From Eubacterium sp. 14-2 (GTDB lineage Bacteria > Bacillota > Clostridia > Lachnospirales > Lachnospiraceae), in assembly GCF_000403845.2 (NCBI RefSeq), contig NZ_KE159567.1:1496911-1560910 (forward strand): 64,000 nucleotides of DNA, read 5' to 3'. Under the pieces are notes generated by a model that saw only the letters and a program-made list of their open reading frames with translations, made no database searches and had not been told where the DNA came from. Made by a program: the position numbers and the translations under genes. Positions 1-64,000 of the stretch are shown piece after piece. Numbering within the stretch: the stretch's first letter is position 1; every line of letters begins with the position of its first letter.

Positions 1-3000
1 AAAAACCTGCTGCTGCGCCGGGTGGCGGAGGAACAGCAGGAAAATCTGCAGCTGATCAAAGCCAGCATGAAGAAAACGGGATATATCAGCGAGGTGAAAT
101 CAGTGATTTCTGAGCTGACCCAGTACCGAATCCTGCCGGAGCAGCTTGACATTTTTGTGCAGGATGAGGAACAGTCTCCACTGTTCCGCTATAAAATTCA
201 GGATATCCAGACCATGTATCAGGGATTTGTGGATTATCTGGAAGGACGGTTCATCACAGCAGAGGAACTTCTGGAAGTGCTGGCGCGGGAAGCAGGAAAA
301 TCCTGGATTCTGAAGGATTCCGTACTGGTTCTGGACGGTTTCACCGGATTTACGCCGGTACAGTATCACTTACTGGAAACGCTGCTGAGACTTACAAAGG
401 AAATTCAGGTGACCATAACACTGGATGAGCGGGAAGACCCTTTCCGCTGCGAAGGCATTCAGGAATTATTTTACATGAGCAAAAAAACAGTCGGAACGCT
501 TCTGAAAATTGCAGAGGACAACCGGATTGAAGTGAAGGAACCCTGCTGGATACGCCATACACAAAGGAGCCGTTTTTCCGGCTCTCCGGCGCTTTTGTGG
601 TTAGAGCAGAACCTGTTCCGGCCTAAGCCAGGCGCCTGCTGCCGGGATGTGAGTCAGGAAATAAAACTGTATTCTCTGGCAAATCCCAGACAGGAGCTGC
701 AGTTTATTGCCAGGGAAATCCATCGGCTGGTGCGGGAACATGAATATCGTTACAAAGATATTGCCATCGTGTGCGGAGACGTGGAAATGTACGGGAATTA
801 TGCCGGAGAAATTTTTGATATATACGAAATTCCCCTGTTTCTGGATGCCAGAAAAAATATAGTATTTCATCCCATGACAGAATTTTTAAAACAGTCTCTG
901 AGTCTCATAGAGCAGGATTTTTCCTATGAGGCGGTATTGGGCTATCTGCGGTGCGGCCTTTGCGGCTGGGATGTGGAGGACGTGGATTTACTGGAAAATT
1001 ATCTGCTGGCAGAGAATATCCGCGGATTGAAAAAATGGCAGAAATCCTGGGTGCGGCGGGGGCCGGTGCAGTGTCAGGAAGAACTGGAACGTATCAATGG
1101 ACTGCGGGCCAGACTGGTGGAAGAATTTGAACCTTTATGGGAGGTTTTTCATAAAAAAGAGGGGAAATATCACACCGTTCTGGAATCATCCAGAGCCCTG
1201 TATCTGCTGCTGTGCCAACTGGAGGTGGAGGAGCAGTTAAAAGAGTATGAGGAGCGTTTTCAGGCAGAAGGAGAAACCGCCCTGGCAAAAGAATATGCTC
1301 AGATTTATAAGATTGTCATGGATTTGCTGGATAAAATGGTGGAACTTCTGGGAGACGAGCGAATGAGTGTCCGGGAGTACCGGGAGATACTGGAGGCAGG
1401 ACTGGAGGCTGCCGCGGTAGGCATTATTCCGCCGGGATATGACAGAGTGGTGTTCGGTGACATTGAGCGGACCAGGCTTTCAAATATTAAAGTGCTGTTT
1501 TTTGCAGGCGTCAATGACGGGCTGATTCCAAAAGCAGCGGAGCATGGGGGGATTATTTCCCAGGCGGACCGGGAATGGTTTGCAGCCCACGGCATGGAAC
1601 TGGCTCCCACAGACCGGGAACGGAGCTTTATTCAGAAATTTTATTTATATCTGAATCTCACCAAGCCTTCGGAAAAACTCTATATCACCTGGTTTCGGGT
1701 CAGCCAGGACGGTAAAGAAACCAGAAAATCCTATCTGGTCAGCGCAATTCTGAAAATGTTTCCGGAGCAGAATCCTGTGCGGGTGGAGGAAACCTTTGGC
1801 CTGCAGCAGATTGTCACGCCGGGAAGCAGCCTGAAATTCTTTGTGGAAGGGCTGAAACTGGCCAGAAAGGGAAAGATTTATCCGGAATGGAAAGGGCTGT
1901 ATCAGTGGTATATGAGGCAGGAGGCCTGGAGGGAAAAGCTGCTTCCCTTTCTGGATGCGGTGTTTTATCAGTATCAGTCCAGGCCCATGGCTCCGGAAAT
2001 TACAAGGGCCCTGTATGGTACGGTGCTGGAAAACAGCGTAACACGTCTGGAACAGTTCAGTGCCTGTGCTTTCCGGCATTTTCTCCAGTACGGACTGAAG
2101 CTGGAGGAGCGCAGGCTGGGAGAATTTGCCCCTGTGGATATGGGAACCATGTTTCATGAAGCGCTGGAGCGGTATTCTCATCACATGGAGCAGGCCGGTT
2201 ACCACTGGTTTGACGTGCCGGAGGAAGTGGAAGAAGAACTGATGAATCAGTCCATCGAAGAAACACTGGGAGCAGGATTTGACAGTATGCTGTTCCAGGA
2301 AGCCAGGACTGCGTATCTGGTGGAGCGGATGAAAAGGATTCTGAAGCGTACCGTCCAGGCCATTGCAGAACAGATAAAAACCAGCCATTTTTCACCGGAA
2401 GGCTATGAGATATCCTTTTCCTTTGCCCAACATCTGGATGCGGTGAATTTTGTCCTGAGCGAGGAAGAAAAAATGCGTCTGCGGGGACGGATTGACCGGA
2501 TTGACACGAAAAAGACAGAACAGCAGGTGTATGTGAAGGTGGTAGACTACAAATCCGGAAACCGGGAATTTCAGTTATTGTCTCTGTATCACGGACTGCA
2601 GTTACAGCTTGTGGTATATATGAATTCGGCAGTGGAGCTGATGAAACGAAAATATCCCGGGAAAGAAGTGGTTCCGGCCGGAATGTATTACTACCATCTG
2701 GACGATCCCATGATAGACGGAACAGGAACCATGACGGACGGGGAAATCCGGGAAAAAATACTGGAAGAACTGAAACTGAAAGGAGTTGCCGGGGAAGAAG
2801 AGGATGGAAGCGTCAGCAGAAAAGTAAAAAAAGCCGGAAAAGAGGAATTTCAGATATTATCCCGGTATGTGAACCATAAAATCCAGGATATCGGAAGGAA
2901 GATTTTTGATGGGGAAATCGGAGCGCAACCCTACCAGCTTGGTGACCAGACCGGCTGCGATTACTGTCCTTATCACGGAATCTGCGGATTTGACAGCGCA

Positions 3001-3090
3001 TCTTTCGGCTGTGATTACCGGAAACTGGAAAATATCCGGGAGGAAGAAGAAATTCTGGAGAAAATGCGCCGCAGTCTGGAAGAAGGATAG
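1..3090 (+). CDS. addB: ATP-dependent helicase/nuclease subunit B (AddB), 5' end outside window
   Basis: Second subunit of the AddAB (RecBCD-type) helicase-nuclease that resects double-strand breaks for recombination. The reading frame is open from base 1, so the N-terminus, including the helicase-like P-loop part, lies before the window; 1029 codons remain of a family usually near 1150. The C-terminal PD-(D/E)XK nuclease is visible: RIDRID near base 2490 and VVDYKSG near 2545. The Fe-S cysteines are the FSACAF cysteine near 2065 and the cluster CDYCPYHGIC plus a later CDY near 2960-3015. addA follows after 36 bases, as is usual for this pair. The identification is firm. Confidence 0.95.
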   Translation, partial: KNLLLRRVAEEQQENLQLIKASMKKTGYISEVKSVISELTQYRILPEQLDIFVQDEEQSPLFRYKIQDIQTMYQGFVDYLEGRFITAEELLEVLAREAGKSWILKDSVLVLDGFTGFTPVQYHLLETLLRLTKEIQVTITLDEREDPFRCEGIQELFYMSKKTVGTLLKIAEDNRIEVKEPCWIRHTQRSRFSGSPALLWLEQNLFRPKPGACCRDVSQEIKLYSLANPRQELQFIAREIHRLVREHEYRYKDIAIVCGDVEMYGNYAGEIFDIYEIPLFLDARKNIVFHPMTEFLKQSLSLIEQDFSYEAVLGYLRCGLCGWDVEDVDLLENYLLAENIRGLKKWQKSWVRRGPVQCQEELERINGLRARLVEEFEPLWEVFHKKEGKYHTVLESSRALYLLLCQLEVEEQLKEYEERFQAEGETALAKEYAQIYKIVMDLLDKMVELLGDERMSVREYREILEAGLEAAAVGIIPPGYDRVVFGDIERTRLSNIKVLFFAGVNDGLIPKAAEHGGIISQADREWFAAHGMELAPTDRERSFIQKFYLYLNLTKPSEKLYITWFRVSQDGKETRKSYLVSAILKMFPEQNPVRVEETFGLQQIVTPGSSLKFFVEGLKLARKGKIYPEWKGLYQWYMRQEAWREKLLPFLDAVFYQYQSRPMAPEITRALYGTVLENSVTRLEQFSACAFRHFLQYGLKLEERRLGEFAPVDMGTMFHEALERYSHHMEQAGYHWFDVPEEVEEELMNQSIEETLGAGFDSMLFQEARTAYLVERMKRILKRTVQAIAEQIKTSHFSPEGYEISFSFAQHLDAVNFVLSEEEKMRLRGRIDRIDTKKTEQQVYVKVVDYKSGNREFQLLSLYHGLQLQLVVYMNSAVELMKRKYPGKEVVPAGMYYYHLDDPMIDGTGTMTDGEIREKILEELKLKGVAGEEEDGSVSRKVKKAGKEEFQILSRYVNHKIQDIGRKIFDGEIGAQPYQLGDQTGCDYCPYHGICGFDSASFGCDYRKLENIREEEEILEKMRRSLEEG

Positions 3091-3126
3091 CTGCCGGCAC
3101 ATGGAAAAAGGAAAGGAGAGACAGAA

Positions 3127-6100
3127 ATGAAGCCAGACTGGAGTCCGCAGCAGCGGCAGGTCATTGATTTGAGAAACCGGAATCTGCTGGTATCGGCGGC
3201 GGCTGGAAGCGGCAAGACAGCTGTGCTGGTGGAACGGATTATACAGAAAATTACAGACAGGGACCATCCCACCGATATTGACCGTCTTCTGATTGTAACC
3301 TTCACCAATGCGGCAGCGGCGGAAATGCGGGAGCGGATTGGAGCAGCCATTGAACAGGCGTTGGAAAAACAGCCGGAAAATACCCATCTGCAGCGGCAGC
3401 AGACCCTGCTGCACAATGCACAGATTACCACCATACACAGCTTCTGTCTGTATGTAATCCGCAATTTTTTTCACCGGATTGAGCTGGACCCGGAATTTCG
3501 GGTGGCGGAAGAAGGAGAACTGAAACTGCTGAAAAGCGATGTACTGGACCGTGTGCTGGAGCAGTATTATCAGGAGGCAAAACCGGAATTTCTGGCATTG
3601 TCGGAAACCATCGCCACAGGCAAAACCGATGAGCCTCTGAAAGAGACCATTTTAAAACTGTTTGATTTTGCCATGAGCTATCCCTGGGCAGAAGAATGGC
3701 TGGAGGGCTGCATAAAGACCTTTCACGTCAGGACGATGGAAGAATTTGAACAGCTTCCTCTGGCGGAGGAATTGCTGTCTTATCTTGGAAGCATCACCGG
3801 CCAGTGGGCTCTGCAGATGAGAATCTGCCGGGAACTCAGCCTGGAAGAGGACGGGCCTCAGATGTACGCAGAACTGCTGTCAGAAGAAGCGGAAGCCATG
3901 GAACGGACAGAAAGCAGTGAAACCTTTCAGCAGTATTATGAGAGAATCCGCGGATTTTCCTTCGGACGGCTGCCGGCTGCCAGAAAATACAGCGGTGATG
4001 TCCATAAGAAAGAACAGGTGCAGAAACTGCGGAATGAAGTAAAAAGTTCCGTGAAAAAAGTAACCGAACAGTTTTTTTTCCAGAGCCCGGAAGAGATGAT
4101 TGCAGATCTTGAAAAAAACCGGCCGGTGGCTGATATGCTTGTTGAAGTTACCATTGGATTTCTCCGTGGATTTGCAGAGAAAAAACGGGAGAAAAGTATC
4201 CTTGATTTTAATGATCTTGAGCATTTTGCACTGAAAATACTGGTGGATGAAACCACCCGCGAGCCTTCCCGTACCGCGGCGGAACTGCGGAAAAATTATG
4301 AGGAAATCATGATTGATGAATATCAGGATTCCAATTATGTGCAGGAAACTATTTTGAAAGCAGTATCAAAGGAAGCAGAACATATCAACAATATTTTTAT
4401 GGTGGGAGATGTGAAACAGAGCATTTACCGCTTCCGTATGGCAAGGCCGGAGCTTTTTATGGAAAAGTACAATTCCTATACCCAGGAAGACAGTCAGAAA
4501 CAACGGATTGATTTGTATATGAATTTCCGCAGCAGGACTCAGGTGCTTCAGACCGTAAATGATATTTTTTACCGGATTATGAAAGAAGATATCGGAGATA
4601 TCACATATAACAAACAGGCGGCCCTTTATCCCGGCGCCTCTTTCCCGGAAGGGAAGGAGGGAATGTTTGATTCCAGGCTGCTGATTGTAGAGCCGGAGGA
4701 GGACAATAAAGAGAAAAGCGTACAGGAACTGGAGGCCAGAGCTGTGGGCCTGGAGATACAGAGACTGATGAAAGAGCAGCAGGTGACAGAACAGATGAAA
4801 AGTCCGGAACAGCCTGGAAGGTTTCGTCCCGTCCGGTATTCTGATATGGTTATTCTGCTTCGCTCCATGGCCGGATGGGCAGATACTTTTGGAAAAGTGC
4901 TGGGTGAAATGGGAATTCCCGTGCGGGCAGCTTCCGGAACGGGATATTTTTCAGCAGTGGAGGTGCAGACTGCTTTGAACCTGCTGCGGATTCTGGACAA
5001 TCCCAGACAGGATATTCCCATGGCTTCGGTGCTGGCCTCTCCCATTGTAGGGCTGACCGGAGAAGATCTGGCGCTGATTCGAACCAGTTGTCCCGGAAAG
5101 AAATTTTATCAGGCAGTCTTGGATTTTTTCGGAAAAGATCAGGAAGAAGCAGAATCCCCACTGCCGGCAGACAGGGAAAGCCTGCCGGAAACGGAAAACC
5201 AGGAAGCAAAGGAAGGCAAATTATCCCGGACACAGCAGAAAAAGCTGAAAACTTTTTTGAAATTACTGGATAAATTCCGGAGGAAAGTCAGTTACACCCC
5301 CATTCATGAACTGCTGTATCAGGTACTGGAAGAAACGGGGTATCAGGCCTATGTGTACGCCCTTCCCGGCGGCCAGGTAAAACAGGCCAATCTGGAAATG
5401 CTGGTGGAAAAAGCTATCGCCTATGAAACCACCAGTTACCGGGGACTTTTTCATTTTATCCGCTATATGGAGCAGCTTCAGAAATACGAGATGGACTTTC
5501 CTCTGGCGGAAGGAGAAGAAGCCGAGGATGTGGTGCGGATAATGAGCATTCATAAAAGCAAAGGACTGGAATTCCCGGTGGTTTTTGTATCAGGGCTTGG
5601 AAAAATGTTTAACAGCCAGGATGTGCGGGAGCGGGTAATACTCCATCCCCGCCTTGGCCTTGGCATGGACCTGGTGGACAGCAGACGACGTCTGCGGACG
5701 CCGGGCCTTACCAGACAGTTCCTTGCCAGAAAAATCACCATGGAAAATGTGGGAGAGGAACTGCGTGTTCTGTATGTGGCCCTGACCAGAGCCAGAGAAA
5801 AGCTGATTCTGACAGGAGTTCTGAAAAAGGCAGAAGAAAAAATTGCTGCTGTGAATCCCATCACTTCTGAAGATGGATTTCTCACTTTTCTGAGCCGGTT
5901 AAACAGCAATACGTTCCTGCAGTTTTTATTGCTGGCAGGGGCCTGCAGTCCGGAATCCTGCCCTGTTTCCATTATAAAACAGGCAGAACTGGAAGAAAAA
6001 GAAGTGCAGCAGGCGGCGGAGGAAGGCCTGACAGGCATTCAGCTTCTGGCCAGCCTGCAGGAGGCGGAAACTGAATGGGAGGAAAAGGTGGCGCAGCGTC

Positions 6101-6849
6101 TGACCTTTTGCTATCCTTTTGAGGAAGAGGTCACCATGAAGACCAAAGTGTCTGTATCGGAACTGAAGCACCGGATTCTGGACCGAATTCTGGCAGAGGA
6201 AGAGGGGGAACCGGAAATTCCCGCGGCCATAAGCAAACAGTCAGCCGAACCGCCTGAAAAGGAGACAGCGCCGGGGGAAGGGGCAGTACAGGAGAAAGAG
6301 CGCTGTGTACCGGCCTTTATGGAAGGGGTACAGGAAGAGAACACAGGAGCCAGGCGGGGAACCGCCATGCACCGGGTGCTGGAATGTTATGATTTTACCA
6401 GAAATCCGCAAGAACTGGAAAAACAGCTGCAGGAACTGGAAGAAGAACAGAAAATCCACCGGGAACTGCGGGATCTGATTTCCATTCCCTCTCTGAAGAA
6501 ATTTCTTCGTTCCAGTCTGGGCGCCCGGATGAAACGGGCGGCTGAACAAAAGAAACTGTACCGGGAAAAACCCTTTGTGATGGGAAAGAAAGCCTGTGAA
6601 GTGCTGAAAGAAAGCAACAGTGAGGAGATGCTGCTGATACAGGGGATCATTGACGTATTTTTTGAGGAAGCGGACGGAATCGTTCTGCTGGATTATAAGA
6701 CAGACCATGTGAAAAACGGGCGGCAGCTGGCAGACCGTTACCGTCTTCAGCTGGAACTGTACCAGGAGGCCATTGAGCGGGCAGTGGGAAAGAAAGTAAA
6801 AGAGAAACTGCTGTATTCCTTCTGTCTGGGAGAAACGGTTCCGGTATAG
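3127..6849 (+). CDS. addA: ATP-dependent helicase/nuclease subunit A (AddA)
   Basis: UvrD/Rep-type 3'-5' helicase with a C-terminal nuclease, partner of AddB in break resection. 1240 aa, the expected size. Walker A is SAAAGSGKTAVL around residue 30. The Walker B/motif II DEYQDSN lies near residue 397, and helicase motifs such as VGDVKQSIYRFR follow. The C-terminal nuclease motif LLDYKTDH is near residue 1188. The ATG is preceded by a GGAGAG ribosome site. The gene is intact, which matters because several genes further right carry single-base frameshifts. Confidence 0.97.
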   Translation: MKPDWSPQQRQVIDLRNRNLLVSAAAGSGKTAVLVERIIQKITDRDHPTDIDRLLIVTFTNAAAAEMRERIGAAIEQALEKQPENTHLQRQQTLLHNAQITTIHSFCLYVIRNFFHRIELDPEFRVAEEGELKLLKSDVLDRVLEQYYQEAKPEFLALSETIATGKTDEPLKETILKLFDFAMSYPWAEEWLEGCIKTFHVRTMEEFEQLPLAEELLSYLGSITGQWALQMRICRELSLEEDGPQMYAELLSEEAEAMERTESSETFQQYYERIRGFSFGRLPAARKYSGDVHKKEQVQKLRNEVKSSVKKVTEQFFFQSPEEMIADLEKNRPVADMLVEVTIGFLRGFAEKKREKSILDFNDLEHFALKILVDETTREPSRTAAELRKNYEEIMIDEYQDSNYVQETILKAVSKEAEHINNIFMVGDVKQSIYRFRMARPELFMEKYNSYTQEDSQKQRIDLYMNFRSRTQVLQTVNDIFYRIMKEDIGDITYNKQAALYPGASFPEGKEGMFDSRLLIVEPEEDNKEKSVQELEARAVGLEIQRLMKEQQVTEQMKSPEQPGRFRPVRYSDMVILLRSMAGWADTFGKVLGEMGIPVRAASGTGYFSAVEVQTALNLLRILDNPRQDIPMASVLASPIVGLTGEDLALIRTSCPGKKFYQAVLDFFGKDQEEAESPLPADRESLPETENQEAKEGKLSRTQQKKLKTFLKLLDKFRRKVSYTPIHELLYQVLEETGYQAYVYALPGGQVKQANLEMLVEKAIAYETTSYRGLFHFIRYMEQLQKYEMDFPLAEGEEAEDVVRIMSIHKSKGLEFPVVFVSGLGKMFNSQDVRERVILHPRLGLGMDLVDSRRRLRTPGLTRQFLARKITMENVGEELRVLYVALTRAREKLILTGVLKKAEEKIAAVNPITSEDGFLTFLSRLNSNTFLQFLLLAGACSPESCPVSIIKQAELEEKEVQQAAEEGLTGIQLLASLQEAETEWEEKVAQRLTFCYPFEEEVTMKTKVSVSELKHRILDRILAEEEGEPEIPAAISKQSAEPPEKETAPGEGAVQEKERCVPAFMEGVQEENTGARRGTAMHRVLECYDFTRNPQELEKQLQELEEEQKIHRELRDLISIPSLKKFLRSSLGARMKRAAEQKKLYREKPFVMGKKACEVLKESNSEEMLLIQGIIDVFFEEADGIVLLDYKTDHVKNGRQLADRYRLQLELYQEAIERAVGKKVKEKLLYSFCLGETVPV

Positions 6850-6911
6850 GTTAAATGCAATGAGCTGATTTTACAGGAATTTGGGTTTTTTAAATATGGG
6901 AGGAACAGATT

Positions 6912-7460
6912 ATGATTTTTGAACCGCAGAAAATGGAAATAAACCATGAAATCGTAACTTTCCGCAGTGCACGTCCGGAAGATGCAGAACATTTGATTAC
7001 CTGTCTGAAATCTGTATCTGCAGAGACGCCCTTTCTTATCCGTGAGCCGGAAGAAGTTACCATTACCCCTGAGCGGGAAAGACAGTTTATCCGGGAAAAA
7101 CAGCAGTCGGAACGGGAATTAATGCTTCTGGCTTTTGTACAGGGAGAACATACAGGCAACTGCTCCGTATCGGCCATGGGTCCTTATTCCCGCTATGCCC
7201 ATCGGTGTAGCATGGCCATTGCACTGTATCAGAAGTATACAGGCAGAGGGATTGGAACAGCCATGATGGAAACAGCCCTTCTGGCAGCAAAACAGATGGG
7301 GTATGAACAGGCGGAACTGGAGGTGGCGGTATCTAATAAAAGAGCCATTCATATGTATGAAAAACTGGGCTTTCATACGTTTGGAACCTTTCCCGACAAT
7401 ATGAAATATAAAGACGGAACATACGAAGACTGTTGCTGGATGATGAAAAAGATAGTATAA
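6912..7460 (+). CDS. GNAT family N-acetyltransferase
   Basis: 182-aa protein of the GNAT fold, which transfers an acetyl group from acetyl-CoA to an amine; the substrate cannot be read from sequence. The acetyl-CoA binding signature appears as YTGRGIGTAMME near residue 112. It is followed by the typical C-terminal AVSNKRAIHMYEKLGF segment. The start is the ATG behind GGGAGG. It stands 62 bases after addA and may be co-transcribed, but nothing ties it to recombination. Confidence 0.88.
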   Translation: MIFEPQKMEINHEIVTFRSARPEDAEHLITCLKSVSAETPFLIREPEEVTITPERERQFIREKQQSERELMLLAFVQGEHTGNCSVSAMGPYSRYAHRCSMAIALYQKYTGRGIGTAMMETALLAAKQMGYEQAELEVAVSNKRAIHMYEKLGFHTFGTFPDNMKYKDGTYEDCCWMMKKIV

Positions 7461-7520
7461 TTTGCTTTGAGGATGAGACCGGAAGGCCTTTGCCCTTAGA
7501 GTTTTTGAAGGAGGAAAAAA

Positions 7521-8444
7521 ATGAACGTACAGATTGAAAAAATTGTGCCGGACGGATTCGTGTTCGAAAAAGAACAGAATGTGGCACACGGAACAAGGAA
7601 TGGTATGGAATTGCTGATTCTGCCCATGCCGGCGGAAGAACAGTTCCGGGTACAGCTTTATGCAGATGTGAACAGCAGCAGTGAAAAGGAAAAATTACTG
7701 GGATACCTGTCTGAATTACAGCAGAACTATCCTTATGTGCAGTTTGCAGGTTTTAACGGTGTGGATATGATTTCTGTCCATGTATCATCAGAGGAACAGG
7801 CAGATAAGGAGAATCTGACCCTTGTAGTTTCCGGCCTTGGGTCAAAATGTGAAGAATGCGGCATACATAACTGCTGTTCTTACTGCAGAAGAACCCTTCC
7901 GGTACACGGGGCAGTGGTAGACGGCGTTCCGTCTGTTATCTGCGGAGAATGTGAGCAGCAGTTATCCGGTCACACAGAGGGGAAAAAGGAAAATCTGCTG
8001 CTGGGCGTAATCGGTGCAGTGATTGGGACTCTGCTGGGCTCTGTTCTCTGGGTGGTACTGGGACAGGTGGGATTTATTGCCGGAATTGCGGGGTATGTGA
8101 TTGTGTTCTGCGGAATAAAAGGCTATGAATTTCTCGGAAAAAAACTGTCAAAAACAGGAATTGTACTCTGTATCATTCTTTCGATTCTGATGATTGTAGG
8201 AGCGGAAATGACGTCTTTAGCCATTACCATTTATAAGGAATGGGGCAGCATGTTTGCACCTACCATCTGGGCGGCATTCAGCTGGATTCCGGAACTGATG
8301 CAGGAGTCAGAACTGGCTCTGGCAGTGGCAAAGGATCTGGGCGTGGGATATCTTCTTGCAGTCTGGGCAAGCTATTCCTCAGTAAAGAATATCTGGAATC
8401 AGGTAGCGGAAAAACAGAAAGTACATACGGTTGAAAGGTTCTGA
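7521..8444 (+). CDS. Hypothetical membrane protein with a cysteine zinc-ribbon-like segment
   Basis: 307 aa, family not recognised. The first ~105 residues look soluble. Residues ~110-155 carry a Cys-rich stretch with CEEC, CCSYC and CGEC spacing that suggests a zinc ribbon. Three or four hydrophobic segments occupy ~165-290 (for example a Gly-rich LLGVIGAVIGTLLGSVLWVV segment). The ATG sits behind AAGGAGG. The maf gene begins 6 bases after the stop, so the two are probably translated from one mRNA. No function can be assigned. Confidence 0.7.
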   Translation: MNVQIEKIVPDGFVFEKEQNVAHGTRNGMELLILPMPAEEQFRVQLYADVNSSSEKEKLLGYLSELQQNYPYVQFAGFNGVDMISVHVSSEEQADKENLTLVVSGLGSKCEECGIHNCCSYCRRTLPVHGAVVDGVPSVICGECEQQLSGHTEGKKENLLLGVIGAVIGTLLGSVLWVVLGQVGFIAGIAGYVIVFCGIKGYEFLGKKLSKTGIVLCIILSILMIVGAEMTSLAITIYKEWGSMFAPTIWAAFSWIPELMQESELALAVAKDLGVGYLLAVWASYSSVKNIWNQVAEKQKVHTVERF

Positions 8445-8450
8445 TGCATT

Positions 8451-9098
8451 ATGAAATACAGACTGATTCTGGCTTCCGCTTCGCCCCGGCGGAAAAAGCT
8501 GTTGGAGCAGACAGGGGCAGAATTTGAAGTGATTCCGGCCAGGGGTGAAGAAGTTTTTACCGGCACCAGCCCGGAGCAGGCAGTGCTGGAGCTGTCCGGC
8601 CAGAAGGCGGAAGAAGTGGCAGGAAGGCTGTTTGGCTGCCCATCTTATGGAGGGGAGCCGGAGGCTGTGAAAGGAGGGACAGAAAACGGAGAGGCAGAAT
8701 ATGCGGCGATTCTTGGGGCGGATACGGTGGTGGCCTTTGAGGGACAGATACTGGGAAAACCCGAAAACGAGGCCGATGCTCTCCGTATGCTCCGTATGCT
8801 TTCCGGTAATACTCACAGTGTATTTACCGGAGTGACTGTGATTGCAGGAAACGGCCGGGAGAAAAGAATCATTTCATTTGCAGAGGAAACAAAAGTTACC
8901 ATGTATCCCATGACCGAAGAACAGATTCAGGCTTATGTGGAAACAAAAGAACCCATGGACAAGGCAGGGGCCTATGGAATTCAGGGAAAATGCGCCATTT
9001 ATATCGAAAAAATTGAAGGAGACTACAACAATGTGGTAGGACTTCCTGTAGCGGCCCTTTATCAGAAATTAACAAAATCAGGCATTGAAATTTTATAA
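8451..9098 (+). CDS. maf: Maf-like nucleotide pyrophosphatase
   Basis: House-cleaning NTP pyrophosphatase of the Maf/HAM1-like fold that hydrolyses non-canonical or excess nucleotides. The N-terminal LASASPRRKKLL signature is present at residues 6-17. The catalytic GADTVV follows near residue 84, GKP near 96, and the GIQGKCAIYIEKIEGDYNN stretch near the C-terminus. 215 aa is slightly long for the family because of an acidic/glycine-rich insertion near residues 60-80. Members of this subgroup usually act on dTTP/UTP; that assignment is by family only. Confidence 0.93.
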   Translation: MKYRLILASASPRRKKLLEQTGAEFEVIPARGEEVFTGTSPEQAVLELSGQKAEEVAGRLFGCPSYGGEPEAVKGGTENGEAEYAAILGADTVVAFEGQILGKPENEADALRMLRMLSGNTHSVFTGVTVIAGNGREKRIISFAEETKVTMYPMTEEQIQAYVETKEPMDKAGAYGIQGKCAIYIEKIEGDYNNVVGLPVAALYQKLTKSGIEIL

Positions 9099-9138
9099 AA
9101 ATCATACTATCATAGAATCAGCAGAAGGAGGAATTAAT

Positions 9139-9402
9139 ATGAGTGAGTATGATGAAATCTGTCTGGAATATTTTTTAAAACATCAGCTTCAGCTGTTTGA
9201 TGAAAAAGTAGCAGAGAACCCGGAGGAAGCAGAAGAATTTTTAGAAGACTGCATGGCGGTAGTATGCGGAAACATCCGGGAAGTAAGGGAATATTTTGAA
9301 GAGGAAGGTGCGGATATCGGTCAGATGAGCGATGAGGATCTGGAAGAAGCATCGGAAGTGTTTGTACTGCCGGACGGAAGATACCTGGTGGTGGAAGCGT
9401 AA
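9139..9402 (+). CDS. Small acidic hypothetical protein
   Basis: 87 aa, very rich in Glu/Asp, with no signal peptide or membrane segment. The start is set at the ATG behind the strong GAAGGAGG site; an in-frame extension back to 9085 overlaps maf and has no ribosome site. Predicted mainly helical. Not recognised. It sits 14 bases before the FAD oxidoreductase and probably shares its transcript. Confidence 0.65.
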   Translation: MSEYDEICLEYFLKHQLQLFDEKVAENPEEAEEFLEDCMAVVCGNIREVREYFEEEGADIGQMSDEDLEEASEVFVLPDGRYLVVEA

Positions 9403-9416
9403 GACAGGAGAATGGA

Positions 9417-10811
9417 ATGAAAAACTATGATGTAATTATTGTGGGAGCCGGGCCTTCCGGTATTTTCTGTGCATATGAACTGATTCACCAAAAGCCCGAT
9501 ATCCGGGTGCTGATGCTGGAAAAGGGAAGAAGGATTGAAGAACGCCAGTGTCCCAAACGCCAGACAAAAGTCTGTGTGGGATGTAAGCCCTGTGCCATTA
9601 CCACAGGATTTGCAGGAGCAGGGGCTTTTTCCGACGGGAAACTGTCTCTTTCTCCGGATGTGGGCGGGAATCTGCCGGAAATTCTGGGATATGACAGAGC
9701 GGTGGAACTGATACGGGAATCCGACGAGATTTATCTGAAATTCGGTGCGGATACCAGTGTTTACGGTGTGGGAAAAGAAAAAGAAATCCGGGAAATACGC
9801 CGTAAAGCCATCAATGCCAATCTGAAACTGGTAGAATGTCCCATCCGCCATCTGGGCACAGAAGAGGGGTATAAGATTTACATGCGCCTGCAGGAACATC
9901 TGCTGGAGCAGGGAATTGAAATGAAATTCCGTACCATGGTAGAACATATTCTTGTGGAAAACGGCAGAGCCACAGGCGTGGTTACCGACACGGGGGAAAC
10001 ATTTTACGGGACAGAGATTGTCTGCGCCATCGGAAGAGAAGGAGCAGACTGGTTCAGCCATGTGTGCCGGGAACAGAATATCGAGACGAAAGTAGGTACG
10101 GTGGATATCGGAGTCCGGGTGGAAGTCCGGGATGAGGTGATGGAATTTCTGAATCAGAATCTCTATGAGGCCAAGCTGGTATACCATACGCCTACCTTTG
10201 ATGATAAAGTGAGAACTTTCTGTACCAATCCTTCCGGAGAGGTAGCCACGGAATACTACGATAACGGTCTGGCAGTAGTAAACGGCCATGCCTATAAATC
10301 TCAGGATTTGAAAACCAGCAATACAAATTTTGCACTGCTGGTTTCCAAGAATTTTACAAAACCCTTTAAGACGCCTATTGAATATGGAAAGCAGATTGCT
10401 CAGCTGTCCAATATGCTCTGCGACGGAAGAATTCTGGTGCAGACTTTCGGTGATTTCCGCCGGGGGAGACGTACCACAGAAGAACGACTCTGCAGAAATA
10501 ATCTCATACCCACCCTGAAAGATGCGGTACCGGGGGACCTGTCACTGGTATTTCCCCATCGTATCATGGTGGATATTGAGGAAATGATTTTTGCACTGGA
10601 CAAAGTGACCCCAGGGATTGCCAGCGACGAGACACTGCTTTATGGAGTAGAAGTGAAATTTTATTCCAATAAAGTGGTTGTAAACCGGGAGTTTGAAACA
10701 AACGTTCCTGGTCTGAGAGCTATCGGTGACGGAGCTTCTGTAACCAGAGGCCTGCAGCAGGCTTCTGCCAACGGGTTAAGCGTGGCCCGCAGTATTCTGG
10801 AGAAAATGTAA
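9417..10811 (+). CDS. NAD(P)/FAD-dependent oxidoreductase
   Basis: 464-aa flavoprotein. The N-terminal dinucleotide-binding loop is VIIVGAGPSGIFCAYEL. Near residue 45 a cysteine group (CPKR, then CVGCKPC) is followed by a glycine-rich FAGAGAFSDGK segment typical of the large 'FAD-dependent protein' group in Clostridia. A second FAD contact, AIGDGASVTRGLQQA, lies near the C-terminus. Substrate unknown. The ATG has a GACAGGAG site. The following lipoprotein gene starts about 20 bases downstream. Confidence 0.88.
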   Translation: MKNYDVIIVGAGPSGIFCAYELIHQKPDIRVLMLEKGRRIEERQCPKRQTKVCVGCKPCAITTGFAGAGAFSDGKLSLSPDVGGNLPEILGYDRAVELIRESDEIYLKFGADTSVYGVGKEKEIREIRRKAINANLKLVECPIRHLGTEEGYKIYMRLQEHLLEQGIEMKFRTMVEHILVENGRATGVVTDTGETFYGTEIVCAIGREGADWFSHVCREQNIETKVGTVDIGVRVEVRDEVMEFLNQNLYEAKLVYHTPTFDDKVRTFCTNPSGEVATEYYDNGLAVVNGHAYKSQDLKTSNTNFALLVSKNFTKPFKTPIEYGKQIAQLSNMLCDGRILVQTFGDFRRGRRTTEERLCRNNLIPTLKDAVPGDLSLVFPHRIMVDIEEMIFALDKVTPGIASDETLLYGVEVKFYSNKVVVNREFETNVPGLRAIGDGASVTRGLQQASANGLSVARSILEKM

Positions 10812-10831
10812 ATTAGCAGGTGAAATTACCA

Positions 10832-11905
10832 ATGAAAAGATATGTAGATACACAGAGGAATCAGTCTGTCACAGGACGGGCTGTATCGTGGACAGGAATG
10901 TTAAAGCACAGGTTTCTTACCTGTATCAGGAAATATGGAATGCTGGCAGGCTGTATGATACTTGTTTTAAATCTGTCAGGATGTAAACTGGGAAATACAC
11001 AGGTAATGGTGGGCGGCGATTTCAGTGACAACGAAGTGTTTAAAATGAAAGATATCGTCTGCACTCTGCCGGAGGCCAGAGTTGTGCTGACCAATTATCA
11101 GAACATGTATGCCACCATGTATGGCATTGATTTGTGGAACCATGAATTTCCCGACAATGATCTGGAAAAATATGTGAAAGATCTGACCATTTCCAGGCTG
11201 GCTCAGATTATGGCCATGGATTTTCTGGCAGAAGAGAAAGGAATTAAGCTGTCAGAAGAAGAAGAAGGAAAAATCAAAGAGGCTGCAAAGGAATATTTTG
11301 ACTCTCTGAATGATGCGGAACTGGAGTATATGCATGTGAAACAGGGCGATATAGAGGCTCTTTATACCCGCTATGGACTTGCCAACAAGCTCTATACCCA
11401 TCTGACTCAGGGAGTGGACGATGAGGTCAGCGACGACGAGGCCAGAATTATGGAGGCCCAGCAGATATTTGTGACAGACGATGAGAAAGCAAAAACTGTG
11501 GAAAAACAGCTGAAGGAAGGTTCGGATTTTCTTTCTGTTGCCAATATTTACAATGAAGCTCCGGAAACAGAGGTTACTTTCGGAAGAACAGATGTACCGC
11601 CGGAAGTGGAGGAAGTGGCCTTTTCTCTGGAAAATGACCAGGTCAGCGACAGGATAACAACAGAAAAAGGAAGCTATTTCCTGAAATGTATCAATCATTA
11701 TAATCAGGAAAAGACGGACGACCACAAATCTGTGATTCTGGAGAAACGGAGAAAAGAGGCCTTTGACGACGTATACAGTGAATTTCTTACCACTCTTTCT
11801 TCGGAATTTAACGAAAAAGTCTGGAAAGAAGTGAAAGTGGAAATAAAGAAAGAAGTAAAGACAGATCAGTTTTTTGATGTGTATGAAAAACACTGTAACT
11901 GGTGA
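10832..11905 (+). CDS. PrsA/SurA-like peptidyl-prolyl isomerase lipoprotein
   Basis: Extracytoplasmic foldase. The N-terminal hydrophobic segment ends in the lipobox LNLSGC, so the mature protein should be lipid-anchored on the outer face of the membrane. A SurA-type helical N domain follows. A degenerate parvulin domain (QQIFVTDDEKAK to KGSYFLKCINHY) lies at about residues 210-295. The ATG at 10832 is preferred to the in-frame GTG at 10820, because the only AGG-rich ribosome site overlaps that GTG. 357 aa. Transcription probably ends at the hairpin 50 bases downstream. Confidence 0.82.
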   Translation: MKRYVDTQRNQSVTGRAVSWTGMLKHRFLTCIRKYGMLAGCMILVLNLSGCKLGNTQVMVGGDFSDNEVFKMKDIVCTLPEARVVLTNYQNMYATMYGIDLWNHEFPDNDLEKYVKDLTISRLAQIMAMDFLAEEKGIKLSEEEEGKIKEAAKEYFDSLNDAELEYMHVKQGDIEALYTRYGLANKLYTHLTQGVDDEVSDDEARIMEAQQIFVTDDEKAKTVEKQLKEGSDFLSVANIYNEAPETEVTFGRTDVPPEVEEVAFSLENDQVSDRITTEKGSYFLKCINHYNQEKTDDHKSVILEKRRKEAFDDVYSEFLTTLSSEFNEKVWKEVKVEIKKEVKTDQFFDVYEKHCNW

Positions 11906-11952
11906 AATGTCAGATATCAATATATTGTGCGAATTTGCAAAGCGTATCAGAA

Positions 11953-11992
11953 CAGGCAGTCCCCTCAGAAACGGAGAGGACTGCCTGTTTTT
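11953..11992 (+). terminator. Rho-independent terminator after the PrsA-like gene
   Basis: Arms CAGGCAGTCC (11953-11962) and GGACTGCCTG (11978-11987) are perfectly complementary and are followed directly by five T residues. This is a clear intrinsic terminator on the + strand. Confidence 0.9.
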
Positions 11993-12135
11993 AATTCTAC
12001 AGGAAATTCCTCTGGATTTCCTGTAGAATTAAAAACAATGATGCGCAGCTCGCGGGGGCGATGTTTATTGCTACGCAATCCGCTCGCGCGCAGAGAATGC
12101 GCTATGCGCATTCTTTTTTCTCTTACAGGAAATAC
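11991..12135 (+). repeat. Dispersed intergenic hairpin repeat, copy 1
   Basis: Begins with a perfect 17-bp inverted repeat (11991-12007 and 12016-12032) with an 8-base loop and the motif CAGGAAAT/ATTTCCTG. A core follows that contains ATGATGCGCAGCTCG and GCAATCCGCTCGCGCG. The same layout recurs at 18854, 23806 (inverted) and 57199. No coding capacity is apparent. Confidence 0.85.
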
Positions 12136-12137
12136 CT

Positions 12138-13811
12138 TTAATGTGAAACCGTCACAAACTGCTCTGTAAACTGCTGATAAGGGCAGGGTTTTCCAAAGTA
12201 AAAACCCTGGATATAGTCAGGAGAAAGATGCTGAATCCGGTTCCGTTCATCCTCGGTTTCGATTCCTTCCACGCAGACATTCAGGTTCAGCGTATGTACC
12301 ATACCGCTGATTAAATCCAGCAGATTGTATTCATAGTCGTTGGCCAGGGCTTTGGCTGTGAAAGAACGGTCAATTTTGATAATATCCGGCCGCAGGTCGT
12401 GAAGGTAGTGGAAGTTGGAATATCCGGTTCCAAAATCGTCCAGAGCAAGGCGGATGCCTTTTTCTTTTAATTTTGCCAGAAGCCTGGTAAAATGAGGATT
12501 GGATTCCAGCAGGCCGCTTTCAGTCAGCTCCACAATTACATTGGAGGGAGAAACCTCCTGTCTTGCAGCAGCAGCCACGATATCGTTGATAATGTCGCTT
12601 TTAATCACCTGCACATAAGATACATTGATACTGATACGGAAATCGGGAATCCGGGACGCAATCTTTTTGCAGGCGGCAAGGGCCTGTTCTAACATCCAGC
12701 GGCCTACCGGAATAATCAGCCCTGTTTCCTCCAGAATCGGAATAAATTCTCCCGGAGAAATCATATTGCCATCGGGAGAGTGAAAGCGCATCAGGGCTTC
12801 TGCTCCGTATAAAGTATTGGAGTCGGCATGGAACAGAGGCTGGAAATAAGCCTCAAAGCCCTTACAGTCGTCGTAAACTGCCTGACGGAGAAACTGGGTC
12901 AGTTTTTTGCGTTTCAGAAACTGTTCATAATCTTCTTCCTGGAAACGATAGCAGCGGTTTTTGCCCTGACGTTTGGCCTCATTCAGAGAAAATTCCGAGA
13001 GCTTCATTACATTGGTGTAGGCAAAATCTTTGATATTGGAGATTTCCAGAATACCTCCGGATATGGTAAAGACTGCTTCGTAGTGATTTTCTTCCACAAA
13101 ACGTACAATATTATGCTGAATCTGTCTGTACAATTTTCCCGCTTCCTGATAAGTTCCTCCCTGAAAATCCAGAACCAGAAATTCATCTGCCACCACACGG
13201 TAGAGCTTCTGGGAGGGAGTGATACATCTGGCAATGCATTCTGCAGTCTGACGCAGAACCATGTCCCCATATTCAATGCCCAGTTTTTCGTTGATTTCCT
13301 TAAAGTCGTCCATGCCAAGACGCAGTAAAAATCCTTCCGGAAAAGGAGCGGGAGTCTTGTGCAGATAAGCCTGGAGGCTGGAAGAACCCAACAGGCCGCT
13401 TACGTTGTCTGCTTTTTGTCTGGCGCCGATTTCATTGATACAGCCAATCATGTACAGAGCCTGTTCCTTATTCCGGACCACATAGCCCCTGCAGTTAATC
13501 CATACAGGTTGTCCATCCAGATCCAGCCAGCGGTATTCCAGGTTGTGAAAACTGCGTTCCCCGGCCAGGAGTTCGTTCAGATCCTCCTGCAATGGCTCCA
13601 GGTCCGGAGGATAAACAAACAGTCCATGGGTGCGGACCACGTCCCGAAAGGTGTTGTCCGGAATGGAAAAACGCTGTCTGGCATGAGGAGATATATAGTA
13701 AAAGTCATTGATAAAATCATAGACATACAGGTAATCGTCCATGCAGGGGTGCAGCAGATCAATTACTTTACAGAGCTGTTCAACGGTAATTTCCTGAAAA
13801 TTTTGCTCCAA
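12138..13811 (-). CDS. Cyclic-di-GMP phosphodiesterase with PAS and degenerate GGDEF domains
   Basis: 557 aa. The N-terminal PAS-like sensor is about residues 1-130. The central GGDEF-type domain has lost the GGDEF motif (VADEF near residue 208), so cyclase activity is unlikely. The C-terminal EAL domain keeps the expected catalytic set: EALMRF, ISINVS, ELTES, LALDDFGTGYS, IIKIDRSF, CVEGIET and the final QGFYFGKP. It should hydrolyse c-di-GMP to pGpG. No transmembrane segment is evident, so it is likely cytosolic. The ATG at 13811 has an AGGAGG site. It is transcribed alone, converging on the PrsA-like gene. Confidence 0.92.
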   Translation of the reverse strand: MEQNFQEITVEQLCKVIDLLHPCMDDYLYVYDFINDFYYISPHARQRFSIPDNTFRDVVRTHGLFVYPPDLEPLQEDLNELLAGERSFHNLEYRWLDLDGQPVWINCRGYVVRNKEQALYMIGCINEIGARQKADNVSGLLGSSSLQAYLHKTPAPFPEGFLLRLGMDDFKEINEKLGIEYGDMVLRQTAECIARCITPSQKLYRVVADEFLVLDFQGGTYQEAGKLYRQIQHNIVRFVEENHYEAVFTISGGILEISNIKDFAYTNVMKLSEFSLNEAKRQGKNRCYRFQEEDYEQFLKRKKLTQFLRQAVYDDCKGFEAYFQPLFHADSNTLYGAEALMRFHSPDGNMISPGEFIPILEETGLIIPVGRWMLEQALAACKKIASRIPDFRISINVSYVQVIKSDIINDIVAAAARQEVSPSNVIVELTESGLLESNPHFTRLLAKLKEKGIRLALDDFGTGYSNFHYLHDLRPDIIKIDRSFTAKALANDYEYNLLDLISGMVHTLNLNVCVEGIETEDERNRIQHLSPDYIQGFYFGKPCPYQQFTEQFVTVSH

Positions 13812-13979
13812 TTCTCATTCCTCCTGTAAAAATTTTTTCTTTTCGTTCAATACAAAACAGTTATCTTTATTATATTTTATATTTTTGTGGAATGCAACAG
13901 CTATTTACGCACAAAACCGGGTTGTAAACAGCAGATTGTACAAAAAAATCTGCTGTCTGGGAAAGGAGTGGTTCCGGCA

Positions 13980-14016
13980 TGTAAAAATCCCATCGCAAAG
14001 CGACGGGATTTTTACA
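13980..14016 (-). terminator. Terminator downstream of htpG (bidirectional hairpin)
   Basis: Perfect arms TGTAAAAATCCC (13980-13991) and GGGATTTTTACA (14005-14016). On the - strand the hairpin ends in a T run 26 bases after the htpG stop codon. The + strand is equally T-rich, so it could work both ways. Confidence 0.85.
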
Positions 14017-14042
14017 TGCAATACTGCATGGACGGTATACTA

Positions 14043-16118
14043 TTATTTTGTCAGAAGCATCATAATCTGATTGCTTCTTAATATAAATTTGCTCATGGCT
14101 TCTGTGGACAGGGGGTGGTTGCTCAGTACAGCCAGGTCATAAAGCTGTTCGCAGAATACAGGTACATGTTCGGAATCTCTGTTGTTCAGAATATACTGAA
14201 CCAGTGCATTTCCGGTATTTAATACCAGGGTCTGGTCTCCGCCGAACATGGAAGGATCCATGCCTGCCATACCATACATTTTCATCATATCCTGCATTCT
14301 CCGTCCTTCTTCTGAGAGGGTGAGGACAGAAGCAATATCTGCATTTTTCAGTTTTTCCACAGAAACGTTCAGCTTTTCATTTCCCAGAGCTTTGCGGAAG
14401 GTTTCCGTAAGGGTCTCTCTGGCTTCCTTCAGTTCTTCCTCGGAAACTTCTTCTTTCAGAGATTCTGTCAGGTCAGCGTCAATGCGGACAAATCTGACTT
14501 TTTCATTTCTGCGCTCTAACTGAGTGATGAAAGAGGTATCAATGTTATGATCCAGAATTACCGCGTCCATGCCCTGCTCTTTGAACATGTTAATGTACTG
14601 TCCCTGCTGCTGAACATCCGTTACATAGTAAACGGGTTTGCGGGTATCTTTTTCCGTATCTTCTTCATTTTCTGCCTGTTCAGATTCAGCAGAAGATTCC
14701 GTCTGTTCTGTTTCAGAAGAAGCGTCAGCTTCCGGTTCTTCCACCTTCAGACATTCCGGAAGGGTCAGATATTTGTCCTCCAGGTTCTTAAAGAGGATGT
14801 AATCATTCATTTTGTCGCAGAATTTCTCATCTTTCAGGCAGCCGAATTTGATAAAGGGGCTGATGTCGTCCCAGTATTTCTCATAGGATTCCTTGTCGGT
14901 TTTGCACATGCCACTTAATTTGTCTGCCACTTTTTTCGTGATATAATCTGAAATTTTCTGAACAAATCCGTCGTTCTGCAGTGCACTTCTGGATACATTC
15001 AGAGGCAGATCCGGGCAGTCGATAACGCCTTTTAACAGCATCAGAAATTCAGGAATCACTTCTTTGATATTGTCTGCAATAAATACCTGGTTGTTGTACA
15101 GCTTGATGGTTCCATCGATGGAATCATATTCCGTGTTGATTTTCGGGAAATACAGGATACCTTTTAAGTTAAAGGGATAGTCCATGTTAAGGTGAATCCA
15201 GAACAGGGGCTCTTTGTAATCCTGGAATACTTTCCGGTAGAAGGTTTTGTATTCCTCATCGGTACATTCGTTGGGATGTTTGCTCCAGAGGGGATGGGTA
15301 TCGTTCAAAGCCACCGGACGTTTCACGATTTTGGCTTTTTCTGTTCGGGGAGATACTTCCACCTGTTCTTTGGTTCCGTCTTCATTTTCTTTTTCTTCAA
15401 ATTTGGCTTCTTCCACAATAGTCTCGATGACAGTATCTTTTTCTGTTACTTCATCGGCAGGGATTGTCTCATATTCAGGCTCGGCGTTTTCTTTTTCCAG
15501 GAAAATCGGTGTAGGCATGAAAGAGCAGTATTTCTCAATCACTTCTCTTGCCCGGTATTCATTGGCGAACTCCAGACAGTCCTCATTCAGGAATAAAGTA
15601 ATTTCTGTTCCAACGGTATCTTTAGAGCCGTCGGACATGTCGAATTCTGTGCCTCCGTCGCATTCCCAGTGAACGGGAACTGCGTCTTTCTGCCAGGAAA
15701 GGGTATCAATGTGCACGGCATCCGCCACCATAAAAGCGGAGTAGAAGCCCAGTCCGAAATGACCGATAATCTGTTCCTCGCTGGCTTTGTCCTTATATTT
15801 TTCCAGAAAATCCGTAGCGCCGGAGAAAGCAATCTGATTGATGTATTCTTCCACTTCGTCGGCAGTCATGCCAAGACCGTTATCAATGAATTTCAGCGTT
15901 TTTTCTTCCGGGTTTACCACGATCCGGATTTTCGGCTCAAAATCCTGCGGCAGGTCATATTCCCCCATCAGATCCAGTTTCTTTAATTTGGTAATGGCGT
16001 CGCATCCGTTGGAAATCAGTTCCCGGTAGAAAATGTCATGGTCGGAATACAGCCATTTTTTTATAATAGGAAAAATGTTGTCACTGTTGATGGAAAGGTT
16101 TCCATGTCTGTTGCTCAT
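14043..16118 (-). CDS. htpG: Molecular chaperone HtpG (Hsp90)
   Basis: Dimeric ATP-dependent chaperone. The N-terminal GHKL ATPase motifs are clear: ELISNGCDAITKL (near residue 35), DNGLGM and GHFGLGFYSAFM. Middle and C-terminal domains are complete at 691 aa. Two additions make it longer than the ~625-aa E. coli type. One is a Glu-rich stretch near residues 225-260. The other is an acidic Ser/Glu/Thr-rich insert near residues 462-495, lying in the - strand gene around bases 14630-14735. A good AAGGAG ribosome site precedes the ATG. A sigma-A type promoter and a CIRCE lie upstream. Confidence 0.97.
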   Translation of the reverse strand: MSNRHGNLSINSDNIFPIIKKWLYSDHDIFYRELISNGCDAITKLKKLDLMGEYDLPQDFEPKIRIVVNPEEKTLKFIDNGLGMTADEVEEYINQIAFSGATDFLEKYKDKASEEQIIGHFGLGFYSAFMVADAVHIDTLSWQKDAVPVHWECDGGTEFDMSDGSKDTVGTEITLFLNEDCLEFANEYRAREVIEKYCSFMPTPIFLEKENAEPEYETIPADEVTEKDTVIETIVEEAKFEEKENEDGTKEQVEVSPRTEKAKIVKRPVALNDTHPLWSKHPNECTDEEYKTFYRKVFQDYKEPLFWIHLNMDYPFNLKGILYFPKINTEYDSIDGTIKLYNNQVFIADNIKEVIPEFLMLLKGVIDCPDLPLNVSRSALQNDGFVQKISDYITKKVADKLSGMCKTDKESYEKYWDDISPFIKFGCLKDEKFCDKMNDYILFKNLEDKYLTLPECLKVEEPEADASSETEQTESSAESEQAENEEDTEKDTRKPVYYVTDVQQQGQYINMFKEQGMDAVILDHNIDTSFITQLERRNEKVRFVRIDADLTESLKEEVSEEELKEARETLTETFRKALGNEKLNVSVEKLKNADIASVLTLSEEGRRMQDMMKMYGMAGMDPSMFGGDQTLVLNTGNALVQYILNNRDSEHVPVFCEQLYDLAVLSNHPLSTEAMSKFILRSNQIMMLLTK

Positions 16119-16169
16119 AATGATTACACTCCTTTATTATTTTCTATACAAAATTATAACCTGAAATAG

Positions 16170-16198
16170 ATTGTAATCCCTGATTTTTAAAAAGTCAA
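16170..16198 (-). promoter_or_regulatory. htpG promoter
   Basis: On the - strand, -35 TTGACT (16193-16198) and -10 TACAAT (16170-16175) are separated by exactly 17 bases. The ATG of htpG lies about 52 bases downstream of the -10. This is a near-consensus sigma-A promoter. Confidence 0.85.
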
Positions 16199-16205
16199 CA
16201 GAAAA

Positions 16206-16232
16206 TTAGCACTCTTTTTAAATGAGTGCTAA
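16206..16232 (-). promoter_or_regulatory. CIRCE operator (HrcA binding site) upstream of htpG
   Basis: Perfect match to the CIRCE consensus: TTAGCACTC (16206-16214), nine bases, GAGTGCTAA (16224-16232). It sits seven bases upstream of the htpG -35 box. CIRCE is known as the HrcA operator of class I heat-shock genes; its use on htpG here is an inference from position. Confidence 0.95.
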
Positions 16233-16376
16233 CAAAATGCGGAAAATCCAGAGAAATCAGGGGTTTGGGAAATTATTAAAAGTTTATAAACAAAATAAGT
16301 CTTTCCTGACAGTTCTGTTTTGTTTATACTGTAATCAGACAGAAGAAGATTTTCATGAATGCAAAGGAGAAAAGAA

Positions 16377-17489
16377 ATGTGGATGTTGATTTTGGGAGCT
16401 CTGCTTCTGGGAACATTGCTGGGCATTGTGTATCTGGGAAATCGGTTTTCCGGATTTTATATGGCAGGAAGGCAGGAAAAAGGACGGAAATTTTTCCGGT
16501 TTCTGACGGGGCTTCTTCCTGTTCTGCTTATTTTTGCGGTTACAGGGGTGGTTTTTGGGCCCATCAACGGGGAAATCTGTATTTTACACATGGTGGTAAT
16601 CTGGCTGTTATGTGACGGGGTCAGTTATCTTGTAGAAAAGAAGCGGGGAAAAACCTTTATGCGGTACTATGCCGGCATGTGCGCACTGGCCATTACGGCC
16701 CTTTATCTTTCCTGGGGCTGGTATCAGGCAAATCATGTCTGGCGGAAAGCGTATGGGATTGCAACAGAAAAGCAGGTGGGAAGACTGCGGGTGGTACAGT
16801 TTGCAGATTCCCATGTGGGCAATATCCTTTACGGAGAAAAATTCACAGAGCAGATAAAGGCCATACAGTCTGAAAAGCCGGATATTGTGGTGATAACGGG
16901 AGATTATATAGATGACGACACTTCAAAAGAGGATATGATTGCCGCATGTGAGGCCCTTGGTACCCTGAAAACCACTTATGGGGTGTATTATGTTTTCGGA
17001 AATCATGACAGAGGTTATTATGGTCCGGAGTACCGGGGTTACAGCGGAGAGGATCTGGTGGCCGAACTGGAAAAAAATAACGTAACGGTACTTGAGGATG
17101 AAGTGGTTGTGTTGGACAGCCGTTTTTACCTGATTGGAAGGCAGGACCGTTCCGGGGACAGTCAGGGAGGAGGAAGAGCTTCCATGGAAGAACTGACCGA
17201 AGGGCTGGATTCGGAGAAATACAGTATTGTTCTGGACCATCAGCCCCATGATTATGAAAATCAGGCGGCCGCGGGAGTGGATCTGGTGCTGTCAGGCCAT
17301 ACCCATGGGGGACAGCTGTTTCCATTTAACCATATGGGGGAGTGGACAGGGATTGATGATAAAACCTATGGTCTGGAAAGGCGTAAACAGACAGATTTTA
17401 TTGTAACTTCCGGGATTTCTGACTGGGCTGTTAAGTTCAGAACCGGGTGCAGGGCAGAGTATGTGGTGATTGATATACAGGAAAACTGA
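16377..17489 (+). CDS. Membrane-anchored metallophosphoesterase
   Basis: 370 aa from the ATG behind AAAGGAGA. The first ~120 residues hold three or four hydrophobic segments, so the catalytic part is membrane-tethered. The calcineurin-like metal-binding set follows: FADSHVG, ITGDYIDD, VFGNHDRG and LSGHTHGGQLFP, in the usual order and spacing. Relatives include YkuE-type phosphoesterases that act on lipid or nucleotide phosphates; the substrate is not inferable. The GHKL kinase gene starts 12 bases downstream. Confidence 0.88.
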   Translation: MWMLILGALLLGTLLGIVYLGNRFSGFYMAGRQEKGRKFFRFLTGLLPVLLIFAVTGVVFGPINGEICILHMVVIWLLCDGVSYLVEKKRGKTFMRYYAGMCALAITALYLSWGWYQANHVWRKAYGIATEKQVGRLRVVQFADSHVGNILYGEKFTEQIKAIQSEKPDIVVITGDYIDDDTSKEDMIAACEALGTLKTTYGVYYVFGNHDRGYYGPEYRGYSGEDLVAELEKNNVTVLEDEVVVLDSRFYLIGRQDRSGDSQGGGRASMEELTEGLDSEKYSIVLDHQPHDYENQAAAGVDLVLSGHTHGGQLFPFNHMGEWTGIDDKTYGLERRKQTDFIVTSGISDWAVKFRTGCRAEYVVIDIQEN

Positions 17490-17501
17490 CAGGAGATTAT
17501 T

Positions 17502-18806
17502 ATGAATGCGCTGATAACAAATATTATAAACAATGTGTTTCACGGGATCTGGTTCTACTGTATTCTGCTGGAGCCGAAATACAGCAGAAGAAGGTCAGTG
17601 GCAACTTTGGCAGGTACAACGCTGTTTTTTCAGGCTGTAGTGCTGGCAATGCGGTATTTTCTGGCAGATATGCCTTATGGAGGCACCGGCATCATGCTGC
17701 GGTATCTGGCAGGATATTTTCTTGCAACTTTTATCTTTGGCGGCGTGTATATTTTTTGTCTTTCCGCCTCCCATCCGGTAAAATCCCTGTTTCTGGTTTC
17801 TGCTTATTTATGTTTCTGGACCCTGCTTTATATCACGATTTCCATTGTTACAAGAACCACTTCCGGTGCGGGAACTCTGGAAATCTGGCTGCTTCGCATC
17901 GGGCTGAATATATTTTTCATGGCACTGTATTACGGGATGTTCAGGAAGCGTCTCCTGCGTGTTTATCAGGGCGTAAGGAGCGGGTACGGGACGGTTGCGG
18001 CTATTTCCCTGATGGCGTTTGTTATTATGACACTTTTGATTATCTATAATGACAATATGAAAAACCGGGATAATCTTTATCTGGTAATTCTGATTTTACT
18101 GTGCGGCTTTATGGCGTCAGTATATATTCTGCTGTTTCTTTTCATTGCCCGGTCAGATCAGGCTTATCATTTAAAACAGATGCAGTTTCATGAAAAATTT
18201 CTGATGGCCCAGATTGATTCCTATGAAGAGATGAAACAGAGCATGAAAAGGACGAGACATGATTTCAGACATCATAATCTTGTGGTGGCGGAATATGCCA
18301 GAAACAGGGATTACCAGGGAATCCTGAATTATCTGCAGGAATATGATGACAGGGAAATGGAAACCTATGCCAATATTTTCTGTGAAAACCATGCAGTCAA
18401 CAATGTGGTTTCCTCTTATGTGGACCGGGCAGAGCAGAATCATATTGAAGTGGACACGGATATCCGGCTAGGAGAGCTGAAAGAAATTTCTGATTATGAT
18501 CTGGTATCCATTTTTGCAAATATCCTGGAAAATGCTCTGATAGCCTGTACAAAAACAGAACACGAGCGATGGATTCACATTTTTGCAGAGCAGAAGGGGA
18601 AAAAGCTGGTGCTGGCGTGCGAAAATACCTGTACCGGGGAGGTTATATTTGAAGACGGGCTGCCCAGGAACAGGGAGCGTGATGGAGTAGGCGTGGAAAG
18701 TATCCTGAACTCTGCCAGGCAGTATGGGGGGAATGTGGATTTTTCTGTTTCGGAAGGTGTTTTTACCTGCCGTGTGATCCTTAATAATTTCCGGTTAAAG
18801 GGTTGA
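17502..18806 (+). CDS. AgrC-like sensor histidine kinase (GHKL), orphan
   Basis: 434 aa. About six hydrophobic segments fill residues 1-225. An HPK10-like dimerisation box with RHDFRHHN follows near residue 250. The GHKL ATPase N box is NILENALIAC near 340, and the glycine box DGVGVESIL lies near 393. This layout matches AgrC/VirS-type kinases that usually partner a LytTR response regulator and often sense peptides. No regulator or peptide gene adjoins it. The nearest LytTR genes in the window are at 47.7 and 56.1 kb. Confidence 0.88.
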   Translation: MNALITNIINNVFHGIWFYCILLEPKYSRRRSVATLAGTTLFFQAVVLAMRYFLADMPYGGTGIMLRYLAGYFLATFIFGGVYIFCLSASHPVKSLFLVSAYLCFWTLLYITISIVTRTTSGAGTLEIWLLRIGLNIFFMALYYGMFRKRLLRVYQGVRSGYGTVAAISLMAFVIMTLLIIYNDNMKNRDNLYLVILILLCGFMASVYILLFLFIARSDQAYHLKQMQFHEKFLMAQIDSYEEMKQSMKRTRHDFRHHNLVVAEYARNRDYQGILNYLQEYDDREMETYANIFCENHAVNNVVSSYVDRAEQNHIEVDTDIRLGELKEISDYDLVSIFANILENALIACTKTEHERWIHIFAEQKGKKLVLACENTCTGEVIFEDGLPRNRERDGVGVESILNSARQYGGNVDFSVSEGVFTCRVILNNFRLKG

Positions 18807-18853
18807 CCGGGAGAAAAAGGAAAGGTAAAATAGCAGTTAAAACATATGTTTTC

Positions 18854-18985
18854 TTTTTATCTTACAGGAAAGACCTTGTCATGCTGACGTGTGAAAGTAT
18901 TTCCTGTAAGATAAAAAACAATGATGCGCAGCTCGTGCGAATAGAAGATGTCGCTAAAGCGACTGCACTCGGCGCAGCAAACCGT
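18854..18985 (+). repeat. Dispersed intergenic hairpin repeat, copy 2
   Basis: Perfect 18-bp arms at 18854-18871 and 18900-18917 around a 28-base loop, then AACAATGATGCGCAGCTCG as in copies 1 and 4. The distal half of the core is diverged. Followed by a further short inverted repeat, AGTGGGC/GCCCACT, at 19022-19037. Confidence 0.8.
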
Positions 18986-19094
18986 CCAGGTCCCTCATGA
19001 GTGAGGGGGTAGGGGAGCTGAAGTGGGCCTGCCCACTTTGTTCTTGAAATACATTGTCACGTTAAAGTGTGAAAAAGACAGGAGTGTACCGGTT

Positions 19095-20441
19095 ATGTCA
19101 GAGCAGATAAAGGGCAGTATGGTAACGGGAAATCCCACCAGGGCCTTAATTGGGTTTACGCTGCCCATGGTGGCGGGAAACCTGTTCCAGCAGTTTTATA
19201 ATATTATGGATTCCGTGATTGTGGGAAATGTGGTGGGCGAGGAGGCGCTGGCGGCAGTTGGGGCCTCCACTGCCATTACCATGATGTTTGTTATGGTGGC
19301 CATGGGAACGGGAATTGGTTGTTCCGTGGTGATTTCCCAGTTGTTCGGGGCAAAAAAGCTGGAAGAAATGAAAACAGCCATTTCCACTGCATTGCTGTCC
19401 ATTCTGGGATTCAGTATTTTTCTGAGTATGCTGGGACTGGTGATTAACAGAGGCCTGATGGACCTGATGGGCACGCCGGAAAATATTTTTGAGGATGCGG
19501 CGGAGTATATGCAGATTTACTTTTTCGGTTTTGTATTTCTGTTTTTGTATAATGCATTTTCAGCCATTTTCAATGCCCTGGGGGATTCCGGAAAGCCTCT
19601 GATGTTTCTGATTTTTTCGTCCCTTTTAAATATCGGGCTGGATTTGTATTTTGTGGCAGAGCTGCATATGGGAGTGGCAGGAGTGGCCTGGGCCACCCTG
19701 ATTGCCCAGGGGATTTCCGCTCTGCTGTCTTTTGGATTTCTCATGTGGAAGTTAAAGGGGATTGAGACGGAACGTTACCGCCGCTTCGATCCGGCTCTCT
19801 TAAAAAATATGGTGAAAGTGGCTGTTCCCACCATTGTGCAGCAATCCATTGTGTCGGTGGGCATGGTGCTGGTTCAGTCGGTGGTCAACCGGTTCGGCTC
19901 CACGTTTCTGGCAGGCTATACGGCCGCCACAAAAATAGACGGGATTGCCATTGTGCCCATGGTGGCTGTGGGAAATGCCACTTCCACCTATGTGGCTCAG
20001 AATATGGGTGCCCGGAAACCGGAACGGATCGGGCAGGGCTACCGGATCTGCCTGATGATGGCAGCAGGAATCGGCCTTACCATTGCGGTGATTCTGCATT
20101 TTGCCGGAAATGATTTTGTGGGGCTGTTTCTGGATTCTGATTCCAGCCGGGAAGCCATTGCCATCGGAGCCCGGTATCTGAGTATTGTTTCACTGTTTTA
20201 TTTTATGATGGGGCTTATGAATGTCAGCAACGGTGTGCTGCGCGGTGCGGCAGATATGGGATGGTTTCTGACCTGCAGCCTGTGTAACCTTGGGGTCCGG
20301 GTGGGGCTGACTTATGCACTGGCTGACGCAACCCATGGAATGATTATCATGTGGGCCAATCCGGCAGGCTGGGCAGTGGGACTTGGACTGGCTGTGTTCC
20401 GGTATTTCCAGGGAGGATGGAAGACGAAACGGATAGTATGA
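19095..20441 (+). CDS. MATE family efflux transporter
   Basis: 448-aa multidrug/toxin extruder of the MATE fold. About twelve hydrophobic segments are present, along with the family features FTLPMVAGNLFQQFYNIMDS near the N-terminus and the internal repeat of that segment near residue 245 (VAVPTIVQQSIVSVGM). The start is the ATG behind AGGAGTG; an upstream GTG lies inside a repeat hairpin and was not used. Substrate unknown. A WYL regulator follows within 20 bases and may control it. Confidence 0.92.
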   Translation: MSEQIKGSMVTGNPTRALIGFTLPMVAGNLFQQFYNIMDSVIVGNVVGEEALAAVGASTAITMMFVMVAMGTGIGCSVVISQLFGAKKLEEMKTAISTALLSILGFSIFLSMLGLVINRGLMDLMGTPENIFEDAAEYMQIYFFGFVFLFLYNAFSAIFNALGDSGKPLMFLIFSSLLNIGLDLYFVAELHMGVAGVAWATLIAQGISALLSFGFLMWKLKGIETERYRRFDPALLKNMVKVAVPTIVQQSIVSVGMVLVQSVVNRFGSTFLAGYTAATKIDGIAIVPMVAVGNATSTYVAQNMGARKPERIGQGYRICLMMAAGIGLTIAVILHFAGNDFVGLFLDSDSSREAIAIGARYLSIVSLFYFMMGLMNVSNGVLRGAADMGWFLTCSLCNLGVRVGLTYALADATHGMIIMWANPAGWAVGLGLAVFRYFQGGWKTKRIV

Positions 20442-20460
20442 CAGGAATGGAGGTACCTGT

Positions 20461-21363
20461 ATGAAACTGGATCGGATGATTGGGATTCTCTCCATTCTGC
20501 TGCAGCAGGAAAAAGTAACGGCGCCTTTCCTTGCAGAAACATTTGAGGTATCCCGGCGTACCATCAACCGGGATATTGAGGCCCTTTGCATGGCGGGAAT
20601 CCCCCTGGTGACAGAGCCGGGGAAAAATGGCGGGGTGTCCATTATGGAGGGTTATAAAATAGACCGGACATTGCTCAGTACGTCGGATATGCAGGCGATT
20701 CTGGCGGGCCTGCGCAGTCTGGACAGTGTAAGCGGTACCAGCCGTTATGCCCGGCTGATGGAAAAACTGTCAGCGGGAGCTTCCAGCCTGCTGGCGGGAG
20801 ATACCCATATTTTAATAGACCTTTCATCCTGGTACAAAGACACGCTGCCGCCTAAAATTGAACTTTTACATGATGCCATTCTTTCCGGAAGGAAAGTTTC
20901 TTTCTCCTATTTTGCGCCAAAGGGAGAATCATGCAGAACTGTGGAGCCATATGACCTGATTTTCCAGTGGGCTGGCTGGTATCTCTGGGGCTGGTGTGAG
21001 GCCAGAGAAGATTTCCGCCTTTTTAAACTGGGAAGAATGACAGAAGTGCAGATGGGAAGCCCTTTTGAAAAGCGCGAGGTTCCCCTTCCGGATTTATCTT
21101 CGGAGCGGGTATTTCCTTCTGCCTTTCAGGTCAGGGCGAAAATCAGTCCTTCTTATAAATGGAGGCTTGTGGAGGAATATGGGCATGAGAGCTTTGTGGA
21201 ACAGCCCGATGGAACTCTTTTGTTTTCCGCTGGTTTTGCAGATAAAACCAGTGTCATCAGGTGGATATCTTCTTTTGGAGACGGTGCGGAACTTCTGGAA
21301 CCGGAAGAATTGCGGCAGGAGGTGCTGGAGTTTGCTGAAGGGATCCGGAAAAAATATCTGTAA
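20461..21363 (+). CDS. WYL-domain transcriptional regulator (DeoR-type HTH)
   Basis: 300 aa. The N-terminal winged helix-turn-helix is visible as LAETFEVSRRTINRDIEAL (residues ~25-45). The central WYL ligand-sensing domain spans about 135-215 with the usual YDLIFQWAGWYLWGWCE segment. A C-terminal WCX extension follows. Proteins of this type respond to small ligands or nucleic acids. Close spacing to the MATE gene upstream and the GyrI-like gene downstream suggests a small stress or drug-response locus, which is an inference. Confidence 0.9.
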   Translation: MKLDRMIGILSILLQQEKVTAPFLAETFEVSRRTINRDIEALCMAGIPLVTEPGKNGGVSIMEGYKIDRTLLSTSDMQAILAGLRSLDSVSGTSRYARLMEKLSAGASSLLAGDTHILIDLSSWYKDTLPPKIELLHDAILSGRKVSFSYFAPKGESCRTVEPYDLIFQWAGWYLWGWCEAREDFRLFKLGRMTEVQMGSPFEKREVPLPDLSSERVFPSAFQVRAKISPSYKWRLVEEYGHESFVEQPDGTLLFSAGFADKTSVIRWISSFGDGAELLEPEELRQEVLEFAEGIRKKYL

Positions 21364-21433
21364 ACATGACATACTGATGTCGTGTTTGTTCTGGTAAAAT
21401 AAGAGTATTCAAAAGAAAGGATGGTCTTATTTT

Positions 21434-22156
21434 ATGGAGTATGAAATCATAACACTGAAAGAAAAAATTGTTACAGGTATTTCTGCCAGGACTAACAATA
21501 CTTCCCCTGACATGGGAGCTGTGATCGGGGGACTCTGGAACCGTTTTTACAATGAGGGGATATATGCCGGGATTCCCGGAAAGGTAACTCAGAAAGCTCT
21601 TGGGATTTATACAGATTATGATGGAGATGAAAAGGCAGATTATACAGCCATGGTTGCCTGTGAGACTGCAGAAGAACCGCAGGGAACTCAGTTTGAGATT
21701 CGCAGGATTCCGGCAGGGCGGTATGCCAGATTTGTGATTCACGGAGATATGGTACAGGCAGTGGCCGCAGCCTGGCAGGAAATCTGGAAGATGAATCTGC
21801 CCAGAACATTTCTGTATGATTTTGAGGAATATCAGGACGACCGTATGGAGGATGCGGAAATACATATTTATGTGGGAATGAAAGAGGACAAAAAGGAGAA
21901 GGCGGAATCTCGCTGCGGTCTTCTGTGCAGCCAATGCGCTTACCGGGAGCAGATGAACTGTGCAGGCTGCGTACATATGGAAAAACCTTTCTGGGGGGAA
22001 AGCTGTCCTGTGAAATCCTGCTGCCAGGAGCAGAAACAGGAACATTGCGGACAGTGTGAAAAATTCCCCTGTGAGGTACTGAATCAGTTTGCATATGATG
22101 AAAAACAGGGAGATGGCGGAAAGCGGATAGAACAGTGCCGTCTCTGGAAGGGATAA
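21434..22156 (+). CDS. GyrI-like effector-binding domain fused to a DUF3795 cysteine-rich domain
   Basis: 240 aa. Residues 1-~150 match the AraC-effector/GyrI-like small-molecule binding fold. The C-terminal part is a DUF3795-type Cys-rich region starting SRCGLLCSQCAY, with about a dozen cysteines in CxxC-like spacing, probably a metal site. The combination occurs in Clostridia and has no defined role. It ends 2 bases before the next gene, whose ribosome site lies inside its last codons. Confidence 0.82.
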   Translation: MEYEIITLKEKIVTGISARTNNTSPDMGAVIGGLWNRFYNEGIYAGIPGKVTQKALGIYTDYDGDEKADYTAMVACETAEEPQGTQFEIRRIPAGRYARFVIHGDMVQAVAAAWQEIWKMNLPRTFLYDFEEYQDDRMEDAEIHIYVGMKEDKKEKAESRCGLLCSQCAYREQMNCAGCVHMEKPFWGESCPVKSCCQEQKQEHCGQCEKFPCEVLNQFAYDEKQGDGGKRIEQCRLWKG

Positions 22157-22158
22157 AA

Positions 22159-22787
22159 ATGGCTTTTGATTATAAGAAAGAGTATAAAGAATTTTATCTG
22201 CCCAAAAACAGGCCGGAACTGGTAACGGTTCCTTCCATGAATTTCGTGGCAGTCCGGGGCGCAGGCGACCCGAATGAGGAAGGCGGCCCATATAAACAGG
22301 CCATCGGGCTGCTTTACGGAATTGCCTTTACCATTAAGATGAGTAAAAAGGGTCTCATCAGATGGAAGGATACTTTGATTATGTGGTGCCGCCTCTGGAA
22401 GGCCTCTGGTGGCAGGATGGAGTGAAGGGCGTTGATTATTCCCGCAAAGAGGATTTTCAGTGGATTTCCATGATTCGCCTGCCGGAATTTGTGACAGAAG
22501 AAGAGTTTGACTGGGCTGTGGCAGAGGCCTCGGCGAAGAAAAAAACAGATTTTTCCAAAGTGGAATTTTTGACGTATGAAGAAGGATTATGTGTACAGTG
22601 TATGCATATCGGCCCGTACGATGAGGAGCCCGCCACCGTTGAGAGAATGGATGTTTTTACAGAGGCACAGGGGTATCAGCCGGATTTTGGAGAGGGACGT
22701 TTTCATCATGAAATTTATCTCAGTGACGCAAGAAGGTGCAGGCCTCAGAACCAGAAGACGGTGATTCGCCATCCGGTAAAGAAATGA
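22159..22787 (+). pseudogene. GyrI-like small-molecule binding protein, frameshifted
   Basis: The first frame runs from MAFDYKKEYKEFY to the AFTIKMSKKG segment. The match to the family then continues in the next frame as EGYFDYVVPPLEGLW, through the C-terminus. The switch falls in the run of five A and three G at 22345-22352; adding one base there restores a ~209-aa reading frame. The protein is a TRAP-like GyrI domain known to bind small hydrophobic compounds. Either a true frameshift or a homopolymer sequencing error fits. Confidence 0.8.
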
Positions 22788-22863
22788 ACAGGGGCAGGCA
22801 TGGGAACAAATAGAGACAGGCGCGAAACAGAAACAGCAAATTGAGGTTACAAAGGAGGATACC

Positions 22864-23277
22864 ATGCCGGATATCATACCCGACGCAGAACAAATGACAA
22901 CGTTAATCGGAAAATCGTTATATGAAATCTGGAACGAACTATGCGCTTTAATTGATGAAAAATACGATATGGACCGTTTATGGAATAAAGGCGGCAAAGC
23001 ATGGACATATGAATATAAATACCGCCGGGGCGGCAGAACTCTTTGTGCATTATATGCAAGAGAAAACTGTGTGGGTTTTCTGGTTATTTTAGGGAAAGAG
23101 GAACGTTTGAAGTTTGAAAAAGACAGAGAAAATTACTCAGAGGAAGTTCAGAGAATCTATGATAAAACTCAGACGTATCATGACGGGAAATGGATGATGT
23201 TTGAGCCGGCTGACACCACTTTGTTTGATGATTTTATCAGACTGCTGAGGATTAAAAGGAAACCGAACAGAAAATAG
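22864..23277 (+). CDS. DUF3788 family protein
   Basis: 137 aa, start at the ATG behind AAAGGAGG. The sequence matches the DUF3788 type: small, single domain, with GKAWTYEYKYRRGGRTLC and the late KWMMFEPAD segment. Function unknown. Directly after its stop codon begins a stretch copied from (or shared with) the gene at 45559, which suggests recombination at this end. Confidence 0.75.
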   Translation: MPDIIPDAEQMTTLIGKSLYEIWNELCALIDEKYDMDRLWNKGGKAWTYEYKYRRGGRTLCALYARENCVGFLVILGKEERLKFEKDRENYSEEVQRIYDKTQTYHDGKWMMFEPADTTLFDDFIRLLRIKRKPNRK

Positions 23278-23304
23278 AACGAAAATGATGAGCTGTTTTC
23301 TGAT

Positions 23305-23775
23305 GTGTCTCTGAATGACGAAACGGACACATTCTTTATTACGACTGTTGATGGGAAAAGGTTCATTGTCACTGTCAGCCCTATGACAGAGGATAAATCA
23401 CTCACAGAGCTGTGGGAAAAGAAGAATTCCCAATTATGGAAATTAATAGGGTGGCATTCTGATTCTGAATGCTCTCTGTGCGGGCAGAAAACAATTTTCC
23501 ATATTTACAGATATGATTCATGGTGCTGTACCGCATGTAATCTGTGGCTGGACGACACCTGTGACGATCCTGACTGCCCGTTTTGCAGTAGCAGACCTCC
23601 CACACCGCTGGAGGCATATAACATCATTGACACAGAAGCTGACAGCGCAATCCGTAAAAAAGACTGGAGACGAAAGAATTATCAGCATAAAATGGATGGC
23701 ATGTGGAAACATAAAAAACAACGGGAAACCATTTTACGCTGTAAAAAAGCGGACAGGTCCGCTTCAACTTCCTGA
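23305..23775 (+). CDS. Chimeric ORF: fragment shared with the 45.6-kb gene joined to a zinc-ribbon protein
   Basis: 156-aa reading frame with no clear ribosome site. Its first ~45 residues repeat the middle of the hypothetical protein encoded at 45559-45861; at DNA level 23278-23436 aligns without gaps to 45601-45759, roughly 85% identical by eye. The remainder is different: a zinc-ribbon-like part with CSLCGQKT, CCTACNLW and CDDPDCPFC, then a basic tail. The homologous stretch starts directly after the DUF3788 stop codon, so the initiation codon of the ancestor is missing. It is probably a recombination product; whether it is expressed is unclear. Confidence 0.5.
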   Translation: MSLNDETDTFFITTVDGKRFIVTVSPMTEDKSLTELWEKKNSQLWKLIGWHSDSECSLCGQKTIFHIYRYDSWCCTACNLWLDDTCDDPDCPFCSSRPPTPLEAYNIIDTEADSAIRKKDWRRKNYQHKMDGMWKHKKQRETILRCKKADRSASTS

Positions 23776-23805
23776 ATCTCTCATTCTTGAGTGACCTGGG
23801 CGCTT

Positions 23806-23950
23806 TGCCGCGCGCGAGCGGATTGCACAGCAATTGATTTCCGCTCCGCGAGCTGCGCATCCTGCCCGGAGGGATTTCTCTTATAGGAAATCTATATACT
23901 TTAGTATTTCACAGTAACACGGTATTTCCTATAAGAGAAAAACCGGAATC
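23806..23950 (-). repeat. Dispersed intergenic hairpin repeat, copy 3 (inverted)
   Basis: Read on the - strand: perfect 17-bp arms (23934-23950 and 23875-23891) around a 42-base loop, then GATGCGCAGCTCGCGG and GCAATCCGCTCGCGCG as in copy 1. It lies between the chimeric ORF and the polymerase gene. Confidence 0.8.
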
Positions 23951-23964
23951 ATACCTGATTCTCG

Positions 23965-23992
23965 CAGGCAGAACATTACCGTGTTCTGCCTG
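23965..23992 (+). promoter_or_regulatory. Perfect inverted repeat upstream of the Y-family polymerase
   Basis: Arms CAGGCAGAACA and TGTTCTGCCTG (11 bp each, six-base loop) end 27 bases before the polymerase ATG. It contains GAAC and GTTC half-sites, but spaced eight bases apart rather than the four of a Firmicute LexA box. It could be an operator, a terminator of upstream transcription or a leader hairpin. Confidence 0.55.
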
Positions 23993-24019
23993 AATTCTGT
24001 AAAACAGGAGGAAACAGAC

Positions 24020-25318
24020 ATGTGCCAGAAAACCTGCGTATGCATTGATTTAAAATCTTTCTATGCGTCTGTGGAATGCGTGGAACGGGGGCTGGACCCA
24101 CTGACCACCAATCTGGTGGTGGCAGACCCGGAACGTACAGAAAAAACCATCTGTCTTGCAGTTTCCCCTTCCATGAAAAAGGCAGGCGTACCTGGAAGGT
24201 GCCGGGTATTTGAAATCCTGCCAAATATAAAATATATTATGGCGCCTCCCAGAATGCAGCTTTATATTGATTATTCTGCAGAAATTTATGGTATTTACCT
24301 GAAATATATTGCAAAAGAAGACATCCATCCCTATTCTATTGATGAAGTTTTTATGGACATAACAAATTATCTGTCCATGTACCGTCTGACAGCTGAAGAG
24401 CTGTGCCGAAAAATGATACTGGATGTGCTGGAAACCACCGGTATAACCGCCGCTGCAGGAATCGGGACAAATCTGTATCTGGCAAAAATTGCCCTGGATA
24501 TCACCGCCAAACACGTGGAACTGTCTTCTGGTTTCCGAAAGGGGACAGCCATCCCCATTGGTACGTTAGACGAGGAATCCTATCAGAAAACCCTGTGGGA
24601 CCACAAACCACTGACAGACTTCTGGAGAATCGGACCCGGAACCGCCAGGCGGCTGGAACGGGTGGGCATCCATACCATGAAAGAAATTACAGAGGCCGAC
24701 GAAACTATGCTGTACCATCTTTTCGGTGTTGACGCAGAACTCCTGACTGACCATGCATGGGGCAGGGAATCCACTACCATGGCGGACATTAAAAATTATA
24801 AGTCAAAAGATACTTCCATTTCCAGCGGACAGGTGCTGAGTTGTGATTACAGTTTTGAAGACGGGAAACTGATTGTAGAAGAAATGGCAGACCTTCTCTG
24901 CCTGGAACTGGTGGATAAAGGGCTGGTTACCAGCTCCATCACCCTGCATGTGGGATATTCCCCGCGTTCCGGCAGAAAATCCGCCCATGGAACAACTGCC
25001 ATGACGCTGACAACCAGTTCTGCCAGAGCAATTATTTCCTGCGCTCTGAACCTGTATGAACAGATTGTTGACCAGTATACCCCTGTCCATCGGGTAAATC
25101 TGAGTTTTAACCATGTTATGGACGAGCTGTATCAGCAGTATGACCTGTTTACAGACCCGGCAGCTCTGGAACGGGAACACCAGCTCCAGAAAGTCATGCT
25201 TGACATTAAGGAAAAGTATGGGAAAAATGCTATTCTGAAAGGAATGAATCTGCAGAAAAATGCCACCACCATGGAACGGAACCAACAGATTGGAGGACAT
25301 AAAAGTGGTACGAACTAA
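24020..25318 (+). CDS. Y-family DNA polymerase (DinB/UmuC type)
   Basis: 432-aa translesion polymerase. The catalytic palm begins CVCIDLKSFYASVECVERG near residue 7 and includes the second acidic motif YSIDEVFMDIT near 110. A helix-hairpin-helix region (RIGPGTARRLERVGI) follows near residue 205, and then a little-finger domain. It belongs to the UvrX/YqjW-like group that in Firmicutes is commonly paired with a YolD-like gene, as here. The start is the ATG behind CAGGAGG. Its last codons overlap the YolD-like gene by 14 bases. Confidence 0.93.
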   Translation: MCQKTCVCIDLKSFYASVECVERGLDPLTTNLVVADPERTEKTICLAVSPSMKKAGVPGRCRVFEILPNIKYIMAPPRMQLYIDYSAEIYGIYLKYIAKEDIHPYSIDEVFMDITNYLSMYRLTAEELCRKMILDVLETTGITAAAGIGTNLYLAKIALDITAKHVELSSGFRKGTAIPIGTLDEESYQKTLWDHKPLTDFWRIGPGTARRLERVGIHTMKEITEADETMLYHLFGVDAELLTDHAWGRESTTMADIKNYKSKDTSISSGQVLSCDYSFEDGKLIVEEMADLLCLELVDKGLVTSSITLHVGYSPRSGRKSAHGTTAMTLTTSSARAIISCALNLYEQIVDQYTPVHRVNLSFNHVMDELYQQYDLFTDPAALEREHQLQKVMLDIKEKYGKNAILKGMNLQKNATTMERNQQIGGHKSGTN

Positions 25319-25646
25319 AATGAACTGGGAAGAACGTGCAAAACAGTTTATGCCCTTTGCCGCCTTAAAAGGCTATCCGGAGGCTCTGCGAAAGAAGGAA
25401 AAAATCGTCGTCCCAAAGGCAGAACTGTCAGAAGAATATCAGGAGGAACTGAACCGCAGCCTTCTTCAGGTGAGAATCAATGATATTATATCGGTCACAT
25501 ATTTTCATAAAAATGAGTACCTGAAAGTAACCGGCATGGTATCCAGGATTGACAAATCTGCCAGACTGCTCCAGGTTGTAAATACGAAAATAGCTTTTGA
25601 TGATATTTATCATATCAGCGGAGAAAACATTAAACAATATGAATGA
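25305..25646 (+). CDS. YolD-like family protein
   Basis: 113 aa; the family features NWEERAKQFMPFAALKGY near the start and a C-terminal SM-like DIYHISGE region are present. GTG at 25305 is taken as the start because GGAGG lies eight bases before it; ATG at 25320 is the alternative. YolD-like proteins are known companions of Y-family polymerases and are thought to modulate them. The overlap with the polymerase gene implies coupled translation. Confidence 0.85.
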   Translation: MVRTKMNWEERAKQFMPFAALKGYPEALRKKEKIVVPKAELSEEYQEELNRSLLQVRINDIISVTYFHKNEYLKVTGMVSRIDKSARLLQVVNTKIAFDDIYHISGENIKQYE

Positions 25647-25759
25647 CAGAAAACATATCAGATGCCAAAGGGACTGCTCTGAGATTTTAAGAATGACATT
25701 TGATGTCAGGTAAGTTTCGATATTTTGCAGTTTGTCTGATTTTATCGTATTTGGTGGAA

Positions 25760-27009
25760 CACGACAAACGCATGAGTAAATAAATTGTGAACATGCCTCT
25801 TTTCTGGTAAAATAAAAGAAAAGGGGCGTTGTTTATGGAAGAATTATTAAATTGGATGGAATATATTGAAGATGTGCGTCAAAAAAAGAAAGTCCGGCAT
25901 TTGCTAAAGGATATTCTTGTGATTGTTTTGTTTGCCACACTCGCAAATGCAGATGACTGGGCAGAGATTGCGCTGTTTGCTCAGGTGTATGAAGAGTATC
26001 TTAAAAAATATATCGAGTTAAAGAATGGCCCACCGTCTCATGATACGATACAGCGAGTAATGGGGATGATTTCGCCGGATATTCTCCAACAGCTTTATGG
26101 AAAATGGCAAGACCTGCTGAACAGGGAAGAAGGCGAAGCACTGAAAAAGATCATCTGTATAGATGGAAAAACAATGCGTTCTAACAAACAGGGAAAAGAG
26201 AAGCCGTCTCATATTGTAACCGCATGGAGACGTGAAGACGGTTTCAGCCTGGGACAGAAAGCAGTGAGTGAAAAGAGCAATGAGATTACAGCAATTCCGG
26301 AACTAACAGAAAGGTTACAGATAAAGGGACAGATCATTACGATAGATGCAATGGGAACGCAGACAGCGATCGTAGAAAAAATCCGGGGAAAAAGGGCAGA
26401 TTATGTGTTGGCATTAAAAGGAAACCAGGGGAGCTTATATGAAGAAGTAAAAGAGTATTTTGCAGATGAAGAACTAACCAGAGAGATAGAAAAATCAGGA
26501 AATTATAAGAAAACGAAAGAAAAAGCCCACGGGCAGATAGAGACACGGGAATATTACCAGACAGAAGATATCCGATGGATGACACAGAAAAAGGATTGGA
26601 AAGGGCTGAAAAGCATAGCGATGGAAAGAAAAAGTATAGAAAAGAATGGGAGAAAGAAAACGGAATACCGCTATTTTATCAGCAGCCTAAAAGGAGACAT
26701 AGAAACCATAAGCCGGGCAGTAAGAGGGCATTGGAGCATAGAGAGCATGCACTGGCATCTGGATGTAACATTTCGAGAAGACGCAAACGCAACACTGGAT
26801 AAAATGTCAGCGCAGAATCTGAATATAATCAGGAAATGGAGCTTAAGCATATTAAAGCTGATGGAGCTTACAAAAAAGAAATTATCAATGAAGAAAAAAA
26901 GGTTTGTAATAAGTCTGTCACCAATCAAATATTTGGAGGAAGTACTGGACTTTTAAAAAATTACAGTTGGAAAAATTTGAATGGTAGAAACGTTCATGCG
27001 TTTGTCGTG
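25760..27009 (+). mobile_element. ISAs1-type insertion sequence
   Basis: About 1.25 kb bounded by identical 16-bp terminal inverted repeats, CACGACAAACGCATGA at 25760-25775 and its complement at 26994-27009. It encloses one transposase gene. The bases outside the two ends (TTTGGTGGAA and ATGACAGACA) do not match, so no target duplication is visible. This may mean an old insertion or a deletion at one side. Confidence 0.85.
25835..26956 (+). CDS. ISAs1 family DDE transposase
   Basis: 373 aa and apparently intact. The N-terminal part resembles the DDE_Tnp_1-associated region (DVRQKKKVRHLLKDILVIVL). The catalytic set is visible as CIDGKTMR (first D, near residue 114), ITIDAMGTQ (second D) and the WSIESMHWHLDVTF segment carrying the last acidic residue. 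The start is the ATG behind AAGGGGC. It should move the IS by cut-and-paste or copy-out. Confidence 0.93.
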   Translation: MEELLNWMEYIEDVRQKKKVRHLLKDILVIVLFATLANADDWAEIALFAQVYEEYLKKYIELKNGPPSHDTIQRVMGMISPDILQQLYGKWQDLLNREEGEALKKIICIDGKTMRSNKQGKEKPSHIVTAWRREDGFSLGQKAVSEKSNEITAIPELTERLQIKGQIITIDAMGTQTAIVEKIRGKRADYVLALKGNQGSLYEEVKEYFADEELTREIEKSGNYKKTKEKAHGQIETREYYQTEDIRWMTQKKDWKGLKSIAMERKSIEKNGRKKTEYRYFISSLKGDIETISRAVRGHWSIESMHWHLDVTFREDANATLDKMSAQNLNIIRKWSLSILKLMELTKKKLSMKKKRFVISLSPIKYLEEVLDF

Positions 27010-27091
27010 ATGACAGACAGATTGCTATTGCCGGATAAATATAATATAATACCCTCAGTGAATCCCCATAGAATGTAAAGGAGAAAATCGT

Positions 27092-27391
27092 ATGGAAAAA
27101 TTGATGTATATGATGATGATTGAGAAAAGCAAGACCTATAATAAAATGACAAAACAGGTAGTTATGGAACACGTTGAGAACATAAGAAAGCTGGACGATG
27201 AGGGAAAGCTGGAAATCTGCGGTGTCTTTAAAGGCTATCCGGGAATGGCAGGTATGTATATCCTAAAAACAGAGAGCCGTGAAGAAGCAGAAGAAATTTG
27301 CAAAGCAGAGCCGCTGGTTATGGGAGGATATGCAACCTACAAATTGGTTGGTTTGCAGATTGCAAACCGGGAAAATAATTACTTGCTGTAA
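27092..27391 (+). CDS. YciI-like (YCII domain) protein
   Basis: 99 aa, start at ATG with AAAGGAG. A single ferredoxin-like alpha/beta domain of the YCII/muconolactone isomerase type, with the family's mid HVENIRKLDDEGKLEICG segment. Enzymatic role unknown; members are small dimeric proteins. It lies between the IS and the mobile region and is probably an ordinary chromosomal gene. Confidence 0.7.
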   Translation: MEKLMYMMMIEKSKTYNKMTKQVVMEHVENIRKLDDEGKLEICGVFKGYPGMAGMYILKTESREEAEEICKAEPLVMGGYATYKLVGLQIANRENNYLL

Positions 27392-27477
27392 TTGCGAAAA
27401 GGAACAACACTGGGGCAAATTAAATCCGGCTTATTTGTAAACTGAATAACCGCCGCTACATGGAACGGCACACCAAG

Positions 27478-27510
27478 ACAGGAAATCAAGAAAAGGTTTC
27501 CTGTTTTTTT
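27478..27510 (+). terminator. Intrinsic terminator after the YciI-like gene
   Basis: ACAGGAAA (27478-27485) pairs with TTTCCTGT (27497-27504), followed by a run of T. It lies 87 bases after the YciI-like stop. Confidence 0.7.
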
Positions 27511-27976
27511 GCGCCCATTTTTGGCATTTTGAAAAATCGCCAGTATTATGCCGTGCAAAGGGGATAGAAAGAAATTTCCTCTCCCATTTGGCAAATCCGC
27601 AAGCTGTCCGTGGAGGGCAGGCAAAGAGAAATTTCCGTAAATCTCCGCCTATTCCGGCTTGTGTGGTGTTGTAAGGAATAAGGGGAAATTTCCGCAAATC
27701 AACGTCCATTTTGCATTTTGCAGGTTTGTAGGTATCAGAGGGAGAAATGTTTCCGCAGCTTTGGCAAAATCCCCGTTTGCGGCACTAAAGGTATTGACGG
27801 AAGCCCACACAGAGGAAGCCGCCACTTTCTTAGAGCAAGATTCTACCACAGTACCAAATTTCGCCTACCGGCTCATTTTGTCCTATGGGAATCTTGTTGG
27901 GGTTGCCACCCCAAGCCCGCCTTTTTGCGGCTTGCGCCGCTTGAAAAAATCCACCCACGAAAGGAGGTTCACAGCC
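27511..27976. other. Non-coding stretch upstream of mobC with candidate oriT
   Basis: No convincing gene; the long frame that crosses it upstream of mobC lacks a ribosome site and family resemblance. It holds inverted repeats TTGGGGT/ACCCCAA (27897-27903, 27908-27914) and GCGGC/GCCGC (27927-27931, 27936-27940) just before mobC. That is the position where oriT lies in related cassettes. The oriT call is an inference from position and structure. Confidence 0.5.
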
Positions 27977-28371
27977 ATGAAAAGATACAACACGCCCCAC
28001 CGCCACCGGGTAATCAAAACACGCTTGACCGAGGAAGAATACGCCGAGTTTTCCGAGCGTGTTACCCTCTGCAAAATGAGCCAAGCCGAGTTTATCCGGC
28101 AAGCCCTCATTAAGTCAAGCATACGCCCGGTTATCACTGTTTCCCCGGTCAATGATGAACTGCTTTCTGCCGTTGGGAAACTCACAGCCGAATACGGGAA
28201 AATCGGCGGCAACTTGAACCAGATTGCCCGCTGTCTGAACGAGTACGCGCACCCTATAACGCCCTCTCCCAAGAGGTACGAGCCGCCACAGCGGAGCTTG
28301 CCGCCTTGAAGTTTGAAGTCTTGCAGAAAGTAGGTGAAGCCGTTGGCAACGTTCAAATATATCAGCTCTAA
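27977..28371 (+). pseudogene. mobC: MobC-like relaxosome protein, frameshifted
   Basis: Starts at ATG behind AAAGGAGG as MKRYNTPHRHRVIKTRL. The ribbon-helix-helix type N-terminus and the KIGGNLNQIARCLNEY segment are typical of MobC accessory proteins that help the relaxase nick oriT. After NEY the frame is lost; the expected C-terminus (APYNALSQEVRAA...) continues in another frame to a stop at 28369. One missing base near 28245 explains it. The relaxase start lies within its last codons. Confidence 0.85.
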
Positions 28372-29973
28372 AAATGCCGACTATGGAGCTGCCGAGCAAT
28401 ACCTAACCTTTGAGCATGACGAGTTTACCATGAAGCCCACACTGGACGGAAACGGGCGGCTTATCCCCCGTGACGATTACCGCATTTCCTCTCTGAATTG
28501 CGGTGATGAAGATTTTGCAATCGCCTGTATGCGTTCCAATCTCCGATATGGCAAGAACCAAAAACGGGAGGACGTAAAGAGCACCATTACATTATCAGTT
28601 TTGACCCCCGTGACGCACCAGACAACGGCTTGACCGTAGACCGGGCGCAAGCGTTGGGCGAGCAGTTCTGTAAAGAGCATTTCCCCGGACATCAAGCGTT
28701 GGTATGCACCCACCCGGACGGGCATAACCACAGCGGCAACATTCATGTGCATATCGTAATCAATTCTTTGCGGATTGCGGAAGTGCCACTTTTGCCGTAC
28801 ATGGAAAGACCAGCGGACACAAGGGAGGGCTGCAAGCACCGCTGTACGGACGCAGCTATGGAATACTTCAAAGCGGAAGTCATGGAGATGTGCCACCGGG
28901 AAAACCTCTATCAGATTGACTTGCTGAACGGGAGCAAGAACCGCATTACCGAGCGTGAGTATTGGGCGAAGCGGAAAGGACAAGCCGCACTGGATAAGGA
29001 GAACGCTTCCCAAGCCGCCACGGGAGAGCCGCCCAAACAGACCAAGTTTGAAACCGACAAGGAGAAGCTACGGCGCACAATCCGAGCCGCCCTGTCCTCT
29101 GCCGTTTCCTTTGAGGATTTTTCCGGGAAACTGCTACAACAGGGCGTGACCGTCAAGGAGAGCCGGGGGAGATTGTCATATCTCACGCCGGACAGGACGA
29201 AGGCCATTACCGCCCGGAAACTGGGTGATGATTTTGACCGAGCCGCCGTACTGGAAGCACTCACCATAAACGCACAGAACGCCGCCAAAGCCGCCGAAAC
29301 GCCCCTACCCCAACAGGAATATCCCCGCAGCATAAAAGACCGCTTACAGCGCAACAAAGCCGCCATAAACGCCCCGAAACAGGACAGCGTACAGCGCATG
29401 GTAGACATAGCCGCCAGGAAAGCCGAGGGCAAGGGGAAAGGCTATGAGAAATGGGCGACCTTGCACAACTTGAAGCAAATGGCGGCTACCGTGAGCGTTT
29501 ATGAGGAATCCGGCTTTTCTTCCCCGGAAGAACTGGAAGCTGCCCTTGCCGCCGCCAATGCGGGCTTGCATGAAACCACCGGGAAACTGAAAGCCGTGGA
29601 AAGCACTTTACGGGAGAAAAAGGACTTGCAGAAACAGCTATTGGCGTATATCAAGACCAAGCCAGCCCGTGACGGGCTAAAAGCACAGAAAACAGAGAAA
29701 GCCCGTAAGAGCTACCGGGAGCAGCACGAAAGCGAGTTTATCATTTCCGAATCTGCCGCCCGGTATTTCAAGGCACAGGGAATCTCCAAGCTGCCAGCGT
29801 CCAAAGCCCTACAAACGGAGATTGAGCAGCTTACCAAAGAGAAAAACGCCCTTTATAACGAGTACCGGGAGAAGAAAGCAAGTGTCCGGGAATTGCAGAC
29901 CGTGAAAAGCAATCTTGACAAGATATTACGCCGTGAGCCGGAACGGGGAAAGGGGCGGGAAAATGAACGGTAA
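28343..29973 (+). pseudogene. MobA/VirD2-type relaxase, frameshifted
   Basis: Relaxase that nicks and covalently holds the transferred strand. The likely start is the TTG at 28343 (ATFKYISSKNADYG). The first frame breaks after KREDVKS near base 28581. The next frame continues through the metal-binding NIHVHIV histidines and a long coiled C-terminal part to 29973. Restoring one base (a second C in the AGCACC stretch) would give an uninterrupted ~543-aa enzyme. If the shift is real the nuclease is inactive, because the start and the HUH motif are in different frames. Confidence 0.88.
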
Positions 29974-30349
29974 ACGCCCCTACATGGACTACCCACAGTA
30001 CAGAGCCGCCCGCCGCCTTGTACATGAGTGCTGCAACTACGATAACGGCAACTGTATCTTGCTGGATAACGGCGAGCCTTGCGTATGCGTCCAGAGTATC
30101 AGCTATTCGCTTATATGCCGATGGTTCATTACCGCCGTTCTGCCGCTGGACGGGAAGCTGGAAGCCGCCCTTTTGCACCGGGCAGACAGGAAACGCTGTA
30201 CCGAGTGCGGCGGGTATTTTCTCCCAAAGTCCAACCGTGGGAAATACTGCCCGGATTGCGCCGGACGCATGAAAAGAATCAAAGCCGCACAGCGCAAGCG
30301 GAAACAAAGGCTACTATGTCACGCTTTAGGATATTCCAAACACCCGTAA
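29963..30349 (+). CDS. Cysteine-rich VLP-type accessory protein of mobilizable elements (1)
   Basis: 128 aa. The ATG lies inside the last codons of the relaxase frame, so the two are coupled. N-terminal cysteines CCNYDNGNCILLDNGEPCVC and C-terminal zinc-ribbon cysteines (CTECGGYF, YCPDC) are present, followed by a basic tail. This small protein regularly follows relaxases in Firmicute elements; its role is unknown. A second, diverged copy is encoded at 31422. Confidence 0.8.
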   Translation: MNGKRPYMDYPQYRAARRLVHECCNYDNGNCILLDNGEPCVCVQSISYSLICRWFITAVLPLDGKLEAALLHRADRKRCTECGGYFLPKSNRGKYCPDCAGRMKRIKAAQRKRKQRLLCHALGYSKHP

Positions 30350-30388
30350 ATCAAGGCTTTTCAGACCGCCCTCAACGGGTAGACGATA

Positions 30389-30431
30389 TTTATATCCTTT
30401 ACCCCCGAAAACGGCGTTCTAAAGCGTAACA
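30389..30431 (+). repeat. 43-bp direct repeat, copy A
   Basis: Begins TTTATATCCTTTACCCCCG and ends GCGTAACA. A near-identical stretch occurs at 31847-31888. Each copy lies shortly after one of the two Cys-rich VLP genes. Confidence 0.75.
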
Positions 30432-30461
30432 GAAGCCCAAAACAGACCAAAGGAGGAACAA

Positions 30462-30928
30462 ATGGCAGACAACCGCAAATATTACTACCTAAAGCTGAAA
30501 GAGAGCTATTTTGACGAGGACGCTATCGTGCTGCTGGAAAGTATGCAGGACGGTATGCTCTACTCAAACATTCTCTTGAAGATGTACCTAAAATCGCTGA
30601 AAAACGGGGGAAAGCTCCAGCTTGCCGAGAATATCCCCTACACCGCACAGATGATAGCCACCATCACCCGCCAGCAAGTCGGCACAGTGGAGAGGGCTTT
30701 GCAGATTTTTATGAAACTGGGGCTTGTAGAACCCTTGCAGAACGGGGCTTTGTACATGAGCAACATAGAACTCTAATCGGTCAGTCCTCTACCGAGGGGG
30801 AGAGGAAACGCCGTGCAAGGCTGGCTTTACAGGAACAGAAAGCCTTGCCGGAAGCCGTGGCGGACGTTTGTCCACCAGAGATAGAGAAAGAGATAGATAT
30901 AGAGTTTGATATTGTCAACCAATATTGA
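30462..30928 (+). pseudogene. Replisome-organizer/replication initiator remnant
   Basis: Starts MADNRKYYYLKLKESYF behind AAAGGAGG, the N-terminal domain seen in phage replisome organizers and element replication proteins. The frame closes at a TAA at 30774. Shifting by one base continues as LIGQSSTEGERKRRARLALQ until 30928. Family members are longer, so the protein is both frameshifted and truncated, ending inside a palindrome at 30908-30935. A deletion has probably removed its C-terminus and the downstream DnaC-like gene often found in such cassettes. Confidence 0.75.
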
Positions 30929-30935
30929 CAATATC
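30908..30935. repeat. Perfect inverted repeat at a probable deletion junction
   Basis: GATATTGTCAA (30908-30918) and TTGACAATATC (30925-30935) are exactly complementary around six bases. It separates the truncated replication gene from an unrelated gene fragment, so it may mark a recombination or deletion point. Confidence 0.7.
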
Positions 30936-30940
30936 ATTTT

Positions 30941-31207
30941 ATGGTGGAGCTGTCCCCGTCCTTTATGCGGCTTGCTTCCACAAAGGACACGGAACGCCTT
31001 TTCTCCATGCTGCCCTATAAGACCCTTGCTTTCTCACAAATCAAGAACAGCTACGGTACATACGCGCTGATCGGCAAGGACGAGAACCGGGACAGACAGA
31101 TAAGGAAGCCCCGCCCCTCTGTCCGGGCGCAGCTTGCACAGGACAAAAAGAGAACCGCCCCGAAGAAAGCGGCGGCGAAAACAAAAAATCACGGATTGGA
31201 GGTATGA
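30941..31207 (+). CDS. Short ORF, possibly the C-terminal fragment of a larger element gene
   Basis: 88 aa starting MVELSPSFMRLASTKDTERL with no ribosome site. It reads smoothly to a Lys/Ala-rich basic end (KKAAAKTKNH). The look is that of the C-terminal part of an accessory protein from Firmicute conjugative elements, but I cannot name the family. It sits directly downstream of the palindromic junction and four bases before the TTRAP-like gene. Confidence 0.45.
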   Translation: MVELSPSFMRLASTKDTERLFSMLPYKTLAFSQIKNSYGTYALIGKDENRDRQIRKPRPSVRAQLAQDKKRTAPKKAAAKTKNHGLEV

Positions 31208-31425
31208 GCATGAACACATATAATAATTTTACGGTTAAGGAAACCAACCTTTTGAGTATCTACATGACAGGCAGCAAGGAGGGGCTTTTGGTAGCTATGA
31301 ACGCCGCGCTGCCCTTTATGGAGGGGGAAATGCGGGACTTTGCCGCCCGTACCCTTGCCAAAGTAGGGCGCATGACCGAAGCGGAATTTACGGGGCTTGC
31401 TCTTTACCCCGCCGACGAGGTATGA
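31204..31425 (+). CDS. Putative transposon-transfer assisting (TTRAP-like) protein
   Basis: 73 aa. The NNFTVKETNLLSIY start and the acidic ALPFMEGEMRDFAARTL segment match the small TTRAP-type proteins of Firmicute transposons, whose function is undefined. The start may be the first ATG (31204) or the ATG two codons later. The stop codon overlaps the ATG of the next gene, indicating coupling. Confidence 0.7.
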   Translation: MSMNTYNNFTVKETNLLSIYMTGSKEGLLVAMNAALPFMEGEMRDFAARTLAKVGRMTEAEFTGLALYPADEV

Positions 31426-31787
31426 ACGGGATCAAGCGGCTCACGCCGCCCCAAAGCCGGAAAGTCAACGCCCTTGTGCGCCGGACGTGCTGTAACTGCG
31501 ACAATGGAAACTGTATCTTGCTGGACGACGGGGACGAGTGCATATGCCCGCAGCTCATTTCTTATTCGCTGCTCTGTAAGTGGTTCCGTATCGCCGTACT
31601 GCCCGCAGATAAGGAGCTGTACGCCGAGCTTTACCATGCGGAGGATATGCGGCGGTGTAGCGTGTGCGGCTCACCTTTTGCGTCCAGCTCTAACCGGGCT
31701 ATTTACTGCCCGGACTGCCGGAAGCGTATCACCCGCAGACAGACCGCCGAGCGCATGAGGAAGCTACGGGCGAATGTGACGCGATAG
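31422..31787 (+). CDS. Cysteine-rich VLP-type accessory protein (2)
   Basis: 121 aa, paralogous to the protein at 29963. It has the same CCNCDNGNCILLDDGDECIC block, the ISYSLLCKWF segment, and the zinc ribbon CSVCGSPF/YCPDC before a basic tail. Overlap with the TTRAP-like gene by four bases. Two such genes in a 2-kb span suggest that two related cassettes have been joined or that a module was duplicated. Confidence 0.78.
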   Translation: MNGIKRLTPPQSRKVNALVRRTCCNCDNGNCILLDDGDECICPQLISYSLLCKWFRIAVLPADKELYAELYHAEDMRRCSVCGSPFASSSNRAIYCPDCRKRITRRQTAERMRKLRANVTR

Positions 31788-31846
31788 GGGCGAAATGAGC
31801 CTTGATGTATGCGGCTTTCCGGGCAGAAAAATAAGTCAGCAAGGGA

Positions 31847-31888
31847 TTTATACCTTTACCCCCGGAAATGCCGTTCTATTGCGTAACA
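31847..31888 (+). repeat. 43-bp direct repeat, copy B
   Basis: Begins TTTATACCTTTACCCCCG and ends GCGTAACA, matching copy A at 30389-30431 with a few substitutions. It lies 59 bases after the second VLP gene. Confidence 0.75.
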
Positions 31889-31914
31889 AATCAATCTCTG
31901 CACCCATAAGAAAA

Positions 31915-31963
31915 CCGGGGCGCGGTGGCTACTGAAAAGCTGCCGCGTCCCGGCTCTTTTTTT
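31915..31963. terminator. Terminator between convergent element modules
   Basis: CCGGGGCGCGG (31915-31925) pairs with CCGCGTCCCGG (31943-31953), with one G-T pair, followed by TCTTTTTTT. It separates the + strand VLP gene from the - strand relaxase gene that ends at 31991. Confidence 0.85.
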
Positions 31964-31990
31964 GCGCTTTTATCCGCGCTCTGTCTGCCG

Positions 31991-33322
31991 TTACCGTTCC
32001 GGCTGCTTCTCTGTCTGTAAAATGCTGTCTATGTTCCGCTTGATAACGTCATACTCCTGTACCTGTTTTTTCAGCTTGCCATAATCGGCATAAAGGCTTT
32101 CTTTCTGCTCTTGGAGCTTTTCATACTCCGCTTGCAGGGCGGGGACGCTGGGGAGCTTGCCGCTGATCTGCGCCGCCTTTAGTGCCTTTGCCGCCGCTTC
32201 ATGGAGGATAATACCGCGCTCATGCTCTGCCCGGTATTTCTCCTTGTTCCGGGCTTTTCGGTAGGCTTCATAGAGGGGCTTTGTCTTTTGGTAGGTAGTG
32301 ACGTTCTTAATGAGCAACGCCATATCCGAAGGACGCTTTTCCACTTCCTTTAAGCTCTCCCCCGCCTTTTCGCTTGCCGTGGTGATTTCCTCTATCCGGG
32401 TGAGCAGATCGGCGTACTGTTCAATCTTGTTTTCGGTAAGGAAGTTCATAGTCTTTGCCGCCTGTTTCAGATTGTGGATTTTCGCCCACTGTTCATAGCC
32501 CCGGCTCTGCTGCGCCTTGATACTGTTCTCAATATCAATGAGAAGATTAACGCCCCTGCGCTCTGCTTTTGGAGCTTTGGCGGCACGGGTGCGCTTGCCC
32601 GCTATCCGTTCCCTTATGGCTTCCTCTGTATAATCTGCGCCGAGAGCTTTAAGGCGGGTAAAGCGTTCCTGCCCCGGTGCGCGGCATGAGATATATTTTC
32701 CCGGCTTTATCTCATAGCCCGCCGCCTGTAACCGCTGCAATAATTCCTCAAAACTGGAAACTTGGGGAATGAGCGCGTCCACAGCAATTTTTAACTTGCC
32801 TTTCCAGCTTGTCCCGGTTTTCTCCGCTTGGTACTCCGCATAGCTCTTTCCTTTGCTTCCCTTGCCGGGGACGACCACGGAAAGCCCGTTGTCCCGGCAC
32901 AGCTTGTCGCTCATATTCCGTATGCCGTAATACGTCCGCTTGTTGGAAACATACTTGTGATGATCTACGAAGTTGACCGCGCAGAAAATAATGTGATTAT
33001 GGATATGCCCCTTGTCAATGTGCGTCGTGAGTACATATTCATGCTGCCCCTTTGTTACCGCGTCGGCAAGCTGCCGCCCGATCTCATGGGCTTTCTCATA
33101 GTCCACTTCCCCCGGCGCAAAGGACTGTATCAAGTGAAAAGCTAAATTGTTTCCCTTATCCCGCGCTTGAGAGAGGGTATAGCCAAACTCAATATCTGCC
33201 GTTTCATAGCTGCACCCAAAAGAGGACACCAGCATTTTTTCGTCCGTCTTGTCCGGGTTTTCGATATAGTCAAGGGCTTTGCTCAAAGTGCTTTTAACAG
33301 GCTTAATCTTTGTAACCGCCAT
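31991..33322 (-). CDS. Relaxase/mobilization nuclease (second module)
   Basis: 443 aa and apparently intact. The N-terminal relaxase domain begins MAVTKIKPVKSTLSKALDYI and holds the metal-binding HIDKGHIHNHIIF three-histidine motif near residue 102. The C-terminal half is coiled coil and charged. It nicks oriT and pilots DNA for transfer. It differs from the 28.3-kb relaxase and is read in the opposite direction. Its start overlaps the mobC-type gene by 40 bases, a usual arrangement. Confidence 0.92.
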   Translation of the reverse strand: MAVTKIKPVKSTLSKALDYIENPDKTDEKMLVSSFGCSYETADIEFGYTLSQARDKGNNLAFHLIQSFAPGEVDYEKAHEIGRQLADAVTKGQHEYVLTTHIDKGHIHNHIIFCAVNFVDHHKYVSNKRTYYGIRNMSDKLCRDNGLSVVVPGKGSKGKSYAEYQAEKTGTSWKGKLKIAVDALIPQVSSFEELLQRLQAAGYEIKPGKYISCRAPGQERFTRLKALGADYTEEAIRERIAGKRTRAAKAPKAERRGVNLLIDIENSIKAQQSRGYEQWAKIHNLKQAAKTMNFLTENKIEQYADLLTRIEEITTASEKAGESLKEVEKRPSDMALLIKNVTTYQKTKPLYEAYRKARNKEKYRAEHERGIILHEAAAKALKAAQISGKLPSVPALQAEYEKLQEQKESLYADYGKLKKQVQEYDVIKRNIDSILQTEKQPER

Positions 33323-33612
33323 ATCTCCGCAAGCACCCCCTTGATTTCGTCTATGTCCTCTTTATAGGCGTTCCCCGTCGCGTTTACGCGACGTGCAATC
33401 TGATTGACATTGACCCCGATTTTCTGTATCTCCGCTGTCATTGCCTTTATGTCCGTGTGGTCTACTTGGATAATGTACCCGTCAATGGCAATCTTGCGCA
33501 GATACGCCGCCATGTTGCTTGTGGGGACGAGCTTCATTTTTTCCTCAATCAGTTTCCTTTCTTCCTCTGTCACATAGAATTTGACCTGTACCGTCCTTTT
33601 GCGTCCGTTCAT
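33283..33612 (-). CDS. mobC: MobC-like plasmid mobilization relaxosome protein (second module)
   Basis: 109 aa from the ATG behind GAAAGGAGC. A longer in-frame extension exists but crosses the candidate oriT and was rejected. It has a ribbon-helix-helix N-terminus (VQVKFYVTEEERKLI) and the MobC-type segment KIGVNVNQIARRVN. It helps the relaxase bind oriT. It lies upstream of and overlaps the relaxase gene. Confidence 0.88.
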   Translation of the reverse strand: MNGRKRTVQVKFYVTEEERKLIEEKMKLVPTSNMAAYLRKIAIDGYIIQVDHTDIKAMTAEIQKIGVNVNQIARRVNATGNAYKEDIDEIKGVLAEIWRLQRLSLLKAL

Positions 33613-33667
33613 GGGTTTTCGCTCCTTTCCGTTCTCATAGAGGGTTTGGGACACTTCCCAACAAGCA

Positions 33668-33717
33668 ATTTCTGACCGACCGGGCGGGCAGAAATACGGA
33701 AAAGGGTACTCTTTTCC
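33668..33717 (-). other. Candidate oriT of the second mobilization module
   Basis: Two inverted repeats stand just upstream of mobC: ATTTCTG/CAGAAAT (33668-33674, 33689-33695) enclosing a GC-rich loop, and GGAAAAG/CTTTTCC (33698-33704, 33711-33717). Position and hairpins fit an oriT; the nick site is not identified. Confidence 0.5.
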
Positions 33718-33833
33718 TATGCTTGCTACGAATCTTTTTCCCTCGTCTATAAGGCGTTTCTTAGCAGCAAAAATGCCCGTATCAACGGGCAGCGCATAAA
33801 ATAAAGACCGCTGATTTTCCAATCAAGCGGCCT

Positions 33834-34178
33834 TTATTCTTTCATACTGATTGCCCCGTCTAAAGTGGCTTCCACAATAGGCAGATACTTTTCCGGGCAT
33901 AGGTGCAATTTGTGGTCTATGCGTCTGCGCTGTTCGCTGTCCCCTCGGATAAGGCCGGGATTAAAATAGCGTTCCACTGGCAGGCGGCATATCTTCACAA
34001 GTTGCAGTATCACGGGTATGCTGGGTATTGCTTCCCCTAACTCAATGCTGGCAAGATAACGGGGCGCAATATTCACTTCTTCCGCTAACGCCTTGCGGGT
34101 AATTCCCTGTGCTTCCCGTCCGGCCCTTACGTCTGCTCCAAAGGTTTCAAAGCCGGGGCAATCCTCGACTTTCGCCAT
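33834..34178 (-). CDS. XRE-family helix-turn-helix regulator
   Basis: 114 aa. The Cro/CI-type helix-turn-helix reads ITRKALAEEVNIAPRYLASIE (within residues ~25-45). A C-terminal tail follows, as in regulators found next to Tn-type mobilization genes. It is divergent from the VanR-like gene and probably regulates the element; the target is unknown. Confidence 0.85.
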   Translation of the reverse strand: MAKVEDCPGFETFGADVRAGREAQGITRKALAEEVNIAPRYLASIELGEAIPSIPVILQLVKICRLPVERYFNPGLIRGDSEQRRRIDHKLHLCPEKYLPIVEATLDGAISMKE

Positions 34179-34330
34179 ACTACATCACCCATATACATGG
34201 TATAGTTCATAGTATGGCTTGGGAATGATTTGATATGCACACTACTTTCTTTTATAGTTCATCAATTCTTCCTTGATTTCCAGCAGCCAGCTTCTTATAA
34301 TGAAATTACATTGAAAAAGTTGCCTGTTGT

Positions 34331-34360
34331 AACATTTCGCGGACATTTCCCTGTTATACT
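34331..34360 (+). promoter_or_regulatory. Response-regulator box and promoter upstream of the OmpR-type regulator
   Basis: AACATTT (34331-34337) and GACATTT (34342-34348) form an 11-bp-period direct repeat. Six bases later comes a -10 box TATACT (34355-34360). No normal -35 is visible, as expected for an activated promoter. The ABC transporter promoter at 36163 has the same spacing. Confidence 0.75.
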
Positions 34361-34388
34361 ATCTTCAACACATAAAGGAGGACGAGCC

Positions 34389-35078
34389 ATGAAACAAATA
34401 TTGATTGTCGAGGACGACGCTCTTTTGAATAAAACGCTGACTTATAATCTGATTTCTGACGGCTACAATGTCACTTCGTCCTTAAACGCCAAAACTGCCG
34501 CTAATCTGCTGTTCGAAACGGAATATGATCTTGTACTGCTGGACATTAACCTGCCGGACGGCAACGGTTATGACCTATGCAAGCTCATAAAGCCGGAACA
34601 CCCTGACACGATGGTAATTTTCCTGACCGCTAACGATCAGGAGAGCGACCAGATACGCGGTTATGAAGTGGGGGCAGTAGACTACATCACAAAGCCCTTT
34701 TCCATTGGGGCTTTACAACGAAAAATTAGCGCCATGTTTGCCATGCTGGAACATCAGGGGGTGTCAAAGGATATTTACGACGACGGCAGGCTGTTCCTTG
34801 ACTTTTCGGAGCAGACGGCAAAGCTGAACGGCGTATCGCTGACACTCTCCACGATGGAGTACAAAATGTTGAACCTGTTGCGCAGGAATCCTAAACAGGT
34901 GCTTACCCGCAGACAGCTTTTAGAAAAGCTGTGGGATGCGGACGAAAACTTTGTTGACGAGCATACCCTGACGACGACTGTTAGCCGCATACGCTCCAAA
35001 ATTGAAGCGGGCGGCGGCACATATATCAAGACCGTTTATGGTATGGGCTATCAATGGACAGGGGGCGAGAAGAAATGA
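34389..35078 (+). CDS. OmpR/VanR-like response regulator
   Basis: 229 aa from the ATG behind AAAGGAGG. The receiver domain has the acidic pair VEDD near residue 8, the phospho-acceptor in LLDINLPDGNG near residue 52 and KPF near 101. The winged-helix DNA-binding domain ends TYIKTVYGMGYQW. It most likely binds the paired ACATTT boxes upstream of itself and of the ABC transporter (inference). The kinase gene overlaps its stop by four bases. Confidence 0.93.
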   Translation: MKQILIVEDDALLNKTLTYNLISDGYNVTSSLNAKTAANLLFETEYDLVLLDINLPDGNGYDLCKLIKPEHPDTMVIFLTANDQESDQIRGYEVGAVDYITKPFSIGALQRKISAMFAMLEHQGVSKDIYDDGRLFLDFSEQTAKLNGVSLTLSTMEYKMLNLLRRNPKQVLTRRQLLEKLWDADENFVDEHTLTTTVSRIRSKIEAGGGTYIKTVYGMGYQWTGGEKK

Positions 35079-36096
35079 AGTTAAATCGTCTTTCTGTGAA
35101 AATCCTGTGTCTGCTCATAGGGGCGGGGACGCTCTTTCTCATGCTCCTGCTTACTGGCCTGTTCTTTGCTCTGACAGGCAACAAAATGATATTGCTGTGC
35201 GGAGCTGGACTGACAGCCTGTGCGCTCATAGGGCTGGCTTTCCTTGTGCTGCTGTTCGGGAAAAGGCTATCCTTGTTTACAAATGACTTGTGCCGGATAC
35301 TGGACGCATGATAAGCGGGAACGAAGAATTACAGGACAGCGAAACACTTTTTGCCCGTATCAATCACAGACTTTCCCAGCTATATAGTATCATGCAGGAG
35401 AACAGACAAAAAGTGGACGCGGAGCGTACCGAGCTTCAAATGCTGATTTCAGATATTTCACATCAGGTCAAAACTCCTGTGGCAAATCTGAAAATGGTAA
35501 CGGATACGCTGCTTTCAAAGCCCGTAACTGAAGCGGAACGGTCAGACTTCTTGCAGGGTATCCGCAGCCAGACGGACAAGCCGGATTTCCTTTTTGGGGC
35601 CCTCGTCAAAACTTTCCGGTTAGAAACGGGAACAATTCGACTTGAAAAGAAAGACAGCTTATTATTTGATACGCTTGCGATGGATTGCAGCGAGATTGTC
35701 TATGACGCAGAAAAAAAGGATATTTCCGTATCGGTGGACTGCCCCGAAGATTTGCGCCTGAACCACGATAGCAAGTGGACAGCGGAAGCACTCTTTAACC
35801 TGTTGGACAACGCTGTGAAATACACTCCTGTTAGCAGCAAAATTGTTGTAACCGTTGAGCAATGGGAAATGTATGTAAAAGTGAATGTTGCAGATACAGG
35901 CAAAGGCATTTCTGAAAGCAATCAAGCCGCAATTTTCCGGCGTTTCTATCGGGAAAATGGGGTACACGATAAAACGGGTGTCGGTATCGGGCTATACCTT
36001 GCGCGGGAAATCATCACCATGCAAGGCGGCTAAATCAAGGTGTCATCAGAAGTTGGAAAAGGGTCTGTCTTTTCTGTTTTCCTGCCTATCCGATAA
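35075..36096 (+). pseudogene. Sensor histidine kinase, frameshifted and with a premature stop
   Basis: Starts MKLNRLSVKILCLL with two transmembrane segments and almost no extracellular loop, like intramembrane-sensing kinases that watch ABC transporters. The frame is lost after NDLCRILD near 35305 and resumes one base off as MISGNEELQDSE. The rest holds the H box SDISHQVKTPVANL, N box LLDNAVKYTP and glycine boxes (ADTGKGI, GVGIGLYLARE). A TAA at 36031 then cuts it before IKVSSEVGKGSVFSVFLP, which still follows in frame to 36096. Two lesions argue for real decay rather than one sequencing error. Confidence 0.85.
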
Positions 36097-36162
36097 TTTT
36101 TTGAAATGTCCGCGTTTTGTAACAATTCGCCCTGATTTTAAGAAATAACTTTCTCCGGCGCG

Positions 36163-36192
36163 GACATTTCTGTGACATTTGGAGTTTACAAT
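36163..36192 (+). promoter_or_regulatory. Response-regulator box and promoter upstream of the ABC transporter
   Basis: GACATTT occurs at 36163-36169 and again at 36174-36180, followed after six bases by a -10 box TACAAT (36187-36192). The spacing is identical to that at 34331. Upstream, AAATGTCCGCG (36104-36114) is the complement of CGCGGACATTT (36159-36169), giving a large inverted repeat around the site. Confidence 0.8.
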
Positions 36193-36235
36193 AACCCTAT
36201 CAACAGGCAGACAGCCTTGAAAGGAGCTTCTAAGC

Positions 36236-36901
36236 GTGAGTATTTTACAAACCATTGACCTAAAAAAGTATTACGGCACCGAGCCAAACATCACCCGCGC
36301 CCTGGATGGTGTCAACCTCTCTGTGGAGCAGGGGGAGTTTGTGGCGATAGTAGGAACGTCCGGCAGCGGGAAATCCACCTTGCTTAACATGATGGGCGGG
36401 CTGGACACCCCCACGTCTGGCAGCGTCATTGTTCGGGGGCAGGAATTGGCCAAAAAGAACGACGAGGAACTGACAATTTTTCGCCGCCGCAATATCGGCT
36501 TTATCTTCCAGAACTATAATCTTGTCCCCATTCTGAACGTCTATGAAAACATTGCCCTGCCTGTGGAACTGGACGGCGACACGGTAGATCAGCGATTCAT
36601 GGACGAAATCGTGGGTACGCTGGCCTTAGAGGACAAGTTAAAAAATATGCCTAACAACCTCTCCGGGGGACAACAGCAGCGTGTGGCTATCGCCCGCGCC
36701 CTGATTACCAAACCCGCTATCGTTCTGGCAGACGAGCCTACGGGCAACCTGGATAGCAAGACAAGTGCCGATGTGCTGGGTCTGCTGAAACGTACCAGCA
36801 TGGAGTTTCATCAAACTATCGTAATGATTACCCACAATAATGAAATCGCCCAGCTTGCCGACCGCATTGTGCGAATTGAGGACGGCAAGATTGTGGAATA
36901 A
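36236..36901 (+). CDS. ABC transporter ATP-binding protein (MacB/BceA type)
   Basis: 221 aa. Walker A is [13 protein letters not shown] near residue 40, the signature [15 protein letters not shown] near 140, and Walker [15 protein letters not shown] near 162. The start is GTG behind AAAGGAGC. It powers the FtsX-like permease encoded 14 bases downstream. With the adjoining regulator genes this resembles peptide-antibiotic detoxification or export modules; the substrate is not known. Confidence 0.93.
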
Positions 36902-36915
36902 GGAGGTGGCAGACT

Positions 36916-39300
36916 ATGACATGGCCTTTTGAAAATGATACCAGCGGCATAGTAAAGCGCATATCAAATCGCAGTATATCGGCAAATCGAAAAAGAAATA
37001 TCTTTATTGTTTTGACGATTGCACTTGCCAGCGCATTATTATCTGCTATTGTCCTCTATGGTTTTGGGGTTATGCAGGAAACGCAGAACCACAACCAAAA
37101 AACAGCACAGATTATGTATCATGCGATTTCTGAACAGCAGGGACAGGAACTATACCCGCAGGAAGAAATTGCGTGGGTTGGGGAATTTTTTAACGCATTT
37201 TCTGAACAGATAAATCATTCAACCGTTAATTTTACTTATGCAAACGCGGATATGTTGAAATCGCAGGGTATGCCCTATTCGGGAGATTTGCCAGCTTCGG
37301 AAAATGAAATTGTAGTACAAGAATCCTTTTTAGATAGTTTGGGCTATTCAAATGAATTGGGGCAGACAATCCAAATCTCCTTTTCTGACGGCACTACCCA
37401 TGACTTCAAATTGACCGGAATCTTAAATGTGAAAACTGGCGATATTGGACGCTATACAGCTATCATATCGAAAGAATTGGTAAGACAGCAGTATGGCGAC
37501 GTAGACATGATTGATTATTATATTGGGCTGAAAGACGCTCAAAATATGAGCGAAGAAGAAGCCACCAGCTATGCAAACACTCTGGCACAGCAATTAAACA
37601 TTCTCGATGATAATGTTATCGTCCGTTCCACATATTTTAACTTAAAGGACGAAAATCGCGGAAGCGATATGCTGTTCTATCTTTTGATTGGCTTTATCAC
37701 TTTCATTGGTTCCGGCATTGTGATCTATTCCATTTTTTATATTTCAGTAGCAAGCAGTATTCGTAACTATGGACAGCTTCGTACAATCGGAACAACAAAG
37801 CGACAGATCAAAAAGATGGTTTACTGCGAGGGAAAATTGCTTGCTGCCATTGCTATTCCGATTGGTTTGATGGTTGGAAATGCGATTGGGTACTTTTTGG
37901 TTCCTGCCGGTTGGTACTGGCTGACTACTTTATATGTGACGGTTGGGGTTGGCCTTTTTGCTTTTATGATTGTGATGATTGCCATTCGCACTCCTGTAAA
38001 AAGAGCTGCGGCAGTATCTCCGCTGGAAGCATTGCGATATTCCGATTATCAAGGGAAGATGAAAGAAAGTTCCGTGCTGCACCGCAAGATAACGCCTGCT
38101 TCACTTGCTAAAATGAATCTGTCCAGACAAAAGGCAAAATCCACTTTGACAATACTTTCTCTTTCACTCGGCGGAGTATTGATTGTATTGATTTCGACAA
38201 TGTTAGTTTCCTATGATGGCGTTGCAGAGGCGCGGGGCAGGGATTTCCCTGTCGGTGAATTTAATATTCAGCTCAATGCAAATCAATCGTGGGACACCGC
38301 CGATATTTCTTTGCCTGGATTACAGCAAAAGAATTTGCTAAGTGCAAATTTTGTAAATGCAGTAGAATCTATTGATGGCGTTACAGGAATCAAACGCTGG
38401 TATTACACGGACGCAGAATATCGTGTAAATGGCAATTCTGGAAAATGGATTCAAGGCTTTTGCCAAGATGAGCAGCAAAATTTGGAGAAAGAGCGAATTA
38501 CGGGAACGATTGATTATGATGAACTGGTTGCAGGCAATGGAATTATTTTGCTTCAAGAGCGTGCCAATTTTTATGATATAGAGGCCGCGTTGGGCGATAC
38601 CGTCGGAGTGAACTATGAAACCGAATCTGGACAAATTCGCACAAAGACCTATACAGTTATGGGCATTGTAAACGGCTATCCTTACTCCGGCTTCTCAAAA
38701 TGCTTTGCGCTCCCGGAGCAGCTTATGAATGAAGCGGTCGGGATAGATTGCACAGGCACAATTTCCGTAATTACCGACATGGAAAAATTCGATTTGGTTG
38801 AGGCTGCATTATATCAACTGATAGACGGAAATAGCGATTTGGTTATGGAAACCATAAAAGAAAGTATTACTTATTATAGCGGGCTTCAACAGCTTTCTTT
38901 CGGGGTGTTGCTGATCGTGGCTGTTATTGTTGTGTGCTTTTCCTTAATTAACCTTGTCAATACGACAATCACGAACTTTCTGTCCCGGAGACAGGAAATC
39001 GGAATGTTACAGGCGATTGGTTTGAGTAAAAAACAGCTTATCAAAATGCTGAGTTATGAGGGGGTGATTTATTCAGTTTTTGCCACGCTTGTAACATTGA
39101 CTTTGGGAACTGGACTTGGCTTCCTATCCGTACAGGTAGTTGTGAAAACGATGAATCCATACTTTTCTTATTCATTTCCGTGGCTGATCGTATTGATATA
39201 TTTAGCGATCCTGCTGATTGTGCAGTTTATCTTGATTTCTTATACAACTGGAAACTTGAAAAAGCAATCTCTTGTTGAGCAAATCAGAGCAATGGAATAA
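36916..39300 (+). CDS. ABC transporter permease with FtsX domains
   Basis: 794 aa. One transmembrane helix near residue 35 precedes a large extracytoplasmic region. A first FtsX domain (three helices) lies near 245-365, a helix at ~405 begins a second large outer region, and a final FtsX domain sits near 655-780. This matches the two-FtsX permease type that works with MacB/BceA-like ATPases. The ribosome site is AAGGAGG. The gene is intact even though the sensor kinase upstream is broken. Confidence 0.9.
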   Translation: MTWPFENDTSGIVKRISNRSISANRKRNIFIVLTIALASALLSAIVLYGFGVMQETQNHNQKTAQIMYHAISEQQGQELYPQEEIAWVGEFFNAFSEQINHSTVNFTYANADMLKSQGMPYSGDLPASENEIVVQESFLDSLGYSNELGQTIQISFSDGTTHDFKLTGILNVKTGDIGRYTAIISKELVRQQYGDVDMIDYYIGLKDAQNMSEEEATSYANTLAQQLNILDDNVIVRSTYFNLKDENRGSDMLFYLLIGFITFIGSGIVIYSIFYISVASSIRNYGQLRTIGTTKRQIKKMVYCEGKLLAAIAIPIGLMVGNAIGYFLVPAGWYWLTTLYVTVGVGLFAFMIVMIAIRTPVKRAAAVSPLEALRYSDYQGKMKESSVLHRKITPASLAKMNLSRQKAKSTLTILSLSLGGVLIVLISTMLVSYDGVAEARGRDFPVGEFNIQLNANQSWDTADISLPGLQQKNLLSANFVNAVESIDGVTGIKRWYYTDAEYRVNGNSGKWIQGFCQDEQQNLEKERITGTIDYDELVAGNGIILLQERANFYDIEAALGDTVGVNYETESGQIRTKTYTVMGIVNGYPYSGFSKCFALPEQLMNEAVGIDCTGTISVITDMEKFDLVEAALYQLIDGNSDLVMETIKESITYYSGLQQLSFGVLLIVAVIVVCFSLINLVNTTITNFLSRRQEIGMLQAIGLSKKQLIKMLSYEGVIYSVFATLVTLTLGTGLGFLSVQVVVKTMNPYFSYSFPWLIVLIYLAILLIVQFILISYTTGNLKKQSLVEQIRAME

Positions 39301-39312
39301 TTGTATGGAATC

Positions 39313-39343
39313 GGCGGGGTGGCGTGTGCTACCCCGCCTTTTT
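39313..39343 (+). terminator. Terminator of the ABC transporter operon
   Basis: GGCGGGGT (39313-39320) and ACCCCGCC (39331-39338) followed by TTTTT, 12 bases after the permease stop. Confidence 0.9.
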
Positions 39344-39352
39344 CACCATTTC

Positions 39353-39712
39353 TCAAAGGAATTTTTGAAATGTCCGCGCTTTGTAACAATTCAGCCTATT
39401 TTTCTGTCGAACCATGAAATACCTCGGACATTTTTGTGACATTTTGGATTTGCAGGAAACTTGAAACGGTCTCGGATTATCCTCCACCATGATCCGTTGA
39501 TTTCCGATAAGGAGTTCCGCATGATAGATATATTCTTTCTGTTCTTCTGACAGTTCTCTATGAAAATCTTCCCATTTTGCATCGCTGTACCGAAGCAGGC
39601 AGTTGATTTCTGCTTCGAATGCTTTTTGGTAAAGATATATTGCTTCTTCACATTTCCCATCAGACCACAAATAAGTTTTCATAAAATTGAAATTCGGTGT
39701 AATAATTGCCAT
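39353..39712 (-). pseudogene. VOC/PhnB-like protein, 3' end replaced by element DNA
   Basis: Starts MAIITPNFNF with a PhnB-type glyoxalase-fold N-terminus (GKCEEAIYLYQKAF, then ELLIGNQRIMVEDN). After about 80 residues the family sequence ends. The frame then runs into the reverse complement of the regulator-box region at 39362-39446 before a stop at 39353. The second half of the domain, which carries part of the active site, is missing. The ribosome site AGGGGCGG sits in the 3' arm of the upstream hydrolase terminator. Function, if any, is lost. Confidence 0.75.
39362..39446 (+). promoter_or_regulatory. Orphan copy of the regulator-box region
   Basis: Aligns without length change to 36102-36182: it starts GAAATGTCCGCG, includes TTTGTAACAATTC, and has GACATTT at 39427-39433 and 39438-39444. 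The -10 position reads TGCAGG, so the promoter is dead. No gene follows on the + strand, which suggests that another controlled gene was lost at this edge of the element. Confidence 0.75.
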
Positions 39713-39715
39713 GCA

Positions 39716-39751
39716 AAAACCGCCCCTCATTCTGCAAAAACGGGGCGGTTT
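39716..39751 (-). terminator. Terminator of the TetR/MFS/hydrolase operon overlapping the VOC gene ribosome site
   Basis: On the - strand AAACCGCCCC and GGGGCGGTTT pair around a ~15-base loop and end in TTTTT, 14 bases after the hydrolase stop. The second arm contains the GGGGCGG that would serve as ribosome site for the VOC-like gene. Confidence 0.75.
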
Positions 39752-39764
39752 GTTCTGCTTTGTC

Positions 39765-40751
39765 CTATGATAAGATTTTTTGCCAATAGGATTCTAATAT
39801 TTTATTATCGGAATTGAAGATTTCGTGTTTACTCCCTTTTACCCGGATAAGCTTTGCGTCTATATTTTTCCTCCTGCATAATTTCTTCGCAAATCGTTCC
39901 TGTTCCTTTTTGGAAACATATGTCTCGTATTCTGCCTGAAAAATCCGGGTAGGACAGGAAATCTGGCGCCACGCTTTCTTTTGGAGAGCATGGTTTAACC
40001 GATGCGTCTGCCAAAGCCATCCATAGGAGGCTGCGTTCATCTGAAATAAGGGCTCTTTGTTGCGTTTATCCTGATAATATAGGAATCGACATTCGGAAGC
40101 AGACGCACTGTCGGCATATTGTTCCATTCCGTCATAGGGATGGTTTCCCGGCAGATAGTGTTCTTCCCTGCCTGATATGCAGAAAGTCTTTGCAGCAAGA
40201 TATGCCAGCGGCCAGGGAATGGGGGCGCTGTTTGGGCGTATCATGGGGGAAGAGAGGATCAGCCTCGAATAGATCCGGGGCTTTTGTGCCGCTGCACAGG
40301 CTGCAATCCCACCGCCCATAGAATGGCCATACAGGCATATGGGAAGCTCCGGGAATTCCTGTGCCGCAAGGCGGCTTACAAACAGCAGGTCATCTACATA
40401 TCTTTGATAATCATCAATATGTACCAGAGAGAGATCCCCGGTATCCTTGCACAGCCTGTAGCTGCGGCCGTGTCCGCAGTGTTCCGGCAGGAAGACATGG
40501 TATCCCCCGCGAAGAAAATAATAGATATTTTCCAGATGCTTGTCGACCGTTTCCGTATAGCCGTGGGACAGGATGACAATGCCCTGAGGCTGGTCTGCAA
40601 GGCAGCGCAGATAGAAGATCTTTTTTCCTTTTTCCCGCTCACAGTATCTTTCAGTTTTCCTCTCTGCAAGATAAGGCAGAACGGATGACTCCATTATTTC
40701 TGCATATCCTTCTGCAGGTATGATCAGATTGTGAATTGTTCTTCTATCCAT
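39765..40751 (-). CDS. Alpha/beta hydrolase (serine aminopeptidase S33 / lysophospholipase type)
   Basis: 328 aa. The nucleophile elbow is LYGHSMGGGIA near residue 142, preceded by the oxyanion region ILSHGYTE near residue 60. A late Asp/Glu region and the catalytic His (KGSKHEIF near 312) complete the triad. No signal peptide. It is the last gene of a - strand operon with TetR and a GPH transporter, so it may act on an imported compound; the substrate is unknown. A degraded relative of its middle part lies at 42970-43149. Confidence 0.87.
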   Translation of the reverse strand: MDRRTIHNLIIPAEGYAEIMESSVLPYLAERKTERYCEREKGKKIFYLRCLADQPQGIVILSHGYTETVDKHLENIYYFLRGGYHVFLPEHCGHGRSYRLCKDTGDLSLVHIDDYQRYVDDLLFVSRLAAQEFPELPICLYGHSMGGGIAACAAAQKPRIYSRLILSSPMIRPNSAPIPWPLAYLAAKTFCISGREEHYLPGNHPYDGMEQYADSASASECRFLYYQDKRNKEPLFQMNAASYGWLWQTHRLNHALQKKAWRQISCPTRIFQAEYETYVSKKEQERFAKKLCRRKNIDAKLIRVKGSKHEIFNSDNKILESYWQKILS

Positions 40752-40834
40752 GTAAGGGTTCTCCTTTCATTTCCATGACGGGACATGGCGGCCCATAACA
40801 GGTTACAGCAGCCATGTCCATGTATGGCAAGTTC

Positions 40835-42184
40835 CTACTGTATATCCCGGATGATTTTGTGTTCGTCATAAAACAGGAAGATAATCCCGCCTAAAAAGCA
40901 GAAGCATGCCGCCGAAAACGCTGCAATGCGGTAACCCGTTCCCGAGGAATCCCCAACCGTGGAGACCGCTGTAAACAGGAGCATGGAGAGACTCTGGCCC
41001 AGCTTAAAGGCAAAAGTCCTTGCAGCATAGAACATCCCCTCCCGGTTGCTTCCGGTGTGCTTTGCATCGCTCTGGGCAATATCGGCAACCACTGCCTGGG
41101 GAAGTATCCCAAAGACCGCCATAGGCAGGGAAGCCGTAACCATAAGGATCAGACCCTGTACATTTGCAGAGATCACAGAGATCCTTCCAAGGAAGCCGGT
41201 ATAGAGATAAGAGAACGAAAAGATCACGAAGGCTGTCAATATCAGCTTTTTCTTGCCAAGTTTCGGCGCCAGCTTATTGATCGGAATATAAAATACCAGT
41301 GACAAAGCAGTCATACCGACAAAATAAAGTGTGGTCATTGTTTCCGGAAGTTTCAGCAGGCTGGTGACGAAGAATGGAAGACCTGTCTGGAACATCGTAA
41401 TGGCGATCCAGTACAAGATGTCCGACCCAACGAATTTCAGGAATTCCCGATTTCGGAATGTGGAAGCGAGGGAGGAAAACGCGGTATCCTGCGAGGGGAC
41501 AGTATCCACATATTCTTTTTCACGGATCGACCAGACCGGCACCTGCATACAGAAAAATGCGACGACAGCCATAAGCGTGAACGTCGCGCGGATCGCGCCT
41601 ACACGTCCCAATACCGGGATGAAAGCTCCCCAGATTACCGGTGCCAGATAGGCAACTGCGGTTCCGGCAATAAAAGTAAAGGAAATGACTGTGGAAATAT
41701 TCAGGCGTTCCTGCTGGTTGTGACCTAATTCCGGAATCAGGGCATTATAGGGCGTACAGTAAGCAGTGATTGACAGATAGTATACCATTACCATCGCGAA
41801 CAGGAAAACGGCATTGATCCAGCTGTTCTGATTGACCGGAGACCAGAATATAAGCACGGTAGACAGAGAAAGAGGCAGGGCGGCCCATTTTAAAAACGGG
41901 ATACGTCGGCCAGTTTCAGAGGTACAGCGGTCTGACAGGGAGGCGATTAAGGGATCTGTGAATGCGTCAAAAAGCCGTCCAAAAGCAGTAATTCCGCCGA
42001 TGACCGTAAAGATTCCGAGAATAACCAGTCCCTGGGGAATAAACAGTGCCTGCCCCTGTGCGACAGAGGCTTCATCCGGCTGATAGAAGTATACGAGCCA
42101 GTTAGAAATCAGACCTGACAATAAGGACCATCCGAACTGCCCGGTCGCAAATAACCATATTTTACCTGTAGATAGTGATTTCAT
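40835..42184 (-). CDS. MFS transporter, GPH (glycoside-pentoside-hexuronide:cation symporter) type
   Basis: 449 aa with about twelve hydrophobic segments. GPH-family features are present: the ITAFGRLFDAFTDPLIASLSD segment near residue 65, an ISITAYCTPYNALIPELG-like segment near 140 and the TGSNREGMFYAARTF segment near 380. The start is the ATG six bases after GAGGAGG; the in-frame ATG directly abutting that site was rejected. Imports a sugar-like or related solute with a cation; the exact substrate is unknown. It is co-transcribed with the TetR gene upstream. Confidence 0.88.
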   Translation of the reverse strand: MKSLSTGKIWLFATGQFGWSLLSGLISNWLVYFYQPDEASVAQGQALFIPQGLVILGIFTVIGGITAFGRLFDAFTDPLIASLSDRCTSETGRRIPFLKWAALPLSLSTVLIFWSPVNQNSWINAVFLFAMVMVYYLSITAYCTPYNALIPELGHNQQERLNISTVISFTFIAGTAVAYLAPVIWGAFIPVLGRVGAIRATFTLMAVVAFFCMQVPVWSIREKEYVDTVPSQDTAFSSLASTFRNREFLKFVGSDILYWIAITMFQTGLPFFVTSLLKLPETMTTLYFVGMTALSLVFYIPINKLAPKLGKKKLILTAFVIFSFSYLYTGFLGRISVISANVQGLILMVTASLPMAVFGILPQAVVADIAQSDAKHTGSNREGMFYAARTFAFKLGQSLSMLLFTAVSTVGDSSGTGYRIAAFSAACFCFLGGIIFLFYDEHKIIRDIQ

Positions 42185-42215
42185 ATGCATCCTCCTCGTT
42201 GCTGTTTCTTTTCTG

Positions 42216-42881
42216 TTATGATCTTTTTGATTCTTTACTGCTGAGTCCGTTAAGGAGAAGATCGCCTGCAATCTCTACCTGTAAGGCCAGACCGACTCGT
42301 TCATCTGATGAAAGGATGTGTCCATTGCAGGCCAGTTTCTGCATCAGACTTAGAAGTGTGTGTGTTACGGAAAAGTATACTTCATCTATGGTATATGAAA
42401 AGGACAGGCTTCCGTCCTTAAGGCCTTTTTCCAGAGCATTTGTCATATAAGGTTTCAGATTCAGGATATATTCTTCATATTCTTCCAGCCGTTCCTTTGA
42501 AATATGGTATCTTTGGACAAAGATATCGAATTCCTGGAGAAATTTTAGAAACAGGAATTCTTCTTGGAAAATCTTTTTAAAGATCTGGAAAATATATTTT
42601 ATCTGCCGGATGCCATTCAGCTTTTGATATGCTTCCTGGGACAGGGAATCCAGATATTTTCCGGCGATCATCTGCCAGTAGGCAATTCCTGCCGAGATCG
42701 CAAGCTCTGCTTTGGTTTCAAAATAACGGTAGATTGTGGCAGGGCCGACGCCGGCTGCTTTGGCAATCTCCTCCACCGATGTATCTTCAATCCCTTTTTC
42801 ACAGAATAGTTTCAGGGCAGTATGGAGTATCTGCTGTGTACGTTGCTCCATCTGCTGTTTTCGAATCCTGGATTCGCTCAT
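42216..42881 (-). CDS. TetR/AcrR family regulator
   Basis: 221 aa. The N-terminal helix-turn-helix reads TSVEEIAKAAGVGPATIYRYF (within residues ~35-55) and the C-terminal part is an all-helical ligand domain. The start is the ATG nine bases after AGGAG. It is first in its operon, and a perfect palindrome covers its -10 box, so it very probably represses itself together with the transporter and hydrolase. Confidence 0.92.
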   Translation of the reverse strand: MSESRIRKQQMEQRTQQILHTALKLFCEKGIEDTSVEEIAKAAGVGPATIYRYFETKAELAISAGIAYWQMIAGKYLDSLSQEAYQKLNGIRQIKYIFQIFKKIFQEEFLFLKFLQEFDIFVQRYHISKERLEEYEEYILNLKPYMTNALEKGLKDGSLSFSYTIDEVYFSVTHTLLSLMQKLACNGHILSSDERVGLALQVEIAGDLLLNGLSSKESKRS

Positions 42882-42910
42882 AAGGAACATCTCCTGTCTT
42901 TTCTATTTTA

Positions 42911-42947
42911 TGATAGTAATACTATCACTTTTTGGGGATAATGTCAA
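42911..42947 (-). promoter_or_regulatory. TetR promoter with overlapping operator palindrome
   Basis: On the - strand, -35 TTGACA (42942-42947) and -10 TAGTAT (42919-42924) are 17 bases apart. The perfect palindrome TGATAGTA, A, TACTATCA (42911-42927) covers the -10 box, as expected for a TetR operator. Confidence 0.85.
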
Positions 42948-42969
42948 TATTTACATCTTTTTTGCCATG

Positions 42970-43149
42970 TATCTGGAATAAAGGCACTTTGTTGTGTTTG
43001 TCCTGGTAATAAAGGAATCTGCATTCGGAAGTGGATGCATTTCGGCATATTACTCCATTTTGTCATAGAGACGGTTTCCTGGCAGATAGTGATTTTCTCT
43101 GTCGGCTATGCAGAAAGTCTTTGCAACAAGACATGCTAACGGCCAGGGG
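42970..43149 (-). pseudogene. Degenerate fragment of the alpha/beta hydrolase gene
   Basis: About 180 bases that align in order with 40037-40217, inside the hydrolase gene. Shared blocks include GCATTCGGAAG, TCGGCATATT and GCAGAAAGTCTTTGCA. Identity is roughly 80% by eye, without a usable reading frame. It is a remnant of a second, diverged hydrolase gene in the same orientation. The rest of the stretch to 43285 shows nothing else recognisable. Confidence 0.75.
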
Positions 43150-43289
43150 ACGTTCGCTTAGTGTGGAATGAAATGTTATTGTTCAAGTGTTGAGAAAAGT
43201 TACCTTGTTTAATTGCTTTTTCCATATCTGCATGATAACATGTATATCAAATTAACAGAAAACATCCCGATAAGAGGAAAGAGAGATGA

Positions 43290-44499
43290 ATGAACAGTTA
43301 TGTGCCTGTATAAGCAGTTATTGTAACTGGTCCTGTCACGAATGAAATACAGGAGATATTTGATTATATTACAAAAGAAACCCTGCAGGATCGGATTATA
43401 AATGTGATTGAAACTGCACAGGAGATATATGAAAAGGAATATCAATGCAGAAATAACAGCCTGTTTATATGGCAGAAGAACATTGCGTTTTATACGCAGT
43501 GGCTATTGGAAGGATTCTTGCCAAGAAAGGATGCATCTATTCCAATCCCGCACGGTGAAAAGGCGGAGAGTATCGTTACGCCGGATGACTGCTATGGTTA
43601 TGTCAAAAGCTATGGCGGTGTGCTGTTTCTGCACAAAGCGGAAGATAAAAGAGCCATTACTTTAAAGGATACTTATGTCAGGCCGGACTATGATATTACG
43701 GCTCGCAGTGCAATGAGATTATGAAAAAGCCAGTCTGATATTGAAAAGTTTCTGGTTGAGTTATCAGCGGATACGAAAAATCGTGTTATGGTGATAGAAG
43801 GTGATGCTGGGGCAGGAAAAAGCAGTTTGATTTCACATCTTGCTTTCAGTAATGAGAAGGCCCTGCTGGAAACCGGAAACGGCATATTTGGAGAATGCAC
43901 CATGTTTTGTGTTCGTTTGCGGAATCTGACGATGAGTAAAAGGTTTATAGAAATACCGGTTAAGAGTATTTTGGAAGAGATGGGATTTAGACATATAAAA
44001 TGTTTGTAGAAACGGCAGGAAAGTCGGTTTTATTCATAGAGGGGTTTGATGAATTGTGTATGATTGACGGGATGACGGATTATGCGGAGCAGGTTTTGAG
44101 TGAGAACATCAGAGGCTTCTCAGAACATCATATTATCATAATAACAAGGCCCCAATTTGTGGATGTATTAAAACTGAAAGTTTTCAGGAAAATATAAATG
44201 TATTGAAATGTATCGTGCAAATATACAGCCATATTTATGAACCATATGTTGTCAGTGGAAAGAAATGGCTGGAATGGTTTTTTAATGCGAGTTTGGAAAT
44301 GAATGATATGGAGGGGCGGCCGTTTTTGTTCAAGTCTGTTTTTGTTTTTATCAGGACGCCGGTAACAATATCGTCAGAGCAGGGTATTCCGGTTGCAGGA
44401 TATGCCAATTTCAATTTGTCTGAAATGAAAAAGGCAGATTTACGGTATGGGATGTTTACTCGAACTTCGCATTTGCACAGGCAAAATCTGGTGTTCTGA
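43290..44499 (+). pseudogene. NACHT-type STAND ATPase gene in several pieces
   Basis: The frame from 43290 (MNSYVPV) meets TAA at 43311, continues in frame, and meets TGA at 43722. It goes on through Walker A VIEGDAGAGKSSLISH near 43790. It shifts one base near 44000 into SVLFIEGFDELCMIDG, the NACHT-style Walker B, and IIIITRPQF (sensor 1). A second one-base shift near 44200 leads into an unassigned tail ending at 44499. NACHT ATPases serve as signalling or anti-phage switches in bacteria. Here the N-terminal ~140 residues match nothing I know, and the gene must be inactive. Confidence 0.75.
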
Positions 44500-44576
44500 A
44501 AAATTTGTGAAAATACTTTACGAAAGGTAATAATAGAGATATAATTATATCAAAAAAACGATATGAGGTGGTATGG

Positions 44577-44843
44577 ATGATTATAAAAGCATCAGCATCA
44601 TTAAGAAATGATTATACAACGATTTCCAATATGGCAAAAGAGACGAAAGAGCCAATATATATCACTAAAAATGGTGAGGGTGATCTGGTTCTCATGAGTA
44701 TAGAGGCTTTTGAAAGGCGGGAACAGATTTTACAGCTTCGTGCGAAGGTACTTCAGGCAGAACAGGAGCGGCTGGATGGAGCCGAGACAGTCAGCGTTTC
44801 AGAGGCGAGAAAGCGGTTAAGGGAGAGGGCAGATGGCATATAA
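44577..44843 (+). CDS. Phd/YefM-type antitoxin
   Basis: 88 aa with the Phd/YefM N-terminus (SASLRNDYTTISNMAKETKE) and the middle PIYITKNGEGDLVLMSIEAFE segment. A charged C-terminal half would wrap the toxin. ATG behind GAGGTGG; a GTG nine bases upstream is the alternative. The gene overlaps the toxin gene by 11 bases. It should bind both the toxin and its own promoter. Confidence 0.9.
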   Translation: MIIKASASLRNDYTTISNMAKETKEPIYITKNGEGDLVLMSIEAFERREQILQLRAKVLQAEQERLDGAETVSVSEARKRLRERADGI

Positions 44844-45138
44844 GGTTGAAATCCTTCCTGTTGCGTGGGAGGATTTAAAACGTATTGAGGATTGGTATCT
44901 GGTTCAGTTTGGTGTAGAAACAGCTTTGAAAATAAGTGACCATACATTGAACGTGATAGAACGTTTGGGGGAGTTTCCGGATTCAGGTTCTTTAACACCA
45001 GATGAATGGCTGAATCAGCAGGGATACAGAATGGTTATATGTGAAAAGCATGTTGCTATTTATAAGCAGATTGGTACAGTAGTTTATATTTACCATATCG
45101 CGGATACCCGGACAGATTATACGAAGTTGTTTTATTAG
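44833..45138 (+). CDS. RelE/ParE-type toxin
   Basis: 101 aa. Typical fold markers are the N-terminal YKVEILPVAWEDLKRIEDWY segment, the central GYRMVICEKHVAIYK strand and the C-terminal VVYIYHIADTRTDY. RelE-type toxins cut mRNA at the ribosome and ParE-type ones block gyrase; sequence alone does not decide. It pairs with the overlapping antitoxin and looks intact. Confidence 0.88.
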   Translation: MAYKVEILPVAWEDLKRIEDWYLVQFGVETALKISDHTLNVIERLGEFPDSGSLTPDEWLNQQGYRMVICEKHVAIYKQIGTVVYIYHIADTRTDYTKLFY

Positions 45139-45558
45139 TTTTGCAAATGCATTTCCAAATTATAGTTGTTAAAATATTAAAGTGATTGATGGACAGATTC
45201 GTTTAATGAAAAAATGATTATGGGGGCTATATATGGAAAAACAAAAGAGGTCATTAATTAGTGTGATTAAATTGTAAGAGGTGCATGATATATTAAATAA
45301 AAGACGATATAAGTATTTGCAAAATGGTTTGAAAATGTATAATATAAGCATGGCAACATTTTGGCAACAGAAAATCAGTAAGCCTAAATATAATGCATAA
45401 TTGAAGTATAAACCCGGCAATAAAGCATAAGGAATTAAACAAAATAGATTAAGAAGTAACCTGAACTTGCCGAATATGAGTATAGGAAGTATCAATCAAA
45501 AGTGGTTAAGAAAGCGGCAACTTTGAAAAGGATTGTGGAATATAAGACGGGAAACATT
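45139..45558. other. AT-rich intergenic stretch without a supported gene
   Basis: 420 bases of low GC. A 14-codon ORF at 45233 (MEKQKRSLISVIKL) is the only short frame with a G-rich stretch before it. I see no structured RNA or strong promoter; TTGCAA and TATAAT near 45317-45344 are 15 bases apart, a poor spacing. Confidence 0.4.
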
Positions 45559-45861
45559 ATGGACAAAGATAAGCTGAAAGATTATTTGTTTGAAATCTTG
45601 AACGAAAATGATGAGTTGTTTTCTGATGTATCACTGGATGATGAAACAGACACACTTTTTATTATGACTGTTGCTGGGAAAAGGTTTATTGCTACTGTTA
45701 GCCCAATGACAGAAGACGAATCACTCACAGAGCTGTGGGAAAAGAAGAATTCCCAATTAGTGACAATTGCCCTTGGTGTAATATATATGAGGGATTTGGA
45801 GATTTTTTCGGAAGAAGAAACAAACAAATACCTGTCGGAAATTGTTAAAATGGCAAAATAG
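45559..45861 (+). CDS. Hypothetical protein; intact relative of the fragment at 23.3 kb
   Basis: 100 aa starting MDKDKLKDYLFEIL; an upstream extension to 45502 lacks a better site. Acidic, single domain, with the TVSPMTEDESLTELWEKKNS segment that also occurs in the chimeric ORF at 23305. Family not recognised. It lies between the toxin-antitoxin pair and an XRE gene and is followed by a good terminator, so it is likely a real transcribed unit. Confidence 0.55.
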   Translation: MDKDKLKDYLFEILNENDELFSDVSLDDETDTLFIMTVAGKRFIATVSPMTEDESLTELWEKKNSQLVTIALGVIYMRDLEIFSEEETNKYLSEIVKMAK

Positions 45862-45901
45862 CATATTTGGTATAATTTATCATAGAAAAAAGATAATCAA
45901 A

Positions 45902-45940
45902 AGAGTTAGCTGATATTTTATGTGTCAGTTGGCTCTTTTT
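45902..45940 (+). terminator. Intrinsic terminator
   Basis: AGAGTTAGCTGA (45902-45913) pairs over 12 positions, with three G-U pairs, to TCAGTTGGCTCT (45925-45936), followed by TTTT. It ends the transcript of the 45559 gene. Confidence 0.8.
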
Positions 45941-46101
45941 CCAGATACGGATATTTTCTCATAAATATTTATAGCGTGTATGAGATGAATTTTGAAGGGG
46001 ATATTTAACTATCAAAAGTAAAGTTAAAACATAAAAGGCTTAATCAAAATTTGAAAATTTAGCTGAAAGAGTTTTTGTATTTTTGCGTATAGTGTATTAA
46101 A

Positions 46102-46266
46102 ATGACAGGAAAAAGGACAAAAGTTTCTGTCTGTGATTTTTCAGTCACTTGTGATAAACAAGTATCTGTAATAACTGTGGAATGCAACTGTAGGCATGAA
46201 ATGAATGTGGAATATACAGAGATGGGGACGTGGAGGAAGATTGTGGATATTTGGAAATTCGGTTGA
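46102..46266 (+). CDS. Small cysteine-containing ORF upstream of an XRE gene
   Basis: 54 codons from ATG at 46102 (MTGKRTKVSVCDFSVTC) to TGA at 46264, with four cysteines (VCDF, TCD, ECNC) and a hydrophobic-basic end WRKIVDIW. No family known to me; the ribosome site is weak. Its end overlaps the start of the XRE gene. Supported only by the open frame, amino acid composition and position. Confidence 0.4.
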   Translation: MTGKRTKVSVCDFSVTCDKQVSVITVECNCRHEMNVEYTEMGTWRKIVDIWKFG

Positions 46267-46475
46267 ATGAGCTGTTAAAGAAAAAGGGACTGAGCAAGAA
46301 TAAGCTGTCGTACAAAGCAGAAATGAACCGGAAACAGATAGATAATTACTGCACGAACAGCATAACCCGGCTGGATGTGTATGTGCTGTGTAAATTGTGT
46401 ACGGTGTCAGGGTGTGAGATACAAGATTTGCTGGTATTCCACCCGCCGGGGGAAGAACAGGCAGGTCGTTATTGA
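46251..46475 (+). CDS. Small XRE-family (Cro/CI) DNA-binding protein
   Basis: 74 aa if started at TTG 46251 (MEIRLNELLKKKGLSKNKL), behind GGAGGAAG. A GTG at 46230 is the alternative. The helix-turn-helix spans LSKNKLSYKAEMNRKQIDNYC, and the CxxC-like ending CEIQDLLVFHPP is typical of a common short Firmicute regulator family. The target is unknown; it precedes a truncated nuclease gene. Confidence 0.78.
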   Translation: MEIRLNELLKKKGLSKNKLSYKAEMNRKQIDNYCTNSITRLDVYVLCKLCTVSGCEIQDLLVFHPPGEEQAGRY

Positions 46476-46506
46476 AAATATTTGTGAGATGGTTGAATTT
46501 ATAAAA

Positions 46507-46525
46507 CTCGCACCAGTGGTGCGAG
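46507..46525. repeat. 19-bp palindrome, copy 1
   Basis: CTCGCACCA, G, TGGTGCGAG: a perfect palindrome just before the YhcG-like gene. The same sequence with a C at the centre occurs at 46831-46849 inside that gene, where it encodes LAPLVRE. Confidence 0.8.
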
Positions 46526-46538
46526 AATTGGAGAAAGA

Positions 46539-47228
46539 ATGGGCGGAGTGGAAATTGCAGGCTATGAGCCTTTGGTAAATGACGTGAAGAAACTGATACA
46601 TAAAAAGCAGTATCATGTCCTGAAAATAATGAATACGGAGACCATCAACCTTTATTGGGAGATTGGCGAGGAGATATACAGACAGCAGGAAATCAATGGA
46701 TGGGGCAAATCCATTGTAAAAATTTTGTCAAAAGAGTTGCAGAAAGAATTTCCGGAAGCAAAGGGATATTCTTCGGCAAACCTCTGGAGAATGCGCAACT
46801 TTTACCTGAGTTATCGCAATTCTGAAAAACTCGCACCACTGGTGCGAGAAATTAGCTGGAGCAATAATATCGTCATTATGGAAAAATGTAAAGATGATTT
46901 GCAGAGGGAATTTTACATCCATATGGCAAAGCGGTATGGGTGGACAAAACGTATTTTGGCAAATTTTATTGAGGCACAGACTTATGAGAAGTATTTATTA
47001 AATCAGACGAATTTTGATTTGACACTGCCGGAAGAACGCAGGGCACAGGCAAAGCTGGCAGTAAAAGATGAATATACTTTTGATTTTGCGGAACTGTCGC
47101 CGGAATATTCTGAGCATGAGTTGGAAATGCAGTTAGTAAACAATATCCGGGCATTCTTGATAGAGATGGACGGGGACTTTACTTTTGTCGGCAATCAATA
47201 TCACCTGACCGTTGGAAATCGGAATTGA
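46539..47228 (+). pseudogene. YhcG-like (DUF1016) PDDEXK nuclease, C-terminus missing
   Basis: 229 aa covering the DUF1016 N-terminal domain (INLYWEIGEEIYRQQE, SSANLWRMRNFYLSY) and the start of the nuclease domain. Full-length proteins continue after VGNQYHLTVG into the catalytic D-(E)xK strands; here the frame ends after NRN, and no other frame supplies the rest. The nuclease is therefore truncated by a deletion that joins it to a ClpP tail at 47.28 kb. A 19-bp palindrome within the gene also occurs just upstream. Confidence 0.82.
46831..46849. repeat. 19-bp palindrome, copy 2 (within coding sequence)
   Basis: CTCGCACCA, C, TGGTGCGAG, 324 bases after copy 1. The flanks are partly alike (AAA before, AGA after). 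It may be a duplicated protein-coding scrap or a binding site. Confidence 0.75.
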
Positions 47229-47278
47229 GAAAGGCATGATATGAAGATAACTAACAGAGAAATAGACAGGGGAAAACT

Positions 47279-47419
47279 TCTTTAGATTATGCAAAATTCC
47301 GCGACATTTATCCCAAGGAGTTTTATCAAAGAATTATTGCAACGGAACATGATAATTATATGACTGCAGGAGAAGCAATGGATTTTGGCCTGATTGATAA
47401 AATTATAGAGAAACGTTGA
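47279..47419 (+). pseudogene. C-terminal fragment of a ClpP-like serine protease
   Basis: The open frame to TGA 47417 reads DYAKFRDIYPKEFYQRI and then ATEHDNYMTAGEAMDFGLI and DKIIEKR, the hallmark C-terminus of ClpP. The catalytic Ser/His regions are absent and there is no start. It is a leftover from a deletion that also removed the end of the YhcG-like gene. Confidence 0.75.
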
Positions 47420-47476
47420 TTTTTCCTTAATAAGGCATCCATTGCAAAAGTAAATTGAAAAATGATAACAGGAGGA

Positions 47477-47503
47477 AAAGAGCTGGTTGATAGCTCTTTT
47501 TCT
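47477..47503 (+). terminator. Intrinsic terminator after the ClpP fragment
   Basis: AAAGAGCT (47477-47484) and AGCTCTTT (47492-47499) with a seven-base loop, continuing into a T-rich run. It separates the decayed region from the two-component system. Confidence 0.8.
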
Positions 47504-47595
47504 GTTTTGTCTTTAGGAAAGACCTTTGTTCCCGTATCGGGCCAATGGCGAAAAATTTCAGACCGATTTTGAAATTTCTGCACCGGGTTTTAGCC

Positions 47596-47627
47596 TTTCG
47601 TTCCCGAAAAGTGGTGATTTCGTTCCC
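47596..47627 (+). promoter_or_regulatory. LytTR-type direct repeats upstream of the response regulator
   Basis: TTTCGTTCCC occurs at 47596-47605 and again at 47618-47627, exactly 22 bases apart, about two helical turns; a partial third copy TTTGTTCCC is at 47525-47533. LytTR regulators typically bind such paired direct repeats. A TATAAG at 47658-47663 could be the -10. Autoregulation is the likely meaning (inference). Confidence 0.7.
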
Positions 47628-47698
47628 TCCGCCCGATAAACGGAAAATTTCTGTCGATATAAGAAGGGAATACCTGTATGGATTTGAGGTGATATATT

Positions 47699-48397
47699 TT
47701 GGAAATTGCAGTTGTAGATGATGAAAAAATGATCAGGGAGCATATATGTGACCTGATTGAAGAACAGCAGCCAGGGAACCATATAGAGGCCTGTGTCACG
47801 GGTGAGGCTCTCCTTGCATCGGGGAAGCGGTTTGACATTGTTTTCCTTGACATACAAATGGAGGGAATGAACGGCATAGAGGCGGCAAAAAAACTGCGGG
47901 AGCAGCAGGAAGATACCGTACTGGTATTCATTACGGGCAGAAAAGACCATGTGTTTGACGCCCTTGACCTTTATGCGTTCCAGTACCTGCTAAAGCCCAT
48001 AGACGAGGACAAATTTGCGGAGGTACTGGAAAGGGCAGTGCGGGAGGGCAGGCGGAAAAAGGAACGACGTGTGCTGTTCATCAAATCACGGAACCTTACC
48101 CTTGACCAGTCAGAAATCCTGTATATCGAGAGCAGGGCAAAGAAAGTGGAGATACACACCGTAAGGCAGACCGTAGAGATCTATGCTGCGATGGATGAGC
48201 TGGAGGGGCAGCTTGGAGAGGAATTTTACCGCTGCCACCGGGCGTATATTGTGAACATGGACTGCATCACAGAATATGACAATGAGAGCATAACCCTTAC
48301 GAACGGTGACAGAGTGCATCTGACGAAAAAGAAGTATGGTGAATTTGTAAAAACCTATATGTGGCACCTGCAGAACGGGGGTGTGTCCGGTGTTTAA
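47699..48397 (+). CDS. LytTR (AgrA-type) response regulator
   Basis: 232 aa starting at TTG behind GAGGTGAT. The receiver has VVDDE at residue ~7, the phospho-acceptor in VFLDIQMEGMNG near 52 and KPI near 101. The LytTR DNA-binding domain covers ~135-225 (ILYIESRAKKVEIHT, FYRCHRAYIVNMD). The cognate kinase gene overlaps its end by 17 bases. It probably binds the paired TTTCGTTCCC repeats upstream. Confidence 0.93.
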   Translation: MEIAVVDDEKMIREHICDLIEEQQPGNHIEACVTGEALLASGKRFDIVFLDIQMEGMNGIEAAKKLREQQEDTVLVFITGRKDHVFDALDLYAFQYLLKPIDEDKFAEVLERAVREGRRKKERRVLFIKSRNLTLDQSEILYIESRAKKVEIHTVRQTVEIYAAMDELEGQLGEEFYRCHRAYIVNMDCITEYDNESITLTNGDRVHLTKKKYGEFVKTYMWHLQNGGVSGV

Positions 48398-49865
48398 GGC
48401 TGCAGATGTGTTATATATGGTGCTGACAGTGTCCCAGGGGTACTGCCTGCAGTATTTTTTGGGGAGTTTTCTGGAAAGCAGGATGAAAAGCAGATGGAAT
48501 GGTCTGTATGCGGCGGGACTGTATTCGCTTCTGAAGATTGCCGTGATGTGGTGTTCCCCGCCGGGATATGAAGATTATAAGGCGGCAGTGGGGACACTGG
48601 CATTGTCACTCTGCATTTTATCATTCACTGCTTTATGCTTTTATAAAGCACTGCGCCCTGTTACGGTTTTTCTTGTAGTTTCTTTTCAGGCAGTGATGGA
48701 TATCAGTTCTTACGTGGCAGTAATTTTGATTGGTGAACCGGGAAACAGATTGCCGGAACTGTGGAACTGGTGTGTCAGGGAGGGGATTATCACATCAGAA
48801 AAGATCCTTGCTCTGGCAGTCCGGACCGGAACAGCAGTTGTGTTACTTCTCCAGTATCTGGTTATTGTCCTTCTGCTGTATTGTTCACTGAAAAAGATTG
48901 TGTGGAATTTCCGGGAAAAGAACTATGGCATCAACAGGACGGAACTGCTTTTTATCCTTATCCCGGCGGCGGTGGGGCTGATGCTCTGTATGCTGCTTCG
49001 CATCATCATAGTCTCGGTGGAGGACAGTGTCCCTGAAATGCTGTATGACAGATATCCTGTTCTGGCTGTGGTGATTCCCGCAATCCTGCTCCTGTCATTG
49101 CTTTCCATCCTGTACAGTGTGAAGCTGTTTCAGGATATGATTTACCGGAACAGGGAAAAAAGCAGCAGGATTGTCCTGGAAAAGCAGATATGCAGCCTGC
49201 AGGAACATATGGATGAGATGGAACGCATCTATTCCGGCATACGGGGCATGAAGCATGACATGAAAAACACCCTTGCCATTATCCGGAGACTTTCCGCAGG
49301 AGAAGGGAACGGGGAGCTGCAGGAGTACCTGTCGGAGCTGAACAGAGGGCTTGAGAAGCTGGAAGTGCGGTTTGGGACGGGAAATACGGTGGTGGATACT
49401 TTGCTTAACATGAAATACCATGAGGCGGTGCGGGATATGCCTGATCTGAGGATGGATGCGGATCAGCTGCTGTTCCCCCAGGGGATTGAGATACACAGCT
49501 ATGACATAGGCGTTGTCCTGGGGAATGCGATGGATAATGCAATCGAAGCCTGCCGGAAGCTGAAAGCGAAAGAAGCAGGGGCGGATGTCTTTATCCGCAT
49601 AAGTTCCCTGCTGAAAGGAAACCTGCTTATACTGAAAGTGGAGAACAGCTTTGACGGGCGGCTGGTACTGAAGGTGAAGGATGAGTTCCCGGTAACGGAT
49701 AAGGCGGACAGGAAAGCCCACGGGATCGGGCTTGCCAATATGAAAAGTACGGTGGAAAAGTATCAGGGGGCAGTGGATTTCAGGGTAAACGGCAGAATAT
49801 TCATCCTGTCGGTGATGATGAAAAATGAAAGGAGAGAGGAAGATGGATTTTGGAGTGACAGGTAA
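48381..49865 (+). CDS. GHKL-type sensor histidine kinase
   Basis: 494 aa from GTG overlapping the regulator gene. About six or seven membrane segments lie in residues 1-250, then a coiled helix and the HPK10 box GMKHDMKNTLAIIRRL near 290. The N box is LGNAMDNAIEACRKL near 378, and the glycine box GIGLANMKSTVEKY near 452. This is the AgrC/VirS layout, a membrane receptor for an extracellular signal. No AgrB- or AgrD-like gene is nearby, so the ligand is unknown. Confidence 0.92.
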   Translation: MCPVFKAADVLYMVLTVSQGYCLQYFLGSFLESRMKSRWNGLYAAGLYSLLKIAVMWCSPPGYEDYKAAVGTLALSLCILSFTALCFYKALRPVTVFLVVSFQAVMDISSYVAVILIGEPGNRLPELWNWCVREGIITSEKILALAVRTGTAVVLLLQYLVIVLLLYCSLKKIVWNFREKNYGINRTELLFILIPAAVGLMLCMLLRIIIVSVEDSVPEMLYDRYPVLAVVIPAILLLSLLSILYSVKLFQDMIYRNREKSSRIVLEKQICSLQEHMDEMERIYSGIRGMKHDMKNTLAIIRRLSAGEGNGELQEYLSELNRGLEKLEVRFGTGNTVVDTLLNMKYHEAVRDMPDLRMDADQLLFPQGIEIHSYDIGVVLGNAMDNAIEACRKLKAKEAGADVFIRISSLLKGNLLILKVENSFDGRLVLKVKDEFPVTDKADRKAHGIGLANMKSTVEKYQGAVDFRVNGRIFILSVMMKNERREEDGFWSDR

Positions 49866-50005
49866 ATGGGGAGGGTACTGTCTGGCGGAACAGTAACGGA
49901 AGAATCCGGGAAAAACGGGCCGTGTAAAAACAGTTACCTAAGACATGAAAGAAAGAGAACCAGGCAGTCGCAGCATGGACTTCAGGACAGAAGGAGGATA
50001 ATATT

Positions 50006-50716
50006 ATGGCAATTTCAGGAATTGGAAGCAACTACAACAATGTGTACGAGGGTGCATACGCAACCCGGAAAAATGAGGCGGGAAAGAAAGCAGAAACGAA
50101 AGAAGCGGTGCCGGCACAGACAGAAAAAGCAAAGGATACCGGGGAAAAAACGGTATCAGATTATTATTCCCATTTACAGAAGAATTTTGACTGTATTTCC
50201 AGGGGCAATGTGGCCATATCCGGTGAATATCTGAAGAAATGTTCGAAAGATCCCCGGAAGGCAAAGGAACTGGAAGATTTTCTGAAAAAGATACCGGAAC
50301 TTGAAAAGCAGGGATATGAACAGCTTTCCGCCCGGAACAAAGCAATGGGCGGGACAGTGACCTGTTATCAGCAGACATGGATGATCAATAAGGACGGCAG
50401 CATACAGAGTACCGTCTACTCCGTAACAGAAACAGGGATGACCAATGCGGAAAGAATGAAGAAGAATATGGATGACCGCCTGGAGAAGCAGAAGGAAAAG
50501 AAAGAGGAAGAAGAAAAGGTCAGGGAGAAGAAGGAAAAAACAGAACAGGCCAAAAAGCCGGATGGAGAAACAGAAAAGATTTCCGTGCCGGAAGCGCCGG
50601 GAAAGGAAATTACAGTCAGGCATGTGGAAGCAGAATCCGAACAGGAGGCAATGGCGATGCTGCAGAAAGAGAATCCGAAGGATGCGTATTATCCTGGGTT
50701 TGATATGAATGTGTAG
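50006..50716 (+). CDS. DUF6033-like hypothetical protein
   Basis: 236 aa. It begins MAISGIGSNYNNVYEGAY without a signal peptide. A middle CYQQTWMINKDGSIQSTVYS segment and a long Glu/Lys-rich coiled stretch (residues ~150-190) follow. It resembles the DUF6033 type found in Lachnospiraceae; that call is from memory of the family and moderate. It lies 140 bases after the kinase and may be controlled by it. The start has AGGAGG nine bases upstream. Confidence 0.6.
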   Translation: MAISGIGSNYNNVYEGAYATRKNEAGKKAETKEAVPAQTEKAKDTGEKTVSDYYSHLQKNFDCISRGNVAISGEYLKKCSKDPRKAKELEDFLKKIPELEKQGYEQLSARNKAMGGTVTCYQQTWMINKDGSIQSTVYSVTETGMTNAERMKKNMDDRLEKQKEKKEEEEKVREKKEKTEQAKKPDGETEKISVPEAPGKEITVRHVEAESEQEAMAMLQKENPKDAYYPGFDMNV

Positions 50717-50826
50717 ATCACAGGAATGTAAAAAGGGCTGCCCCTGATTTTTCTGAAAAAAATTGTACAACAGGGAAAATATGACAAAAAACATGAGAAA
50801 AACCGGAAGAAACCTGTACAAAGTGA

Positions 50827-50855
50827 TTGAGTTAATTATTTAACAATGTTATACT
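50827..50855 (+). promoter_or_regulatory. Hydrogenase operon promoter with a Rex-like operator
   Basis: -35 TTGAGT (50827-50832) and -10 TATACT (50850-50855) are 17 bases apart. Between them 50829-50846 reads GAGTTAA, TTAT, TTAACAA; it matches 12 of 14 fixed positions of the clostridial Rex consensus TTGTTAA-N4-TTAACAA. Rex is a known NADH/NAD+ sensing repressor of hydrogenase and fermentation genes. Its action here is inferred from the site. Confidence 0.78.
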
Positions 50856-50875
50856 GTTAGAGAAACAGACAAAAT

Positions 50876-50931
50876 CGGATTTTTGAAACGGGAAAAATCC
50901 GTAAAATTGAAGTGGGCCCGCCCATTTTGTT
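50876..50931 (+). promoter_or_regulatory. Leader hairpins between the hydrogenase promoter and first gene
   Basis: CGGATTTTT/AAAAATCCG (50876-50884, 50893-50901) is followed by TGGGC/GCCCA (50913-50924) and TTTTGTTTT. The second looks like a short intrinsic terminator inside the ~100-base leader. A closely similar hairpin (AGTGGGC/GCCCACT) precedes the MATE gene at 19022. Confidence 0.5.
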
Positions 50932-50959
50932 TTGACAGGTATAACAAGGAGGAGAAGGA

Positions 50960-51463
50960 TTGGAAACAAAGGATCAAAGGGTACTGGATGAGATTCTGGA
51001 ATCTCATGATTATAACCAGACAGCAGTAATTGCCATTATGCAGGATATTCAGAAGGTTTACCGCTATCTTCCGGAAGAAATGCTCTGCTATATTGCAAAA
51101 AAACTGCATCTGAGTGAAGCGAAAGTATATGGGGTGGCAACTTTTTATGAGAATTTCTCATTGGAGCCAAAGGGAAAATATGTTATCAAAATCTGTGACG
51201 GGACTGCCTGCCATGTGCGCCAGTCCACGGCCATTTTAAATGAAATCCGCAGCCTGTTGGGGGTAACGGAGGAAAAACCCACCACGGAAGACATGATGTT
51301 TACCGTTGAGACAGTATCCTGTCTGGGAGCCTGCGGGCTTGCACCGGTGTGTACGGTAAATGATGTGGTACATCCGGCTATGACTCCGGAAAAAGCAAGA
51401 GAACTGATCAAAGAATTAAAAGAGGGCCCGGAGGCCGGAGAGGAGGCTGCAGATGAGAATTAA
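50960..51463 (+). CDS. hydC: NuoE-like [2Fe-2S] subunit of the trimeric [FeFe] hydrogenase (HydC)
   Basis: 167 aa starting at TTG behind AAGGAGGAG. Thioredoxin-like 2Fe-2S ferredoxin with the cluster cysteines in CDGTACHV and, 40 residues later, CLGACGLAPVC, as in NuoE/HydC. It passes electrons between the NADH-oxidising subunit and the hydrogenase subunit. First gene of the operon; it overlaps hydB by 11 bases. Confidence 0.92.
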   Translation: METKDQRVLDEILESHDYNQTAVIAIMQDIQKVYRYLPEEMLCYIAKKLHLSEAKVYGVATFYENFSLEPKGKYVIKICDGTACHVRQSTAILNEIRSLLGVTEEKPTTEDMMFTVETVSCLGACGLAPVCTVNDVVHPAMTPEKARELIKELKEGPEAGEEAADEN

Positions 51464-53342
51464 TACAAGAGAAGAACTGGAAGCCAGAAGAAAAGAATAT
51501 GCAGCTTCTTTGAAAACTCAGAAAAAGCAGATTTTAATCTGTGCCGGAACCGGATGTGTGGCCGGCGGCTCTCTGAATATTTATGCAAGGCTGCAGGAAA
51601 TCCTGATGGAGCGGGGAATCAAATGTGCCCTGAAACTGGAAAAAGAACCCCATGATGAAAGTGTGGGACTGAAAAAATCCGGCTGTCATGGGTTCTGTGA
51701 AATGGGGCCTCTGCTTCGGATTGAACCGGCAGGCCTTTTATACATTAAGGTAAAAGCAGAAGACTGTGAAGAAATTATTGAGGAAAGCATTGTCAATGAC
51801 CGCGTGATCGACCGTCTGGTTTATCATGACCAGGAAGGGAAATCCTATGAAAAACAGGAAGATATTCCTTTCTACAAACAGCAGACCCGTGTGGCGCTGG
51901 AAGACTGCGGACGTATCAATGCGGAATCCATCAAAGAATACATAGCAGTGGGCGGTTACAGCGCAGTGGCAAAAGCGCTGTTTGATATGACGCCCCAGCA
52001 GCTGGTGGACGAAGTATCTGAGGCTTCCCTGCGGGGACGGGGCGGCGGCGGATTCCCCACAGGGCGGAAATGGTCTCAGGTGCTGGCTCAGAAAGAAGAA
52101 GTAAAATATGTGGTCTGCAACGGTGATGAAGGAGATCCGGGGGCATTTATGGACCGCAGTATGATGGAAGGAGACCCCCACCGTGTAATTGAAGGCATGG
52201 TGATCGCAGGAATCGCCACAGGGGCTCATTACGGATATATTTATGTGCGTGCGGAATATCCGCTGGCAGTGGAGCGTCTTCAGACTGCCATCAACAAGGC
52301 AGAAGAAAAAGGATTGCTGGGCAAAAATATCCTGAATTCCGGCTTTGATTTCGAACTGAAAATCAGTCAGGGCGCAGGAGCGTTTGTCTGCGGAGAGGGC
52401 TCTGCCCTGACAGCCTCCATTGAAGGAAACCGGGGTATGCCCAGGGTAAAACCGCCCCGTACCGTGGAAAAAGGATTATTTGAAAAACCGACAGTATTGA
52501 ATAATGTGGAGACCTACTGCAATGTACCGCCCATTATTAACAAAGGCGCTTCCTGGTACAAAACCATAGGTCCCGATAAAAACCATGGAACCAAGGCATT
52601 TGCCCTCACAGGAAATGTTATGAACACCGGGCTGATTGAAGTTCCCATGGGAACCACACTGCGGGAAGTTATTTTTGACATTGGCGGCGGTGTCAAAGGC
52701 GGGGAATTTAAAGCAGTACAGATCGGAGGACCTTCCGGCGGCTGTCTCTGCATTAATCCCAGCGAGGACCATCTGGATTTACATCTGGATTTTGATTCTC
52801 TGAAAAAAGTGGGAGCCATGATTGGAAGCGGCGGACTTGTGGTTATGAATGATAAGAGCTGCATGGTGGAAGTGGCAAGATTTTTCATGAACTTTACCCA
52901 GAATGAATCCTGCGGCAAATGTATCCCCTGCCGGGAAGGAACCAAACGGATGCTGGAACTGTTAAACGATATCTGTGAAGGCCGGGGAACCATGAAGCAT
53001 ATCACTCTGCTGGAAGAACTGGCGGAAACCATTTCTGCAACAGCGCTCTGCGGTCTTGGAAAAACAGCGGCTTCTCCGGTGGTAAGCACCATGAAATATT
53101 TCCGGGAAGAATACCTTGCCCATGTGGTGGATAAAAAATGTCCTTCCGGTCAGTGCAGAGCGCTGGTAAACTTCCGGATAGATCCGGAACTCTGCAAAGG
53201 CTGCAGCAAATGTGCAAGAGTCTGTCCGGTGGGAGCAATTTCCGGTGAAATTAAGAAACCATTTACCATAGATACGACGAAATGCATTAAGTGTGGAGCC
53301 TGCCGGGACGGCTGTAATTTCCACGCGGTAAAAGAAGTGTAG
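51453..53342 (+). CDS. hydB: NuoF-like NADH-binding FMN/Fe-S subunit (HydB)
   Basis: 629 aa. An N-terminal 2Fe-2S thioredoxin-like domain (CAGTGCVAGGS, CHGFCEMGP) precedes the NuoF core with the NADH/FMN loop GRGGGGFPTGRKW near residue 197. The [4Fe-4S] site is ESCGKCIPCREGT near 490. Two C-terminal ferredoxin clusters follow (CKGCSKCARVCP and CIKCGACRDGC). This matches HydB of NAD(H)-dependent, usually electron-bifurcating, [FeFe] hydrogenases. Confidence 0.95.
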   Translation: MRINTREELEARRKEYAASLKTQKKQILICAGTGCVAGGSLNIYARLQEILMERGIKCALKLEKEPHDESVGLKKSGCHGFCEMGPLLRIEPAGLLYIKVKAEDCEEIIEESIVNDRVIDRLVYHDQEGKSYEKQEDIPFYKQQTRVALEDCGRINAESIKEYIAVGGYSAVAKALFDMTPQQLVDEVSEASLRGRGGGGFPTGRKWSQVLAQKEEVKYVVCNGDEGDPGAFMDRSMMEGDPHRVIEGMVIAGIATGAHYGYIYVRAEYPLAVERLQTAINKAEEKGLLGKNILNSGFDFELKISQGAGAFVCGEGSALTASIEGNRGMPRVKPPRTVEKGLFEKPTVLNNVETYCNVPPIINKGASWYKTIGPDKNHGTKAFALTGNVMNTGLIEVPMGTTLREVIFDIGGGVKGGEFKAVQIGGPSGGCLCINPSEDHLDLHLDFDSLKKVGAMIGSGGLVVMNDKSCMVEVARFFMNFTQNESCGKCIPCREGTKRMLELLNDICEGRGTMKHITLLEELAETISATALCGLGKTAASPVVSTMKYFREEYLAHVVDKKCPSGQCRALVNFRIDPELCKGCSKCARVCPVGAISGEIKKPFTIDTTKCIKCGACRDGCNFHAVKEV

Positions 53343-53355
53343 GAGGGTGGCTGAC

Positions 53356-55056
53356 ATGGAAAAATATATGATAATTGATGGCGAGCGCGTGGCGTTTACC
53401 GATGAAAAAAACATTCTTGCAGTCATTCGGAAAGCAGGGATTATTTTACCGACTTTTTGTTATTATTCGGATTTGTCCATTTACGGAGCCTGTCGTATGT
53501 GTGTGGTGGAGGACCAGTGGGGCGGCATTATCGCATCCTGTTCCACACCGCCGAAACACGGGATGGAAATCCGCACCAACACACCTCAGCTTTACTATCA
53601 CAGAAAACGTATTCTGGAACTGCTGTTAGCGGCTCACTGCCGGGACTGTACCACCTGTGAGAAAAATGGAAAATGCAAGCTGCAGGAGCTGGCAACCAGA
53701 TTTGGAATACCCGGTGTGCGGTTTGAAAATACCAATCCCATCCGTCCCATTGACACATCCTCAAAAGCAATTGTGCGAAATCCCAACAAATGTATTCTCT
53801 GCGGCGACTGTGTGCGTGTCTGCAGTGAAATTCAGCATGTGGGAGCTATTGATTTTGCCCACCGCGGTTCCAGAATGGAAATTTCCACTGCGTTTGGCAG
53901 AGACATTGCAGATACCAACTGCGTGAACTGCGGACAGTGTGCGGCAGTATGCCCCACCGGAGCCATTACCATCAAACGGGACAGCCATGACGTGTGGGAG
54001 GCAATTCACAATCCCAACAAGCGGGTGGTGGTACAGATTGCTCCGGCGGTCCGGGTGGCAATCGGAGAAGCCTATGGATATGAACCGGGAGAAAATACCA
54101 TTGGAAAACTGGTGGCTTCTCTGCGGAAGCTGGGCGTGGACGCGATTTTTGACACTTCCGTAGGGGCTGACCTGACCATTATGGAAGAATCCCAGGAGCT
54201 GATTGAGGCCCTGGAAGAAAAAGACCGGAAATATCCCCTGTTTACTTCCTGCTGTCCCGGATGGATTCGGTTTGTGGAGACTCAGTATCCCCATCTGATG
54301 AAGTATGTGTCCACTTCCAAATCCCCCATGGAAATGTTTGGAGCAGTGGTAAAGGAATACTATAAGAAACAGGATAAAAAGGAAGGAAAAGAAACAGTAT
54401 CTGTGGCAGTTATGCCATGTACGGCCAAGAAATTCGAGGCCTCCAGGGAGGAATTTAAACGGAACGGAATTCCCGATGTGGATTATGTACTGACTTCCGA
54501 GGAAGTAATTGTAATGTTACAGGAAATCGGAATCCGGTTTGACCGTCTGGAGCCGGAAGCCTATGACATGCCCTTCTCCATTTATTCCGGAGCCGGTGTG
54601 ATTTTCGGAGCCACCGGCGGCGTTACGGAAGCGGCAGTGCGCCGGGTGGTGGAAGATAAGAGCCCAAAGGCACTGAAAGAAATCGAATTTATCGGTCTGC
54701 GCGGTATGGAAGGCGTCAAAGTCTGCGAACTGCCCCTGGGTGAAAGCACAGTGCGTATCGGCGTTGTCAGCGGTCTTGGAAATGCGGACAATCTGCTGCA
54801 GAAAATTGAGAACGGAGAGGAACGCTTTGACTTTGTGGAAGTGATGGCATGTCCTGGAGGATGTGTGGCCGGAGCAGGCCAGCCCTTTGCCCGTTCCACC
54901 GAAAAGCGGATGCGTGCGGAAGGACTTTATAAAAACGATAAGGCAATGCAGATTAAGCGAAGCGAAGAAAATCCGGTGGTGGAAACACTTTACAGTGATT
55001 TGCTGAAAAACCGGGAGCATGAACTTCTTCATGTTCACTATAAGCAGAAGATATAA
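53356..55056 (+). CDS. hydA: [FeFe] hydrogenase catalytic subunit (HydA)
   Basis: 566 aa from the ATG nine bases after AGGAGG; the GTG abutting that site was rejected. An N-terminal 2Fe-2S domain (CRMCVVE), a His-Cys cluster segment (HCRDCTTCEKNGKC) and two [4Fe-4S] motifs (CILCGDCVRVC, CVNCGQCAAVCP) lead to the H-cluster. All three H-cluster signatures are intact: TSCCPGW, PCTAKKFE and MACPGGCVAGAGQP. It reduces protons or oxidises H2 in the cytosol. It is shorter than some bifurcating HydA proteins. Maturases HydEFG are not in the window. Confidence 0.96.
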   Translation: MEKYMIIDGERVAFTDEKNILAVIRKAGIILPTFCYYSDLSIYGACRMCVVEDQWGGIIASCSTPPKHGMEIRTNTPQLYYHRKRILELLLAAHCRDCTTCEKNGKCKLQELATRFGIPGVRFENTNPIRPIDTSSKAIVRNPNKCILCGDCVRVCSEIQHVGAIDFAHRGSRMEISTAFGRDIADTNCVNCGQCAAVCPTGAITIKRDSHDVWEAIHNPNKRVVVQIAPAVRVAIGEAYGYEPGENTIGKLVASLRKLGVDAIFDTSVGADLTIMEESQELIEALEEKDRKYPLFTSCCPGWIRFVETQYPHLMKYVSTSKSPMEMFGAVVKEYYKKQDKKEGKETVSVAVMPCTAKKFEASREEFKRNGIPDVDYVLTSEEVIVMLQEIGIRFDRLEPEAYDMPFSIYSGAGVIFGATGGVTEAAVRRVVEDKSPKALKEIEFIGLRGMEGVKVCELPLGESTVRIGVVSGLGNADNLLQKIENGEERFDFVEVMACPGGCVAGAGQPFARSTEKRMRAEGLYKNDKAMQIKRSEENPVVETLYSDLLKNREHELLHVHYKQKI

Positions 55057-55076
55057 CAGAACAAAGAGAAATACAG

Positions 55077-55112
55077 ACAGAGCGTATCCTCAGAAGATGC
55101 GCTCTGTTCTTC
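55077..55112 (+). terminator. Terminator of the hydrogenase operon
   Basis: ACAGAGCGTATC (55077-55088) pairs with GATGCGCTCTGT (55096-55107) with one G-U pair; the T run after it is short and broken (TCTTCT). Located 20 bases after hydA. Confidence 0.7.
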
Positions 55113-55192
55113 TGCAGGAAAGACCTTTAACCGCCTTTCGGACAGACAGCCTGTATGAAAAATATACAGCTGCACAGACAGATAAATTATAC

Positions 55193-55221
55193 TTGTCCAT
55201 CTTGAAATCCACCTGTATAAT
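55193..55221 (+). promoter_or_regulatory. Promoter of the EFR1-type ferredoxin gene
   Basis: -35 TTGTCC (55193-55198) and a perfect -10 TATAAT (55216-55221) with 17-base spacing, 52 bases before the ATG. Confidence 0.75.
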
Positions 55222-55273
55222 AAAAAATACAGATGCGGATTTTTGCGAACATCATAAAAAGGAGGAACGGAAT

Positions 55274-56035
55274 ATGTTTCATAATGCAGATTTCTATTAT
55301 TTCAGTCCTGCAGGGGGAACAAAAGAAACAGGAGAAATTTTCTGCGCAGGAGTTTCGGAACATGTGGAGGCTGTAAATCTGGGCAGCAGAGACCAAGAGA
55401 TAAAGCAGCCCCAGGGAGAACTGGCAGTGATTGCGGTGCCGGTGTATGGCGGCAGAATTCCGTCAGTTGCAGCGAAAAAACTGGAAAAACTGGAGGGAAA
55501 GGGAACCAGGGCAGTTACCCTGGTTGTTTATGGGACACGGGCCTATGAGGACGCCCTTCTGGAACTGAATCATATTGTGGAACAGAGAGAGTTCCAGGTG
55601 ACAGGGTCAGCGGCTCTTGTGGCAAGGCATTCCATTGTTCCGGAAGTGGGAGCGGGCAGGCCCGATGGGCAGGACAGAGAAGAAATTCTGGAATTTGCCA
55701 GGAAAGTGCTGAAAAAAGCAGAAGAACATCCGGAAGGTTCTGTGAAAGTTCCCGGAAATTATCCGTACAAAAAAGAGATGACTGTGGCAGCAGCACCCAT
55801 TTCCCTGGATTCCTGCAGCCGGTGCGGCAAATGCAGTTCAGTCTGTCCCACAGGTGCAGTCCGGTTAGAACAGGGAGTGACAGTTACAGAACTGAAATCC
55901 TGCATATTGTGTATGGCCTGTGTTTACAACTGCCCGGAGCGCGCACGTGTGCTGCCGCCTTCCATGCAGGAAGCCATGGAGCAGAAACTGGGACCATTGA
56001 AATCTGTCCGCAGGGAGCCGGAATATTTCCTGTAA
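55274..56035 (+). CDS. EFR1-type flavodoxin-ferredoxin protein
   Basis: 253 aa from the ATG behind AAGGAGG. The N-terminal flavodoxin-like half has FYYFSPAGGTKETG near residue 8 and a later VPVYGGRIPS. The C-terminal half has two [4Fe-4S] motifs, CSRCGKCSSVCP and CILCMACVYNCP. This is the EFR1 family layout, an electron carrier of unproven partner. Its position right after the hydrogenase suggests it shares that electron pool, but it has its own promoter. Confidence 0.87.
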   Translation: MFHNADFYYFSPAGGTKETGEIFCAGVSEHVEAVNLGSRDQEIKQPQGELAVIAVPVYGGRIPSVAAKKLEKLEGKGTRAVTLVVYGTRAYEDALLELNHIVEQREFQVTGSAALVARHSIVPEVGAGRPDGQDREEILEFARKVLKKAEEHPEGSVKVPGNYPYKKEMTVAAAPISLDSCSRCGKCSSVCPTGAVRLEQGVTVTELKSCILCMACVYNCPERARVLPPSMQEAMEQKLGPLKSVRREPEYFL

Positions 56036-56106
56036 AATAGCCTGGACGAAATCAGAAAACAGCAGTATTATGATATGGAACGACATCAGCTGGACTTACG
56101 GAGGAT

Positions 56107-56901
56107 ATGGAAAAATTGTACCTGATAGGGATATGTGACGATGAAGAAAGGGAACTTAACCAGATTGAAACACTGCTGGAAGAATATGGAAAAGAAAAGC
56201 GGGAACTGGAATACAAAACCTGGCGTTTTACGAATGGGGAGGCATTGCTGAGAAAAATCAGGGAGGGAAGCTGTATACCGGATTTGCTGCTTCTGGATAT
56301 TTTTATGCCGGAAAGAACCGGAATAGAAGTGGCCAGGGAACTGCGGCAGCTGGACTGGGAACTGCCTGTAGTTTTTCTTACTACCTCAACGGAACATGCA
56401 CTGGAGGCTTACGGGGTGGATGCTGTTCAGTATCTTGTGAAACCGTTGAAACAGCAGCAGTTTTTTCATGCCATGGATGCTGCAATGCGGCAGATTTTTC
56501 AGAAAAAAGAGAGACAGATTGTGATAAAGATTTCAGGCGGAATCCGGCAGATACAGCCCAAAGACCTTGTATACTGTGAATCCCAGAAAAATTATCAGAT
56601 TCTGTATCTGACAGGAGAAAAATGTAAAGTCCGTATGACAACAGGAAGACTATGGGAACTGTTGGAGGGGTTTCCGCAGTTTGGCAGATGCGGACGTTCC
56701 TATATTCTGAATATGGATCATATTTCTCTGGCAGAACGAGAGAAAATTGTAATGGATAACGGAAGTATTATTTATATTTCCAGAAACAAAGTGGCAGAAT
56801 TTAAGAAAAATTATTTTTCCTATTATTTTGATAACCGGAACGAAAATCAGACGTATCCGGAATGGTGTAATGGAGACGGAAAGTTAGCTGGAGGACAATA
56901 G
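56107..56901 (+). CDS. LytTR response regulator, orphan
   Basis: 264 aa. The receiver has CDDEE near residue 10, the acceptor in LLLLDIFMPERTG near 63 and VKPLK near 112. The LytTR domain covers ~140-235 (LVYCESQKNYQIL, GRSYILNMDHIS). The start ATG follows GGAGGAT. No histidine kinase gene adjoins it; the orphan GHKL kinase at 17.5 kb has no regulator of its own. Confidence 0.9.
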   Translation: MEKLYLIGICDDEERELNQIETLLEEYGKEKRELEYKTWRFTNGEALLRKIREGSCIPDLLLLDIFMPERTGIEVARELRQLDWELPVVFLTTSTEHALEAYGVDAVQYLVKPLKQQQFFHAMDAAMRQIFQKKERQIVIKISGGIRQIQPKDLVYCESQKNYQILYLTGEKCKVRMTTGRLWELLEGFPQFGRCGRSYILNMDHISLAEREKIVMDNGSIIYISRNKVAEFKKNYFSYYFDNRNENQTYPEWCNGDGKLAGGQ

Positions 56902-56916
56902 TATGTTTGGTAATGT

Positions 56917-57156
56917 ATGAAATGTGGTGGGTACGTTATTTTCGGAGCGAACGCAGATTATCAGACTTTTACGGCAGCTTTTCCGGGGATACCTCTTGTC
57001 GGAGCAACACTGCCGGTTATTGCGTTCTTTATGTTGGGAATGTATGGAAAAGTTGTATGGATGTTAATATCAGCCCTTATTTTGGGGATCGGTCATACAG
57101 GTATACATATTCAGCACAAAAACAGGATTGCTGCTGAATGTGAAAAGGAGGCATGA
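56917..57156 (+). CDS. Small two-helix membrane protein, probably a remnant
   Basis: 79 aa with two hydrophobic segments (residues ~28-45 and ~47-62) and a HTGIHIQHK-like end. It may be the last part of an HXXEE-type membrane protein. The ATG at 56903 behind GGAGGAC opens a six-codon frame that stops at once, so the true N-terminus seems lost. Family call is weak. Confidence 0.4.
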   Translation: MKCGGYVIFGANADYQTFTAAFPGIPLVGATLPVIAFFMLGMYGKVVWMLISALILGIGHTGIHIQHKNRIAAECEKEA

Positions 57157-57164
57157 AGCAGCCG

Positions 57165-57204
57165 GAAAGGCCAGAACAGCAGACTGTTCTGGCCTTTCTT
57201 TTGT
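57165..57204 (+). terminator. Strong intrinsic terminator
   Basis: GAAAGGCCAGAACAG (57165-57179) and CTGTTCTGGCCTTTC (57184-57198) form a 15-bp perfect stem with a short loop followed by TTTTG. It abuts repeat copy 4. Confidence 0.9.
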
Positions 57205-57342
57205 TCTTCTATAGGAAATTCTTCTGGATTTCCTATAGAAGAACAAAACAATGATGCGCAGCTGGCGGGGTCGATGTTTATTGCTGCGCAATCCGCTCGC
57301 GCGGAGCATGCGCATAGCGCATTCTTTCCTGTAGAATAACAA
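57199..57342 (+). repeat. Dispersed intergenic hairpin repeat, copy 4
   Basis: Perfect 21-bp arms (57199-57219 and 57228-57248) with an eight-base loop. A core nearly identical to copy 1 follows, with ATGATGCGCAGCT, CGATGTTTATTGCT and GCAATCCGCTCGCGCG. The remaining bases to 57547 hold no gene that I can support. Confidence 0.85.
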
Positions 57343-57547
57343 ACAATTCTCCGCCTGTATGGCAGCTGCCCTCTGCAGGATACCGGCGAATTTTTGTCCC
57401 TGAACATTTATGAAATATCCCACTTTATAGAATTTCGGATTTGAAAATGCTATAGTAACTCTAAATTATGATGATTTTGAGGTTCCATGGCTTTGTTTTT
57501 TATGCCGGGGATCTCTGAATTATTACATCATCAGGAGGAACACAGTT

Positions 57548-58645
57548 ATGAAAAAAAATATGAGGATTTCAGTATTTCGAAATCGGATATTTGTCCTGGC
57601 GGCCTGTTTTTTGCTGTGCGGTGCCGCAGCCTGCGGAAGCGGGAACCGGCCTGCGGATGTGGAAAAAGAAACGGGAGTGGAAGCAAAGGAGAAGCCGGCT
57701 TCTTTTGAAATTACAGATCTGAGAGGGACGCCGTCGGATTATTCCAACAGAGAAAACTGGATGGAAATTCCGGAAATCACCCATGAGGTGGATACCATTT
57801 ATTTTTATCCCACCAGCTATCTGGATGATTCGGAAAATGCAAAACCAATCTGTGATATTGATAATCAGCAGATGCGGGACAGGGCCAGGGATGTTTACGA
57901 GAATCAGGGAACGGTCTATGAGGCATCCACCAATGTGTTTGCTCCTTTCTACCGACAGAGTAATATTTATCAGGTAGCAGATTTTAACCATAAAGAACTG
58001 GAAGAGTATCAGGAACGGGAACAGCGCACAGACGTATATGCCGCTTTGGATTATTATTTTGAACATTATAACGAAGGCAGGCCTTTTATTCTTGCAGGGC
58101 ACTCTCAGGGTTCCATAATGACAAAAATTATCCTTGGAGAGTATATGCAGGCACATCCGGAATACTATGAGCGTATGGTTGCGGCATATCCCATCGGATT
58201 TTCCATTACCGAAACGTTTCTGGAGGAACATCCGTATCTGAAATTTGCTGAAGATGCCGACGATACGGGTGTAATTATATCCTGGAATACGGAAGGAGAG
58301 GGAAACAAAGGACAGTTTAATCTGGTTGTGGAACCGGGGGCCATCAGTATAAACCCCATTAACTGGAAGCGGGACGATACCTGTGCCGGATTTGAGGAAA
58401 ATCTGGGAAGCCGTGTTATGAATGAGGAAACAGGAGAATATGAAATCATAGATGGAGTTGCAGACGCGCAGGTGGATACGGACCGCGGCGTGGTAATCTG
58501 CACAGCAAAGGATGTGGAGTATGCTCCGGCAGAGTTATTCGGGCCGGAAAGTCTGCATGGCCATGATTATGACTTTTATTATGAAAATCTGCGGGAAAAT
58601 GTAAAAACAAGAGTGGAGGCCTGGCTGAAACAGAACCCTGACTGA
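57548..58645 (+). CDS. DUF3089-type alpha/beta hydrolase lipoprotein
   Basis: 365 aa. The signal peptide ends in the lipobox GAAACGSG near residue 29, so it should be anchored outside the membrane. The DUF3089 core has a serine-hydrolase elbow LAGHSQGSIM near 178 and VDTIYFYPTSYLDD near 80. A late HGHDYDFYY segment may supply the histidine. Substrate unknown. It opens the unusual cluster that continues to the window end, though it may be an independent gene. Confidence 0.82.
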   Translation: MKKNMRISVFRNRIFVLAACFLLCGAAACGSGNRPADVEKETGVEAKEKPASFEITDLRGTPSDYSNRENWMEIPEITHEVDTIYFYPTSYLDDSENAKPICDIDNQQMRDRARDVYENQGTVYEASTNVFAPFYRQSNIYQVADFNHKELEEYQEREQRTDVYAALDYYFEHYNEGRPFILAGHSQGSIMTKIILGEYMQAHPEYYERMVAAYPIGFSITETFLEEHPYLKFAEDADDTGVIISWNTEGEGNKGQFNLVVEPGAISINPINWKRDDTCAGFEENLGSRVMNEETGEYEIIDGVADAQVDTDRGVVICTAKDVEYAPAELFGPESLHGHDYDFYYENLRENVKTRVEAWLKQNPD

Positions 58646-58665
58646 ACCCGGAACACGGCGCATTC

Positions 58666-58682
58666 AGCATACCGGGTATGCT
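58666..58682. promoter_or_regulatory. 17-bp palindrome
   Basis: AGCATACC, G, GGTATGCT (58666-58682) is a perfect palindrome 20 bases after the DUF3089 stop and 40 bases before the next start. It could be an operator. Confidence 0.5.
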
Positions 58683-58722
58683 TTGACGCACCACAGATAA
58701 TCTGGTATAAAGGGAGGAAAAT

Positions 58723-59091
58723 ATGAGCTTTTTGGATGATTTTGAGCGTATGGTACATGAATATCCGGAAAAAACAGCCATTGCGGATTGCCATAGTATC
58801 AGGCAGTTTGAGCCTGCCGAATATCAGGAAGCGGAACATGATATTGTCTGCAGCTTTATCAGCCCACAGATGCTGCTGGAGGGGCCGGAGTATTCTCTGG
58901 CAAAAGAATATTATGATTCCATATTCAAAGGCTGTGATACAGATTTTCTTTCTGGAAGGGATCACAGGAAGGACACGTCAGAACCAGGTCTGTATCGGCG
59001 GACGGAACAGGCAAATGGGGAGAATTCCCTGAAGCCCTGGAGCCCCCTGGATTTTTCGACGGAAGGATGTAATCCGTATGGAAAGAAATAA
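58723..59091 (+). CDS. Short ORF resembling a nonribosomal-peptide adenylation start, probably a remnant
   Basis: 122 aa behind GGGAGGA. The first ~20 residues (FLDDFERMVHEYPEKTAIAD) look like the N-terminal helix of an NRPS adenylation domain. The stretch ISPQMLLEGPEYSLAKEYYD resembles linker sequence of such enzymes. The last third looks unlike any protein. No ATP-binding motif or carrier-protein serine is present, so it cannot be an active adenylation enzyme. It is probably a deletion product of a larger synthetase, or a small protein of its own kind. Confidence 0.45.
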   Translation: MSFLDDFERMVHEYPEKTAIADCHSIRQFEPAEYQEAEHDIVCSFISPQMLLEGPEYSLAKEYYDSIFKGCDTDFLSGRDHRKDTSEPGLYRRTEQANGENSLKPWSPLDFSTEGCNPYGKK

Positions 59092-60826
59092 CTTTTTGAT
59101 TAACAGAAAGATTCATCAGTACATTCTGCCCGGTATCCTGATGACCGTTGCCGTGCAGCTTGGCAATGTGGTGGATGGTATGATTGTGGGAAATATCCTG
59201 GGACCGGATGCCATGGCTGCCATTGAGATTTCCATGCCGGTATTACTGCTGCTGCAGATGTCTGCTATGATGCTGGCTATGGGCGGTGCTGCGGAGGCTG
59301 CGGTACTGCTGGGAAAGCGGGAAACCCAGAAGGCAGGCAGTGTGTTTACAGCCTCTCTTGGAGCAGGACTGGCGGTTTCACTGGTTTTTGCACTGTTTAC
59401 ACCTGTTTTGCCGGGGCCGCTGGCCATGGCCCTTTCCGGAAATGAGACGATGGCAGCTTTGGTAAAGCCTTATATTATGGTAAATTTTGCCGGAATCCCT
59501 GTTCTGACTGCTGCCATTATTTTCAGCTATTTTATGAATGCGGATAACCATCCCCAGCTGGGAAGTGCTCTGTTTATCATTGCAAATGCAGTAAATCTTG
59601 CACTGGATGTTCTGTTTCTGCAGGAATTTCATATGGGGATGGCAGGAAGCGCTCTTTCTACAGTGATTGGTTATCTGGCGGGTATGGTGACGGTAGCGTT
59701 TTATCTGCGCTCCCCACAGCGGATGCTGCATTTACAGAGACCGGACAGGAAACTGTTGCAATATGCAAAACCGGCGGCCAGGGCCGGAATTCCCGGCGCC
59801 GCTTTTACCCTGATATCTGCCCTGAAATCTGTGATGGTCAATTCAGCTATTGTGCGGATTCTGGGAAATGATTCCATGGCAGTTTATTCTGTCTGTGCCA
59901 ATGCAGTGCTGATTGCAGAACTGTGTGTGGGAGGAATTATCGGCCTTGTCCAAAATATTGCAGGCATTCTTTACAGAGAGCGGGATTACTGCGGAATCCG
60001 TACTCTCTGTAAACGGGTGCTCATTTACAGCTACTTTGCTATTGGAGTGCTGCTGGTGATTTTCCTGGGAGCGCCGCAGGTGATTGCAGGTCTGTTCGGA
60101 ATTGGAGAAGGGGATATGCTGGAGCAGTGTAAGATGGCTCTGCGTATCTTTGCATGCAGCTTTCCGTTTTATGTATACAATAAATTTCTGATGTCTTATT
60201 ATCAGACGATTCTCCAGACGGGACTGTCCACTGTGATTACGGTACTGCAGGGGTTTGTGGTGATTGTGCCTCTTACGCTGGCGGGACTTCTCCTGCAGGG
60301 CCTTTTCGGCGTATGTATAATGGCCCTGGTCAGCGAGGCGGTTACCATATTGCTGGGATTCCTGTACCGGTTCCGGGGGCAGAGGACAGGGAGATTTGAA
60401 ACGGGAGGCGTCTATATGCTTCCTCAGGTCCGGGAGGAAAAGTTTCTGGAATGTTCCCTGGAAGATGATCTGAGTAAGGTTATGGAGTTTCGGGAGAAGC
60501 TGTTTGTATTCTGTACGGAAAATCAGATTGATGAGCGGGACGCCAATATTCTTGGCCTTGCAGTGGAGGAACTTGCGGCCAATATTGTGCAGTATGGATA
60601 CCGGGGCGGAAAAAAGAACTATATGGATATCGGTTTCACCATTCAGGATGACAAATATATGCTGAGAATTCGGGATGACGGAATTCCCTTTAATCCGATG
60701 GAGGATGAGCAGGAAGAAAAAGAAATTATTGTGGGCGGCATCAGCCTGCTGAAAAAAATCATGTCGGATTTCCAGTACATGCGGGTACTGAATATGAATA
60801 ACACCATTGTGGAGCTGGACAGATAG
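59078..60826 (+). CDS. MATE transporter fused to an RsbW-like HATPase domain
   Basis: 582 aa. Residues 1-~445 form a MATE-type exporter with about twelve membrane segments (ILMTVAVQLGNVVDGMIVGN near the start). Residues ~460-582 form a cytosolic GHKL ATPase of the RsbW/SpoIIAB serine-kinase type. Its N box is VEELAANIVQYGY near 495 and its glycine boxes are RDDGIPFNP and GGISLLKKIMSDF. Anti-sigma kinases of this type phosphorylate STAS proteins, and a STAS gene lies at 61.8 kb. Fusion to a transporter is unusual. The gene starts within the last codons of the preceding ORF. Confidence 0.9.
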   Translation: MERNNFLINRKIHQYILPGILMTVAVQLGNVVDGMIVGNILGPDAMAAIEISMPVLLLLQMSAMMLAMGGAAEAAVLLGKRETQKAGSVFTASLGAGLAVSLVFALFTPVLPGPLAMALSGNETMAALVKPYIMVNFAGIPVLTAAIIFSYFMNADNHPQLGSALFIIANAVNLALDVLFLQEFHMGMAGSALSTVIGYLAGMVTVAFYLRSPQRMLHLQRPDRKLLQYAKPAARAGIPGAAFTLISALKSVMVNSAIVRILGNDSMAVYSVCANAVLIAELCVGGIIGLVQNIAGILYRERDYCGIRTLCKRVLIYSYFAIGVLLVIFLGAPQVIAGLFGIGEGDMLEQCKMALRIFACSFPFYVYNKFLMSYYQTILQTGLSTVITVLQGFVVIVPLTLAGLLLQGLFGVCIMALVSEAVTILLGFLYRFRGQRTGRFETGGVYMLPQVREEKFLECSLEDDLSKVMEFREKLFVFCTENQIDERDANILGLAVEELAANIVQYGYRGGKKNYMDIGFTIQDDKYMLRIRDDGIPFNPMEDEQEEKEIIVGGISLLKKIMSDFQYMRVLNMNNTIVELDR

Positions 60827-60889
60827 GAAACTGTCCGTTCTGCCGCCAGAAAGAGGGCCCGTTCTGCCGCTGAAAAGGAGATACGGAAA

Positions 60890-61570
60890 ATGGAATTCAT
60901 CAGGGCAGGGGCCGGTAAGGCAGAACTTTACCGGCTGAATACCAGAATATTTGAAAATGACATATCTTTCCGGAAAAGCTATGAAAGGCTTTCTTCCATG
61001 CGTCAGCGAAAAATTGACGCTTATCGTTTCCGAAGAGATAAAAATCTTTCCCTGGGGGCAGGGCTGCTTCTGGATTACGGCCTTTCCCGCTACGGACTGA
61101 GGGAACAGGATGTTCTGATTGCCTGCGGGCCCAATGGAAAACCGTACTTACCGGAATATCCCCGGATTCACTTTAATCTGTCCCATTCCGGGGAGATGGC
61201 GCTGGCCGTGTTCGCAGAGTCTGAGGCGGGGTATGAGGTGAAATTAGGGTGCGATGTGGAAATGGTGCAGCAGGCAGATCTGGCTCTGGCAGAAAAATAT
61301 TTCTGTCCTGGTGAATACCGGTATGTGGCCGGTCAGGAAAATGAGCAGAGACAGAACGAAGCCTTTTACCGTATCTGGACATTGAAGGAGAGTTTTCTGA
61401 AAGCAGCGGGGCTGGGGCTTTCACTGGAGCTGGATGCATTTGAGATACAGACTGATGCAGACGGAAAGGTCAGGGTTTGCCAGCAGGTGGACAGTGGAAC
61501 TTATCAGTTTGAAGAATACCGGTTTGGTGAATACCAGGCTGCGGTGTGTTTTTACGAAAGGAGAGAATGA
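60890..61570 (+). CDS. 4'-phosphopantetheinyl transferase (Sfp-type)
   Basis: 226 aa. It carries the Sfp signatures GCDVEMV near residue 119 and FYRIWTLKESFLKAAG near 158, which bind Mg-CoA and the carrier-protein serine. It transfers the phosphopantetheine arm of CoA onto an acyl or peptidyl carrier protein, so a carrier-protein-based pathway is implied. No carrier protein is visible in the window; it may lie to the right. The start is the ATG behind AAGGAGA. Confidence 0.9.
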   Translation: MEFIRAGAGKAELYRLNTRIFENDISFRKSYERLSSMRQRKIDAYRFRRDKNLSLGAGLLLDYGLSRYGLREQDVLIACGPNGKPYLPEYPRIHFNLSHSGEMALAVFAESEAGYEVKLGCDVEMVQQADLALAEKYFCPGEYRYVAGQENEQRQNEAFYRIWTLKESFLKAAGLGLSLELDAFEIQTDADGKVRVCQQVDSGTYQFEEYRFGEYQAAVCFYERRE

Positions 61571-61573
61571 TAT

Positions 61574-61774
61574 ATGGCTGATTGTGATAATAAAAGAGCG
61601 TGTCCCTGTACATTTGACTGTCCAAGGCACGGAAAATGTTGTGAATGTGTGGCGTACCACCGAGATCATAATGAAGGAGTACCGGGCTGCTTTTTTTCAG
61701 AAGAGGCGGAAGCTACATATGACAGAAGTATAGAAGCATTGTGCCGCGACCGGGGATTACAGCTGGCAGAATAG
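61574..61774 (+). CDS. Small cysteine-rich protein, DUF6485-like
   Basis: 66 aa. Eight cysteines in CPCTFDCPRHGKCCEC and around it, then GCFFSEEAEATYDRSIEAL. This matches a short DUF6485-type family common in Clostridia that probably binds metal; role unknown. It begins 4 bases after the transferase stop and is surely co-transcribed. Confidence 0.75.
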   Translation: MADCDNKRACPCTFDCPRHGKCCECVAYHRDHNEGVPGCFFSEEAEATYDRSIEALCRDRGLQLAE

Positions 61775-61794
61775 AAAAAAATGAGGTGAAGCAT

Positions 61795-62091
61795 ATGAAA
61801 ATTACAGAAAACGTAAATGGAACAGCATTATGTCTTGGACTGGAAGGAAGACTGGATACTACTACTGCACCGGAACTGGAAAAGGTGCTTCAGTCCGGTC
61901 TGGATGGGATAACAGAGCTGACTTTTGACATGAAAGGACTGGACTATCTTTCATCTGCAGGTCTGCGTATCCTTCTGGGAGCGCAGAAAACCATGAAAAA
62001 GCAGGGCAGCATGAAGGTGACTCATGTGAATGAAACGATTATGGAAATATTTGAAGTTACCGGATTTGCAGATATTCTTACAATTGAGTAA
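61795..62091 (+). CDS. STAS-domain anti-sigma factor antagonist (RsbV/SpoIIAA-like)
   Basis: 98 aa from the ATG behind GAGGTG. The single STAS domain has the phosphorylatable serine in GLDYLSSAGLRILL near residue 57. Proteins of this kind switch RsbW-type kinases on and off in response to a phosphatase. Here the only visible RsbW-like domain is fused to the MATE transporter two genes upstream, so direct pairing is plausible. No sigma factor or SpoIIE/RsbU phosphatase is in the window. Confidence 0.9.
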   Translation: MKITENVNGTALCLGLEGRLDTTTAPELEKVLQSGLDGITELTFDMKGLDYLSSAGLRILLGAQKTMKKQGSMKVTHVNETIMEIFEVTGFADILTIE

Positions 62092-62098
62092 ACAGGAA

Positions 62099-63676
62099 AT
62101 GAGGGTTGTAAGAATTCCCCGGAATCCTGTGATTTTACAGCTTTTTGAGGAGTTCCGGGAGGCAGAGAAAAAAAACAGGGAGAATCTTTTTAAGATTCTG
62201 AGAGATAATCGGAATACGGAATATGGGAAAACATATGGCTTTTCAGAAATCCGGTCAGAGGAAGATTATCGCAGGTATGTTCCTCTTACAGAATATTCCG
62301 CTTACGAAAACATGGGACAGAAGCCGGAATTATATACGGTATATCCGGTGTCATGTACACTGGTTACCTCAGGAACCACCGGCGTGCAGAAAGAGTTTTG
62401 CATTACAGAGGAAGCATTGCAGCGGTATGGTTCTTATATTTACGAAATGCTCTATGAACTGTCCAAGGGCCCCTGGGGACCGCATCTGCATATGAGTGTG
62501 TTTCGGTCGGATACCGATGGAAAAAATCTGCTGTCAGCCGTTTACTATCGGTATCTGGCAGATAACGGAGCCTTTGACTGTGATGTTTTTGTGGGCGGAA
62601 AAGAACTGCTGTTTTCAGATAACATAAAAAATGTACCCTATGTGAAAGCCTGGCTTGCACTGAGCTGTCCGAACCTTGTATCCATACAGGCAATTTTTCT
62701 GTATGATATCCTTCTGCTGTTCGGCTATCTGGAGGAAAATTGGAAACAGCTTCTTTCCGATATGAAAAATGGGGAAGTCCGGGGCTGTCCGGAAAAAGGA
62801 GTAAGAGAAAGACTGCTGGCATTAAGCCCCTCACAGGAAAGGATTCAGGAGCTTGAGCATATTTTTTCGGAGGGATTTGAGGAGCCCGTTGCCCGAAAGA
62901 TCTGGAAAGAACTTCGCTTTATCAGCGGAATTGGGGGAAAATTGTACCAGTTTCAGGGGGATGCCTTAAAACATTATACAGGAGATGTTCCTGTTTCTTA
63001 TTTTGCCTATGCTTCTTCTGAGTGTATGGCAGGTGTTGCAGCAGAGCTGAATCGGGCAGAATATGCATTGCTGCCGGAGAGCGGATATTATGAATTTTTA
63101 AATAAAGAGGGAAATGTGGTTTCTCCCGGCTGTGTCCGGAAAGGTGAGATTTATGAACTGGTGGTCACCACTTTTTCCGGTCTTTACCGCTATCAGACCG
63201 GAGATCTGATAAAGCCGGTGGCTTTCCTGGATGAGACGCCGGTATTTGAAGTAATGGGCAGAAGAAATCAGGTGTCCGATATTGCCGGAGAGAAACTGTC
63301 CGGGGCTGTGGTTCAGGAGGCAGTGTCGGCCTGGGCAGAAGAACAGAGATTACGGATTTCTGATTTTGTCCTGGGTGTGGATGTCAGAACCCTGCCATAC
63401 CGTTACTGTCTGTTTGTGGAGACCATAGAGCAGGCAGGGACGTGGCAGACTTTCTGTTTTGACAGGAAACTGCGGGATTTTTCTCCGGATTATGATGATG
63501 TCAGGAATCTGGGAATGCTTGGATTCCCGGAGGTTTACAGAGTGAAAGCAGGAGTGCTGATGGAAGAATTTTTTCGGAAAACCGGGGAAAATGTTCACAG
63601 AAAACCCCATATATTTTTCAGTTCTGAGCAGACCAGACATCTGCTTCGGATGATATCAGGTGAGGAAAATGGATAA
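62099..63676 (+). CDS. GH3-type acyl-adenylating enzyme
   Basis: 525 aa. GH3 superfamily of ANL-like adenylate-forming enzymes, known best from plant hormone-amino acid conjugation. The ATP-binding motif is LVTSGTTGVQKEF near residue 90, then YASSECMAG near 303 and LYRYQTGDLIK near 363. It should activate a carboxylic acid as its adenylate and join it to an amine or thiol. The ATG lies only 7 bases after the STAS stop, with a weak ribosome site (ACAGGA), implying coupling. Bacterial GH3 proteins are little characterised. Confidence 0.87.
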   Translation: MRVVRIPRNPVILQLFEEFREAEKKNRENLFKILRDNRNTEYGKTYGFSEIRSEEDYRRYVPLTEYSAYENMGQKPELYTVYPVSCTLVTSGTTGVQKEFCITEEALQRYGSYIYEMLYELSKGPWGPHLHMSVFRSDTDGKNLLSAVYYRYLADNGAFDCDVFVGGKELLFSDNIKNVPYVKAWLALSCPNLVSIQAIFLYDILLLFGYLEENWKQLLSDMKNGEVRGCPEKGVRERLLALSPSQERIQELEHIFSEGFEEPVARKIWKELRFISGIGGKLYQFQGDALKHYTGDVPVSYFAYASSECMAGVAAELNRAEYALLPESGYYEFLNKEGNVVSPGCVRKGEIYELVVTTFSGLYRYQTGDLIKPVAFLDETPVFEVMGRRNQVSDIAGEKLSGAVVQEAVSAWAEEQRLRISDFVLGVDVRTLPYRYCLFVETIEQAGTWQTFCFDRKLRDFSPDYDDVRNLGMLGFPEVYRVKAGVLMEEFFRKTGENVHRKPHIFFSSEQTRHLLRMISGEENG

Positions 63677-64000
63677 AATCAGGGATGTGTATAAACAGGA
63701 AAAGGAACTTTTGCGGCTGGCCATGCAGCAGAGTTTTCTGAAAGAAGAGGAAGAGCCCATATATAACAGAGTTCTGGAAGGAATGGAGCATGGGGCGGTG
63801 CTGGATATTGGCTGCAATGACGGAACCAGAACCGTTGACCGGTTCGGTACCGACAGGGTTTCCAAAGTGATTGGAGTGGAATATCACAGAGAACTGGCTG
63901 ACCGGGCCAACAGTAATCATGGAGGCGGGAAATTCCATTTTTATCAGGCAGATGCGGAAAGCAGCGGGTTTGAAGATTCTCTTGAGAACATTATGGAAAT
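63669..64000 (+). CDS. Class I SAM-dependent methyltransferase, 3' end outside window
   Basis: At least 110 codons from the ATG behind TGAGGAA, overlapping the GH3 stop by 8 bases. The SAM-binding glycine motif VLDIGCNDGTRT lies near residue 44, with the acidic GVEYHRE after the second strand. Methylates an unknown acceptor; position in the operon suggests the product of the GH3/carrier pathway. Cut by the window end. Confidence 0.87.
   Translation, partial: MDKIRDVYKQEKELLRLAMQQSFLKEEEEPIYNRVLEGMEHGAVLDIGCNDGTRTVDRFGTDRVSKVIGVEYHRELADRANSNHGGGKFHFYQADAESSGFEDSLENIME

What the first reader, a model, noticed from the sequence alone, without database searches (positions are those of the whole stretch)
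57548..64000. Putative biosynthesis/export operon with a transporter carrying its own partner-switch kinase
Seen: a MATE exporter fused to an RsbW-like ATPase domain (59078-60826), then in tight order an Sfp-type phosphopantetheinyl transferase, a Cys-rich protein, a STAS antagonist with its phospho-serine motif, a GH3 adenylating enzyme and a methyltransferase, with an adenylation-like remnant before them. Known: RsbW-type kinases phosphorylate STAS proteins to control sigma factors; Sfp enzymes serve carrier-protein pathways; GH3 enzymes conjugate acids to amines. Inferred: partner switching controls export, or senses flux, of a small acyl-conjugate made by this operon, without any sigma factor. 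I know of no described system with this layout.
Basis: partly seen in the sequence, partly recalled or inferred. Interest (0 to 1): 0.78.

Follow-up and report, generated by a model that had tools for sequence, protein, structure and literature searches.

The report
Exporter carrying its own partner-switch kinase
This gut-bacterial operon looks like the export-and-control half of a peptide-making gene cluster, in which the exporter carries a kinase-like domain normally used to control gene-switching (sigma) factors; here it may instead tune export or production of a small peptide.

Summary
Window 59078-60826 encodes a MATE exporter fused to an RsbW/SpoIIAB-type ATPase domain, followed by a phosphopantetheinyl transferase, a Cys-rich protein, STAS, GH3 and a methyltransferase. 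Past the window edge lie a SpoIIE-type phosphatase and a free RsbW-like kinase, so the partner switch is complete; no PF04542 sigma gene lies within about 174 kb. The 'adenylation remnant' is a relic of a reductase-ended NRPS, intact in the nearest relative found (L036). The genome holds a second cluster with MATE-HATPase, intact NRPS and two STAS genes. The fusion is common (112 distinct copies aligned). Partner-switch genes lie near 13 of 33 fused MATEs in a family sample and near 0 of 42 plain MATEs; sigma genes are not enriched. Copies directly upstream of GH3/SpoIIE have degenerate ATP sites (11 of 11; 4 of 6 out of sample), NRPS-adjacent copies do not (0 of 72; 0 of 2 out of sample). Best reading, inferred: STAS docking on the exporter tunes export or synthesis post-translationally. 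There is no biochemistry, and a co-evolution test was negative. A related layout was reported in Methanobrevibacter ruminantium in 2010; no fusion is mentioned in the passages seen.

The parts
57548..58645 (+). DUF3089 protein (hydrolase-like by recall), first gene of the cluster as in L036
   Evidence: Pfam DUF3089 E 1e-41; before the NRPS also in L036, L040, L041
58723..59091 (+). relic of a three-module reductase-ended NRPS; five collinear fragments
   Evidence: tblastn of the L036 NRPS: aa 1-27, 113-122, 215-229, 1732-1782 and 2970-2982 of 2982
59078..60826 (+). MATE exporter fused to RsbW/SpoIIAB-type HATPase domain (residues about 455-582)
60890..61570 (+). phosphopantetheinyl transferase
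   Evidence: Pfam ACPS E 1e-20 and AASDHPPT_N
61574..61774 (+). Cys-rich 66-aa protein; no Pfam (E 0.01) or NCBIfam (E 0.001) match; absent between PPTase and STAS in L036
61795..62091 (+). STAS (RsbV-like) protein, 98 aa, phospho-acceptor serine in L-S-S-A-G-L
   Evidence: Pfam STAS E 8e-14; this serine in 54 of 54 distinct STAS sequences of the loci; its role as acceptor is by analogy
62099..63676 (+). GH3-family adenylating enzyme (listed ORF starts at 62030)
   Evidence: GH3, GH3_M, GH3_C Pfam matches; start read from sequence
63660..64000 (+). class I methyltransferase, runs on to L004:5434

Best explanation
The operon is the export-and-control half of a nonribosomal-peptide cluster. Shown by sequence: a MATE exporter with a built-in RsbW-type domain, a STAS protein with its conserved serine, a SpoIIE-type phosphatase with HAMP domain, a free RsbW-like kinase, PPTase and GH3; the NRPS is eroded here. 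Inferred: the phosphatase senses a cue and dephosphorylates STAS, the free RsbW (and possibly the intact fused domain) rephosphorylates it, and unphosphorylated STAS docks on the exporter's RsbW-like domain, which turns export (or production at the membrane) on or off. The end point is a protein-protein switch on the transporter, not a sigma factor. In this genome the operon may have been kept after NRPS loss because it codes the only free RsbW-like kinase found besides the SpoIIAB-like one, able to serve the second NRPS/MATE-HATPase/STAS cluster on contig C2.
For: Fold: the best 18 PDB matches of the fused domain are chains of SpoIIAB, RsbW and anti-SigF complexes, ahead of histidine kinases; the profile hits SpoIIAB at about 1e-6 and RsbW at 1e-5. 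Linkage: STAS, SpoIIE or RsbW within 10 kb of 13/33 fused MATEs (family sample) and 51/83 (genome contigs sample) against 0/42 plain MATEs; sigma 3/33, 7/83, 7/42. Own genome: 4 PF01740 matches, one beside a SpoIIAB-like gene and a sigma gene at C2:695-696k, three in the two MATE-HATPase clusters; the best of three SpoIIE matches lies in this operon. Degenerate copies directly before GH3/SpoIIE, 11/11, against 0/72 next to an NRPS, which suits docking rather than catalysis there. L182: STAS - 436-aa protein - MATE fused to a domain with a canonical RsbW lid - SpoIIE, with no free RsbW in the 13 kb held. Some archaea carry SpoIIAA/AB/E-like sets although no bona fide sigma factor is known in Archaea (PMC2686161, passages).
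Against: No biochemistry. A mirror-tree test found no STAS-HATPase co-variation beyond that with the MATE part (partial r 0.03, permutation p 0.33; 46 loci, of which L009 and L099 are one locus under two ids). 14 of 33 fused MATEs in the family sample have no NRPS, GH3 or partner-switch gene within 10 kb. Out of sample only 4 of 6 SpoIIE-adjacent copies are degenerate (L182 and L184 are not), and L018 has an undegenerate copy just after GH3. The degenerate label needs as few as two changes on the tree, so the 11 are not independent. Even in 'intact' copies the first glycine of the G2 box is lost and the lid is short (by eye). The genome has two more SpoIIE matches.
Confidence: 0.5

Rival explanations
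1. Flux sensor: the exporter's conformational state sets the kinase activity of its fused domain, so the phosphorylation state of STAS reports export load to RsbW and further targets that control synthesis.
For: NRPS-adjacent copies keep N502 and D533 (72 of 72); short linker from the last TM helix to the domain in the model.
Against: Copies directly before GH3/SpoIIE have lost N502 or D533 (11/11), and the G2 box is altered even in 'intact' copies (by eye), so kinase activity is uncertain.
Confidence: 0.2
2. Scaffold: STAS and the fused domain dock the NRPS/GH3 machinery on the exporter, so that peptide is handed over at the membrane; phosphorylation sets assembly.
For: 72 of 112 distinct fused copies have an NRPS as nearest annotated neighbour on one side within 1.5 kb; degenerate copies suit docking.
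Against: Fused MATEs with STAS, SpoIIE or RsbW but no NRPS in the stretch held exist in other families (L176-L179, L182).
Confidence: 0.12
3. Classical sigma control: free RsbW binds a sigma factor coded elsewhere and the fused domain only titrates STAS.
For: The own genome has 22 PF04542 matches, and free RsbW copies keep E498, N502, D533, G535 and G554 (23 of 23).
Against: The nearest sigma genes are about 210 and 174 kb away; sigma genes are not enriched near fusions; no further free RsbW-like kinase or PF01740 match beyond the spoIIA-like set and these clusters.
Confidence: 0.1
4. The fused domain is a general regulatory ATP-binding appendage of a clostridial MATE family, and partner-switch genes are neighbours only in some lineages.
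For: A clade of 18 fused MATEs has an NRPS near in only 4; most of its copies carry Cys at G1 position 535; in nine loci read by eye no common neighbour was seen.
Against: 13/33 against 0/42 enrichment of partner-switch genes and fold match to anti-sigma kinases (modelled on the window domain).
Confidence: 0.08

Closest known systems
Methanobrevibacter ruminantium M1 NRPS clusters (mru0066-0071, mru0351-0352, mru0512-0516; PMC2812497, passages)
   Same: NRPS beside MatE efflux protein, serine phosphatases and anti-sigma antagonist; a further cluster with PPTase, STAS, phosphatase and anti-sigma kinase; an archaeon
   Different: No fusion is mentioned in the passages; the authors propose sensing and regulation of NRPS expression. 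Whether mru0069 carries the HATPase domain was not tested here.
RsbU/V/W and SpoIIE/SpoIIAA/SpoIIAB partner switches
   Same: SpoIIE-type phosphatase, STAS with conserved serine, GHKL kinase; the fused domain's model matches SpoIIAB/RsbW best
   Different: No sigma gene near the cluster; one kinase-like domain is built into a transporter, sometimes degenerate
Vibrio fischeri SypE/SypA (as told in passages of PMC12826045)
   Same: STAS protein controlled by an RsbW-like kinase and PP2C phosphatase, output post-transcriptional and unknown
   Different: Biofilm control; kinase in a response regulator, not a transporter
Vogesella TciK/TciR, REC-RsbW fusion (PMC12826045, passages)
   Same: RsbW-like domain in an unusual fusion that affects a secondary metabolite (indigoidine)
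   Different: Two-component system; the authors say the organism lacks an RsbV homologue; no transporter
ClbM MATE transporter (4z3n, rank 38; its colibactin role is recalled)
   Same: MATE exporter tied to an NRPS-type cluster (recalled)
   Different: No kinase-like domain or partner switch (recalled)
SulP/SLC26 transporters with STAS domain (PMC8256260, passages)
   Same: A partner-switch-type domain fused to a transporter
   Different: There it is the STAS side; here it is the kinase side
Gut clostridial reductase-ended NRPS clusters making peptide aldehydes/pyrazinones (recalled)
   Same: Reductase-ended NRPS in gut Clostridia; AusA model 1533 bits on L005, below its cut-off of 2500
   Different: Three modules in L036 and L005; product unknown; a relic in the window

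Membership tests
Partner-switching system (RsbU/V/W type) | STAS protein with phospho-acceptor serine | tested here: met
   Pfam STAS over cut-off; serine in 54 of 54 distinct STAS sequences
Partner-switching system (RsbU/V/W type) | free GHKL serine kinase with N and G1 boxes | tested here: met
   HATPase_c_2 E 3e-19; E498, N502, D533, G535, G554 in 23 of 23 free copies
Partner-switching system (RsbU/V/W type) | fused domain keeps the catalytic boxes | tested here: inconclusive
   Window copy keeps N502, D533, G535, G554, but the first Gly of the G2 box and the lid differ (by eye)
Partner-switching system (RsbU/V/W type) | SpoIIE/RsbU-type phosphatase in the operon | tested here: met
   L004:5424-7106, SpoIIE E 9e-47 plus HAMP; metal-binding residues not checked
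Partner-switching system (RsbU/V/W type) | phosphorylation and exchange of partners | not testable with these tools
   needs biochemistry
Sigma-controlling partner switch (SigB/SigF) | cognate sigma gene in or beside the operon | tested here: not met
   nearest PF04542 matches C1:1343736 and C1:1738824 against the operon at about C1:1.554-1.564 Mb; no enrichment near fusions
MATE (MOP) transporter | MatE domain and MATE fold | tested here: met
   Pfam MatE, 55 of 55 aligned members; Foldseek 6fhz, TM 0.82 by target length
NRPS biosynthetic cluster | intact NRPS modules at this locus | tested here: not met
   window holds a relic; modules present in L036 and in the own paralogue L005
GH3 acyl-adenylating enzymes | GH3 N, middle and C domains | tested here: met
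   three Pfam matches; OlsH NCBIfam cut-off not met; substrate unknown

The most novel reading that the evidence does not exclude
A class of exporters with built-in partner-switch domains, in paired kinase-competent and pseudokinase forms, lets gut Clostridia and other Bacillota gate export or synthesis of small molecules by direct STAS docking: a sigma-independent partner switch whose output is a transporter.
Probability: 0.35. Interest if true: 0.85.

Novelty: new variant of a known kind. Interest (0 to 1): 0.7.

Why it matters
Partner switches are known mainly for sigma factors, and the targets of those without one (SypA, archaeal SpoII-like sets) are given as unknown in the passages read. 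Here the likely target is physically fused to a switch domain, which makes the question testable. The module also marks many unstudied gut NRPS clusters and offers a handle on when their products are made and exported.

Tried and rejected
Assembly artefact or rare fusion: rejected, 112 distinct fused copies. Sigma factor beside the operon: not found; the neighbourhood profile was built from 12 of 22 own-genome sigma loci, so divergent sigma factors could be missed. A functional small adenylation protein before the exporter: rejected, it is a deletion relic. Decay of the whole operon after NRPS loss: not seen; amino-acid changes at outgroup-constant sites sum to 37 on the window branch and 38 on the L036 branch over six genes (the methyltransferase had no outgroup), but the loss may be recent. 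STAS-HATPase co-evolution by mirror tree: negative. Cys-at-G1 class: no common neighbour seen by eye; that script stopped with an error at L030, so 9 of 15 loci were printed. M. ruminantium fusion: not tested, no handle to that genome. Literature: nine searches listed no paper that I recognised as describing a MATE-HATPase fusion; one search was swamped by other uses of 'mate', and the library holds open-licence papers only.
Full report
WHAT IS THERE. The window lies at G000:C1:1496911-1560910 of a 3.99-Mb genome in four contigs. Starts read from sequence put STAS at 61795 and GH3 at 62099. Past the window edge come the rest of the methyltransferase, a SpoIIE-type phosphatase with HAMP domain, a free RsbW-like HATPase_c_2 protein and a glyoxalase-like gene. 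From the exporter to RsbW no gap exceeds 63 bases, so one transcription unit is likely; a 20-pair hairpin (listed as terminator-like on the minus strand) follows the glyoxalase-like gene.

THE REMNANT. In the closest relative found (L036, uncultured Eubacterium sp., exporter 85% identical) the order is DUF3089 - NRPS of 2982 aa - MATE-HATPase - PPTase - STAS - GH3 - methyltransferase - SpoIIE - RsbW. That NRPS has three adenylation domains, two condensation domains and a terminal reductase; one carrier domain passed the threshold there, three in the own-genome paralogue. The window relic matches five collinear pieces of it, from its first to its last residues, so at least four internal deletions.

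A SECOND CLUSTER IN THE SAME GENOME. On contig C2 (L005) lie MATE-HATPase, a 2995-aa NRPS in one frame and two STAS genes; my profiles found no SpoIIE or RsbW in the 32 kb held (L005, L006). The genome has 4 PF01740 matches: one beside a SpoIIAB-like HATPase and a sigma gene at C2:695-696k (spoIIA-like by position), the other three in the two clusters. PF07228 gives three matches, the best in this operon. So the operon could supply phosphatase, kinase and PPTase to the C2 cluster; this is inference, and the genome has two other PPTase-family genes.

HOW COMMON. A search with the window's fused domain rang in 20 of 200 genomes of the family and 55 of 392 of the order; both lists include some short, free HATPase frames. 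A phylum search with a domain alignment rang in 54 of 398, fused and free together. A genome-contig scan gave 78 loci, mostly titled Lachnospiraceae, some Oscillospiraceae, one Riflebacteria; 75 of the 78 hold a fused copy by my profiles, L059 and L061 being cut by contig ends and L112 matching 92 residues only. In a quick tree of 111 fused proteins, 81 form one clade (SH-aLRT 100): 72 with an NRPS within 12 kb, 8 without in the sequence held (the window among them), 1 degenerate (long branches make some placements unsure).

CONTROLS. In 31 loci of the family sample (29 with a fused copy), 13 of 33 fused MATEs had STAS, SpoIIE or RsbW within 10 kb and 12 an NRPS adenylation domain. Of plain MATEs, 42 scored in 38 of 40 fetched loci from ten of the same genomes had 0 and 1; those loci were picked by eye from the listed matches, not at random, and two (L142, L167) held no MATE over my threshold. 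In the genome contigs sample the numbers were 51 and 74 of 83, but that sample was found with an alignment rich in NRPS-linked copies. Sigma-like genes were near 3/33, 7/83 and 7/42. Four loci occur in both fused samples under two ids.

THE FUSED DOMAIN. AlphaFold2 gives an all-helical MATE part, a short linker and a GHKL-type domain (mean pLDDT 85.6; 544-552 under 50). The domain alone (pLDDT 87.9) matches SpoIIAB, RsbW and anti-SigF chains best. Among 112 distinct fused copies E498 is kept in 112, N502 in 99, D533 in 100, G554 in 109, N574 in 111. I call a copy degenerate if N502 or D533 is lost. Copies whose next annotated gene downstream (within 1.5 kb) is GH3 or SpoIIE: 11 of 11 degenerate; copies with an NRPS on either side: 0 of 72; of the other 29, two are degenerate. 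These are related sequences, and the label needs as few as two changes on the tree. In 20 regions drawn later there were 16 fused copies, two of them repeats of L049 and L082. Without the repeats, 4 of 6 SpoIIE-adjacent copies lacking an NRPS are degenerate (L176-L179; L177 and L178 are near kin; L182 and L184 are intact), and 2 of 2 NRPS-adjacent ones (L187, L189) are intact. Nine loci (L013, L037, L039, L040, L041, L043, L060, L091, L111) hold both an undegenerate NRPS-side copy and a degenerate copy before GH3 or SpoIIE; in L013 the NRPS-side copy has lost G554.

WITHOUT NRPS. In other families of the phylum sets of MATE-HATPase with STAS, SpoIIE or RsbW occur with no NRPS in the stretch held (L176-L179, L182). 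In L182 the fused domain has a canonical RsbW lid and is the only RsbW-like domain my profiles found in the 13 kb held. Elsewhere SpoIIE is fused to HATPase_c_2, STAS to an APH-type kinase, and one MATE-HATPase to an HD-CE domain. The exporter-switch link therefore looks broader than the NRPS link.

MECHANISM. Shown: composition, linkage, predicted fold, motif retention and loss, no linked sigma gene. Inferred: STAS is the shared partner of free RsbW and the exporter's domain; SpoIIE sets its state; docking on the exporter is the output. Degenerate copies argue that binding is what is kept there. The mirror-tree test did not add support.

PRIOR ART. M. ruminantium clusters with NRPS, MatE, serine phosphatases and anti-sigma antagonist, plus a PPTase/STAS/phosphatase/kinase cluster, are in print (PMC2812497, passages); mru_0514, mru_0069, mru_0352 and mru_0351 appear in the table of genes responding to lauric acid (PMC5816558, passages). 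[quoted passage not shown] My searches for the fusion itself are named under Tried and rejected.

Noticed in passing
L005:3066-7890 (G000:C2, minus strand): Three tandem genes that look like serine recombinases (by eye from the translations) lie directly downstream of the paralogous cluster's STAS genes; a mobile element may have split that cluster from a phosphatase/kinase end.
   Followed up: no
G000:C2:387510-438090: A further NRPS region (condensation matches in frames of 1505, 2458, 2092, 3301 and 1124 aa) with a PPTase-family match at C2:437833.
   Followed up: no
L034:9112-11766; L034:7877-9055; L029:8747-9946: MATE-HATPase fused to an HD-CE domain, and STAS domains fused to APH-type phosphotransferases near fused MATEs.
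   Followed up: partly
fused MATEs such as L015, L017, L022, L026, L027: MATE-HATPase proteins with Cys in place of the G1 glycine (position 535; 15 of 112), with no common neighbour seen by eye in those printed.
   Followed up: partly
window 61574-61774: Cys-rich 66-aa protein; a profile from it also rings in L040, L041, L045, L047, L051, L056, but it is lacking at this place in L036. Function unknown.
   Followed up: partly
L177:13255-14745 and L177:11939-13309: MBOAT acyltransferase and a protein with a peptidoglycan-binding domain beside a STAS/MATE-HATPase/SpoIIE set, hinting at another cargo.
   Followed up: partly
L004:8456-11470: Downstream of the operon, two proteins of 302 and 402 aa that look alike, then a small protein and a possible papain-like peptidase (by eye; not tested).
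   Followed up: no
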